Origin: Bacillota bacterium
GTDB lineage: Bacteria; Bacillota; Clostridia; Christensenellales; CAG-138
DNA length: 33,738 nucleotides
Direction of reading: 5' to 3'
Assembly: GCA_016286445.1 (NCBI GenBank)
Contig: JAEESS010000025.1
Coordinates: 1 to 33,738 of the forward strand
The notes below the pieces were generated by a model. That model made no database searches. It was given only the letters and a program-made list of their open reading frames with translations, and was not told the DNA's origin. The translations under genes were made by a program, and so were the position numbers. Shown piece after piece: positions 1 to 33,738 of this stretch. Numbering within the stretch: the stretch's first letter is position 1; every line of letters begins with the position of its first letter.

Positions 1-579
1 CGGCTTCAGGTCCTTCCGTTCAAAGCGTTCCGCGACGTTGCCGATCGCGCGGTACAGCGCCGCGGGATCCTCGACACGGTAGGAATACACGCCCTTAAGC
101 GAAACGGACAGATCGAAGTCCGCATCCATGTTGTCGTCGCGCACGCGGATCAACACCGGCGCGGGCGTTTCAAATGCATTGCCGTGACATTCCTTTGTAT
201 TGATGTAATAAACCCGATGGCGGTGCGGCTGGATGTCGCCGCCGCCGAAGCCGACGCGGTCCAGGACGTCGCGGAAGTATCCCGCCGGTCCTGCGGGACG
301 GTCCGGATCGACAAAAATGTGCTCGCCGGGCTCGGTCACGACGTTGACGACCTTCTGATGCGATACGACGACAAGCGCCTGCCCGTCCGCAACGGACAGC
401 AGCGAGCCGCTTGTAATGACCTCGTCGTCAATGCGGTCGTTTGCGCTGCGATCCGAAACGTGCTTGTGTCCGCGCGCCATCAGCACGTCGACGGGAAGCG
501 CGTCCATGAAAAACGCTTCTTTCCATTGCTCTTTGGCAACGCTGCCCAGAGAGGATGTGATCGCCCGAATGATGCCCAT
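1..579 (-). CDS. SPFH-domain (YdjI-like) protein, 3' end cut by window edge
   Basis: The frame is open for all 193 codons from ATG at 579 to the window edge, so the C-terminus is missing. Residues 1-190 align by eye with the complete SPFH protein at 15043-16338: both begin MG(I/L)I, then share QWKE, the LP-DVL block, a VADGQ block, a TEPGE/AEPGE turn, YY-NTKE and a GVYSY segment near residue 170. The family (SPFH/stomatin fold, 'virion core protein-like', B. subtilis YdjI) forms membrane-associated assemblies. A purine-rich site (GGGAAAGGAA) precedes the ATG. The start lies one base after the stop of the dehydrogenase gene at 581-1342, so the two are probably co-transcribed. Whether it carries C-terminal zinc ribbons like its paralogue cannot be seen. 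Confidence 0.85.
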   Translation of the reverse strand, partial: MGIIRAITSSLGSVAKEQWKEAFFMDALPVDVLMARGHKHVSDRSANDRIDDEVITSGSLLSVADGQALVVVSHQKVVNVVTEPGEHIFVDPDRPAGPAGYFRDVLDRVGFGGGDIQPHRHRVYYINTKECHGNAFETPAPVLIRVRDDNMDADFDLSVSLKGVYSYRVEDPAALYRAIGNVAERFERKDLKP

Positions 580-580
580 A

Positions 581-1342
581 TTATTCCTTTCCCTGCTGTC
601 TGCACCAGGTGTTCATGACAAGCTTCACGGGCAAAAGCTTCACAAGCCGCACCTGCATCCGCACCGGGAAGCCCATGATCGAGACGGTCTTATTCTTCTT
701 GAGGTCCTTCATCGCGCGATCCACGACCTGCTCCGCGGTATACCAGCGGTCGAAATAGCGGATCGTGTCGTCGTGCTTCGCGCGGTCGAAAAACTCGGTT
801 TGGATCCAGCCGGGGCAGACGCACATCACATGGATCCCGCGGGTCTTGAGCTCGCGTCCGAGCGCGCGGGAAAAGCTCAGCACATACGCCTTCGACGCGG
901 CGTAGACCGTCATGTACGGCACCGGCTGCCAGCTTGAATTGGAGCCGAGGTTCACGATCGCGTCGCCGCTTTGCATGTACGGGAGCGAGTAAAGGCAGAT
1001 CGCGGACAGCGCCGTGTCGTTCAGCGCGACGATGCCGAGCTGGTTTTCGACGTCAAGGTCCTCGGCGGCGCCGAACAGTCCGTATCCCGCCGCGTTCACA
1101 AGGACCTTGATCTCCGGCTTTTCTTCCTCCAGAAGCGTCTTGTACGCGTGCTGATTCTCCGGCGCGGAAAGGTCCCAGCTGAGTGCGCGGACCGGCGTGC
1201 GGCATTCCGATTTGAGCGATTCAAGCCGCTCGGCTCTTCTTGCGATCACCCAAAGCTCGTCGAGGTCGAACGCCTTGTCGACTGCCTTTGCAAACTCTCT
1301 GCCCATGCCGCTGGACGCGCCGGTCACGACTGCGATTTTCAT
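581..1342 (-). CDS. Short-chain dehydrogenase/reductase (SDR family)
   Basis: A 253-residue classical SDR, the usual length for the family, likely an NAD(P)-dependent oxidoreductase of unknown substrate. The Rossmann nucleotide loop TGASSGMG is at residues 7-14, an NAAG motif follows the fourth strand, and the active-site Ser (about 134-136), Tyr147 and Lys151 (YAASK) are all present, so it should be catalytic. The ATG at 1342 is chosen because GGAGG sits six bases upstream; a longer reading frame upstream would run through a terminator and has no family homology. The C-terminal 40 residues are basic and hydrophobic (MQVRLVKLLPVKLVMN), which may attach it to the membrane. It is followed one base later by the SPFH gene. 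Confidence 0.9.
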   Translation of the reverse strand: MKIAVVTGASSGMGREFAKAVDKAFDLDELWVIARRAERLESLKSECRTPVRALSWDLSAPENQHAYKTLLEEEKPEIKVLVNAAGYGLFGAAEDLDVENQLGIVALNDTALSAICLYSLPYMQSGDAIVNLGSNSSWQPVPYMTVYAASKAYVLSFSRALGRELKTRGIHVMCVCPGWIQTEFFDRAKHDDTIRYFDRWYTAEQVVDRAMKDLKKNKTVSIMGFPVRMQVRLVKLLPVKLVMNTWCRQQGKE

Positions 1343-1371
1343 AACTGCCTCCGAAATAACCTGTTTTTTAC

Positions 1372-1377
1372 AGTATA
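1372..1377 (-). promoter_or_regulatory. Possible -10 box for the SDR/SPFH operon
   Basis: On the minus strand TATACT lies about 30 bases before the SDR start. The nearest TTGACT (1400-1405) is 22 bases away, too far for a standard spacer and inside the T-tract of the upstream terminator, so only the -10 is supported. Confidence 0.35.
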
Positions 1378-1403
1378 CCCCGTTTTGCCGCGGATTTCCA
1401 GTC

Positions 1404-1439
1404 AAAAAAAGAAGATCCTCCGAAAACGGGAGGATCTTC
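1404..1439 (-). terminator. Intrinsic terminator of the cystatin-like gene
   Basis: An 11-bp perfect stem (1411-1421 with 1429-1439, loop 1422-1428) is followed on the minus strand by seven T residues (1404-1410). It lies 19 bases after the stop codon at 1458. Confidence 0.9.
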
Positions 1440-1457
1440 CTGCAATACGAAAAGTGG

Positions 1458-2912
1458 TTATGCGCCGTAGGTGCACAGCGCGCCGAAGTCGAAGTCGACC
1501 GTTTCGAGCAGCTCAACGGTTCCGTCAAGCGCTTCGTAGAGATAGACCAGCGCATAATGCGGAACGGGGTTCGGCACGACCGGCGTGATCTTGCAGAGCA
1601 GGCAGCGGTTCGTTCCGGCGACGACCTGCGTTGCGATGTTTGCAACCGGCTCATAATCTGCGCCGACGAGCGCTGCAATCGCCTTTTCGAGATTGGCCTT
1701 GATCTCATCGGTGATCTCGGGGGACTCGGCATATGTCCAGCCGCCGTCGAGCGTTTCCTCTTCGGTGATCGGCTCAATGCCGTCGAATTCGTTCGGGATC
1801 ACGGGCATGTCCGCGAAGTTCATGATCGTTGCGTTGCCGCTGAGGTCCGCGTAGACATAGATCAGCGTGTACTTCGGCTTTGCATCCGGATAAACGACCG
1901 TCGCTTTTGTCAGGAAGCAGTAATTTCTTCCCGCCACGATCTGTGTGCCGAGGCATGCGATCGGCTCGTAATCGACGCCGACAAGACCGTCGAGCGCTTT
2001 GTCAAAGATGGCGCGAAGTTCGTCGGTCATTGCGGGATCCTCCGCCGCTGCCCAGCCGCCGGCCAGAACGTCCGGATAGTTTTCTTCGTCGGTCTCGGTT
2101 TCCGTGTCCGCTTCGGCGTCAGCCTGTCCGTCAATCGCATCCGTGATCAGACCTTCTTCCGGCATGTCAAGATCGAAGTCGATGACGGAAGTCAGGGATT
2201 CATTGCCGTCTGCAGACACATAGCAGTATACGAGCCCGTAATGGGAGACGGGGTTCGGCACGACCGGCGTGACTTTGCAGAGGATGCAGCGGTTCGTTCC
2301 GTTGACGACCTGACTTGCGAGGTTTGCGATCGGCAGATAGTCTGCGCCGGCGAGACCTTCGAGCGCCTTATCAAGCTCCGCCTTAAGTTCATCGGAGACC
2401 GCGGGATCGCTCTCATAGGTCCAACCGCCCATCAGAGCTTCGGTCGAGGGAACGGAAACGGTGCCGTCTTCGTTCGGCACGACCGGCATGTCGACGATGT
2501 TCAGAAGCTGCGCATTGCCTTCAAGATCCGCATACACATACACCAGCTTGAACTGCGGAACGGCGTCCGGATAGACGACGGTGCCCTGCGTGAGGAAGCA
2601 GTAGTTCGTTCCCGCAACGACCTGCGTGCCGAGGCATGCGACGGGAACGTAGTTTACGCCGACGAGCTCTTTCAGCGCTTTTTCAAAGATTGCTCTGAGC
2701 TCATCTGTCATGGCGGGATCGTCGGCAATCGTCCAGCCGCCGGGGTTGCCGGGGAGAGGCTCGGTTTCCGGCTGCGCATCGGCTTCCGGCTGCACATTGG
2801 TTTCCGGCTGCTCTTCGATTTCGGGGGATTCAGTCGTTTCGACTTTGACGATGCAGGCAACAGTCGAGGTGAGCATCAGCGTGCAGAGCAGAATTGCGAT
2901 CAGTTTTTTCAT
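1458..2912 (-). CDS. Secreted protein with four cystatin-like repeats
   Basis: A 484-residue exported protein. Residues 1-20 are a signal peptide ending TSTVAC; C20 could be lipidated, though T at -3 is a poor lipobox. An acidic Pro/Gln/Glu linker (21-57) leads to four repeats of about 100 residues starting GGW or GW at 59, 162, 285 and 390. Each repeat has a helix-like stretch (DPAMTDELRAIFEKAL type) and then the pentapeptide QVVAG, QVVNG, QIVAG or QVVAG at 97-101, 201-205, 324-328 and 429-433, followed by TN(Y/R)C or RNYC. Order N-terminal Gly, helix, QxVxG hairpin and strands is that of cystatins (inhibitor family I25), which block papain-type cysteine proteases. The second cystatin loop (Pro-Trp) is not seen. 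Repeats 1/3 resemble each other, as do 2/4, so a two-domain unit seems to have been duplicated. Inhibitory function is inferred. Start: AAAGGA before ATG at 2912. Confidence 0.85.
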   Translation of the reverse strand: MKKLIAILLCTLMLTSTVACIVKVETTESPEIEEQPETNVQPEADAQPETEPLPGNPGGWTIADDPAMTDELRAIFEKALKELVGVNYVPVACLGTQVVAGTNYCFLTQGTVVYPDAVPQFKLVYVYADLEGNAQLLNIVDMPVVPNEDGTVSVPSTEALMGGWTYESDPAVSDELKAELDKALEGLAGADYLPIANLASQVVNGTNRCILCKVTPVVPNPVSHYGLVYCYVSADGNESLTSVIDFDLDMPEEGLITDAIDGQADAEADTETETDEENYPDVLAGGWAAAEDPAMTDELRAIFDKALDGLVGVDYEPIACLGTQIVAGRNYCFLTKATVVYPDAKPKYTLIYVYADLSGNATIMNFADMPVIPNEFDGIEPITEEETLDGGWTYAESPEITDEIKANLEKAIAALVGADYEPVANIATQVVAGTNRCLLCKITPVVPNPVPHYALVYLYEALDGTVELLETVDFDFGALCTYGA

Positions 2913-2979
2913 GGTTGTATATCCTTTCTTTAATTTGATGCTTCGGAATGAAACAAAGTCCGTACATAACCTATACTAT

Positions 2980-3008
2980 ATTGTAGCGGAAAAAGTTGCA
3001 CGATGCAA
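2980..3008 (-). promoter_or_regulatory. Promoter of the cystatin-like gene with a small dyad
   Basis: On the minus strand TTGCAT (3003-3008), a 17-base spacer and TACAAT (2980-2985). A perfect dyad TTGCA-CGA-TGCAA (2996-3008) overlaps the -35 box and could be an operator. Confidence 0.7.
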
Positions 3009-3027
3009 GTTTTTTTATAAAAAGCCA

Positions 3028-3056
3028 TGGACACGAACGTGGTTCGGCTTTATAAT
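3028..3056 (+). promoter_or_regulatory. Promoter of the MtnA-like gene
   Basis: TGGACA (3028-3033), 17-base spacer, TATAAT (3051-3056), 16 bases before the gene start. It diverges from the promoter at 2980-3008, about 20 bases away, so the two could be co-regulated. Confidence 0.75.
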
Positions 3057-3072
3057 CAAACCGGAGGCTGTT

Positions 3073-4128
3073 ATGGAACGACCCGATCACGATCTTGCAT
3101 TCATGCTGCAGTATGAAAACATCGCCTGGTACGAGGACGGCGCGGTCCGTATTCTGGATCGTCGCTGCTATCCGCGCACAGTGTCGTTTGTTACCTGCAG
3201 AACGCACGGCGAAGTGGCGCAGGCGATCGCCGATATGGTGACGCAGAGCGCGGGACCGTATCCCGCGGCGGCGATGGGCATGGCGCTCGCGGCGTACGAA
3301 TGCCAAAACGAAAGCGAAGAGAAGCAGCGCGCGTTTCTCACCGCGGCGGCGGAACGCATCAGCACCGCGCGTCCGACGACCGCAAAGCGCATGGCGCGGG
3401 TGTGCGAAACGATGCTTGCTGCGGCGGAGACGGCGTGGAGATCCGGCGCATCCGTACCCGAAGCGATCAAACGCCGCGCGATCGAGGCGAACGACAGCCG
3501 ATACCGCAAGATCGCGAAGATTGCAGCGCATCTGGTCGACAAGTTCCCGGACGACGGCACGATCCTCACGCAGTGCTTTGCGGAGACGATCGTCGGCATG
3601 ATGCTGCGCGAATCGAAGGAGCGGGGGAAGCGTCTGCGCATCTTCTGCCCCGAAACGCGTCCGTATTTTCAGGGCGCGCGGCTCACCGCAACGGTGTGTT
3701 ACGAAATGGGCTTTGACGTGACCGTCATCACGGACAATATGCCGGCGTTTGTCATGCAGCGCGAGCGTGTGGACGTGTTCACCTCGGCGGCGGATGCGAT
3801 CACAATGGACGGATACGTCGTCAACAAGGTCGGCACGTTCCAGATCGCGATCGCGGCAAAGCATCTCGGCGTGCCGTATTATGTTACCGGCGTGCCGGAC
3901 ACGGTGCATCCGACGATCGGCGACGTGCAGATCGAGTTTCGCGATCCCGCGTTCGTGCTCGAAGCGATGGGCGTGAAGACCGCGCGCGACGGGGTCAAGG
4001 GCTATTATCCGGCGTTCGATATCACGCCGCCGGAGCTCGTGACCGGCGTCGTGACCGACAAGGGCATTTTGAGTCCGTACCGGCTTTCCGATTACGGCGC
4101 GCGCGACGCGTACGAGGTCGTTGTATAA
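3073..4128 (+). CDS. MtnA/eIF2B-alpha family sugar-phosphate isomerase-like protein
   Basis: A 351-residue protein, the length of S-methyl-5-thioribose-1-phosphate isomerase (MtnA). The N-terminus (IAWYEDG..ILDRR), the RPTTA segment near 100, ETRP at 194-197 followed by FQGARLTA, D241 in the ADAI motif (the MtnA catalytic Asp position), NKVGT at 251-255 and the PAFDITPPELVTGVVTDKG block all match the family. Two catalytic motifs are altered: the RGAPAIG loop reads QSAGPYPAA and the THCNTG motif reads TQCFAE, so the catalytic Cys (C168) is kept but the NTG is lost. It may isomerise another aldose 1-phosphate, such as ribose 1,5-bisphosphate or a deoxyribose compound, rather than the methionine-salvage substrate. 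No mtn genes are nearby; a LOG hydrolase and a nucleoside phosphorylase are. GGAGG six bases before ATG fixes the start. Confidence 0.8.
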   Translation: MERPDHDLAFMLQYENIAWYEDGAVRILDRRCYPRTVSFVTCRTHGEVAQAIADMVTQSAGPYPAAAMGMALAAYECQNESEEKQRAFLTAAAERISTARPTTAKRMARVCETMLAAAETAWRSGASVPEAIKRRAIEANDSRYRKIAKIAAHLVDKFPDDGTILTQCFAETIVGMMLRESKERGKRLRIFCPETRPYFQGARLTATVCYEMGFDVTVITDNMPAFVMQRERVDVFTSAADAITMDGYVVNKVGTFQIAIAAKHLGVPYYVTGVPDTVHPTIGDVQIEFRDPAFVLEAMGVKTARDGVKGYYPAFDITPPELVTGVVTDKGILSPYRLSDYGARDAYEVVV

Positions 4129-4147
4129 CAGAAAGGAAACGATACAT

Positions 4148-4489
4148 ATGGTAGTGGTAAACGTATACGAACAGTATTTTGCGGCGGACTGCATTGCAAA
4201 CAGCATTCACCGGCACGCGGCGCTGGTCATGCTGATCGCGACGTCCGAAAACGGCACGGTGCGTTATGAAGCGGCAGTGACGTTCTTCCCGCACATCGAT
4301 GAGAGCGACTTTGCGGTCTCCTACGACGCGTACTATTCCGACGTGCTGTACGAGGCGCCGGGCAGACGTTCGAGAAAGCGCGAAGCGATGCTCATGGAGA
4401 CCTTCCGCGAGGATATCGACGCGCTCTGCAAGCAGGCGGGCGGCACGGTCTATTGGGACAAGCCGCTCAAAGAAGCGCGCAGAGGCTGA
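4148..4489 (+). CDS. Small protein of unknown function
   Basis: A 113-residue soluble protein that I do not recognise. It starts at an ATG preceded by AAAGGAAA, 19 bases after the MtnA-like gene, so the two are probably one transcript. The sequence has alternating hydrophobic strands (MVVVNVYEQYF, LVMLIATSENGTVRYEAAVTFFP), a charged middle with HIDESDF, a basic RRSRKRE patch and a C-terminal helix (LMETFREDIDALCKQAG). That is consistent with a compact alpha/beta domain. No signal peptide or membrane segment. A three-hairpin repeat module begins five bases after its stop. Confidence 0.7.
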   Translation: MVVVNVYEQYFAADCIANSIHRHAALVMLIATSENGTVRYEAAVTFFPHIDESDFAVSYDAYYSDVLYEAPGRRSRKREAMLMETFREDIDALCKQAGGTVYWDKPLKEARRG

Positions 4490-4494
4490 CGCCT

Positions 4495-4529
4495 CGGTCG
4501 GTTGAAAAGACTTTCAACCGACCGGTTTT
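4495..4529 (+). terminator. Terminator hairpin of repeat copy A
   Basis: A 13-bp perfect stem (4495-4507 with 4512-4524, loop AGAC) followed by GTTTT. It starts five bases after the preceding stop codon. The same position and form recur at 21997 and 30663. Confidence 0.75.
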
Positions 4530-4613
4530 CAGCTTTCGCCTGTCATACTTCGTATTCCCGGGCGGCTAAGCCCTTTGGAGTCAAATTCACCGCGCATGTC
4601 GCTGAATTTGACG
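4495..4613 (+). repeat. Three-hairpin intergenic module, copy A
   Basis: Three elements in fixed order: a terminator stem (4495-4524); a CGCC...GGCGGC stem (4537-4566) with an inner ATAC/GTAT pairing; and GTCAAATTCA (4580-4589) paired with TGAATTTGAC (4603-4612) around a core CGCGCATGTCGC. The same three elements occur at 21997-22159 and 30663-30783. Compared with copy B, the second and third stems differ in bases but stay paired. Confidence 0.85.
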
Positions 4614-4658
4614 GATAACACTTTATCATTCGTTTGCTGTGACGGAAGCGCCGTAGGA

Positions 4659-4676
4659 GACGCCGACCTCGGCGTC
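4659..4676 (+). other. Leader hairpin before the LOG gene
   Basis: A perfect 8-bp stem with a two-base loop (4659-4666 with 4669-4676) lies about eight bases before the GAGGAGG ribosome site of the gene at 4696. No T-tract follows, so it is not a typical terminator; it could affect translation or mRNA stability. Confidence 0.4.
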
Positions 4677-4695
4677 CCGAAATGAGGAGGGCATT

Positions 4696-5226
4696 ATGAA
4701 CATCACGGTATATCTCGGATCGACGCCGGGCAATGAGCCCGCGCTGGAGCCGGCGGTCCGCGCACTCGGCACTTGGATCGGCAATCACGGACACAATCTT
4801 GTTTACGGCGGCTCCCGCTGCGGACTGATGGGCATGCTCGCGGAGAGCGTGCTCAAAGCAGGCGGGCAGGTGTTTGGCGTTGAGCCGCAGTTCTTTGTGG
4901 ACGCGGGGTTCGTCTACGACGCGATCACAAAGCTTTACGTCACGCAGGATATGTCCGAACGCAAGGCGAAGATGATCGAGCTCGGCGACGCGTTCATCGC
5001 GTTTCCGGGCGGCACGGGCACGCTTGAGGAGATCGCGGAGATCATGAGCAAGGTCGCTTTACGGCACCTCGACGCGCCGTGCATCCTCTATAATCTGAAC
5101 GGCTACTACGACGGCATGCGCATGCTGCTCGACCGCATGCTTTCTTCCGAGCTGAGCACGCCGGAAAAGCTCAAAGGCGTCACGTTTGCCGAAACGCTCG
5201 ACGATATCGCAAAAGCGCTCTCCTGA
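4696..5226 (+). CDS. LOG-family (TIGR00730) 5'-phosphoribohydrolase
   Basis: A 176-residue cytosolic Rossmann-like protein of the LOG ('lysine decarboxylase-like') family, which hydrolyses nucleoside 5'-monophosphates (AMP or cytokinin ribotides) to free base and ribose 5-phosphate. Seen: SRCGLMG after GG at 38-46, the SERK segment at 87-90 and the hallmark PGGTGTLEE at 104-112, which carries the catalytic Arg/Glu site of the family with R89. Length is typical. The ATG at 4696 follows GAGGAGG. The exact substrate cannot be told from sequence. Its neighbours (isomerase-like gene upstream, nucleoside phosphorylase downstream) fit a purine or ribose salvage theme. Confidence 0.88.
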   Translation: MNITVYLGSTPGNEPALEPAVRALGTWIGNHGHNLVYGGSRCGLMGMLAESVLKAGGQVFGVEPQFFVDAGFVYDAITKLYVTQDMSERKAKMIELGDAFIAFPGGTGTLEEIAEIMSKVALRHLDAPCILYNLNGYYDGMRMLLDRMLSSELSTPEKLKGVTFAETLDDIAKALS

Positions 5227-5250
5227 ACAATTGCGGAGAGCGCTTTTTTT
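5212..5250 (+). terminator. Terminator overlapping the end of the LOG gene
   Basis: A 12-bp perfect stem (5212-5223 with 5235-5246) and a run of seven T (5244-5250). The left arm is coding sequence and the stop codon lies in the loop, so the terminator is built from the last codons of the gene. Confidence 0.9.
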
Positions 5251-5387
5251 CATAAGGGTGTTTTTCAAACCGCGATTTGAAGGGGAGCTCGATTTTTTCG
5301 CCGTAAGCGCATTGACTTGCCGCTGCGGCGCTTTCTTTTGCCGGAGCGAAGACTCCGCGCGGGAAAACCTTTCCGTTCGGACCGGCT

Positions 5388-6152
5388 TTATCGGCTTGAC
5401 ACATATTCGGCAAGCGCAAGGGCGATCTCAAAATGCCCGGCGTCGTGCTGCGTATGCTCGATTTGCCCCTCTTCTTTTCTGTTGGTCCATTCCGGCGCGT
5501 CCAGAAGATCGCCGCCGGTAAAGAACATATAGACCTCCAGTCCGCGAAAATCGCATACCGCCTGCACCGCGGCGCCTTCCATCTCCACGGAGATGCAGCC
5601 GTCCGCCTTGTGCCGTTCAAAGTGATCGCAGGTCTCCCGGTAGAACGCGTCCGTCGTCCAGGTTTTTCCGAGGACGTACGGGATCCCGTTCTCCTGCATG
5701 AACGCCTCCACGATCGGCGCATTTTTGATTTTGATGTAATCGGATGCCGGGGCATAGTGGTACGAGGTCCCCTCGTCCCGGTACGCTTCGGTTGGGATCA
5801 TGACCTTTCCCCGCGCGATTGCCTTGTCGAGACAGCCGGCACCGCCGAAGTGGATGATTTTATCTGTGTTCAGGATCTCCCGGATCTCTTCGACCGTTCC
5901 GACACAGGCGGGCGCGCCGACCCAGGTGCGGAAAAAGCCGTACTGTTTGCCGTGATGCGAAAGAAGATAAACGGACGTTGCGCCGTGCCCCATCAGCAGC
6001 TCGCCGACCTTCTCGCAGGGATAGTGCTCCGTCACATATCGTTCGATCACATGTGAAAATGTGAAGATGACCGCTTCGGCCTTCGGCGCGTTTTGATTGA
6101 TCTTCGGATTGATCTTTGCGGGCGACCGACCGTCAAATGCGGATGTAATCAT
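5388..6152 (-). CDS. Nucleoside phosphorylase (PNP/UDP family)
   Basis: A 254-residue member of the PNP_UDP_1 family, which splits a nucleoside with phosphate into base and ribose 1-phosphate in the cytosol. Seen: HFGGAGCLD (phosphate-binding GxxGxxxx loop) near residue 97, the VEMEGAAVQAVC block near 190 that is the family signature for ribose and base binding, followed by FTGGDLLDAPEW, where an Asp acts on the base. The first 20 residues are an unusual Lys/Asn/Pro stretch. The gene lies 17 bases after the LUD gene, with only a weak AAAGGCG ribosome site, so it probably relies on the upstream promoter at 6827. No clear terminator follows in 5251-5387. Substrate (purine versus uridine) is not decidable here. 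Confidence 0.85.
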   Translation of the reverse strand: MITSAFDGRSPAKINPKINQNAPKAEAVIFTFSHVIERYVTEHYPCEKVGELLMGHGATSVYLLSHHGKQYGFFRTWVGAPACVGTVEEIREILNTDKIIHFGGAGCLDKAIARGKVMIPTEAYRDEGTSYHYAPASDYIKIKNAPIVEAFMQENGIPYVLGKTWTTDAFYRETCDHFERHKADGCISVEMEGAAVQAVCDFRGLEVYMFFTGGDLLDAPEWTNRKEEGQIEHTQHDAGHFEIALALAEYVSSR

Positions 6153-6169
6153 GGGGACGCCTTTGCCGT

Positions 6170-6799
6170 TCAGAAGCCGAGCGTGTCGTTGACCAGGATC
6201 ACATGGATGCGGTCCTTATGCCGCGAAAACCGCGTGATGAGGAACTGGCAGCAGATCGTATCCGGCGATTTGCAGTTCATACAGGCGCCGGTTTTGGAGC
6301 ACGGGGTATTCAGCCCGAAGCGCTGCGCGTTGATCGGCGCGGCGACATTGCGCGCACGCTTCATGGCGCCGTCGAGATCGGAGCAGACCTTGTTCATGCC
6401 GACGATGAAGAGAACGTGCTTCGGACCGTTCGCAATGCACGAGACGCGGTTTGCGTTGCCGTCGATATTGACGAGCTCGCCGTCCTCGGTCATGGCGTTC
6501 GCGCTCGAAAGGAACCAGTCCGCGTCGTACGCCGCGAGCATCGCTTCCCGCGGGTTTTCGTACTTCATGCGGTCGATGAAGGTGTAACTGCCGGTTTTCA
6601 CGGCTTCGACAAGCCCGATCTCATGCGCGCTCAAAGCGCCGCCCATCGTGACCTTGCTGCCCTCGGGGATCAGGGAAAGCGCAAGCCGCTTTGCTTCCTC
6701 GCGGTCCTTTGCGTAATACCCCGTCATGTTGCGCGAGCCCAAGCCCTTGATGACCTTTGCCGCAAGCAGTTCGTTTCGCTTTTCGATATTCCGATCCAT
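6170..6799 (-). CDS. LUD-domain (LutC/YkgG-like) protein
   Basis: A 209-residue protein of the LUD family (DUF162), related to LutB/LutC of lactate oxidation but often found alone in anaerobes. Seen: the K-GLGSRNM opening, a VTMGGALSAHEIGL block near residue 50, the conserved NIDGNANRVSCIANGP segment and FIVGMNKVC. The C-terminal part holds a Cys cluster (CSKTGACMNCKSPDTICC), suggesting a metal or Fe-S site. No LutA or LutB partner is present, so a role in lactate use is doubtful. GGGAGGTT before ATG at 6799 fixes the start; the longer reading frame upstream has no ribosome site. Likely an operon with the phosphorylase. Confidence 0.85.
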   Translation of the reverse strand: MDRNIEKRNELLAAKVIKGLGSRNMTGYYAKDREEAKRLALSLIPEGSKVTMGGALSAHEIGLVEAVKTGSYTFIDRMKYENPREAMLAAYDADWFLSSANAMTEDGELVNIDGNANRVSCIANGPKHVLFIVGMNKVCSDLDGAMKRARNVAAPINAQRFGLNTPCSKTGACMNCKSPDTICCQFLITRFSRHKDRIHVILVNDTLGF

Positions 6800-6826
6800 A
6801 AGAACCTCCCGTATTTTTGATGCTTT

Positions 6827-6856
6827 ATTATACCTTGCGCGCAGACGCAAATGCAA
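6827..6856 (-). promoter_or_regulatory. Promoter of the LUD/phosphorylase operon
   Basis: On the minus strand TTGCAT (6851-6856), 18-base spacer and a perfect TATAAT (6827-6832), about 28 bases before the LUD start. Confidence 0.75.
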
Positions 6857-6937
6857 TGCTTTTTTCAGAAGAAAGAGCGCAGAACCGAAGCCCTGCGCCC
6901 TTCCCGTGGGTGTGTATTCGGACGGATCGCCCGAAGC

Positions 6938-7822
6938 TTACCGTTCTTTTCCGAAGAAGAACACCGCGACCGTGCCGGGACCGGCATGGCAGCCGATGAT
7001 CGCGCCGATGTTGTACATTTCGATCTCGCCTTTGATGTTTTTGAACCGTTCTTTGATCTGCACTCTGACGCTTTCCGCGTCTTCGAGACAGTCCGAATGG
7101 CTGATAAAGACGCGTCCGCTGTACGAAGCGCCGTCGTCCGCAAGCTCCTCCATCTGATCGACAAGCGCTCTCAGCGCGCGCTTTTTGGTGCGTACGCGGG
7201 AATACACCGCAAGATGTCCCGGATGGTCCATGCGCATGACCGGACAGATGCCGAGCAGGTTTCCGATCCTGCCGGCGGCGGGGGAGATGCGTCCGCCGCG
7301 CATGTAGTACGTCAGCGTCGTCGAGCAGAACAGATGCTGGACGCGAAGGCGGTTTTTGAGCGCCCAGTCATAGAGCTCGTCGATCGTTTTGCCCTCGTCG
7401 CGAAGATCCGCGAGCGCCTGCATGAGAAAGCCGAAGCCGGACGACGCGCCGCGCGAATCGACGATAAACAGTCTGCGCTCCGGGAACCGTTCCTTCATGA
7501 GGTCCACGGCGGCGAGCGCAGCCTCGAACGTGCCCGAAAGCCCGCTCGAAAGCGTAACGTGCAGAACGTCCTTGTTTTCGGTCTCAAAGAGCTTTGTGAA
7601 GTATTCGACAAAGTCGGCGGTGTTGATGAGCGTAGTGGTGCCGACCTCGCCCTTGCGGATGCGGTCATAGAACGCCTTCGAGGACATGGTCTTTCCGAGA
7701 TCGTCCTTAAAGGGTACGCCGTCCAGCGTATAGTCGCTGTATATCAGGCGGACGTCCATGGAATCCAGCTTTTCCTGCGTAAGGTCGACGGGCGAGCAGC
7801 AGCTCAGGATGTAATCGTGCAT
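6938..7822 (-). CDS. DegV family protein (fatty-acid binding)
   Basis: A 294-residue DegV/EDD-fold protein; characterised members bind a fatty acid and some act as FakB subunits that present it to the kinase FakA. Seen: an N-terminal SCCSPVDL in place of the usual TDSTADL, PFKDD, a TTTLIN segment that contacts the acyl carboxylate in relatives, LSSGLSGTFEAA, MRGGRIS and the closing IGCHAGPGTVAVFF. The two Cys at the first ligand loop are unusual. No FakA homologue is in the window. AGGAG before ATG at 7822 supports the start. It has its own promoter at 7860. Confidence 0.9.
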   Translation of the reverse strand: MHDYILSCCSPVDLTQEKLDSMDVRLIYSDYTLDGVPFKDDLGKTMSSKAFYDRIRKGEVGTTTLINTADFVEYFTKLFETENKDVLHVTLSSGLSGTFEAALAAVDLMKERFPERRLFIVDSRGASSGFGFLMQALADLRDEGKTIDELYDWALKNRLRVQHLFCSTTLTYYMRGGRISPAAGRIGNLLGICPVMRMDHPGHLAVYSRVRTKKRALRALVDQMEELADDGASYSGRVFISHSDCLEDAESVRVQIKERFKNIKGEIEMYNIGAIIGCHAGPGTVAVFFFGKER

Positions 7823-7859
7823 CGTTTATTCTCCTGATTCAAGGTATATTTCACAGCAT

Positions 7860-7889
7860 AGTATATTTGACGCCCCTGTGAAAAGGCAA
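7860..7889 (-). promoter_or_regulatory. Promoter of the DegV gene
   Basis: On the minus strand TTGCCT (7884-7889), 18-base spacer, TATACT (7860-7865), about 37 bases before the start codon. Confidence 0.55.
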
Positions 7890-7921
7890 TCTATTGAATC
7901 GGCGCTGCGCTCTACTGTATG

Positions 7922-7986
7922 AAAAAAACACGGTAGAATCCGTTTTCGGGACTCTACCGTGCGTGGAATTGCAGTATTTCTGCGGG
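7922..7986 (-). terminator. Two-hairpin terminator module, copy 1
   Basis: Read on the minus strand after the stop at 8000: a small GCAG/CTGC hairpin (7971-7984), then a stem of 9 bp plus 3 bp (7929-7941 with 7949-7961) and seven T (7922-7928). The whole unit is nearly the same as 11729-11792; the stems differ by paired changes (GTAG/CTAC here, GCAG/CTGC there). Confidence 0.9.
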
Positions 7987-7999
7987 TTTTCGGCTCGCG

Positions 8000-10900
8000 T
8001 TATCTGCTGAACAGGACCTCGGCGTCCGGACCGTAGTACTGTGCGCGCTGTGCGTTGGCGTCGCCGCCTGCCCAATGGTGCGCCGTGCGGTAAGCATAGG
8101 AGAACAACTCCTTCAGCGTAACATTCCTGTCGCCGTTGCTGTCTGCGGGCATCGCTGTGCTTGTGTAGCTGATGCGCACACCGCTCGGATACTTGCAAGC
8201 CATGCCCTTGATGATCGCCGCGGTAAACGCGCCCTGCCGATAGCCCGAGCCGTCGAAGTAGCCGTCAAGGGAGGTCTGCGTCTTGGAAGCGGCGGTGATC
8301 ACGATGAATTTGCTCTTCTTGAACTCGCCCAGTTTGGCGTCCTTCGAGCGCACGCCTGTTTCGAGATCGTAGCCGGCGAAGGCGTCGATGACCTCGTTGT
8401 TGAACGCATCCAGCACATTTTCGCCGTTCAAAGACTTGTCGATCGTCGCGCCGCTGTGGCAGCTGTCGAGGATGACGATGACGCGCCCGTTGACTTTGTT
8501 GAGCTCGTTGGCGAGCATTGACAGCGGGATATAGGTATTATCGACGCCGACGAGTCCGCCGAGAACGTTGTTGTCATTCGAGCTCATGCCGTGTCCGGAG
8601 TAATAGAACAGGGAAACGCTGTCCTTGGTCGTATCCTTCGCAAGACCCCGGATGTCGGCAATGATCGCGGCAGCATATGCGTTTGAATATGCCATCGTAA
8701 CATATTTGTTCTTCAGACCAAACAGCATGCCCATCATGGATTGCGCATCGTTGACGCACCCATACAACGGGCTGCTTGCATACTTGTTCTGACCGATCAG
8801 CAGCGCGCGGTATTTCGGCATCGATCTTGCCGTCACGATGTTCGACCAGCCGCCGTAATACGTCATACCTTCAAACTTTTGATACGAACGGACGCGGAAG
8901 TAGTAAGATGTCCCGGTATACGAGTTGCTTTTCAGACCGGTGACGACACGCTGCGTCGCAGACGGGCTGCCGACCGTGACAAGCTGTACGTTCTGCGTAA
9001 ACTGAATGTTCGTCGCGCTCTGGATCTGGTAACCGGTAAAGAGCGAGCTCGGCTGCCATTTCACCGTGACCTTCTCAGTACCAAGCGTTGCGGAGGTCGC
9101 CGTGCGCGTGGTGATGCGCACGGTCGTTTTCAGCGGACCGACAAGACCGAGATTGAAGTTGCCGGAGTCGTTGTTGACGTTGCCGCCGATTGCAGCGCCG
9201 GAGACAGGATCGGTGCGGCGCGTAAAGTACGCTTTGACGCCGTACTGATACCGCGTGCCGGCATAGACCTTGTGATTGGCGTCGGCGCCGTCCGTGTAGA
9301 TCGTTGCGGTCGTGTTGTCCCACCGCGCGAACGTCGTCCAGCCGTTCGTGGTGCTGCTCCACGCTCTGCGGTAGATGACGTAGCCCGCCGCGCCTTCGAC
9401 CGGCTCCCAGGTCACTTTAATGCCGTCCGCGGTGTTTTCGACCGCGGTCGCCGTCGTCGCGGGCAGGTAGATCTTGAACGACCCGCGGCAGGTTCCGGTC
9501 AGCCCGTTTTTGAACGTGACGAACACATAGCCCGTTCCGGCGTTCGTGTTCTCCTTATATTCGTAATCATAATTTGCCGGATCGACCGTGCTGCCGTCCG
9601 TCTTGTTTATCACCGTGAACCGCGGCGTCTGCGCGCTGCCGTTCGCGATCACATACGCCGTCGCGCCCTTGAACTGCACGTCCTCGGCGCTCCACTCGAC
9701 GGCTGCGTCAAGCGTAAGGATCGGAATATCCTCGACCGTTTTGGTCTGCGTTTCAAACGCCGGATTGGCAAACGTCGCCGTATAGGTCGTTTCGCCCGGC
9801 TCGGTATAGGTCGCGGGCTTTGTCACTTCGCTTGTCGTCCGGACCGTTTCGGTTTCGACGTGCGACGCGTCGTTGGCACAGACGCGCGAGGCGGTGACGC
9901 TCGTATTGTCGCCCGCCCAGACATAGGTCGGCTCGCCCCACGCATGTCCGGTAGCGGGGATTGCTTTTTCCTCACGGCTCAGCTCCTTGCCGCAAACTGC
10001 GCAGTATATGACTTCTTCGGCATATCCGTCCTCGGTGCAGGTCGGCGCAGTTCCGTTTTCATATACCGGCTCGCCGGGCGTATGATCCCCCATCGGAAGC
10101 TCCTTCTGTTCGCGGCTGAGTTCCTTACCGCAGACCGTGCAGCATACGACTTCGTCATAATGCCCGTGATCAATACATGTCGACGGGACTTCGTTTTCAT
10201 AGGACGGATCCCCGGGAACGTGCGGATTGACCGTGACGTCGTAGGTCGTTGTTAAGGATTTGAACGTGACCGTCAGCGTATGTACGCCGGTTTCGCCCGC
10301 TGCATAGCCGCTTACCATATCAACGGTGATCGGTTCTTCTTCCTCAATATCGGGGTCGTAGCGGACGGTGAGCGTACCGCCCGTGGTATCGAGCGGCTGA
10401 TCGAGACAGTAAGTGCATTTGTCCGGCAGCGTTTTGATCTCGATCGAATACGGCATAAGATAGTGCCATGTCGCATTGATCAGACGCTCGTTATTGCTGC
10501 TGCCGATCGAAATTTCGTCGCGCATGCTTTTTGTGCCGTAATAGTAAACATCTTTCAAGCGAGCAGTGCATTCCGCAAAGGCGTCGTTTGAGATGCTTGT
10601 CAGACTGCCGGGGAGGGTGATGGATGTCACATTTTGGCATCGATAAAACGCGCAGATAGCAATGGTGGTTACGCCGTCGGGGACCTCATAGCTTGTTCGG
10701 GGAGAACCTGCAGGATATAGTTTCAATGTTTTCAGGTCTTTTGAATATACAACGCCGTCTACATCGCAAAAGGACGCGTTTCCTTCGTCAACAAATATAT
10801 CCGTCAGACCGGTACATCCGTAAAAAGCAGTGCTTTCGATGTAAGATGCATTTGCCGGTATTGTAATTTGTGCGAGTGAATTGCAATTCCCGAATGCGTA

Positions 10901-11596
10901 TTGCCTTATTTCTGCTGCGCCGCTGCCGAGCGTGACGGATTGTAAATTGAGGTTATTATAGAAACCGTAATCAGGTATGATCGAAACACGATCCGGGATC
11001 GTGATTTCCTGCAGATTGCATTTATAGAAAACCCGGGTGCCCAACGAGGTCAGATTGTCCGGAAGTGTAATGCTTGTCAGAGAATAACAGCAATTGAAAG
11101 CATCGGATCCGATTTTTGTTACGGTTTTCGGGATTGAGACGTCCGCCAGATTCGAGCATCCTCCAAACGCTGAATTTCCAATGCTCGTCACGCCGTTTCC
11201 GATCACGACCTTTTTGATTTGCGTCAGGTAAGCGCTCCACGGCTGCGTATTCTGGGTAAAGTTGTTCATCTTTCCGCTGCCGGTGATCGTCAGTGTGCCG
11301 GTGGATTCCGTAAACGTCCAGGTCAGATTGTCCCCGCAGCTGCCGGAGGCGTCCGAGGACGTTTCGGGAATGTCGATCGCGCCTTCCGGCTCGTCCGAAA
11401 CGGCAGGGGGAAGGAACGCATACGGTTCTTCGTCCGGCGTCTCTGCGTCGGGCAGGTCGATCTCTTCCGTCTCGTCGGACAGAATATCTCCATCCGTCGG
11501 GAGCGCGTCGGGTTCGTCGTCTGCGGCGCCGAACGGGATCGACGTGAACAGCAGAACAAGACCGAGGAGAATGGCAAGCAGGCGTTTTTTCATCAT
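8000..11596 (-). CDS. Secreted leucine-rich-repeat protein with C-terminal caspase-like peptidase
   Basis: A 1198-residue exported protein. Signal peptide 1-26; acidic linker 27-84; BspA/LRR_5-type leucine-rich repeats about 85-380 (repeated ITLP..TSIG..AF..C); an Ig-like bacterial domain about 385-457; two Cys-paired repeats (TC..G, CCTVCGKELSREQK and CAVCGKELSREEK) at 458-560; two fibronectin-III-like domains about 700-800 and 820-920; and a caspase-like (C14, clan CD) domain 926-1198 with catalytic His1002 in YYSGHG and Cys1046 in DSCHSG. An EF-hand-like loop (D1152-E1163) sits inside the peptidase and suggests calcium activation, as in metacaspases. It has no sortase motif or membrane anchor, so it is likely released. 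ATG at 11596 follows GGGAG; a farther upstream ATG lacks a ribosome site. Substrates are unknown; it may process proteins or bind surfaces in the gut. Confidence 0.88.
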   Translation of the reverse strand: MMKKRLLAILLGLVLLFTSIPFGAADDEPDALPTDGDILSDETEEIDLPDAETPDEEPYAFLPPAVSDEPEGAIDIPETSSDASGSCGDNLTWTFTESTGTLTITGSGKMNNFTQNTQPWSAYLTQIKKVVIGNGVTSIGNSAFGGCSNLADVSIPKTVTKIGSDAFNCCYSLTSITLPDNLTSLGTRVFYKCNLQEITIPDRVSIIPDYGFYNNLNLQSVTLGSGAAEIRQYAFGNCNSLAQITIPANASYIESTAFYGCTGLTDIFVDEGNASFCDVDGVVYSKDLKTLKLYPAGSPRTSYEVPDGVTTIAICAFYRCQNVTSITLPGSLTSISNDAFAECTARLKDVYYYGTKSMRDEISIGSSNNERLINATWHYLMPYSIEIKTLPDKCTYCLDQPLDTTGGTLTVRYDPDIEEEEPITVDMVSGYAAGETGVHTLTVTFKSLTTTYDVTVNPHVPGDPSYENEVPSTCIDHGHYDEVVCCTVCGKELSREQKELPMGDHTPGEPVYENGTAPTCTEDGYAEEVIYCAVCGKELSREEKAIPATGHAWGEPTYVWAGDNTSVTASRVCANDASHVETETVRTTSEVTKPATYTEPGETTYTATFANPAFETQTKTVEDIPILTLDAAVEWSAEDVQFKGATAYVIANGSAQTPRFTVINKTDGSTVDPANYDYEYKENTNAGTGYVFVTFKNGLTGTCRGSFKIYLPATTATAVENTADGIKVTWEPVEGAAGYVIYRRAWSSTTNGWTTFARWDNTTATIYTDGADANHKVYAGTRYQYGVKAYFTRRTDPVSGAAIGGNVNNDSGNFNLGLVGPLKTTVRITTRTATSATLGTEKVTVKWQPSSLFTGYQIQSATNIQFTQNVQLVTVGSPSATQRVVTGLKSNSYTGTSYYFRVRSYQKFEGMTYYGGWSNIVTARSMPKYRALLIGQNKYASSPLYGCVNDAQSMMGMLFGLKNKYVTMAYSNAYAAAIIADIRGLAKDTTKDSVSLFYYSGHGMSSNDNNVLGGLVGVDNTYIPLSMLANELNKVNGRVIVILDSCHSGATIDKSLNGENVLDAFNNEVIDAFAGYDLETGVRSKDAKLGEFKKSKFIVITAASKTQTSLDGYFDGSGYRQGAFTAAIIKGMACKYPSGVRISYTSTAMPADSNGDRNVTLKELFSYAYRTAHHWAGGDANAQRAQYYGPDAEVLFSR

Positions 11597-11665
11597 TCGT
11601 ACTCCCTTTGATCGCAACCGGCTTTCGGATCGGACGGTTCTTACGATCATATAATCTCATCATTT

Positions 11666-11693
11666 ATTATAACGGAGGATGCTTCAAATGCAA
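11666..11693 (-). promoter_or_regulatory. Promoter of the caspase-like gene
   Basis: On the minus strand TTGCAT (11688-11693), 16-base spacer, TATAAT (11666-11671). It leaves a leader of about 60 bases before the start at 11596. Confidence 0.75.
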
Positions 11694-11728
11694 ACAAAAC
11701 GAGGTGAAAAAAGGCGGATATTCCGAAC

Positions 11729-11792
11729 AAAAAAACACGGCAGGATCCGGTTTTCGGACTCTGCCGTGCGTAAAGCCGCAGTATTTCTGCGG
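11729..11792 (-). terminator. Two-hairpin terminator module, copy 2
   Basis: Four bases after the stop at 11797, on the minus strand: CCGCAG/CTGCGG hairpin (11776-11792), then a stem of 8 bp plus 4 bp (11736-11768) and seven T (11729-11735). It ends the four-gene membrane operon and matches copy 1 at 7922-7986. Confidence 0.9.
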
Positions 11793-11796
11793 GGAA

Positions 11797-13833
11797 TCAG
11801 AACTTTCCGGAATGCCCGCCGTGCGTGCCGCCGGAGGAGGAATGGTGCGTCGTGCTGCCGCCGTGGAAGCTGCTGCCGCCTCCGCCGCTGCGCCCGCCGC
11901 CGGACGACGATTGCTGCACGACATGGACCGAACGCGTGGTGTGCGTGCCGAGCAGCACGTTCGCGTTCTGCGTCATCGTAAACGACGAGGGCTCCATATA
12001 CGCCTCGGCGCTCGTCTGCTTGTTCACGCTGGTGAGCTGCCGCTTCAGCGCGTTTGCCGGGATGAACCCGAAGAGCAGACCGGCGATCGAAGCGATCGCG
12101 AGCGTGAGCCAGTTGACCGGACGCCAGTTGAGGATCTTTTCTCCGCGCTCGGCAAAGGCGGCGAATGCGCCGGGGATATCGTTTGCCTTCAGGTACGGAT
12201 CGATCGCCTTTACAAGCTTTGCGGTCCGCCTTGCGCTGAACTTATTCGACGCGAGATCGCCTCTGACGGCGACGGCGCTGCCCGTTGCGTTTGCGCCGAG
12301 CACGGCGGCGTTTGCTTCGAGCACCGTTTCACCGTTCAGGAAATCTTCCGCAAGCGCTTTGGGATCCTGCGCGGTCTCGTCATAGAGGAAGTACAGCGCG
12401 ATGCCGTGCTCCGCATACAGCGCGCGAAGCTGTTCGTTGGCGCTGAGACGCTGCGAGTCGTTGAACTCGTTTCCGACGAGAACGTGCGCATAGTCGCTGA
12501 TGATCTCGCTGCACAGGTCCATGTATGCGGACAGGGCGCCGTTTGTGTCGTTCGATCCGAGATACGGTTCGACGGCGTCCTTCACAGCGGCGAACTTCTC
12601 CGCCGTGAATTTCGCGTATGCCGCGGAGCCGACGGTCAGTATAACGTGTCCGTTCGGACCGCCCACGAGCACGATCGCATTGCTCTCTAAAAGACGGTTT
12701 TTAACGAAATCTTCCGCAAACGCGTCCGCGTCCGTGATCACGCTGTTTTCGAGGAAATAGATCCCGATGCCGTAGCGGTTTGCGATGGATTCGGCGCGGT
12801 CGTTGAAGGGCAGCAGCCGGTAATCGGTCCAGCCTTCGATGTAGATGCGGCGGTGATCATAGGGGATGCCGTCGCGCGCGGTTTTCAGAAGGTATTCGCA
12901 GCCGTCCGCAAAGGCGGAGAAGCCGCGGGAATAGTCGTTGTCGGAAAGGTACGGCAAGAACGACGTTTCCAGATATTCCTGAATGCCGTAGTCCGTGAAC
13001 GCGGTGATCCCGTAGCCGCTCGTGCTGATCGCGAAGTCGCGGTCCTCCATGGCAAGCAGCAGCAGAATGCCGTCGCCGTCGATCGTCGTGCCCTCTTCGT
13101 TCGGCTTCGCGCCGTAGCCGTAGCCGTTATAGTCGAAGTAATCGTCGGCATACGCTTCGGAGGTCTTGTTCCCGAGGCTCTGCACGGTCACGATCACGAC
13201 GTCGCAGCGGTATTCGCTGCCGATCTCTTTGAGCCGGATCGAGAGCGCTTCCGCTTGGTTTTGGGTCAGAAGATGCGCATGGTCGACCAGCGTCGGCTTG
13301 CCGCCGTCGGTCAGTGCGATATAGTCCGGTACCGTTTCCGAGTCCGGTTCGCCGGCGGCGTGCGCCGCATCCTGACCGTGCGTGTCGAAATACGCGCCGA
13401 GCGCTTCGTCCGCCGCGTTATAGAACGCAAGCAGTTTTCCCTGCGGATCGCCTTTGACCGCGCGGTACGCGTCCATGAGCGGACCGTCGACGACGTCGTC
13501 GTTCAAAGCGGCTTCGGCGATCGAACCGATCTGCAGCGCGTAGCGGTATTCCGCGCTGAAGCCGAACACCAGCGCGTTTTCCTCGACGACGTGTTCCGCC
13601 GCAAACTGCATGATGTAGGACGGCAGATCCTCGACGTCGCTGTAATAGAAGTAGTAGACGCCGACGCCGCGGTCCCGGGCGATCTCAACGGCGCGGGCGT
13701 TGATGGTTTCAAGCTCCTCCGCCGTTAAAATATCGTCGTCGACATACACATACTGCCCGTTGTCCGCGTGCGTCGTCAGCACGGGAAGGACCAGCAGCAG
13801 TGCGATCAGTAAAGCAGAAAACAGTCGTTTCAT
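11797..13833 (-). CDS. Membrane protein with four TPM-like domains (YdjH/YgcG-like)
   Basis: A 678-residue protein. Signal peptide 1-23. The canonical TPM domain is the second repeat (about 175-330: VDHAHLLTQNQAEAL, DVVIVTVQSLG, GDGILLLLAMEDRDFAISTSGYG), and three diverged copies flank it (about 30-160, 345-445 and 455-570), each with a helix start, a (V/I)YYFY or IYFL strand and a closing YL....GAFAAF type helix. One membrane span lies near 580-600 (LTLAIASIAGLLFGFIP), so the repeats face outside. The tail is rich in Ser, Gly and His. Single-TPM relatives (YdjH, YgcG) are usually under 300 residues. Function is unclear; relatives act in membrane stress or photosystem repair. GGAGG before ATG at 13833 fixes the start, which overlaps the upstream stop as ATGA. 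Confidence 0.85.
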   Translation of the reverse strand: MKRLFSALLIALLLVLPVLTTHADNGQYVYVDDDILTAEELETINARAVEIARDRGVGVYYFYYSDVEDLPSYIMQFAAEHVVEENALVFGFSAEYRYALQIGSIAEAALNDDVVDGPLMDAYRAVKGDPQGKLLAFYNAADEALGAYFDTHGQDAAHAAGEPDSETVPDYIALTDGGKPTLVDHAHLLTQNQAEALSIRLKEIGSEYRCDVVIVTVQSLGNKTSEAYADDYFDYNGYGYGAKPNEEGTTIDGDGILLLLAMEDRDFAISTSGYGITAFTDYGIQEYLETSFLPYLSDNDYSRGFSAFADGCEYLLKTARDGIPYDHRRIYIEGWTDYRLLPFNDRAESIANRYGIGIYFLENSVITDADAFAEDFVKNRLLESNAIVLVGGPNGHVILTVGSAAYAKFTAEKFAAVKDAVEPYLGSNDTNGALSAYMDLCSEIISDYAHVLVGNEFNDSQRLSANEQLRALYAEHGIALYFLYDETAQDPKALAEDFLNGETVLEANAAVLGANATGSAVAVRGDLASNKFSARRTAKLVKAIDPYLKANDIPGAFAAFAERGEKILNWRPVNWLTLAIASIAGLLFGFIPANALKRQLTSVNKQTSAEAYMEPSSFTMTQNANVLLGTHTTRSVHVVQQSSSGGGRSGGGGSSFHGGSTTHHSSSGGTHGGHSGKF

Positions 13834-14942
13834 AAGCAGCCGCCTCCGCATCCGAGAAAATGTCCGAGCAGGCAAAGTCCCGCAAGAATCCCCGCGATGA
13901 TCCCGCCGTACAGGAAGCGGAATTTCCAAAGCCTGCCCTTGTCGAGCGGAAGGTTGCCGACGAGCTTGCCGGTCTGTCCGTTCATGGCGAAGGTGTAGAG
14001 CTTGCCGTTCCACTTGACGTGCAGAAGCCATACGGGCAGCAGCGCGTACTCGCGGGTGTTGTTGCGCTCCGAAACCGTCGTGCTCTCCAAGGCAACGCTG
14101 CTGAATCCGCCGGTCGTTGCGGAAAGCCGGGCGCTCATCGTATTGGTGAACCGCGTTTTTGCGCGCTCCACGCTGACGTCCGCATCGACGTCGTAGCGGT
14201 CGGAGAAGTAACCCGAAAGGTACGCGGTCTGGAAATCGACCGCCTCGTCGAAGTTGAACGGCTCCAGCGAATCCATCAGCGCGTCGTTCATTTTTTCCGA
14301 GCCGTCCACCGGAATGCGGGAAAACCGCGCGGTCGCGGCGCGCAGAAGCGCATAGTTGGAGGTCTCGACGTAATCGTAGTTGCCGTCCGTCCACGCGCGC
14401 GAGGTAGTGCCCTTGAAGCGCGAGCTTGCGGAAACGTCCGACGAGAAGAGCCAGAACGGGACGTACATGCCCTTGATCTCCTCAATGCACGACTCCGAGC
14501 GGAACGCGTTCGGGAGCAGCTTCTTGCCGTGCAGATGCTTGCGGAATGCGTCCTGCGCCGCTTTTTTGTCGAGCTTGAACGGCAGCACCAGATCCGGCTT
14601 CCATTCGCCGGTGAACTGCCGCTTCATGATGACGGTGTTGTCGCAGAACGGACACCGCGCACTCGCCAGCGTATCGTCGCCTAGCACCTCGCCGCCGCAC
14701 GCCGCGCAGGTGTACACATTAAGCCCCGTGGCTTCATCCTTTTCCCAGCGCTCCGCGTCCTTCGACCACGGATCGCTCGTTTCGTTTTTGGCGTCTTCTT
14801 TGAGGAAGCTGTCGTAATCGATCAGATCCTGCGGGGAAAACGACGAGTCACAGTACGGGCAGACGACCTGCTGCGATCCGCTGTCAAACTGCAGGGACGC
14901 GCCGCAGGCAGGACATCTGTATTCCAATAATTGCTGTGGCAT
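13830..14942 (-). CDS. Zinc-ribbon protein with C-terminal membrane anchor (YdjG-like)
   Basis: A 370-residue protein. Two zinc ribbons open it: Cys10/13/28/31 (CPAC, CPYC) and Cys79/82/97/100 (CAAC, CPFC). A central domain of about 200 residues (VPFWLFSSDVSASSRF, LPVWLLHVKWNGKLYTFAMNGQTGKLVG) is typical of proteins often labelled 'TFIIB-type zinc ribbon' or wrongly 'PriA helicase'; there are no helicase motifs. A hydrophobic segment near 345-365 ends in a Cys/Gly-rich tail (LGCGGGCL). It is the middle of the SPFH-ribbon-TPM operon and overlaps the TPM gene by four bases, so the products are probably made in fixed ratio and interact. Start: AAGGAG six bases before ATG at 14942. Confidence 0.85.
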   Translation of the reverse strand: MPQQLLEYRCPACGASLQFDSGSQQVVCPYCDSSFSPQDLIDYDSFLKEDAKNETSDPWSKDAERWEKDEATGLNVYTCAACGGEVLGDDTLASARCPFCDNTVIMKRQFTGEWKPDLVLPFKLDKKAAQDAFRKHLHGKKLLPNAFRSESCIEEIKGMYVPFWLFSSDVSASSRFKGTTSRAWTDGNYDYVETSNYALLRAATARFSRIPVDGSEKMNDALMDSLEPFNFDEAVDFQTAYLSGYFSDRYDVDADVSVERAKTRFTNTMSARLSATTGGFSSVALESTTVSERNNTREYALLPVWLLHVKWNGKLYTFAMNGQTGKLVGNLPLDKGRLWKFRFLYGGIIAGILAGLCLLGHFLGCGGGCL

Positions 14943-14995
14943 CCGAATCTCCTTCCTGTCCGGTCAAACGGATCCGTTCGACCGATTTGAAACAA

Positions 14996-15023
14996 GCGGA
15001 GGGTGCGGCGCCGCACCCTCCGC
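14996..15023 (-). terminator. Perfect 28-base palindrome after the SPFH gene
   Basis: Two 14-base GC-rich arms (14996-15009, 15010-15023) with no loop bases. On the minus strand it is followed by CTTGTTTCAAA, weakly T-rich. It may attenuate transcription inside the operon, giving more SPFH protein than downstream products, or act as a processing or stability hairpin. Confidence 0.5.
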
Positions 15024-15042
15024 ATCGGGGTCGTAAAAGGGC

Positions 15043-16338
15043 TCAGCCTTCAATGCGGGAACCGCATTCGGGGCAGAATTTCATCGCCGGATCTGCGGGC
15101 GTATAGCCGCACTTCGGGCAGCGGCGAACTGCCGCCTCGGGCTTCTTCGTGCCGCACTGCGTGCAGAACTTGCCGGTGTTCACAGCGCCGCACGCGCAGG
15201 TCCAGGATCCCGCGGGCGCGGGCTTCTTTTCGCCGCACTCGGGGCAGAAATTGCCGGTTGCGTTCGCGCCGCACTTCGGGCACTTCCAGGTGTTGGCAGC
15301 CTGCGCCTGCGCTTCCTTCTGCTGCTGTCCCATCTGGAACAGCGCCGCGGTGTTGCTGCCCATTGCGCCGCCTGCCTGACCGACCATGCCCATGCCCATG
15401 AAGCCTGTCATTGCGCCGTTCGTGTTGCCGGCGGCGGTCTTCATCGCTTCTGCGGTCGCCTGCGTCATCGTCGCAGCCGCCATCGTGGGATCGCGGTTGA
15501 TCGCCGCGCGCTGCGCCGCCTTGATCATCTCCGCGTCCTCTTCGGTCAGCGTGATCGGATTCATCGCGATGGAGACGACTTCAAGACCTCTCTTCTCGCC
15601 CCAGAGCTTGCTTAGCTCGATGTTCATCGCCTCGCAGAGCTCGGTGGTGTGCGCCGGGACCTGGTTCGGACGCACTTCAAGCTCGGAGATCTTCGCCATT
15701 GCGGGCTGCAGGGCGTTGACGAACTCGGTCTTCAGCTGTGCGTCGATCTCGCTGCGGAGATAATCGCCGGAGACGTTGCCGCAGACTTCCGTGTAGAACA
15801 GGATCGGGTCGACCATCTTGTAGGAGTAAACGCCGTTGCAGCGCAGGCTCACGTCGATGTCGAGGTTGATGTTGTGATCGACGACGCGGAACATGATCGG
15901 GTTCGACGTGCCGAACTTGTTGTCCATGATCTCCTTGGTGTTGAAGTAATAGACGCGCTGGTCCTTGCCGGTGTCACCGCCGAACGTGAAACGGCGACCG
16001 AGCGTCTTGAACGACTGGAGAATGCTCTGCCCGAGGCTGCCGGCGAAGATGCTCGGCTCGGTCGAGGTGTCATAAACGAACTCGCCCGGCTCTGCGCAGA
16101 CTTCCACGACCTTGCCCTGCTCGACGATGATCATGCACTGACCGTCGGCGACCGCGATGACGGAGCCGTTAGAAATGATGTTGTCGCTGCCCTTCGTGTT
16201 GGAGGAGCGGCTGCCCACTCTCTTCTGTCCCTTGGTGACGAGAACGTCCTTCGGGAGCGCTTCACAATAGAAAAATTCCTTCCACTGATCGGCAAGAACG
16301 CCGCCCAATGCGCCGATACCGGCTTTGATAAGTCCCAT
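15043..16338 (-). CDS. SPFH-domain protein with three C-terminal zinc ribbons (YdjI-like)
   Basis: A 431-residue protein. The SPFH/stomatin-like region spans about 20-290 (QWKEFFYCEALPKDVLV; VADGQ; AEPGEFVYD; GVYSYKMVDP; LEVVSIAMNPITLTEED). A low-complexity Ala/Met/Gly stretch follows (about 290-345), then three CxxC ribbons: CPKC/CPEC, CACG/CTQCG and CPKC/CPECG. Relatives oligomerise at the membrane and, as YdjI in Bacillus, work with YdjG and YdjH. Here all three partners are encoded in order, but no PspA homologue is seen. The truncated gene at 1-579 is a paralogue. AGGAG before ATG at 16338 sets the start. Lies 58 bases after the small membrane gene. Confidence 0.9.
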   Translation of the reverse strand: MGLIKAGIGALGGVLADQWKEFFYCEALPKDVLVTKGQKRVGSRSSNTKGSDNIISNGSVIAVADGQCMIIVEQGKVVEVCAEPGEFVYDTSTEPSIFAGSLGQSILQSFKTLGRRFTFGGDTGKDQRVYYFNTKEIMDNKFGTSNPIMFRVVDHNINLDIDVSLRCNGVYSYKMVDPILFYTEVCGNVSGDYLRSEIDAQLKTEFVNALQPAMAKISELEVRPNQVPAHTTELCEAMNIELSKLWGEKRGLEVVSIAMNPITLTEEDAEMIKAAQRAAINRDPTMAAATMTQATAEAMKTAAGNTNGAMTGFMGMGMVGQAGGAMGSNTAALFQMGQQQKEAQAQAANTWKCPKCGANATGNFCPECGEKKPAPAGSWTCACGAVNTGKFCTQCGTKKPEAAVRRCPKCGYTPADPAMKFCPECGSRIEG

Positions 16339-16396
16339 AGTGTTTCTCCTTTCAATTTGTAGCTGCTATCGAAAAAGGGTAAAATCCTTGATCGCC

Positions 16397-16687
16397 TTAT
16401 CGTTCGCGCGCTTCCGCGTACGGATCGCGCACCTTTACAGAATAGGGGTTCTTGTTTTCGGGGACGGGGATGCGGTGCGCGCTGCCGTACCGCGCGAACA
16501 TCACGAGCAGCGTCCGCAGCACGATCAAAAGGACCCACGCGCCGAGCGCCGCCCAGAACCATACGAGCGGCAGGCCGATCGTAAAGTGCAGCACGAGCAG
16601 GATCCACGCGGGGATCGTCCACAGAAAATACAGGATCGCATTCCACAGAACGCACAGGAAAAATCCGCCGCGGTCTTTCTGTTCCAT
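16397..16687 (-). CDS. Small two-helix membrane protein
   Basis: A 96-residue protein not recognised as a named family. Two hydrophobic segments (FFLCVLWNAILYFLWTIPAWILLVL and LPLVWFWAALGAWVLLIVLRTLL) are followed by a charged C-terminal tail (NPYSVKVRDPYAEARER). The start at 16687 has AAGGAG seven bases upstream; a start ten codons earlier lacks one. As the first gene of the SPFH/ribbon/TPM operon it may be the membrane anchor or sensor of that assembly, which is inference from position only. Confidence 0.75.
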   Translation of the reverse strand: MEQKDRGGFFLCVLWNAILYFLWTIPAWILLVLHFTIGLPLVWFWAALGAWVLLIVLRTLLVMFARYGSAHRIPVPENKNPYSVKVRDPYAEARER

Positions 16688-16719
16688 GCCGCTTCTCCTT
16701 CCGATACTATTCCTCATAT

Positions 16720-16748
16720 ATTATAGCGGATCCACATGCAAATTGCAA
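16720..16748 (-). promoter_or_regulatory. Promoter of the SPFH/TPM membrane operon
   Basis: On the minus strand TTGCAA (16743-16748), 17-base spacer, TATAAT (16720-16725). Two ATGCA motifs (from 16736 and on the other strand to 16754) surround the -35 box. Confidence 0.8.
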
Positions 16749-16768
16749 ATGCATTTTTGTGACATTTG

Positions 16769-16777
16769 TGTTATACT
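16769..16777 (+). promoter_or_regulatory. Extended -10 promoter for the gene at 16800
   Basis: TGTTATACT gives a TGn-extended -10 (TATACT, 16772-16777). No good -35 at the right distance. Ribosome site GGGAGGTG follows at 16787. Confidence 0.5.
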
Positions 16778-16799
16778 GATGCAAACGGGAGGTGAAATC

Positions 16800-17225
16800 A
16801 TGCTCGACACACGACTTTCGTCCTATCTGAACGGGATCCTGGACCTTGCGAGCGCGCTTTCGGAGTGGATCGGGTACTCAAACGCCGGCGTTTCCGCGTA
16901 TACGAAGGATGGGTGGGAGGACGCGTTCCGCCGCCACTATCACATCAAGCAGTTCACGCCGGTCCCCATCGAGGAGACCTTTTATCAGACGCTCGTGCAG
17001 TGGCTCGGCAGCACCTCGTTCGGGCTCGTGAAACACACGGTCGACTGCATCACGCACAAGCTCGGCGAACCGCTCGCCGTCTACCGCGCGGAAAACGAGC
17101 AGGCGCTGATCGACCGGCTCAGTAGCTGCAACGGTCACATCGGCGCGTACTATTTCACCGAGGACGTCTTTTTCGTCGCCTTCGAGACCCACGTTCTCGC
17201 GTTCATCATGGGAAATTGGGAATAA
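16800..17225 (+). CDS. Unknown protein of 141 residues
   Basis: I do not recognise this family. The start at 16800 has GGGAGGTG seven bases upstream; the reading frame extends farther 5' but crosses the promoter. It reads as a soluble alpha/beta protein with a helical N-terminus (LSSYLNGILDLASALSEWIGYSN), a basic middle (FRRHYHIKQFTPVP) and a hydrophobic C-terminal strand pair (AYYFTEDVFFVAFETHVLAFIMGN) ending in NWE. It is monocistronic, with a promoter shared back to back with the membrane operon and its own terminator ten bases on. Divergent pairing hints at co-regulation only. Confidence 0.7.
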   Translation: MLDTRLSSYLNGILDLASALSEWIGYSNAGVSAYTKDGWEDAFRRHYHIKQFTPVPIEETFYQTLVQWLGSTSFGLVKHTVDCITHKLGEPLAVYRAENEQALIDRLSSCNGHIGAYYFTEDVFFVAFETHVLAFIMGNWE

Positions 17226-17234
17226 ATCAAACGA

Positions 17235-17263
17235 TCCTCCGCACACCGGCGGAGGACCTTTTT
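17235..17263 (+). terminator. Terminator between convergent genes
   Basis: An 8-bp stem (17235-17242 with 17249-17256) followed by CCTTTTT. The minus-strand side (CGTTTGATTTATT) is also T-rich, so it may serve the convergent exonuclease gene too. Confidence 0.8.
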
Positions 17264-17298
17264 GCCTTTCGGGACGCGATATGCCGCTGCGCGGCGCG

Positions 17299-18126
17299 TC
17301 ACCGCCCGATCAGCCGGAACAGTTCCTGCGCTTCGGCGCAGGTCAAGGGCTTATCCGAGATCATGCGGAACAGGTACGGAAAGATCGCGTCGAACGGCGG
17401 TTCGCCGGAAAGTTCGGCGTGCCGGTCCATCCAGTGCGCGATCGCCATCGAATCGCCCGGGTTCAAAAAGGTCTCGGGATGCACGCCGTCAAGCAGCTCT
17501 CGGAGCTTGCGAAGCTCCAGATCCGTTTCCGATTCGGTCGAAAATCGTCCGGCGGGCTTCGGTACGGGCTTGACGCTTTTTCGGTACGGGCGTACGTCGC
17601 GCGGGTCCTCGCCGTAATCGCAGAGCAGCTCACGATAGAGCCGATAGCATGCCATTGCGTCGCACAGCGCGTCGTGGTGGCTTTCGAGGGGAATGTCGAA
17701 CGCGGTGCAGAGCGTATCGAGCCGGTAGCTTCCGTAGGTTTCGCGGGCAAACCGCCTTCTTGCCATCTGCACGGTGCAGCAGTAGGTGATCTCCGGCACG
17801 GGAATGCCGTATCGTTCGAGCGTGCCCGTGATCATGCCGAGGTCGAACGCGGCGTTGTGCGCGACGACGACGGAATCGGTAAAGTATGCAGCAATGCGTG
17901 ACCAAAGCGTCGGGAAATTCGGCGCGCCCTGTACGTCCGCAGGCGTGATGCCGTGGATCGCGATGTTCATCGGGTCGAACGGGACCTCCGGATCGACAAG
18001 GAATGATTCGATTTTGACGATTTCGCCGTATTCCGCGACGACGATGCCGATCTGACAGACGGCGGCGTCACGACCGTTCGGCGTCTCGACGTCGATCGCG
18101 ACGATGCGTGTTTCTTTCGTTTCCAT
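17299..18126 (-). CDS. DEDDh 3'-5' exonuclease (DnaQ/PolC-epsilon like)
   Basis: A 275-residue protein with all DEDDh motifs: Asp12 and Glu14 (AIDVETP, ExoI), IHGIT at 57-61, Asp95 (HNAAFDLGM, ExoII) and His151/Asp156 (HHDALCDA, ExoIII). The domain fills residues 8-165, degrading nucleic acid 3' ends with two metal ions. The remaining 110 residues (PYRKSVKPVPKP linker, then a helical AELSGEPPFDAIFPYLFRMISDKPLT region) form an extra domain. It stands alone, not next to a polymerase, so repair or RNA processing is likely. No Shine-Dalgarno site precedes the ATG, and the -10 box is seven bases from it, so the mRNA may be leaderless; no alternative start exists upstream of Asp12. Confidence 0.88.
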   Translation of the reverse strand: METKETRIVAIDVETPNGRDAAVCQIGIVVAEYGEIVKIESFLVDPEVPFDPMNIAIHGITPADVQGAPNFPTLWSRIAAYFTDSVVVAHNAAFDLGMITGTLERYGIPVPEITYCCTVQMARRRFARETYGSYRLDTLCTAFDIPLESHHDALCDAMACYRLYRELLCDYGEDPRDVRPYRKSVKPVPKPAGRFSTESETDLELRKLRELLDGVHPETFLNPGDSMAIAHWMDRHAELSGEPPFDAIFPYLFRMISDKPLTCAEAQELFRLIGR

Positions 18127-18132
18127 GCATAC

Positions 18133-18161
18133 AGTATAGCAGAGTCCGCGGTTTTTCGCAA
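18133..18161 (-). promoter_or_regulatory. Promoter giving a probably leaderless exonuclease mRNA
   Basis: On the minus strand TTGCGA (18156-18161), 17-base spacer, TATACT (18133-18138). The expected start point, six to seven bases on, falls at the A of ATG (18126). Confidence 0.65.
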
Positions 18162-18178
18162 CGATTGTGAAACCGCGG
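18146..18178. other. Inverted repeat between divergent promoters
   Basis: CCGCGGTTT (18146-18154) and AAACCGCGG (18170-18178) are perfect inverted repeats with 15 bases between. They flank the -35 box of the exonuclease promoter and lie upstream of the ABC promoter at 18199, so a dimeric regulator could bind. A hairpin role is less likely because it is upstream of both transcripts. Confidence 0.45.
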
Positions 18179-18198
18179 AAAAATCCGGTGTGCGGCGC

Positions 18199-18227
18199 TT
18201 GCGAACGCCGCCGTTTTGTGGTATAAG
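18199..18227 (+). promoter_or_regulatory. Promoter of the ABC exporter operon
   Basis: TTGCGA (18199-18204), 17-base spacer, TATAAG (18222-18227) with an extended TGG before it. Confidence 0.7.
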
Positions 18228-18263
18228 TATCTTAATGAAACAATAGGGGTGGAATCGTCTTCC

Positions 18264-20069
18264 ATGGAAAAAACAAAGAAAAAAGGACCCGGCATCAGGC
18301 ATCTCAAACCGTGCGTGAAGGGCTATGTCACGCCGTCGGTGCTTACGCCGGTGCTGATCGTATTCGAGGTCGCGCTGGAGATCCTGATCCCGCTTCTCAT
18401 GGCGGCGCTCGTCGACGGCGGTCTGTACCGGGTGGACAAGTTTCAGCTGCAGGGTGTGATCTCTCACCTGCCGTACCGGAACAATCTGCAGTTCGTGCTG
18501 TGGGTCGGCGGGCTGATGGTGCTTGCGTCGCTTCTTTCACTGCTTTGCGGCGCGCTCGCAGCGCGCACGTCGGCGGTCGCGTCGATGGGCTTTGCGAAGA
18601 ATCTGCGCGAACGGATCTTCGGCAAGATCCTGCAGTTCTCATTTAAGAACACCGACCGGTTCCAGACCTCGTCGCTGGTCATCCGCGCGACGACGGACGT
18701 CAACAACCTGCAGAACACCTACCAGATGTTCCTGCGGATGATGTTCCGCGCACCGATCATGATGGTGCTTGCGGCGGTCATGTCGTTCCGCATCAACGTG
18801 AAGCTGTCGTACATCTTCGTGATCGCGCTGCCGCTCGTGCTGACGCCGATGCTGCTGTTTATGTTCATCGGACGCAAGCGATTCAAGATGATGTTCACAA
18901 AGATGGACGCCATGAACAGCGCCGTGCAGGAGGACCTGATCGGCATGCGCGTGGTCAAGTCGTTCGTGCGCGGCTCGCATGAGAACGGCAAGTTCCGCGA
19001 CAGCGCCGACGATCTGATGCGGACGCAGATCTACGCGCAGAAGCTCTTTTCGTTCGCGAACCCGATCCAGCTCGGCGTGATGTGGGGCGCGACGATCCTG
19101 CTGTGGCTGTTCGGCGGACGGATGAGCATTTCGCCGGACGGGAACCTGCCCATCGGCGAGCTGACCGCGCTGATCGGTTACGCCACGCAGGTCATCGCTT
19201 CGCTGCAGATGGTCTCGATGTTCCCGCTCATGCTTTCGAGAATGCGCGCGTCCTTGGACCGCATCAACGAGGTGTTTGAGGAGCAGATCGATATCGAATC
19301 GCCCGAAAGCGACCTCGTCGTCGAGACCGGCGAGATCGAGTTCGATCACGTTGACTTCTCGTATTCCGGCAATCCGGAGGTTCTGAACCTCAAGGACGTC
19401 AGCCTGCATATCCTGCCGGGGCAGACGGTCGGCGTCATCGGCGGCACGGGTGAGGGCAAGTCGACGCTCGTGCAGATGATCCCGCGGCTTTACGACGTGC
19501 TTGCGGGCGCGGTGCGCGTGTCGGGGCACGACGTGCGCGAATACAGCCTGAAGGCGCTGCGCGACGGCGTTTCGATGGTGCTGCAGAAGAACATGCTGTT
19601 CTCGGGCAGCATCCGGGAAAATATGCGCTGGGGCGATCCGAACGCCACGGACGAAGAGATCCGCGAGGCGTGTAGAATCGCGTGCGCCGACGGCTTCGTT
19701 TCGGCGTTCCCGGACGGGTACGACACCGACCTCGGACAGGGCGGCTGCAACGTGTCCGGCGGGCAGAAGCAGCGTCTGTGCATCGCCCGCGCGCTGCTCA
19801 AGAAACCGAAGATCCTGATCCTCGACGACTCGACGAGCGCGGTCGACACCGCGACCGAGGCGAAGATCAGGGACGGCCTGAAAAAGCTTACCGACATGAC
19901 CAAGATCGTCATCGCGCAGCGGATCACATCCGTCATGGACGCGGATCAGATCATCGTCATGGAGCACGGCAGGATCTCCGACGTCGGCAGACACGCCGAG
20001 CTGCTTTTGCGCAGCGAGATCTACCGCGAGGTCTATGAATCGCAGGTCAGAGAGGAGGCGAACGCGTAA
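18264..20069 (+). CDS. ABC exporter half-transporter, degenerate ATP-site subunit
   Basis: A 601-residue fusion of a six-helix ABC_membrane domain (about 25-340) and an ATPase domain (about 345-595). Walker A is GGTGEGKST near 390; the signature is NVSGGQKQR; Walker B is ILILDDSTSAVD with Asp where the catalytic Glu should be; the switch His is Gln (IAQRITSV). These changes are those of the non-catalytic half of heterodimeric exporters such as TM287/TM288 or BmrC/BmrD, so this subunit should pair with the next gene. Likely substrate: drugs or lipids, unknown. The start at 18264 has AGGGGTGG about 11 bases upstream. The stop overlaps the start of the next gene by one base (TAATG). Confidence 0.9.
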   Translation: MEKTKKKGPGIRHLKPCVKGYVTPSVLTPVLIVFEVALEILIPLLMAALVDGGLYRVDKFQLQGVISHLPYRNNLQFVLWVGGLMVLASLLSLLCGALAARTSAVASMGFAKNLRERIFGKILQFSFKNTDRFQTSSLVIRATTDVNNLQNTYQMFLRMMFRAPIMMVLAAVMSFRINVKLSYIFVIALPLVLTPMLLFMFIGRKRFKMMFTKMDAMNSAVQEDLIGMRVVKSFVRGSHENGKFRDSADDLMRTQIYAQKLFSFANPIQLGVMWGATILLWLFGGRMSISPDGNLPIGELTALIGYATQVIASLQMVSMFPLMLSRMRASLDRINEVFEEQIDIESPESDLVVETGEIEFDHVDFSYSGNPEVLNLKDVSLHILPGQTVGVIGGTGEGKSTLVQMIPRLYDVLAGAVRVSGHDVREYSLKALRDGVSMVLQKNMLFSGSIRENMRWGDPNATDEEIREACRIACADGFVSAFPDGYDTDLGQGGCNVSGGQKQRLCIARALLKKPKILILDDSTSAVDTATEAKIRDGLKKLTDMTKIVIAQRITSVMDADQIIVMEHGRISDVGRHAELLLRSEIYREVYESQVREEANA

Positions 20070-21991
20070 TGCCGCCGAGAGGAAGCTCCTTCAACAGCAA
20101 GATGGGCGGAAAGCGCGCCGAAAAGCCGCTGAAAACGCTCCTTCGCCTGTTCCGCTATTTCAAAAACTGCACCGGGATCCTGATCGTTTCGATCATTTCG
20201 ATCCTTGCGTATTCCGCCGCGTCCAACTATGCGGTACTGATGACGAAGCAGCTCGTCAAGGTGCTCGAAGCCGGGATCGGCGCGGACATGGCAAAGTATG
20301 CCGCGCTGCTCATCGGCATGGCGATCCTGTACGCGATCGCCGTCGTCACCAACTTCCTGCTGAACCGGCTGATGCTCTCCTGCTCCGCGCGCGTCATGTG
20401 CGCGCTGCGCAAGGAGATGTTCGAGAAGATGCAGTCGCTGCCGATCTCGTTCTTCGACGGACGTACGCACGGCGAGCTGATGAGCTATTACACCAACGAT
20501 ACCGAGGCGGTCAACGAGCTGCTGCACCATTCGATCACGCAGATGCTGATCTCGATCTCCTCGCTGGTCTTCGTGTTCGGGATGATGGCGTCCCTGTCCA
20601 TCCCGGTCGTGTTCATCATGATCTGCATGGGCGTGACCGTGTTCTACGTCATGCGCGGCGTCACGAAAAAGAGCCGCCGCAACTTCAAAAAGCAGCAGTA
20701 TGAGCTGGCGGCGGTCAACGGCTACATCGAGGAGATGATGGAGGGGCAGAAGGTCGTCAAGGTTTTTACGCACGAGGACAAGGCGAAGGCGGGCTTCAAG
20801 GTCCACAACGACGAGCTCTGCAAGGTCGCGACCGACGCGAACACCTACGCAAGCATCGTCGGTCCGCTGATGAACAACATCTCCCATATCTTTTATGCGA
20901 TCACCTGCACCGTCGGCGTACTGCTGGCGGCGCCGGTCCCGGGAGAGGATTTCCTGCTCGAAAACACCTGGTTCGCCTCGCATCAGGCGTTCCTGGTGGA
21001 GGGCAGCGCCCTGATCGCGTCCCTGCAGTTCGTGCGGCAGGTTTCTAACCGCATTTCGCAGATCTCGCAGCAGTTCAACTCGATCCTCCTTGCACTTGCG
21101 GGCGCGGAGCGCATCTTTGCGCTCATAGACATGCCCGCCGAGGTCGACGAGGGCACGGTCACGCTGGTCCGCGTCGAGGAGAAGGACGGAACGCTCAAAG
21201 AGACCGACCGCCGCACCGGGCATTGGGCGTGGAAGCGCGGGGAGGAACTCATCCCGCTGCGCGGCGAGGTGCGCTTCACCGACGTCGATTTCAGCTATGA
21301 CGGCAAAAAGCAGGTGCTCACCGACGTCACGCTGTACGCGCATCCGGGGCAGAAGATCGCGTTTGTCGGCTCTACCGGCGCGGGCAAGACGACGATCACG
21401 AACCTGATCAACCGCTTCTATGACATCGCGGACGGCACGATCACCTACGACGGCATCCCGGTCCGCGAGATCAAAAAGAACGCGCTCCGAAGCTCCCTCG
21501 GCATGGTGCTGCAGGACACGCATCTGTTCTCCGGCACGGTCATGGAAAACATCCGCTACGGCAGACTCGACGCCACCGACGAGGAGTGCATCGAAGCGGC
21601 AAAGATCGCAAACGCGGACTTCTTCATCACGCATCTGCCCGAGGGCTATCAGACGCAGCTCGTCGCGGACGGCGCGAACCTCTCGCAGGGACAGCGGCAG
21701 CTCATCGCGATCGCAAGAGCCGCGGTCTCCGACCCGCCGGTGTTGATCCTCGACGAGGCGACGAGCTCGATCGATACCCGCACCGAGAAGCACATCGAGA
21801 AGGGCATGGACGCGCTGATGCACGGACGTACGGTGTTCGTCATCGCGCACCGGCTCAGCACGGTCCGCAACAGCGACTGCATCATGGTCCTCGAAAACGG
21901 CAGGATCATCGAACGCGGCGACCATGACGCACTGCTGAAGCAAAAGGGCAAGTATTACGAGCTCTGCACCGGCACGTCTGAACTGAGCTAA
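20069..21991 (+). CDS. ABC exporter half-transporter, catalytic subunit
   Basis: A 640-residue fused permease-ATPase. A basic N-terminus (1-22) leads to six membrane helices (about 35-340), an insertion rich in charged residues (about 370-415) and the ATPase domain. Walker A GSTGAGKTT is near 435, signature NLSQGQRQL, Walker B LILDEATSSID with the catalytic Glu near 565, and switch His in IAHRLSTV. The complete site makes it the active partner of the upstream degenerate subunit. The loop between helices 5 and 6 (APVPGEDFLLENTWFASHQAF) is long. GAGGAGG lies ten bases before the ATG. Repeat copy B starts five bases after its stop. Confidence 0.92.
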   Translation: MPPRGSSFNSKMGGKRAEKPLKTLLRLFRYFKNCTGILIVSIISILAYSAASNYAVLMTKQLVKVLEAGIGADMAKYAALLIGMAILYAIAVVTNFLLNRLMLSCSARVMCALRKEMFEKMQSLPISFFDGRTHGELMSYYTNDTEAVNELLHHSITQMLISISSLVFVFGMMASLSIPVVFIMICMGVTVFYVMRGVTKKSRRNFKKQQYELAAVNGYIEEMMEGQKVVKVFTHEDKAKAGFKVHNDELCKVATDANTYASIVGPLMNNISHIFYAITCTVGVLLAAPVPGEDFLLENTWFASHQAFLVEGSALIASLQFVRQVSNRISQISQQFNSILLALAGAERIFALIDMPAEVDEGTVTLVRVEEKDGTLKETDRRTGHWAWKRGEELIPLRGEVRFTDVDFSYDGKKQVLTDVTLYAHPGQKIAFVGSTGAGKTTITNLINRFYDIADGTITYDGIPVREIKKNALRSSLGMVLQDTHLFSGTVMENIRYGRLDATDEECIEAAKIANADFFITHLPEGYQTQLVADGANLSQGQRQLIAIARAAVSDPPVLILDEATSSIDTRTEKHIEKGMDALMHGRTVFVIAHRLSTVRNSDCIMVLENGRIIERGDHDALLKQKGKYYELCTGTSELS

Positions 21992-21996
21992 AGCTT

Positions 21997-22033
21997 CGGT
22001 CTGTCGAAACGGATTTCGACAGACCGGTTTTTT
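21997..22033 (+). terminator. Terminator hairpin of repeat copy B
   Basis: A 13-bp perfect stem (21997-22009 with 22014-22026, loop CGGA), then GTTTTTT. It ends the ABC operon. Confidence 0.9.
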
Positions 22034-22159
22034 CAGTACCGCCTAAAATGCTGCGCATTTCCGGGCGGCGGTCCACTTCGTTACAGCGGCAGATCGCGCG
22101 CTTCCCGCGCGAACCATCTGCAGGATGTCAAATCCGTCGCACATGTCGCCGGATTTGAC
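21997..22159 (+). repeat. Three-hairpin intergenic module, copy B
   Basis: Terminator stem (21997-22026); ACCGCC/GGCGGT stem (22038-22072) with inner AAATGC/GCATTT pairing; a 54-base insert with a GCGCG hairpin that the other copies lack; then GTCAAATCCG/CGGATTTGAC (22127-22159) around a core CGCACATGTCGC. The third stem keeps pairing although its last three pairs differ from copies A and C. Confidence 0.85.
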
Positions 22160-22216
22160 GGATTTGTGGTCTGCTCTTTTCGCGTGCGCGACGACACTTA
22201 TAAAGCTCTGTCAATG

Positions 22217-22247
22217 AAACAGGACGGCAAAACCGTCCTGTTTTTGT
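22217..22247 (+). terminator. ACAGGACGG terminator, copy 1
   Basis: An 11-bp stem (22217-22227 with 22233-22243) and T-run. It repeats at 24315. No gene ends just before it: the nearest stop, at 21991, already has its own terminator, so this is probably carried by the dispersed repeat. Confidence 0.75.
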
Positions 22248-22285
22248 GTGAATAGGAAATACGAAAAGCCTTCTTCTCGCGGTGT

Positions 22286-22360
22286 GTTCGCGTTCCAAAA
22301 GCCTTCCCCCGGGGTGGGGAAGGTGGCGAGGAACGAGCCGAATGAGGGGGATACGCAGAA
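22286..22360 (+). repeat. Dispersed gut-Clostridia repeat (CCTTCCCC type), copy 1
   Basis: Contains GTTCGCGTTCCAAAAGC, a CTTCCCC/GGGGAAG hairpin and ATGAGGGGGATACGCAGAAA. The same words recur at 24473-24554 in the same order. I recall similar short palindromic units scattered through gut Clostridia genomes. No coding signal. Confidence 0.75.
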
Positions 22361-22411
22361 AAGCCGTGCAGGGAGCGACGTTTTCGGCGCTCCGCCGCAA
22401 CAGCGAATCGC

Positions 22412-22548
22412 CTTGCCCTCCCTGTGCAAGGGAGGGTGGCAGCCGAAGCGAAGCAAGGCAGACGGAAGGGTTGTTGATCGTGCGTATTCCGACCTTACAA
22501 CCCCTCAGTCTGCTTCGCAGACAGCTCCCCTTACACAGGGGAGCCAAG
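22412..22548. repeat. MITE-like inverted repeat pair
   Basis: The left arm (22412-22473) and right arm (22498-22548) are diverged inverted copies: both run from CTTG/GGCTC-type ends through a CTCCC..GGGAG hairpin and a GCAGAC block to CAACCC at the inner edge, with 24 bases between. The remaining 22549-22740 holds short GC-rich palindromic words and no plausible gene. Confidence 0.6.
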
Positions 22549-22766
22549 ATCGCACGGACGTTGTAGGGGGCGACGATCCGTGGTCTCACATGGTCGCAGC
22601 GCGTCACATTCATTCCTTCTGCTTCCTGTTCGCCCCGCACTTCGTTTCGCTCCTTCCCGCACTGCGGGCGCTCAACTCCGTGCCCTCAGCGCCCCGTCGC
22701 AACAGCGGAACCCGGATCCGGAAGGAACATTGTTTACATCCATAACGCAAAAATAACGCAACCCTG

Positions 22767-22775
22767 TGGTATCCT
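22767..22775 (+). promoter_or_regulatory. Extended -10 promoter of the lipoprotein gene
   Basis: TGGTATCCT, an extended -10, lies 22 bases before the start at 22797. No convincing -35. Confidence 0.45.
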
Positions 22776-22796
22776 GTAGAAAAAGGGGGGATTCCG

Positions 22797-24182
22797 ATGA
22801 AAAAGGCTTTGATTTGTTTGCTGTGCGCCGTACTGCTGTGCGGTCTGTTTGCGTGCGGAACGGATCAGGAGCCGACCGCACCGGAGGAGAAGAACGAACC
22901 GATCGCCGAGCAGCCGACCGCCGAACCCGCCGCGACGGACGCGCCCGCGTTTTCGGAAAGCGACGCGCGGCCGCTGTCGTTTGAGACGGATAGAAACACC
23001 GGCTGGGTATACAACGGAGGATGGCAGGGCGAAAGGTGGACCCATTATCACCTGCTGGTCTATGCAGACGGAACTGCATATCTGTTCACACCGAACGAGG
23101 TGTTCATGCTGACGGAGAATGAAAAGACGTTCTCTTTGGAAACAAGGCTGTTCCGGACGCCGGACGATACGGAGCCCGCGCTGACGCTTCCCGCAGGGGA
23201 GGTGCGGCTTTCTACCGACGGCGCAGCGATGAAAATCGAGATCGTGTCGGACCCGCTCGGTGTTCTGGCGTACGACGGGCTGGACGGCAAGGTCCTGAAA
23301 AAAGAGGATCGCGGTCCGGGCGAAACGCGATCGGAGGTCAATTGGTTTTATGTGCCGATGGAACCCGGTACCGAGTGGGTTGGCAATTTTGATCTGGGTG
23401 AACGTCATTACGCATGGCTGAACATGGCAATCGGTGAAAACTGTGAAATGACCGGCACGCTGCGCTTTCCGGACGGAACGGAACGGCCGTGTACGATGGT
23501 CGGCAACGACGACGGCTATGCGCTGATCGACGCGAGCGGAGAGACGCCCGAACTGCTGTTTTACGGCATAAAAGCGATCGACTGGGAGAAGTACCACGCA
23601 GCACGATACGAGCTGGCAGAGTTCCCTCTCGACACGGTCTGCGATCCGTTCGGGCTGTGCGCCGTCGACCCGTTCAGCATCGGACGGCGTGACTGGCACG
23701 ATCAAGAAGACGAGCGGCTGACATATATGCTTGGTGTAAACCTCGACACGGTCATTCTTTCGATGATCCGCGACGGCTGGACGGACAGGACGCCGGAGAT
23801 CGAAACGCTCCATCCGCTGTTTCAGGACTTCTTTGCATGGCTTACCAAGGACGGACAGACGCTTGTGATCCACTATGAGCTGGATTTCAGTACGCCGTAT
23901 GCGGTCAGCGAAGCATATGCGGACGCGTTCGTGCTGTACGGCGCGGACGGCGCGGTGCTGAAATGGGGCGGCGCAAAGCCGATCGACCATACGATCGCCG
24001 ACGGCTACCGTCTGGAGAAGGATGCGTACTTCTATCAACTGACGGGCGGAACTGGCGCGATGATCACCGGTGAGGACGAGGACGCGTACTTCCTCGACGA
24101 CGGACGGATCGCGATCGAAACCATGCCGCACGAGGGCGGCGACGGCGACGAGGATTTCGAAATCGTCAAGGTGATCCCGTAA
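22797..24182 (+). CDS. Lipoprotein of unknown function
   Basis: A 461-residue exported lipoprotein. The signal peptide ends in LFAC, making Cys20 the lipidated residue. A Pro/Ala/Glu linker (about 21-55) is followed by a beta-rich body with many Trp and Tyr (NTGWVYNGGWQGERWTHYHLLVYADG is residues about 63-88), a middle with GYALIDASGETPELLFYGI, and a strand-rich C-terminus ending in an acidic GGDGDEDFE. I do not recognise the domain; no catalytic motif stands out. GGGGGG lies upstream of the ATG. It is a single-gene transcript between two repeat islands, in a region that may tolerate insertions. Confidence 0.8.
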   Translation: MKKALICLLCAVLLCGLFACGTDQEPTAPEEKNEPIAEQPTAEPAATDAPAFSESDARPLSFETDRNTGWVYNGGWQGERWTHYHLLVYADGTAYLFTPNEVFMLTENEKTFSLETRLFRTPDDTEPALTLPAGEVRLSTDGAAMKIEIVSDPLGVLAYDGLDGKVLKKEDRGPGETRSEVNWFYVPMEPGTEWVGNFDLGERHYAWLNMAIGENCEMTGTLRFPDGTERPCTMVGNDDGYALIDASGETPELLFYGIKAIDWEKYHAARYELAEFPLDTVCDPFGLCAVDPFSIGRRDWHDQEDERLTYMLGVNLDTVILSMIRDGWTDRTPEIETLHPLFQDFFAWLTKDGQTLVIHYELDFSTPYAVSEAYADAFVLYGADGAVLKWGGAKPIDHTIADGYRLEKDAYFYQLTGGTGAMITGEDEDAYFLDDGRIAIETMPHEGGDGDEDFEIVKVIP

Positions 24183-24314
24183 CGCGCGGTATTCCGGCGG
24201 AGAACGGCGGCGCGTCTAATCGCGTCCGATACGTTCTGCAGACCGTTCGGCATGAAAACAGGCATGACGACGAGTTTCATATCTATCGGATCATTCCGTA
24301 AATACCCGAAAACA

Positions 24315-24343
24315 AAACAGGACGGTTCTGCCGTCCTGTTTTT
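24315..24343 (+). terminator. ACAGGACGG terminator, copy 2
   Basis: An 11-bp stem (24315-24325 with 24331-24341, loop TTCTG) and five T. It lies 132 bases after the lipoprotein stop; the bases between (24183-24314) show nothing else. The flanks match copy 1 for several bases (TTTTTG(T/C)GTGAA). Confidence 0.8.
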
Positions 24344-24403
24344 GCGTGAAACAATCTGCACCTCAAAAGCCTTCCTGCTGATGGTATTTGGCGTACCCTC
24401 AAT

Positions 24404-24441
24404 GTGTCATCCTGAGAAGGCGGAACGCCGCCGAAGGATCT
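24404..24441. repeat. TGTCATCCTGAG...CGAAGGATCT palindromic repeat
   Basis: Outer ATCCT/AGGAT arms enclose a GGCG-GAA-CGCC hairpin. I recognise this word pair as a short palindromic repeat seen in many bacterial genomes. Confidence 0.55.
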
Positions 24442-24472
24442 TTGCCCGATTGCTGACCGGGTCCCGGCATTG

Positions 24473-24554
24473 GTTCGCGTTCCAAAGCCTTCCCCGGAGC
24501 GGGGAAGGTGTCAGCCGCAAGGCTGACGGATGAGGGGGATACGCAGAAAAGCGG
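24473..24554 (+). repeat. Dispersed gut-Clostridia repeat (CCTTCCCC type), copy 2
   Basis: GTTCGCGTTCCAAAGCC, CTTCCCC/GGGGAAG hairpin, GTCAGCC-GCAA-GGCTGAC hairpin, then ATGAGGGGGATACGCAGAAA. The middle hairpin replaces a different sequence in copy 1, while the ends are identical. Confidence 0.75.
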
Positions 24555-24602
24555 AACGCTTTTCACGGATCGATAAATTGCGCTATGCGCGTGAAATCAA
24601 AT

Positions 24603-24733
24603 GATTCTCCGGCAGGAGAATCTTCCTGAACGTTCCCGAAGGGAACATATCACACGCCGAAGGCGTATATCACATCCCGAAGGGATATATCACGTTCCGC
24701 ATCTGAGGAACATATCACTGCGCCGCCGGCGCA
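24603..24733. repeat. Array of mini-hairpins joined by ATATCAC
   Basis: A GATTCTCC/GGAGAATC hairpin (24603-24622) is followed by stems at 24632-24646, 24654-24666, 24674-24686 and 24694-24711, each followed directly by ATATCAC, and a fifth stem at 24719-24733 without it. Stem sequences differ (GTTCCC, ACGCC, ATCCC, GTTCC, TGCGCC) but each pairs with its own partner; three have a GAA loop. The array lies in the 3' region of the GntR operon, 20 bases past its stop. Confidence 0.9.
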
Positions 24734-24753
24734 AAAGCAGCGTCACCGGCGCA

Positions 24754-25119
24754 TCAGAACCGATCCCGGATCATTTCAAGCAGTGCGTCCTTGTCCACGC
24801 CGAGGGATTTGGCGTCTTGTACCAGCGCGTCGACTGCGGCGGAAAGCCGTTCGTCCACCTTGGTCTGCCGGTGCGTCTCGTTGATTGGCGCGACGAAGCA
24901 TCCGCTGCCCGCGCGCGTCAGAAGGTATCCGTCACGTTCGAGCATTTCCCACGCGCTGCGCACCGTGATCATGGAAACGCCGAGCTCGCGGCTCACCGTG
25001 CGGATCGGCGGCAGCGGCGTGCCGGGCGCGAGAGCGCCGGAGAGCACGTCGCTTGCGATCTGCTCATAGAGCTGCCGGTAGATCGGCGTTTTGTCGTTCG
25101 GGTTGACGGACAGGTTCAT
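24754..25119 (-). CDS. GntR-family repressor, YtrA type
   Basis: A 121-residue regulator: a winged-helix domain (PIYRQLYEQIASDVLSGAL, then LPPIRTVSRELGVSMITVRSAW as the recognition helix, GYLLTRAGSGCFVA as the wing) at about 10-80 and a short C-terminal helical tail with no ligand domain. That is the layout of YtrA-like repressors, which control linked ABC genes. It is the third gene of the operon, overlapping the permease stop as ATGA; in many relatives the regulator comes first. It probably binds the dyad at 26670-26696 to repress its own operon. Confidence 0.9.
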   Translation of the reverse strand: MNLSVNPNDKTPIYRQLYEQIASDVLSGALAPGTPLPPIRTVSRELGVSMITVRSAWEMLERDGYLLTRAGSGCFVAPINETHRQTKVDERLSAAVDALVQDAKSLGVDKDALLEMIRDRF

Positions 25120-25811
25120 GCGACGCTGACCTTTTCGTAGCGTTTCACAGAAATCTTCGTCGCAAGCAGCGTGCAGACGACGTAGAGGAGAAGCCCCGCA
25201 CCGAAGAGGATTGCCTGCACCGTCAGAGCCTCGGCCGTCTTCGGCATGCAGTCGACGTTCTCATGGAGAAAGCGGAAGAACGCAATATCCAAGTTGCTGT
25301 CCGCGATCGCATGGGACGCGATCATCAGCCCTTCGCAGGGGATGAGCCAGAGCCAGATGCCGACCGCGCTCTTTAAGAACGCCGAGCCCGCCTTGTAGCC
25401 GGTCTTATAGAAGCTCGGCAGGAAGATCAGATTGAAGATCGCATACAGCACGAGCGCAAAGGCAATGAGGGAGAGACTGTGGTCCGTGCCGCCGCCGTTC
25501 GTTTCCGGCATGGCGACGAGCGCGAACGCGCACATACCCGCCATGAGCACGATGTCGATCATCTCGATGATGACGACAAACCAGACGCGCGCCTTGACCG
25601 TCTGCGCCTTGCTGACCGGAAGCATCGCAGTGTACATCGCGTCGCCGTTTTCACGCGCCTGCTGGAAGCAGAAGAAGATCCCGTTGCAGACGAAGAAGCA
25701 CGAAACGAGGTACGGATAGTTCGGAATGAGCAGCATCAGGATCAGCGCAAGATAGATGAACAGCGCAGGATGCACACAGAGCTTGAATTCTTTACTGAGC
25801 AGCGCTTTCAT
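25116..25811 (-). CDS. ABC-2 type permease subunit
   Basis: A 231-residue membrane protein with about six hydrophobic spans. It has the ABC-2 hallmark ENGDAMYTAMLPVSKAQTVKAR after the second span, as in ABC2_membrane-type permeases of the YtrC/bacitracin-export group. Its start has AAGGAGG upstream and overlaps the ATPase gene by 20 bases, so translation is coupled. Substrate unknown; YtrA-linked exporters often respond to cell-wall-active peptides. Confidence 0.85.
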   Translation of the reverse strand: MKALLSKEFKLCVHPALFIYLALILMLLIPNYPYLVSCFFVCNGIFFCFQQARENGDAMYTAMLPVSKAQTVKARVWFVVIIEMIDIVLMAGMCAFALVAMPETNGGGTDHSLSLIAFALVLYAIFNLIFLPSFYKTGYKAGSAFLKSAVGIWLWLIPCEGLMIASHAIADSNLDIAFFRFLHENVDCMPKTAEALTVQAILFGAGLLLYVVCTLLATKISVKRYEKVSVA

Positions 25812-26655
25812 GACCGTCCTCCTTTTCCGTGTAGATCATAATGGATTCCATATCCGCCGGAGCGATCTTGAGCCCCTCGGCGCGCTCGGCGTTTTCGCGC
25901 GTCATCAGCCCGGTGAAGCCGAACGCATGCGCGCGGCAGCCGATCATCTGATCACGATACTGCCCGAGCTGTTCCGTCTCGCCCGAGACGAGCCGGTACG
26001 CGTCCTTGAAGCTGTCCGCGTCGGTCGAGACGACGATCCTGCCGCCTTTGATATAGGTGATGTAGTCCGCGCATTTTTCAAGGTCCGAGATGATGTGCGT
26101 CGAGAACAGGATGCTGTGCTCGCCGTCCTCGATGATGTCGCGGAAGATGTCCAGAAGCTCGTCGCGGGAGACGGGGTCGAGCCCGCTCGTCGGCTCGTCG
26201 AGGATCAGAAGCTTCGCCCGGTGGGAGAGCGCCAAAGCAAGCGCGAACTTCACGCGCATGCCTTGAGAAAGCTCGTTGATCTTCTTTTCGGGATTGAGCG
26301 CGAAGCGCTTCAAGAGCGTCTGATATGTTTCCTCATCCCAGTCCTCATAGAACGCCTTCGTGACCGCGGCGATCGATTTGAGCTTCTTGCGCTTGTAATA
26401 GTTGAACTCGCCGAGCACCAGACCGATGCGTTTTTTGCAGGCGGTCTCGTTCGCCCAAAGGGCCTGCCCCTCGAACAGCACCGTGCCGCTGTCCGCATGG
26501 ACAAGGTTCAGCACGCTCTTGATCGTCGTGGTCTTGCCCGCGCCATTGCGTCCGATAAAGCCCATGATACTGCCTTCCTCCACGTCGAAGCTGACGCCGT
26601 CCAGAAGGAAGCCCGGATATGCTTTGCGGAGATCTTTGATTTCGAGAATCTTCAT
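25792..26655 (-). CDS. ABC transporter ATPase subunit (YtrB/BcrA-like)
   Basis: A 287-residue ATPase: Walker A GRNGAGKTTT at 35-44, a Q-loop region LVLGEFNYYKRKKL, signature LSQGM (Gln for the usual Gly), Walker B LLILDEPTSGLD and switch His in FSTHIISD. The last 70 residues form a C-terminal extension (LGQYRDQMIGCRAHAFGFTGL). ATG at 26655 follows CAAGGAGG; the frame continues 13 codons upstream without a ribosome site. First gene of the GntR operon. Confidence 0.92.
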   Translation of the reverse strand: MKILEIKDLRKAYPGFLLDGVSFDVEEGSIMGFIGRNGAGKTTTIKSVLNLVHADSGTVLFEGQALWANETACKKRIGLVLGEFNYYKRKKLKSIAAVTKAFYEDWDEETYQTLLKRFALNPEKKINELSQGMRVKFALALALSHRAKLLILDEPTSGLDPVSRDELLDIFRDIIEDGEHSILFSTHIISDLEKCADYITYIKGGRIVVSTDADSFKDAYRLVSGETEQLGQYRDQMIGCRAHAFGFTGLMTRENAERAEGLKIAPADMESIMIYTEKEDGHESAAQ

Positions 26656-26669
26656 ACATCCTCCTTGTA

Positions 26670-26721
26670 AATTGTGCTTACTGTGCATACACAATTATAA
26701 CGCTTTATCCGCAGTTGTCAA
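26670..26721 (-). promoter_or_regulatory. Promoter and operator of the GntR/ABC operon
   Basis: On the minus strand TTGACA (26716-26721), 16-base spacer, TATAAT (26694-26699): near consensus. A perfect dyad AATTGTG (26670-26676) and CACAATT (26690-26696), 13 bases apart, overlaps the -10 edge and the start point. An inner TGTG-CATA-CACA element adds a second symmetry. This is where a YtrA-type repressor would block transcription. Confidence 0.8.
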
Positions 26722-26750
26722 GAGGAAAACCAATATTTTTTGTAAAAAGG

Positions 26751-26779
26751 TTTTCAAGCCCCTGTCGATGTGGTAAAAT
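26751..26779 (+). promoter_or_regulatory. Promoter of the redox operon
   Basis: TTTTCA (26751-26756), 17-base spacer, TGG-extended TAAAAT (26774-26779), with an AT-rich leader and AAGGAG before the ATG at 26814. Confidence 0.65.
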
Positions 26780-26813
26780 AAATATAATATAAATAAAAAA
26801 GGAGCATCTATCT

Positions 26814-27398
26814 ATGAAAAAAAGCATTGCTGTCATTCTTTGCATGCTGATGCTGCTGTCCGCAGGCTGCATGCTGCCGGGACCGCATACGGAGCCCGAA
26901 CCGATCGAAACGCAGGCGCCGGAACCCGTCGTGACGGACGCGCCTGCCGAACCGGCGGAACCCGCGGAGCCGCAGGGCGGCGCGTTCAACACGGAGATGA
27001 TCTTTTCCGGCACAACGCTTGACGGCGAGCCGATCGACCATACGATCTTTGAAAACTACGACCTGATCATTGTCAACTGCTGGGCGGAATGGTGCGGTCC
27101 GTGCGTCGGTGAACTGCCGGAGATCGAGCGCATCCATCAGGAATATCCGAACGTGCTGATTCTCGGCGTACTGGTCGGGACGAATTCGGTCGAGGCGGCA
27201 AAGGAGACGCTCTCCGAATGCGGCGTGACCTATCCGGCGCTCGAACCGGTCGGCGGACTGATCGCGCTGTCCCAACGTTCCATGTACATTCCCGCGACGT
27301 ACTTCTTTGACAGGAACGGAGACGAGGTCGGCGGAGAAGTGATCGGCAGCATGGATTACGATCAATGGAAAGCAACCGTCGACAACCTGCTCGGATGA
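26814..27398 (+). CDS. Thioredoxin-like lipoprotein (TlpA/ResA type)
   Basis: A 194-residue exported protein. Lipobox LSAGC makes Cys19 the lipid anchor. A Pro/Glu/Ala linker runs to about 57, then a thioredoxin fold (58-194) with the active site WCGPC (Cys94, Cys97), GELPEIERIHQEYP and the cis-Pro loop (IPATYFFD). The family reduces or oxidises disulfides outside the membrane, often for cytochrome or sporulation proteins. It is first of three overlapping genes with a CXXC peptide and a polyferredoxin membrane protein, which could feed it electrons. ATGA overlap with the next gene. Confidence 0.92.
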   Translation: MKKSIAVILCMLMLLSAGCMLPGPHTEPEPIETQAPEPVVTDAPAEPAEPAEPQGGAFNTEMIFSGTTLDGEPIDHTIFENYDLIIVNCWAEWCGPCVGELPEIERIHQEYPNVLILGVLVGTNSVEAAKETLSECGVTYPALEPVGGLIALSQRSMYIPATYFFDRNGDEVGGEVIGSMDYDQWKATVDNLLG

Positions 27399-27541
27399 AG
27401 CGGACCGTCCGCATCTGCATCTTTTCCGTGCTCTTTGCTTTGGGCACGGCTTTTCTGCTGTACGGGATCTTTTCAAATCAGGTCTCGTCGGTCCTCATAA
27501 AGGCGACGCATATTTGTCTGGAGTGTATCGGCATTGGATAG
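27395..27541 (+). CDS. 48-residue CXXC membrane peptide (CD1871A family)
   Basis: Too short for usual gene finders. It starts at an ATG overlapping the previous stop (ATGA). One hydrophobic segment (ICIFSVLFALGTAFLLYGIF) is followed by NQVSSVLIKATHICLECIGIG, with a CLEC pair and the C-terminal IGIG that I recognise from the CD1871A-type CXXC peptides of Clostridia. Its Cys pair would lie at the membrane surface, a good spot to pass reducing equivalents between the polyferredoxin and the thioredoxin-like lipoprotein. Ends inside the next gene. Confidence 0.9.
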   Translation: MKRTVRICIFSVLFALGTAFLLYGIFSNQVSSVLIKATHICLECIGIG

Positions 27542-28430
27542 GGCAAAACGCGTAAAGGGCGAGTGGAAGCGGCTCACCGTGCAGGCGGCGGCGTTCCTCC
27601 TCATGAACCCCAAACTGCATCATTTCTTCCTCGGCACGATCGAGCAGGGCAAGACAAAATCCGTTTGCGTGCCGGGGCTGAACTGCTATTCGTGTCCCGC
27701 GGCGATCGGCGCATGTCCGATCGGCTCGCTGCAGAATTCCATGAGCAGCGGCTACAAGAAGCCCGCATTTCCGTTCTATGTGCTCGGGTTCCTGCTGCTG
27801 TTCGGTCTCACGCTCGGACGCTGGATCTGCGGCTGGCTCTGTCCGTTCGGATGGGTGCAGGACCTTGTTTACCGCATCCCGTTCTTCAAAAAGATTCGCA
27901 CGTTCCCGTATGAACGGTTTCTGCGGTGGCTCAAGTACGCCGTGCTCGGCGTGCTCGTGATCGGGCTGCCGCTTTTGTCCGCGTTCAGGGGCGTGCTCGT
28001 GCCGTGGTTCTGTAAGCTCCTGTGTCCGTCGGGCACGCTGTTCGGCGGGATCCCGCTGGTGCTTGCGAATCCGTCGCTTCGGGGACAGCTCGGCTTCCTG
28101 TTCTGGTGGAAGGTCGGCGTGCTTCTGGCGCTGCTTCTGCTGTCGCTTCTGATTTCCCGCCCATTCTGCCGGTATCTGTGCCCGCTCGGCGCGATTTACG
28201 GCATGTTCAACCGCATCGCGCTTGTGCATCTGCGCTTTGAAAACGACAAATGCGTGAACTGCGGCAAGTGCGAAACGGTCTGTCCGATGGGCATCGATCC
28301 GAGGAAACAGTTCAATTCGGCGGAGTGCATCCGCTGCGGCAGGTGCGCGCGATCCTGCCCGGTCAACGCGCTGCATGTGCGGTTCGGCTTGCGGATGAAA
28401 GACGATTCTCACAAAAAATCCACAATATAG
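27534..28430 (+). CDS. Polyferredoxin membrane protein (NapH/CcoG-like)
   Basis: A 298-residue protein with about four membrane spans and many Cys: CYSCPAAIGACPIG near 51, CGWLCPFGW near 100, CKLLCPSGTLFG, CRYLCPLGAIYG, and two ferredoxin motifs CVNCGKCETVCPMG and CIRCGRCARSCPVNA at the C-terminal, cytosolic side. Such proteins carry electrons across or along the membrane. The start is TTG at 27534, with GGAG about ten bases upstream; the next ATG (27603) would remove a conserved N-terminal part. It overlaps the CXXC peptide gene by eight bases. Confidence 0.9.
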   Translation: MDRAKRVKGEWKRLTVQAAAFLLMNPKLHHFFLGTIEQGKTKSVCVPGLNCYSCPAAIGACPIGSLQNSMSSGYKKPAFPFYVLGFLLLFGLTLGRWICGWLCPFGWVQDLVYRIPFFKKIRTFPYERFLRWLKYAVLGVLVIGLPLLSAFRGVLVPWFCKLLCPSGTLFGGIPLVLANPSLRGQLGFLFWWKVGVLLALLLLSLLISRPFCRYLCPLGAIYGMFNRIALVHLRFENDKCVNCGKCETVCPMGIDPRKQFNSAECIRCGRCARSCPVNALHVRFGLRMKDDSHKKSTI

Positions 28431-28433
28431 CGC

Positions 28434-28461
28434 TTGCAAAATCCGAAAAACGTGATAGGAT
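28434..28461 (+). promoter_or_regulatory. Promoter of the CobW pair
   Basis: TTGCAA (28434-28439), 16-base spacer, TAGGAT (28456-28461), starting three bases after the previous stop. A GGGG-AGA-CCCC hairpin lies in the leader near 28479-28490, just before the GGAGG ribosome site. No Zur-like box that I can name. Confidence 0.6.
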
Positions 28462-28509
28462 AGCAGGCGAGAAAAGGCGGGGGAGACCCCGGAGGAAAGA
28501 AGGATATCT

Positions 28510-29712
28510 ATGACGAAGATTGATATTTTCAGCGGGTTTTTGGGCGCGGGCAAGACGACGCTCATTAAAAAACTGATCGCGGACGGCTTCAACGGCGAAA
28601 AGCTCGTGCTGATCGAGAACGAATTCGGCGAGATCGGCATTGACGGCGCGTTTTTGCAGGAAGCGGGCATCGAGATTACGGAGATGAACTCCGGCTGCAT
28701 CTGCTGCTCGCTCGTCGGCGACTTTTCCAAAGCGCTCAAAAAGGTACTGGACGAGTTTCATCCGGACCGCATCCTCATCGAGCCGTCCGGCGTCGGCAAG
28801 CTTTCCGACGTCAAGCGCGCGGTCAGCGGCGTCCTCACCGACGACGTCGTGATCAATAGCTGCATCGCGGTCGTCGACGCCAAAAAGGCGCGTGTCTATC
28901 GCAAGAACTTCGGCGAGTTCTATGTAAACCAGATCGAAGCGGCGGACTGCGTGATTCTGAGCCGTTCGCAGGACGTTTCCGAGGAGCGCTTGAAGGAAGT
29001 CCTCGACATGGTGCGCGAGCTGAACCCGGAAGCGACGGTCGTCGCCGCGCCGTGGGATTCGCTTGCGGGCGCGGATCTTGTCAAGGCGATCGAGAGCCGC
29101 GACACGCTGAAGGCGCATATGGAAGCGCTGAAGGCGGAGCAGCATCATCACCACGACGAGGACGAGTGCGACGATCCGGAGTGCGAATGCCATCATCACC
29201 ATCACCATGACGATGACGAAGATGATGATGAGGAGCATGAGCATTGCCATCACCACCATCATCACGACGACGACGAGGATGAGGAGCATGAACATTGCCA
29301 TCACCACCATCATCACGACGACGATGATGAGGATGAGGAGCATGAATGCTGCCATCACCACCACCATCATGACGATGATGACGAGGATGAGGAGCACGAG
29401 CACCATCATCATCACCACCACGGACACGACGCGGACGAGGTTTTCAGTAGCTGGGGCGTCGAGACGATGCACCGCTTCACCGAGGACGAGATCCGTAATA
29501 AGATCGCAAAGCTCGACGATGCGGCGACCTACGGCACGGTGCTCCGCGCAAAGGGCGTGGTCCCGGCGGCGGACGGCGAGAAGTGGATCCACTTCGACCA
29601 CGTTCCCGGCGAGGTCGAGATCCGCAGAGGTCCTGCGGGCGTGATCGGGCGGCTCTGCGTGATCGGCTCGAAGATGAACGAGGACGCTTTGAAGGCGCTC
29701 TTTACGGAGTAA
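28510..29712 (+). CDS. COG0523/CobW GTPase with long His/Asp metal-binding repeat
   Basis: A 400-residue P-loop GTPase of the metallochaperone family (CobW, YeiR, ZagA). Walker A GFLGAGKTT at 9-17, CxCC metal motif GCICC at 62-66, and EPSG Walker B near 97. The family binds Zn, Co or Fe and delivers it to target enzymes. Between domains, residues about 212-307 contain around 40 His plus Asp/Glu, made of four units beginning CHHHHHH and then acidic residues and HEH. This can hold many metal ions. The C-terminal CobW_C domain (residues about 310-400) is intact. Upstream promoter; followed by a second family member six bases on. Confidence 0.92.
   Translation: MTKIDIFSGFLGAGKTTLIKKLIADGFNGEKLVLIENEFGEIGIDGAFLQEAGIEITEMNSGCICCSLVGDFSKALKKVLDEFHPDRILIEPSGVGKLSDVKRAVSGVLTDDVVINSCIAVVDAKKARVYRKNFGEFYVNQIEAADCVILSRSQDVSEERLKEVLDMVRELNPEATVVAAPWDSLAGADLVKAIESRDTLKAHMEALKAEQHHHHDEDECDDPECECHHHHHHDDDEDDDEEHEHCHHHHHHDDDEDEEHEHCHHHHHHDDDDEDEEHECCHHHHHHDDDDEDEEHEHHHHHHHGHDADEVFSSWGVETMHRFTEDEIRNKIAKLDDAATYGTVLRAKGVVPAADGEKWIHFDHVPGEVEIRRGPAGVIGRLCVIGSKMNEDALKALFTE
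29188..29403 (+). repeat. Tandem coding repeat of the His/Asp region
   Basis: Four tandem units begin at 29188, 29245, 29296 and 29350 (spacing 57, 51 and 54 bases, all multiples of three). Each encodes CHHHHHH, 7-10 acidic residues and HEH or HEC. Codons alternate (CAT/CAC, GAC/GAT) between units, so the repeat is protein-driven rather than a fresh exact duplication. The region is prone to slippage and length change. Confidence 0.9.
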
Positions 29713-29718
29713 GCTGCC

Positions 29719-30660
29719 ATGATGCTTCCGGTCTTCTTATTCACGGGCTTTCTCGACGCGGGCAAGACGACGTTCTTGCAGTCGATGCTCGAGGATCCCG
29801 GCTTCAACGAAGGACAGCGCACGCTGGTCATCCTGTGCGAGGAGGGCGAGGAGGAGCTTGTGCCTTCGCGCTTCTCGATCAACAACGTCACGATCCACAC
29901 GGTCGACAGCCCCGCGGAGCTGACGCCTGCGAACCTCTCGCTGTGGCAGCGCAAGGCGGCGGCAACGCGGGTCATGATCGAGTACAACGGCATGTGGCAG
30001 ATGAACGATCTCTTTGACCGCCTGCCGGACAACTGGGGCATCGCGCAGGAGACGATGATGGTCGACGCGAGCTCGATCGCGGCGTTCAACGCGAACATGC
30101 GGCAGCTCGTCGTGGACAAGCTGACCACCGCAGAGCTCGTCATCTTCACGCGCGTTGAGCCGGAGCAGGACAGAATGGAGCTGCACAAGCTTGTGCGCGG
30201 GATCTCCCGCGGGGCGCAGATCGTGTACGATCTCACCGACGGCACGAGCGTGGAGGACGACATCGAGGATCCGCTGCCGTTCGATCTGAACGCCGACGTT
30301 GTCGAGATCGACGACAAGGACTATGCGCTCTTTTACCGCGATCTGGTCGACGAGCCCGCAAAGTATGAGGGCAAGACGGTCCGCTATAAGGGTCTCTGCG
30401 CGAACAACATGCGCCTGCCGAAGGACACGTTCCTTGCCGGGCGGCACATCATGACCTGCTGCGAGGCGGACATCGCCTACTGCCCGCTCGTGTGCAAGTG
30501 GGACATGGCAAAGTCCGTCAAGCACAAAAGCTGGGGGATCGTCGAGGGCACGATCAACGTCAAGTTCTCGAACATCTACGGCAAAAAGGGTCCGGTGCTC
30601 ACCGTACATTCTTTCCAACCCGCAACCGAACCGGAGCAGCCGGTTGCGACGTTCTATTGA
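29719..30660 (+). CDS. CobW-like GTPase fused to a DUF1980/TIGR03943-like domain
   Basis: A 313-residue protein. The N-terminal part (1-200) is CobW-like with a changed P-loop GFLDAGKTT, but the CxCC motif is missing (VILCEEGEEEL instead). The C-terminal part (about 205-313) has KYEGKTVRYKGLC, a GRHIMTCCEADIAYCPLVCKW block and a closing beta region; this pattern resembles the C-terminal domain of the YcgQ/TIGR03943 family, which is linked to zinc or CobW genes in Firmicutes. So one gene joins a GTPase to what is usually a separate membrane-linked partner. Metal handling with the upstream GTPase is likely. GGAG lies nine bases before the ATG. Repeat copy C begins two bases after its stop. Confidence 0.85.
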   Translation: MMLPVFLFTGFLDAGKTTFLQSMLEDPGFNEGQRTLVILCEEGEEELVPSRFSINNVTIHTVDSPAELTPANLSLWQRKAAATRVMIEYNGMWQMNDLFDRLPDNWGIAQETMMVDASSIAAFNANMRQLVVDKLTTAELVIFTRVEPEQDRMELHKLVRGISRGAQIVYDLTDGTSVEDDIEDPLPFDLNADVVEIDDKDYALFYRDLVDEPAKYEGKTVRYKGLCANNMRLPKDTFLAGRHIMTCCEADIAYCPLVCKWDMAKSVKHKSWGIVEGTINVKFSNIYGKKGPVLTVHSFQPATEPEQPVATFY

Positions 30661-30662
30661 TT

Positions 30663-30699
30663 CAGTCTGTCGAAAATAAGTTTTCAACAGACTGGTTTT
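30663..30699 (+). terminator. Terminator hairpin of repeat copy C
   Basis: A 14-bp stem with one mismatch (30663-30676 with 30681-30694, loop TAAG), then GTTTTC. Confidence 0.75.
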
Positions 30700-30783
30700 C
30701 AGTTCCCGCCTATGCAGACAAGCTGCACCGGGCGGCGGAAACTGCAAGGTGTCAAATTCACCGCGCATGTCGCTGAATTTGAC
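30663..30783 (+). repeat. Three-hairpin intergenic module, copy C
   Basis: Terminator stem (30663-30694); CCGCC/GGCGG stem (30706-30735) with inner TGCAG/CTGCA; and GTCAAATTCA/TGAATTTGAC (30751-30783) around core CGCGCATGTCGC. Order and spacing are as in copy A. Confidence 0.85.
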
Positions 30784-30813
30784 GGATTGAGAACCGTATC
30801 TCACATTTGACGT

Positions 30814-30846
30814 AAAAAAGCGCTTCCGCGAAGGAAGCGCTTTTTT
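30814..30846. terminator. Bidirectional terminator between convergent operons
   Basis: A 14-bp perfect stem (30814-30827 with 30833-30846) with A-run on one side and T-run on the other, so it works both ways. It serves the anti-sigma gene (minus) and is a backup for the CobW pair. Confidence 0.9.
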
Positions 30847-30868
30847 CTACATGGGGCATTTATCGTAT

Positions 30869-32452
30869 TCAGGGATGGATCGAAAGCGTGAATACGGCTT
30901 CCGGCAGGGGCATCAGATGACCGTCCCAGTTGACGCGCTCGTTTGTATCCGGATGAATGTACGGCACGTTGTCCTGCATTTCGGTTTTGGTGTCGCCGAC
31001 GATAAACGTGTCGCAGAAGAACAGCGAGGGCGTGATGCAAATCGATTCGGCGGAAGCGAGCTGATCGTATGGGAATTCATATGTGTCGATCGTGAACAGA
31101 AGCGTATGTGTGTCAACCCGGTCGCACGAGTCGGCCGTGCTGCAGTGTTTACCGTCGATCCTGAGTTCAAACTCCAGACTGTTGCGGAACGCGGCGCACA
31201 TTTCCGGCGTCCAGTCACCCGGCAGATCAAACCGGAGGCAGACTCCGTGAATGCCGAGCGCGTCGATTGTTCCTGCGCTTTCGATCCGCGCGCAAAGCCC
31301 GTAAAGATCGGCGGGCAGATTGGTCACACAATGGGTCGAATCGTCGTAATCGGTCTTGATCCACTCCGTATAGGACAGCTTCACGTCACAATGCCCGAAC
31401 GCAACGGGCTCCGAAACGGGCGTGAGCGCGTCTCGCTCAAGCGCGTCGACAGCGGTGAGGGTGAAGCGCGCCGTGCCGAGCTCGGCTTCGAGGTGCACCG
31501 TTTCCTCCGGAATGGTGCTGATCGCGCGGTAGATCACTTCCGCGGTCAGAATCCCGCTCTCGTCGGTATGCTCTTTTAAATAATCGCTTGTATTGCGGAT
31601 GACGGTTTCTCCGTTCTCCCGAACAGGGATCGTACCGTAGGTACTCCATCTCACAACGCCGGTCAGTGCATTGCCCGAGAGCCATTGGATCGAATCGCGG
31701 CTGATCGCTTCGCGGTCCGCGTCGGAAAGCGGATCCTCGCCGTATTCGTCAAAATTGCGGTCGAGCGCTGCCATGAAATCGGGATTCGAGTCGAGCGTCG
31801 AAACAAACCCGCCGTAGATTTCCGTGCCGTCGGCAAAGCGCAGGAAATACTGCCCCATGCTTTCCTCAAAGAACGACATCGTGCCGTTTGTGAATTCCTC
31901 CGGAACCTTGCCGTCCTCAAAGAATTCTCCAATCCGGTCTTCCGGAACGCGCGTCTGTGTTGCGCTGCCGCCCGTATAGGCGTCAACCTCGGGCAGTGCG
32001 GTCAGTCCGTGCAGGGTGACCGTAAGGTACAGCTGTTCGCCGTCGTACATCGTTTCGCCGAGATCGATGCGAAAATCGTCCGCGATTCTTTGCCAGATCG
32101 GTTCATCGTCAACGGAAAGGATTCCGTTGGCGGACGGTTCATCGGTTACGGGCGGCAGGATCAGCGTTTCGAGCGCTTCGTTTGGCGTGCGCTCTTCGGG
32201 ATCATCGGTCAGATACTGTTCCGGACGCGAGATGTGAAGCCAACGAAACACCTCCGCTCTTGCTGACGGGATTAAAAGCACCGTGCCGCAAAGAAGCACC
32301 AAGCACGCGGCGATCGGCAGCAGGATCCTTGTCCACGCGACCGGCTTCTTTTGCTTCGCGGGCGCTTCGGAAAGCACCGCGCGGCGAATGGATTCTTTTT
32401 GCATCAGCTCGTTTTCCGCAAAGGACAGGAGCTGTTCGGATGTCTTTGTCAT
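30869..32452 (-). CDS. Membrane anti-sigma factor with large outer domain
   Basis: A 527-residue protein encoded with the sigma gene (ATGA overlap). Cytosolic part about 1-40 (short, helical, KTSEQLLSFAENELMQKESIRRAVLSE), one membrane span at about 43-62 (ILLPIAACLVLLCGTVLLIP), then a 460-residue extracytoplasmic region with a beta-rich DUF4179-like start (YDGEQLYLTVTLHG) and several Cys. Typical ECF anti-sigmas hold the sigma inactive until an outside signal. The N-terminal domain is too short for a zinc ZAS domain. The signal is unknown. Start: the ATG overlaps the sigma stop. Confidence 0.8.
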   Translation of the reverse strand: MTKTSEQLLSFAENELMQKESIRRAVLSEAPAKQKKPVAWTRILLPIAACLVLLCGTVLLIPSARAEVFRWLHISRPEQYLTDDPEERTPNEALETLILPPVTDEPSANGILSVDDEPIWQRIADDFRIDLGETMYDGEQLYLTVTLHGLTALPEVDAYTGGSATQTRVPEDRIGEFFEDGKVPEEFTNGTMSFFEESMGQYFLRFADGTEIYGGFVSTLDSNPDFMAALDRNFDEYGEDPLSDADREAISRDSIQWLSGNALTGVVRWSTYGTIPVRENGETVIRNTSDYLKEHTDESGILTAEVIYRAISTIPEETVHLEAELGTARFTLTAVDALERDALTPVSEPVAFGHCDVKLSYTEWIKTDYDDSTHCVTNLPADLYGLCARIESAGTIDALGIHGVCLRFDLPGDWTPEMCAAFRNSLEFELRIDGKHCSTADSCDRVDTHTLLFTIDTYEFPYDQLASAESICITPSLFFCDTFIVGDTKTEMQDNVPYIHPDTNERVNWDGHLMPLPEAVFTLSIHP

Positions 32453-32961
32453 AATGTGTTCTCCTCTCCGAAGGATGTTCTGAGTTTTCTGCGCACGCGG
32501 GCGAGTCTGCTTTTCACAACGACCGCCGACGTGCCCGTTTCCTTTGCGATGTCGCCTAACTTCATGCCGTATCCGTAATACAGGATGAACATGCGCTGCG
32601 TAAGCTCCGATTCGTCTTTCAGGCGCTCCAGAATGTCGCCGATCGCCGCATGATCGAGGCTCAGGTCCTCGACGGACACGTCGTCCGGTTCGTCGGAAAG
32701 CACTTCGAGCGAAACCGTCTTTCGCTTTGCGCCGGATCGGTAGTAGCTTGCAATTTCATGCTTCAGCGTCGTGATAAGATACGCCTTCGGATCGCGGATC
32801 GCGCTTTTGCCCTTCTTCACAAGCGTGCGATAGAACTGCGCATAGGTGTTCTGCAGCAGATCGTGCGCGTCTTCCATCGGCACCTTCAAAAGGCAGCAGC
32901 GCATCAGCTCGCGAAACGTCGCGTCGTATACGGTATTGAACGTTTCGGTTACATCTTTCAT
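32449..32961 (-). CDS. ECF sigma factor
   Basis: A 170-residue ECF-type sigma-70. Region 2 is at about 10-75 (FRELMRCCLLKVPMEDAHDLLQNTYAQFYRTL; YLITTLKHEIASYYR) and region 4 at about 105-165 (LTQRMFILYYGYGMKLGDIAKETGTSAVVVKSRLARVRRKL, a helix-turn-helix). There is no region 3. The ATG at 32961 has AAGGAG seven bases upstream; ATGs at 32967 and 32994 lack suitable spacing. It probably transcribes its own operon and other envelope genes when freed by the anti-sigma. Confidence 0.92.
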   Translation of the reverse strand: MKDVTETFNTVYDATFRELMRCCLLKVPMEDAHDLLQNTYAQFYRTLVKKGKSAIRDPKAYLITTLKHEIASYYRSGAKRKTVSLEVLSDEPDDVSVEDLSLDHAAIGDILERLKDESELTQRMFILYYGYGMKLGDIAKETGTSAVVVKSRLARVRRKLRTSFGEENTL

Positions 32962-33089
32962 AGTCATTCTCCTTGGTATTTCACGGCCGTTCACCTATAA
33001 AGACGTTCGATCGTGCCGAAAGGGATCGCATTCTCAGAAAAAAAGAAAAAACGGAGCCGATCGTCGCGTGCGGTCGGACCGGAAACGCA

Positions 33090-33118
33090 TTGACAAACGG
33101 GACATTATCTCATACAAT
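33090..33118 (+). promoter_or_regulatory. Promoter of the zinc-ribbon membrane gene
   Basis: TTGACA (33090-33095), 17-base spacer, TACAAT (33113-33118): close to consensus. The 5' neighbour 32962-33089, upstream of the sigma gene, shows no confident promoter for that operon. Confidence 0.8.
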
Positions 33119-33174
33119 ATATACAATCACTGCGGCCGAAAGGAACCGCGGTTCAAAAAAGAGGAGGTACAGCA

Positions 33175-33630
33175 ATGAATTGTCCTTATTGCGGAAAAAC
33201 AGTAAATGACGGCACCGTCTTCTGCATGCACTGCGGCGCGAGGCTTGTTCGGCAGCAGCCGAATACGAGCGGATCCCCGATCCGGACTGCGCCTTCCCGG
33301 GAGATGCCGCCGAACGGCATGCCGCGGTATCAGCCGACGCAGCCGGTACAGCCGATCGTGATCCAGCAGAGAGAGATCACCGAGGATCAGCTTCCGGCGA
33401 GGTTCCGTCCGCTCGGCGCATGGGCGTATTTCGGATATGGCCTGCTGTTTGCGATCCCGATCGTCGGATTCATTTTCCTGATCGTCTTTTCCTGCAGCAG
33501 TGCGAACATCAACCGCCGCAACTATGCCCGGTCGTACTGGTGCGTCCTGGTGCTCGCAGCGATCATTTTCGGCATTGTGCTGCTGATCGCCGCGGCGACC
33601 GGCGGGATCGCAAGCCTGTTTGACTGGTGA
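33175..33630 (+). CDS. Zinc-ribbon membrane protein
   Basis: A 151-residue protein. One zinc ribbon (CPYC, CMHCG) at residues 3-21, a Pro/Gln-rich linker (about 25-70), then two membrane spans (YFGYGLLFAIPIVGFIFLIVF and WCVLVLAAIIFGIVLLIAAATGG). This layout is common in Firmicutes; function is not known. GAGGAGG before the ATG. It sits divergent to the sigma operon. Confidence 0.85.
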   Translation: MNCPYCGKTVNDGTVFCMHCGARLVRQQPNTSGSPIRTAPSREMPPNGMPRYQPTQPVQPIVIQQREITEDQLPARFRPLGAWAYFGYGLLFAIPIVGFIFLIVFSCSSANINRRNYARSYWCVLVLAAIIFGIVLLIAAATGGIASLFDW

Positions 33631-33682
33631 TTGCGGACACGCAGCCGATCGGGAACGCAAATCGCCCCGAAATGAACAAAAG

Positions 33683-33709
33683 CGGCCAGCATGCGGCTGT
33701 CCGGTTTTT
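33683..33709 (+). terminator. Terminator of the zinc-ribbon membrane gene
   Basis: An 8-bp stem with one mismatch (33683-33690 with 33696-33703), then GTTTTT, 52 bases after the stop. Confidence 0.75.
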
Positions 33710-33738
33710 GCGGGTTGTGCTGCGTTCTTATCGGCCGC

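Follow-up and report, generated by a model that had tools for sequence, protein, structure and literature searches.

The YPAL (RU-2) element of Yersinia is a sequence of about 168 bp with internal inverted repeats that is known from filled and empty sites; its target duplications of 3–26 bp lie at or beside dyad symmetry, and it is thought to affect upstream transcripts (PMC2229807). The insertion sequence IS1272 carries its own transposase gene and has as targets stem-loops of unrelated sequence, so that recognition would be by shape; its insertions replace the stem-loop and leave no duplication, and the authors also sketch an alternative, pathway b, with duplication of the entire stem-loop (PMC5678879). 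Here we describe a repeated palindromic sequence from the Christensenellales, dispersed among gut bacteria, that is likely to be a non-autonomous insertion element, one for which terminators, in the form of DNA hairpins, would be the targets and would be duplicated on insertion.

The window analysed (33,738 nt, positions 1 to 33,738 of contig JAEESS010000025.1, assembly GCA_016286445.1) contains three copies of this sequence (Table 1). The preliminary description had placed three copies of an intergenic module 2–5 nt after plus-strand stop codons, and both the sequence and the covariance-model matches agree with this, the gap being 0–3 nt when the model starts are used. The conserved core that it had noticed in hairpin 3 was also recovered, with three matches in the window (up to three mismatches) against a mean of 0.18 in shuffled sequence. 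Its three-hairpin layout holds for the window copies, but the full element has a fourth hairpin, and the window copies end before the right part in which it lies; besides, copy 2 carries a 49-nt insert. This insert is a nested second palindromic repeat (CTTCGTTACAG..), also present in L024 and L025, whose placement varies among element copies. Elsewhere on the minus strand of the window there is a Gut-1 RNA (RF01706; positions 24642-24720, 68.5 bits), a known Rfam sRNA family, and an ORF of 1216 aa (8000-11650) that combines BspA-type leucine-rich repeats (LRR_5) with a caspase-like Peptidase_C14 domain and Big_3.

Table 1. Element copies and neighbouring features in the window.
Feature	Position	Strand	Parts or basis
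Gene ending before copy 1 (site B)	4121..4489	+	No Pfam match; stop codon ends at 4489
Element copy 1, right part lost	4493..4619	+	R1 match, 121 bits, E 3.8e-28; sequence. Hairpin 1 ~4495-4524; T-tract 4526-4529; hairpin 2 ~4532-4571; linker 4572-4579; hairpin 3 4580-4612
ABC transporter gene ending before copy 2	20069..21991	+	PF00664, PF00005; stop codon ends at 21991
Element copy 2	21995..22166	+	R1 match, 76.5 bits, E 1.2e-16; sequence. Hairpin 1 ~21997-22026; hairpin 2 ~22038-22072; hairpin 3 22127-22159
Palindromic extra insert within copy 2, between hairpins 2 and 3	22073..22121	+	49 nt; counterparts in L024 and L025
Gene ending before copy 3 (site A)	29719..30660	+	cobW and DUF1980_C matches; stop codon ends at 30660
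Element copy 3	30661..30790	+	R1 match, 133.6 bits, E 2.2e-31; sequence. Hairpin 1 ~30663-30694; hairpin 2 ~30700-30744; linker 30745-30750; hairpin 3 30751-30783
Native terminator-like hairpin of the upstream gene, retained 3' of copy 3	30814..30846	+	Matching hairpin soon after the stop codon in empty orthologous sites, e.g., G013, G004

Alignment of the downstream sequences revealed that the complete element measures approximately 200 nt and comprises four hairpins: hairpin 3 is followed by CGTTCTTCCT, which is conserved, and then by a fourth hairpin (GCGCG-KCTACAM-CGCGC), and the right end resembles GCTCG. Unpaired cores are conserved in hairpin 2 (GCCT/CCGGGCGGC) and in hairpin 3 (CCGCRCATGTCGC), and the G+C content is mostly between 0.43 and 0.67. 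At this size it is too small to encode a transposase and is probably gene-less; a short ORF that would start at the ATG in hairpin 3 was inspected visually and discarded, its stop codon being unconserved. In copies from the sister genus the T-tract that follows hairpin 1 is replaced by GGCTCCGC; when 86 copies were divided into two groups by eye, the 7 nt after hairpin 1 contained on average 1.3 T in the 23 sister-genus copies and 3.9 T in the 63 others, therefore a terminator is not a constant part of the element. A further version occurs in two genomes of another family, G165 and G360. Its hairpin 2 retains GCCT..CCGGGCGGC and its hairpin 3 often has CACCGCRCATGTCGCTG, the core being a variant one in many copies, and this version is framed by CAGnTCGTCAAAAAAC and TTTGACAGTCTG; its ends, CAG..GTCAAAAAA and TTTGACAGTCTG, are like terminal inverted repeats, while visual inspection of the alignment of the window's family revealed none. 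Five copies of this version (L320, L323, L327, L333 and L336) carry an insert of about 100 nt within the loop of hairpin 3.

A covariance-model search of the genome and its relatives, as proposed in the preliminary description, brought out further copies. The model R1, built from an alignment of nine genome copies (A1), gave 33 matches at E ≤ 0.1 in the assembly of the window (2.65 Mb, 109 contigs), 13 of them with at least 76 bits; several of the weaker ones are opposite-strand hits at places already matched, or extend over hairpin 1 alone. Among the 13 strong copies, C71:30661 and C41:2899 follow genes that are 99% identical and would seem to be a single site, present in two strains that share the bin. 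On contigs C71, C41 and C55 of this assembly (G000), the genes before copies 3 and 1 are each found twice, with 99% and 94% identity; two closely related strains appear to have been binned together, which inflates the copy counts. At E ≤ 0.001, R1 matched 20 of the 23 genomes of the window's genus, with no match in G005, G017 and G018, and outside the genus it matched one of 18 other genomes (G023), with eight matches. A collection scan with the hairpin-3 pattern found at least 80 loci (of 114 stretches) among the matches listed; the titles of these 80 loci refer to MAGs of Clostridia, Clostridiales, Bacillota or Christensenella, many of them ruminant-derived, and the sole genus-named title is Christensenella sp. 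UBA3792, which NCBI places in the Christensenellales.

A second model, R2, covering hairpins 2-4 (alignment A4) and built from the version of the window's family, was searched against 396 genomes of the order and matched 22 at E ≤ 1e-5. Twelve of the 22 belong to families other than that of the window, although some of these matches are doubtful, such as L258 and L263, where the hairpin-3 core was not seen by eye. The G165/G360 version is homologous to that of the window's family, given that R2 matches it with E values down to 6.6e-13. Many G165 contigs begin approximately 120–220 nt before the right end of the element, a pattern that would arise where the assembly was interrupted at copies almost identical to one another. 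The exact core pattern, searched across the class, matched six of 391 genomes, five of them outside the order with one or two matches each, and a reversed control matched two genomes; this gives no evidence of a wider spread, and the pattern also misses diverged versions. Carriage by phages, plasmids or viruses was considered and set aside, as none of those collections gave a match to the element, the viral contigs included (0 matches). The element matched no Rfam family: the only match in the window was the Gut-1 RNA mentioned above, ten loci searched at the gathering threshold gave none on the element, and ten divergent loci searched at E ≤ 0.5 gave two matches, both beyond its span. A description of the element was not found in the literature searched, the coverage of which omits most subscription papers and preprints, so that an earlier description may exist.

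The comparison of orthologous sites showed that the presence of the element is variable. The site A gene is present in all 23 genomes of the genus, in 24 loci, one of which (L201) was excluded because it runs off its contig. Seven of the 23 readable loci, from six genomes, are filled, 15 are empty, and one (G010) keeps a remnant that corresponds to the first arm of hairpin 1. In the empty sites of G013, G004, G001 and G008, the stop codon is followed after some 9–20 nt by a terminator-like hairpin, and other empty sites, for instance those of G003 and G020, have no such stop-proximal hairpin; in all seven filled loci a terminator-like hairpin is found 3' of the element. Among the site A copies, hairpin 2 differs wholesale between species. 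Site B, with 19 loci, has one filled, one with a remnant (G006) and 17 without the element; the second copy of this site in the same bin shows the stop codon, 3 nt and then the next ATG. The patterns at both sites point to repeated insertion or loss, and the element is real, mobile, dispersed and insertion-polymorphic at orthologous sites.

The position of the element with respect to genes was surveyed in 109 copies (85 from a set of 86, one 5'-cut copy having been dropped, plus 24 selected ones), or 97 once near-duplicates were removed, and a simple custom gene caller assigned a left-hand gene to 89 of these loci. This gene lies on the same strand in 69 of the 89 loci, and in 59 of the 69 its stop codon is within 11 nt of the element start (an overlap of up to 12 nt was allowed). 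The next gene lies at a median distance of 125 nt, and always more than 11 nt, past hairpin 3; left and right distances are not measured alike, since the full right end lies about 70 nt further on. The remaining 20 loci are antisense to the left-hand gene, and four of them have a start codon within 20 nt; they include five similarly arranged loci between two genes that we take to be rplK and nusG (the start MAKKITGYVK was read at three of them), as well as two that adjoin tmRNA, L103 (by Rfam) and L123 (by sequence). These antisense loci count against a strict terminator target, and the location right after stop codons, accurate for the window, does not extend to the whole family. The term mobile terminator, one of the options in the preliminary description, comes near to the case: the element is dispersed and insertion-polymorphic, and of 57 same-strand copies, 29 have a hairpin 1 that passes a simple terminator filter. 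By the same filter, 21 of these 57 copies have a second terminator-like hairpin on their right, against 4 of 285 shuffles; the 57 copies are those outside the sister-genus group and were not de-duplicated.

Another aspect is the level at which the pairing of the stems is maintained. Four stretches were folded, with z values of −4.1, −6.1, −3.9 and −2.4, the last one equalled by 4 of 200 shuffles. The paired base changes noted in the preliminary description were confirmed, since 21 of 42 pairs differ on both sides among nine genome copies. An alignment of 82 distinct rows from named relatives (A3) extends this result: 94.3% of the cells pair, both sides vary in 35 of the 42 pairs, and covariation scores 0.497, compared with 0.140 after shuffling and no more than 0.109 after sliding of the partners. 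None of 500 shuffles reached any of five pairing measures, so the pairing greatly exceeds chance, with the reservation that A3 was fitted to the covariance model and is biased toward pairing.

Selection on a one-stranded RNA would tolerate G-U over A-C cells, and G-U cells that are no commoner than A-C cells favour palindromy at the DNA level. Across 40 of the 42 pairs of A3, 63 G-U and 67 A-C cells were counted among 3090 (binomial P 0.79), the cells of related sequences being not independent. The count omits the doubtful terminal pair of helix 1 (51 U-G or G-U and 12 unpaired cells) and the topmost pair of hairpin 3 (unpaired in 33 rows); if both are restored, G-U rises to 114 and A-C increases by up to 45, to 112. 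Moreover, the G-U share of the element is 2.1%, versus 7.2% (21/292) in 14 tRNAs of the same loci (Fisher P 9e-6), a control that is usable for the G-U share only, given that the program marks allowed pairs alone and A-C cells are impossible in it. These results favour pairing maintained at the DNA level rather than by selection on folded RNA, and they weaken the suggestion of such a selection made in the preliminary description. The DNA-level route may be selection on DNA hairpins, hairpin-templated repair or exchange between copies.

The RNA reading of the element is consequently disfavoured. A structured RNA of the 3' UTR, selected as a fold for mRNA stability or regulation and repeated by chance, would agree with the strong folds, with the stop codons that precede most same-strand loci, with unpaired cores conserved across families and with the T-tract after hairpin 1 in copies of the window-genus type; we regard it as improbable in view of the G-U and A-C counts, the empty sites of relatives, the antisense copies and the sister-genus hairpin 1, which has no T-tract. 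If the mobilising enzyme reads DNA shape, a general warning would follow from this case: strong covariation in stems, the usual sign of a functional RNA, can have its origin in mobile DNA palindromes. Counting G-U against A-C cells is a cheap test that separates the two.

The surprising part of these observations is the duplication of a hairpin. In G165 and G360 the element sits between two copies of a hairpin, which abut the element ends in most copies read, and the same sequence of ~200 bp lies between unrelated hairpins at many loci. Fourteen insertions were bracketed with a script that required an intact right end and enough flank, and hence selects for recent insertions. A flanking repeat of at least 13 bp is present in each of the 13 from G165/G360 and absent from the one in G075. 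The repeats range from 13 to 38 bp (at least 20 bp in 12 of 13), with a maximum of 9 bp in 182 mismatched left/right pairings. Their length varies because the repeat is mostly one whole terminator-like hairpin: it is self-complementary in 10 of the 13 copies, where at most 5 of 1000 shuffles were as good; self-complementarity is weak in L327 (reached by 27 of 1000 shuffles), and in L323 and L313, in which identity is limited to the first half of a hairpin, it is weak or absent. A TTTT follows seven of the 13 right copies and none of the 13 left ones. Among 12 further copies bracketed by eye in G165, G360 and other genomes, repeats of at least 13 bp were seen in three, L300 (24 bp), L264 (19 bp, from G308, a genome of the window's own family) and L265 (14 bp); L257 has an imperfect repeat and the other eight have none. 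At 105 loci from the window's genus, the sister genus and a few others, repeats of at least 19 bp were found in only three, the control of 2000 mismatched pairs reaching at most 12 bp; L102 and L131 have identical flanking sequence, L102 being followed by a second, degenerate element downstream, and the repeat of L086 is itself a dispersed repeat. No left hairpin copy was seen in the window's genus, and the flanking duplication was observed in relatives and not in the window's copies.

From the flanking copies in G165 and G360, we infer that a stem-loop is the target. The stagger that most transposons cut at their target sequence is of fixed length, in contrast with a repeat that varies up to 38 bp, which suggests that the shape of the DNA, and not its sequence, determines the target. 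It is highly improbable, in our judgement, that hairpins at gene ends were duplicated first, as tandem terminators, and that element-like sequence was then exchanged between them by recombination; gene conversion would indeed give the wholesale differences in hairpin 2 at site A, and the sites analysed in G165 and G360 are filled ones, but one and the same ~200-bp sequence is found between unrelated hairpins in two genomes, and the empty A sites of G013 and G004 in the window's genus show a single hairpin. An ordinary MITE, that is, an internally deleted IS with a short target duplication, whose bias for gene ends would result from selection against other insertions, is somewhat unlikely. It would account for the filled and empty sites and for the TIR-like ends in G165/G360, which are partly common to an ISL3 remnant; it does not predict flanking repeats of variable length that mostly amount to one whole hairpin and abut the element. 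If they are taken as MITE-type target duplications, repeats of at least 13 bp are present in 13 of 13 script-bracketed insertions from G165/G360 and in 3 of 12 copies bracketed by eye, and repeats of at least 19 bp in 3 of the 105 loci mentioned above.

The enzyme that would mobilise the element was sought among several transposase families, none of which could be linked to it in the loci covered. The remnant just mentioned is a degraded ISL3-type gene of G360 (PF01610, 225 bits, one internal TGA) that starts with the shared CAGACTGTCAAAGAA beside a hairpin; it is broken and has no flanking duplication. ISL3 matches are restricted to fragments in 2 of the 23 genomes of the window's genus, and among 60 genomes of the family of G165, ten match, G165 and G396 not among them. 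ISL3 was rejected as a partner, as ten other ISL3 loci have no matching end that faces the gene; at one ISL3 locus (L351) an end-like stretch lies by a hairpin and is oriented away from the gene. IS1272 belongs to the IS1182 family. A model of this type (NF033551) matched 4 of 18 genomes, above the cut-off in one, and none of the IS1182-family loci read in these 18 genomes has ends like those of the element; the copy in G021 was discarded given that its ends differ by eye, the longest direct and inverted repeats between its flanks are 12 and 8, and the element is absent from those loci.

Y1_Tnp matches are present in 12 of the 23 genomes of the genus, Y1/RAYT-like proteins were noted at L237, L239, L240 and L242, and mobilisation by a REP-associated (Y1) transposase, as for elements of the REP/BIME type, was accordingly considered. 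We find this barely plausible: R1 gave no match at E ≤ 1 in the fetched flanks of 17 Y1 loci, G017 has a strong Y1 match and no element match, and G012 has 19 element matches and no Y1, although these MAGs are incomplete. To our knowledge, single-strand insertion by Y1 is not expected to duplicate a whole hairpin. Y1/RAYT mobilisation was thus set aside, its loci having no linkage to the element. The genus has other dispersed intergenic repeats, formed by GTAGGGG plus a palindrome, which may be the REP elements of these proteins. The mover of the element may be a transposase that was lost, unassembled or unsearched.

The reading that we favour, a non-autonomous element that inserts at terminators, would work as follows. 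The complete element would be a mobile DNA of ~200 nt formed by four palindromes with short conserved unpaired cores, and, judging from the filled sites of G165 and G360, where the order of events has to be deduced, it would insert at intrinsic terminators with duplication of the hairpin. A palindrome can present the same stem-loop on both strands, and an enzyme acting in trans would recognise this target as a hairpin or a cruciform. If the element were joined at the foot of the two opposed stem-loops, the stagger would equal the length of the hairpin, so repair would duplicate the whole hairpin and the duplication would be as long as the hairpin is. A full terminator would be left at the far end, and the gene would still terminate. 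With respect to the window's genus, we infer a similar mode of insertion: the element would have entered the same zone at gene ends and would have lost its right end, together with any left copy of the hairpin, and its first palindrome would now serve as a terminator directly after the stop codon. A DNA hairpin recognised by a protein, one of the options raised in the preliminary description, would form part of this explanation.

A broader proposal is advanced tentatively, as a possibility somewhat short of being probable: that the Christensenellales harbour a family of small transposable elements mobilised by an enzyme that recognises an intrinsic terminator by its DNA hairpin. By cutting each strand at the foot of its stem-loop, this enzyme would duplicate a single terminator hairpin, whatever its length; the gene would retain a working terminator, and the paired changes in the element would arise at the level of the DNA hairpin. 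If true, this would be a case in nature of the pathway with stem-loop duplication that was drawn, but not shown, for IS1272. An enzyme that reads shape would explain how the element settles beside many genes without harm, and would provide a naturally occurring means of directing insertions to gene ends by shape.

As for other small repeats, MITEs and the pneumococcal SPRITE, BOX and RUP are also short, dispersed and hairpin-forming, and SPRITE is terminator-like; our element differs from them in that it is not A+T-rich and has no recognised terminal inverted repeat in the window's genus (PMC10969869). It resembles MITEs in its short dispersed copies, too small for a transposase (~200 nt, 13 strong ones in its own assembly), and, as regards ends in common with an autonomous element, only the degraded ISL3-type remnant of G360 shares CAGACTGTCAAAGAA with it. 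REP sequences associated with Y1 (RAYT) transposases are likewise dispersed extragenic palindromes; in comparison with them, the element is much longer, has four hairpins in a fixed order and is not found beside Y1 genes (PMC2817692, PMC3733652). IS1272 would share the stem-loop target, and the mode proposed for our element corresponds to pathway b of its authors; however, IS1272 has a transposase gene and replaces the stem-loop, whereas the element is small and, in relatives, flanked by hairpin copies (PMC5678879). YPAL, compared by description only, has a similar size, is not A+T-rich, and shows internal inverted repeats, filled and empty sites and duplications of variable length at dyad symmetry; it occurs in other taxa, and the duplication in the relatives studied here is mostly one whole hairpin of up to 38 bp (PMC2229807). 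YPAL of Yersinia may therefore be a parallel case, and the element is closest to YPAL and to the insertion sequences that target stem-loops.
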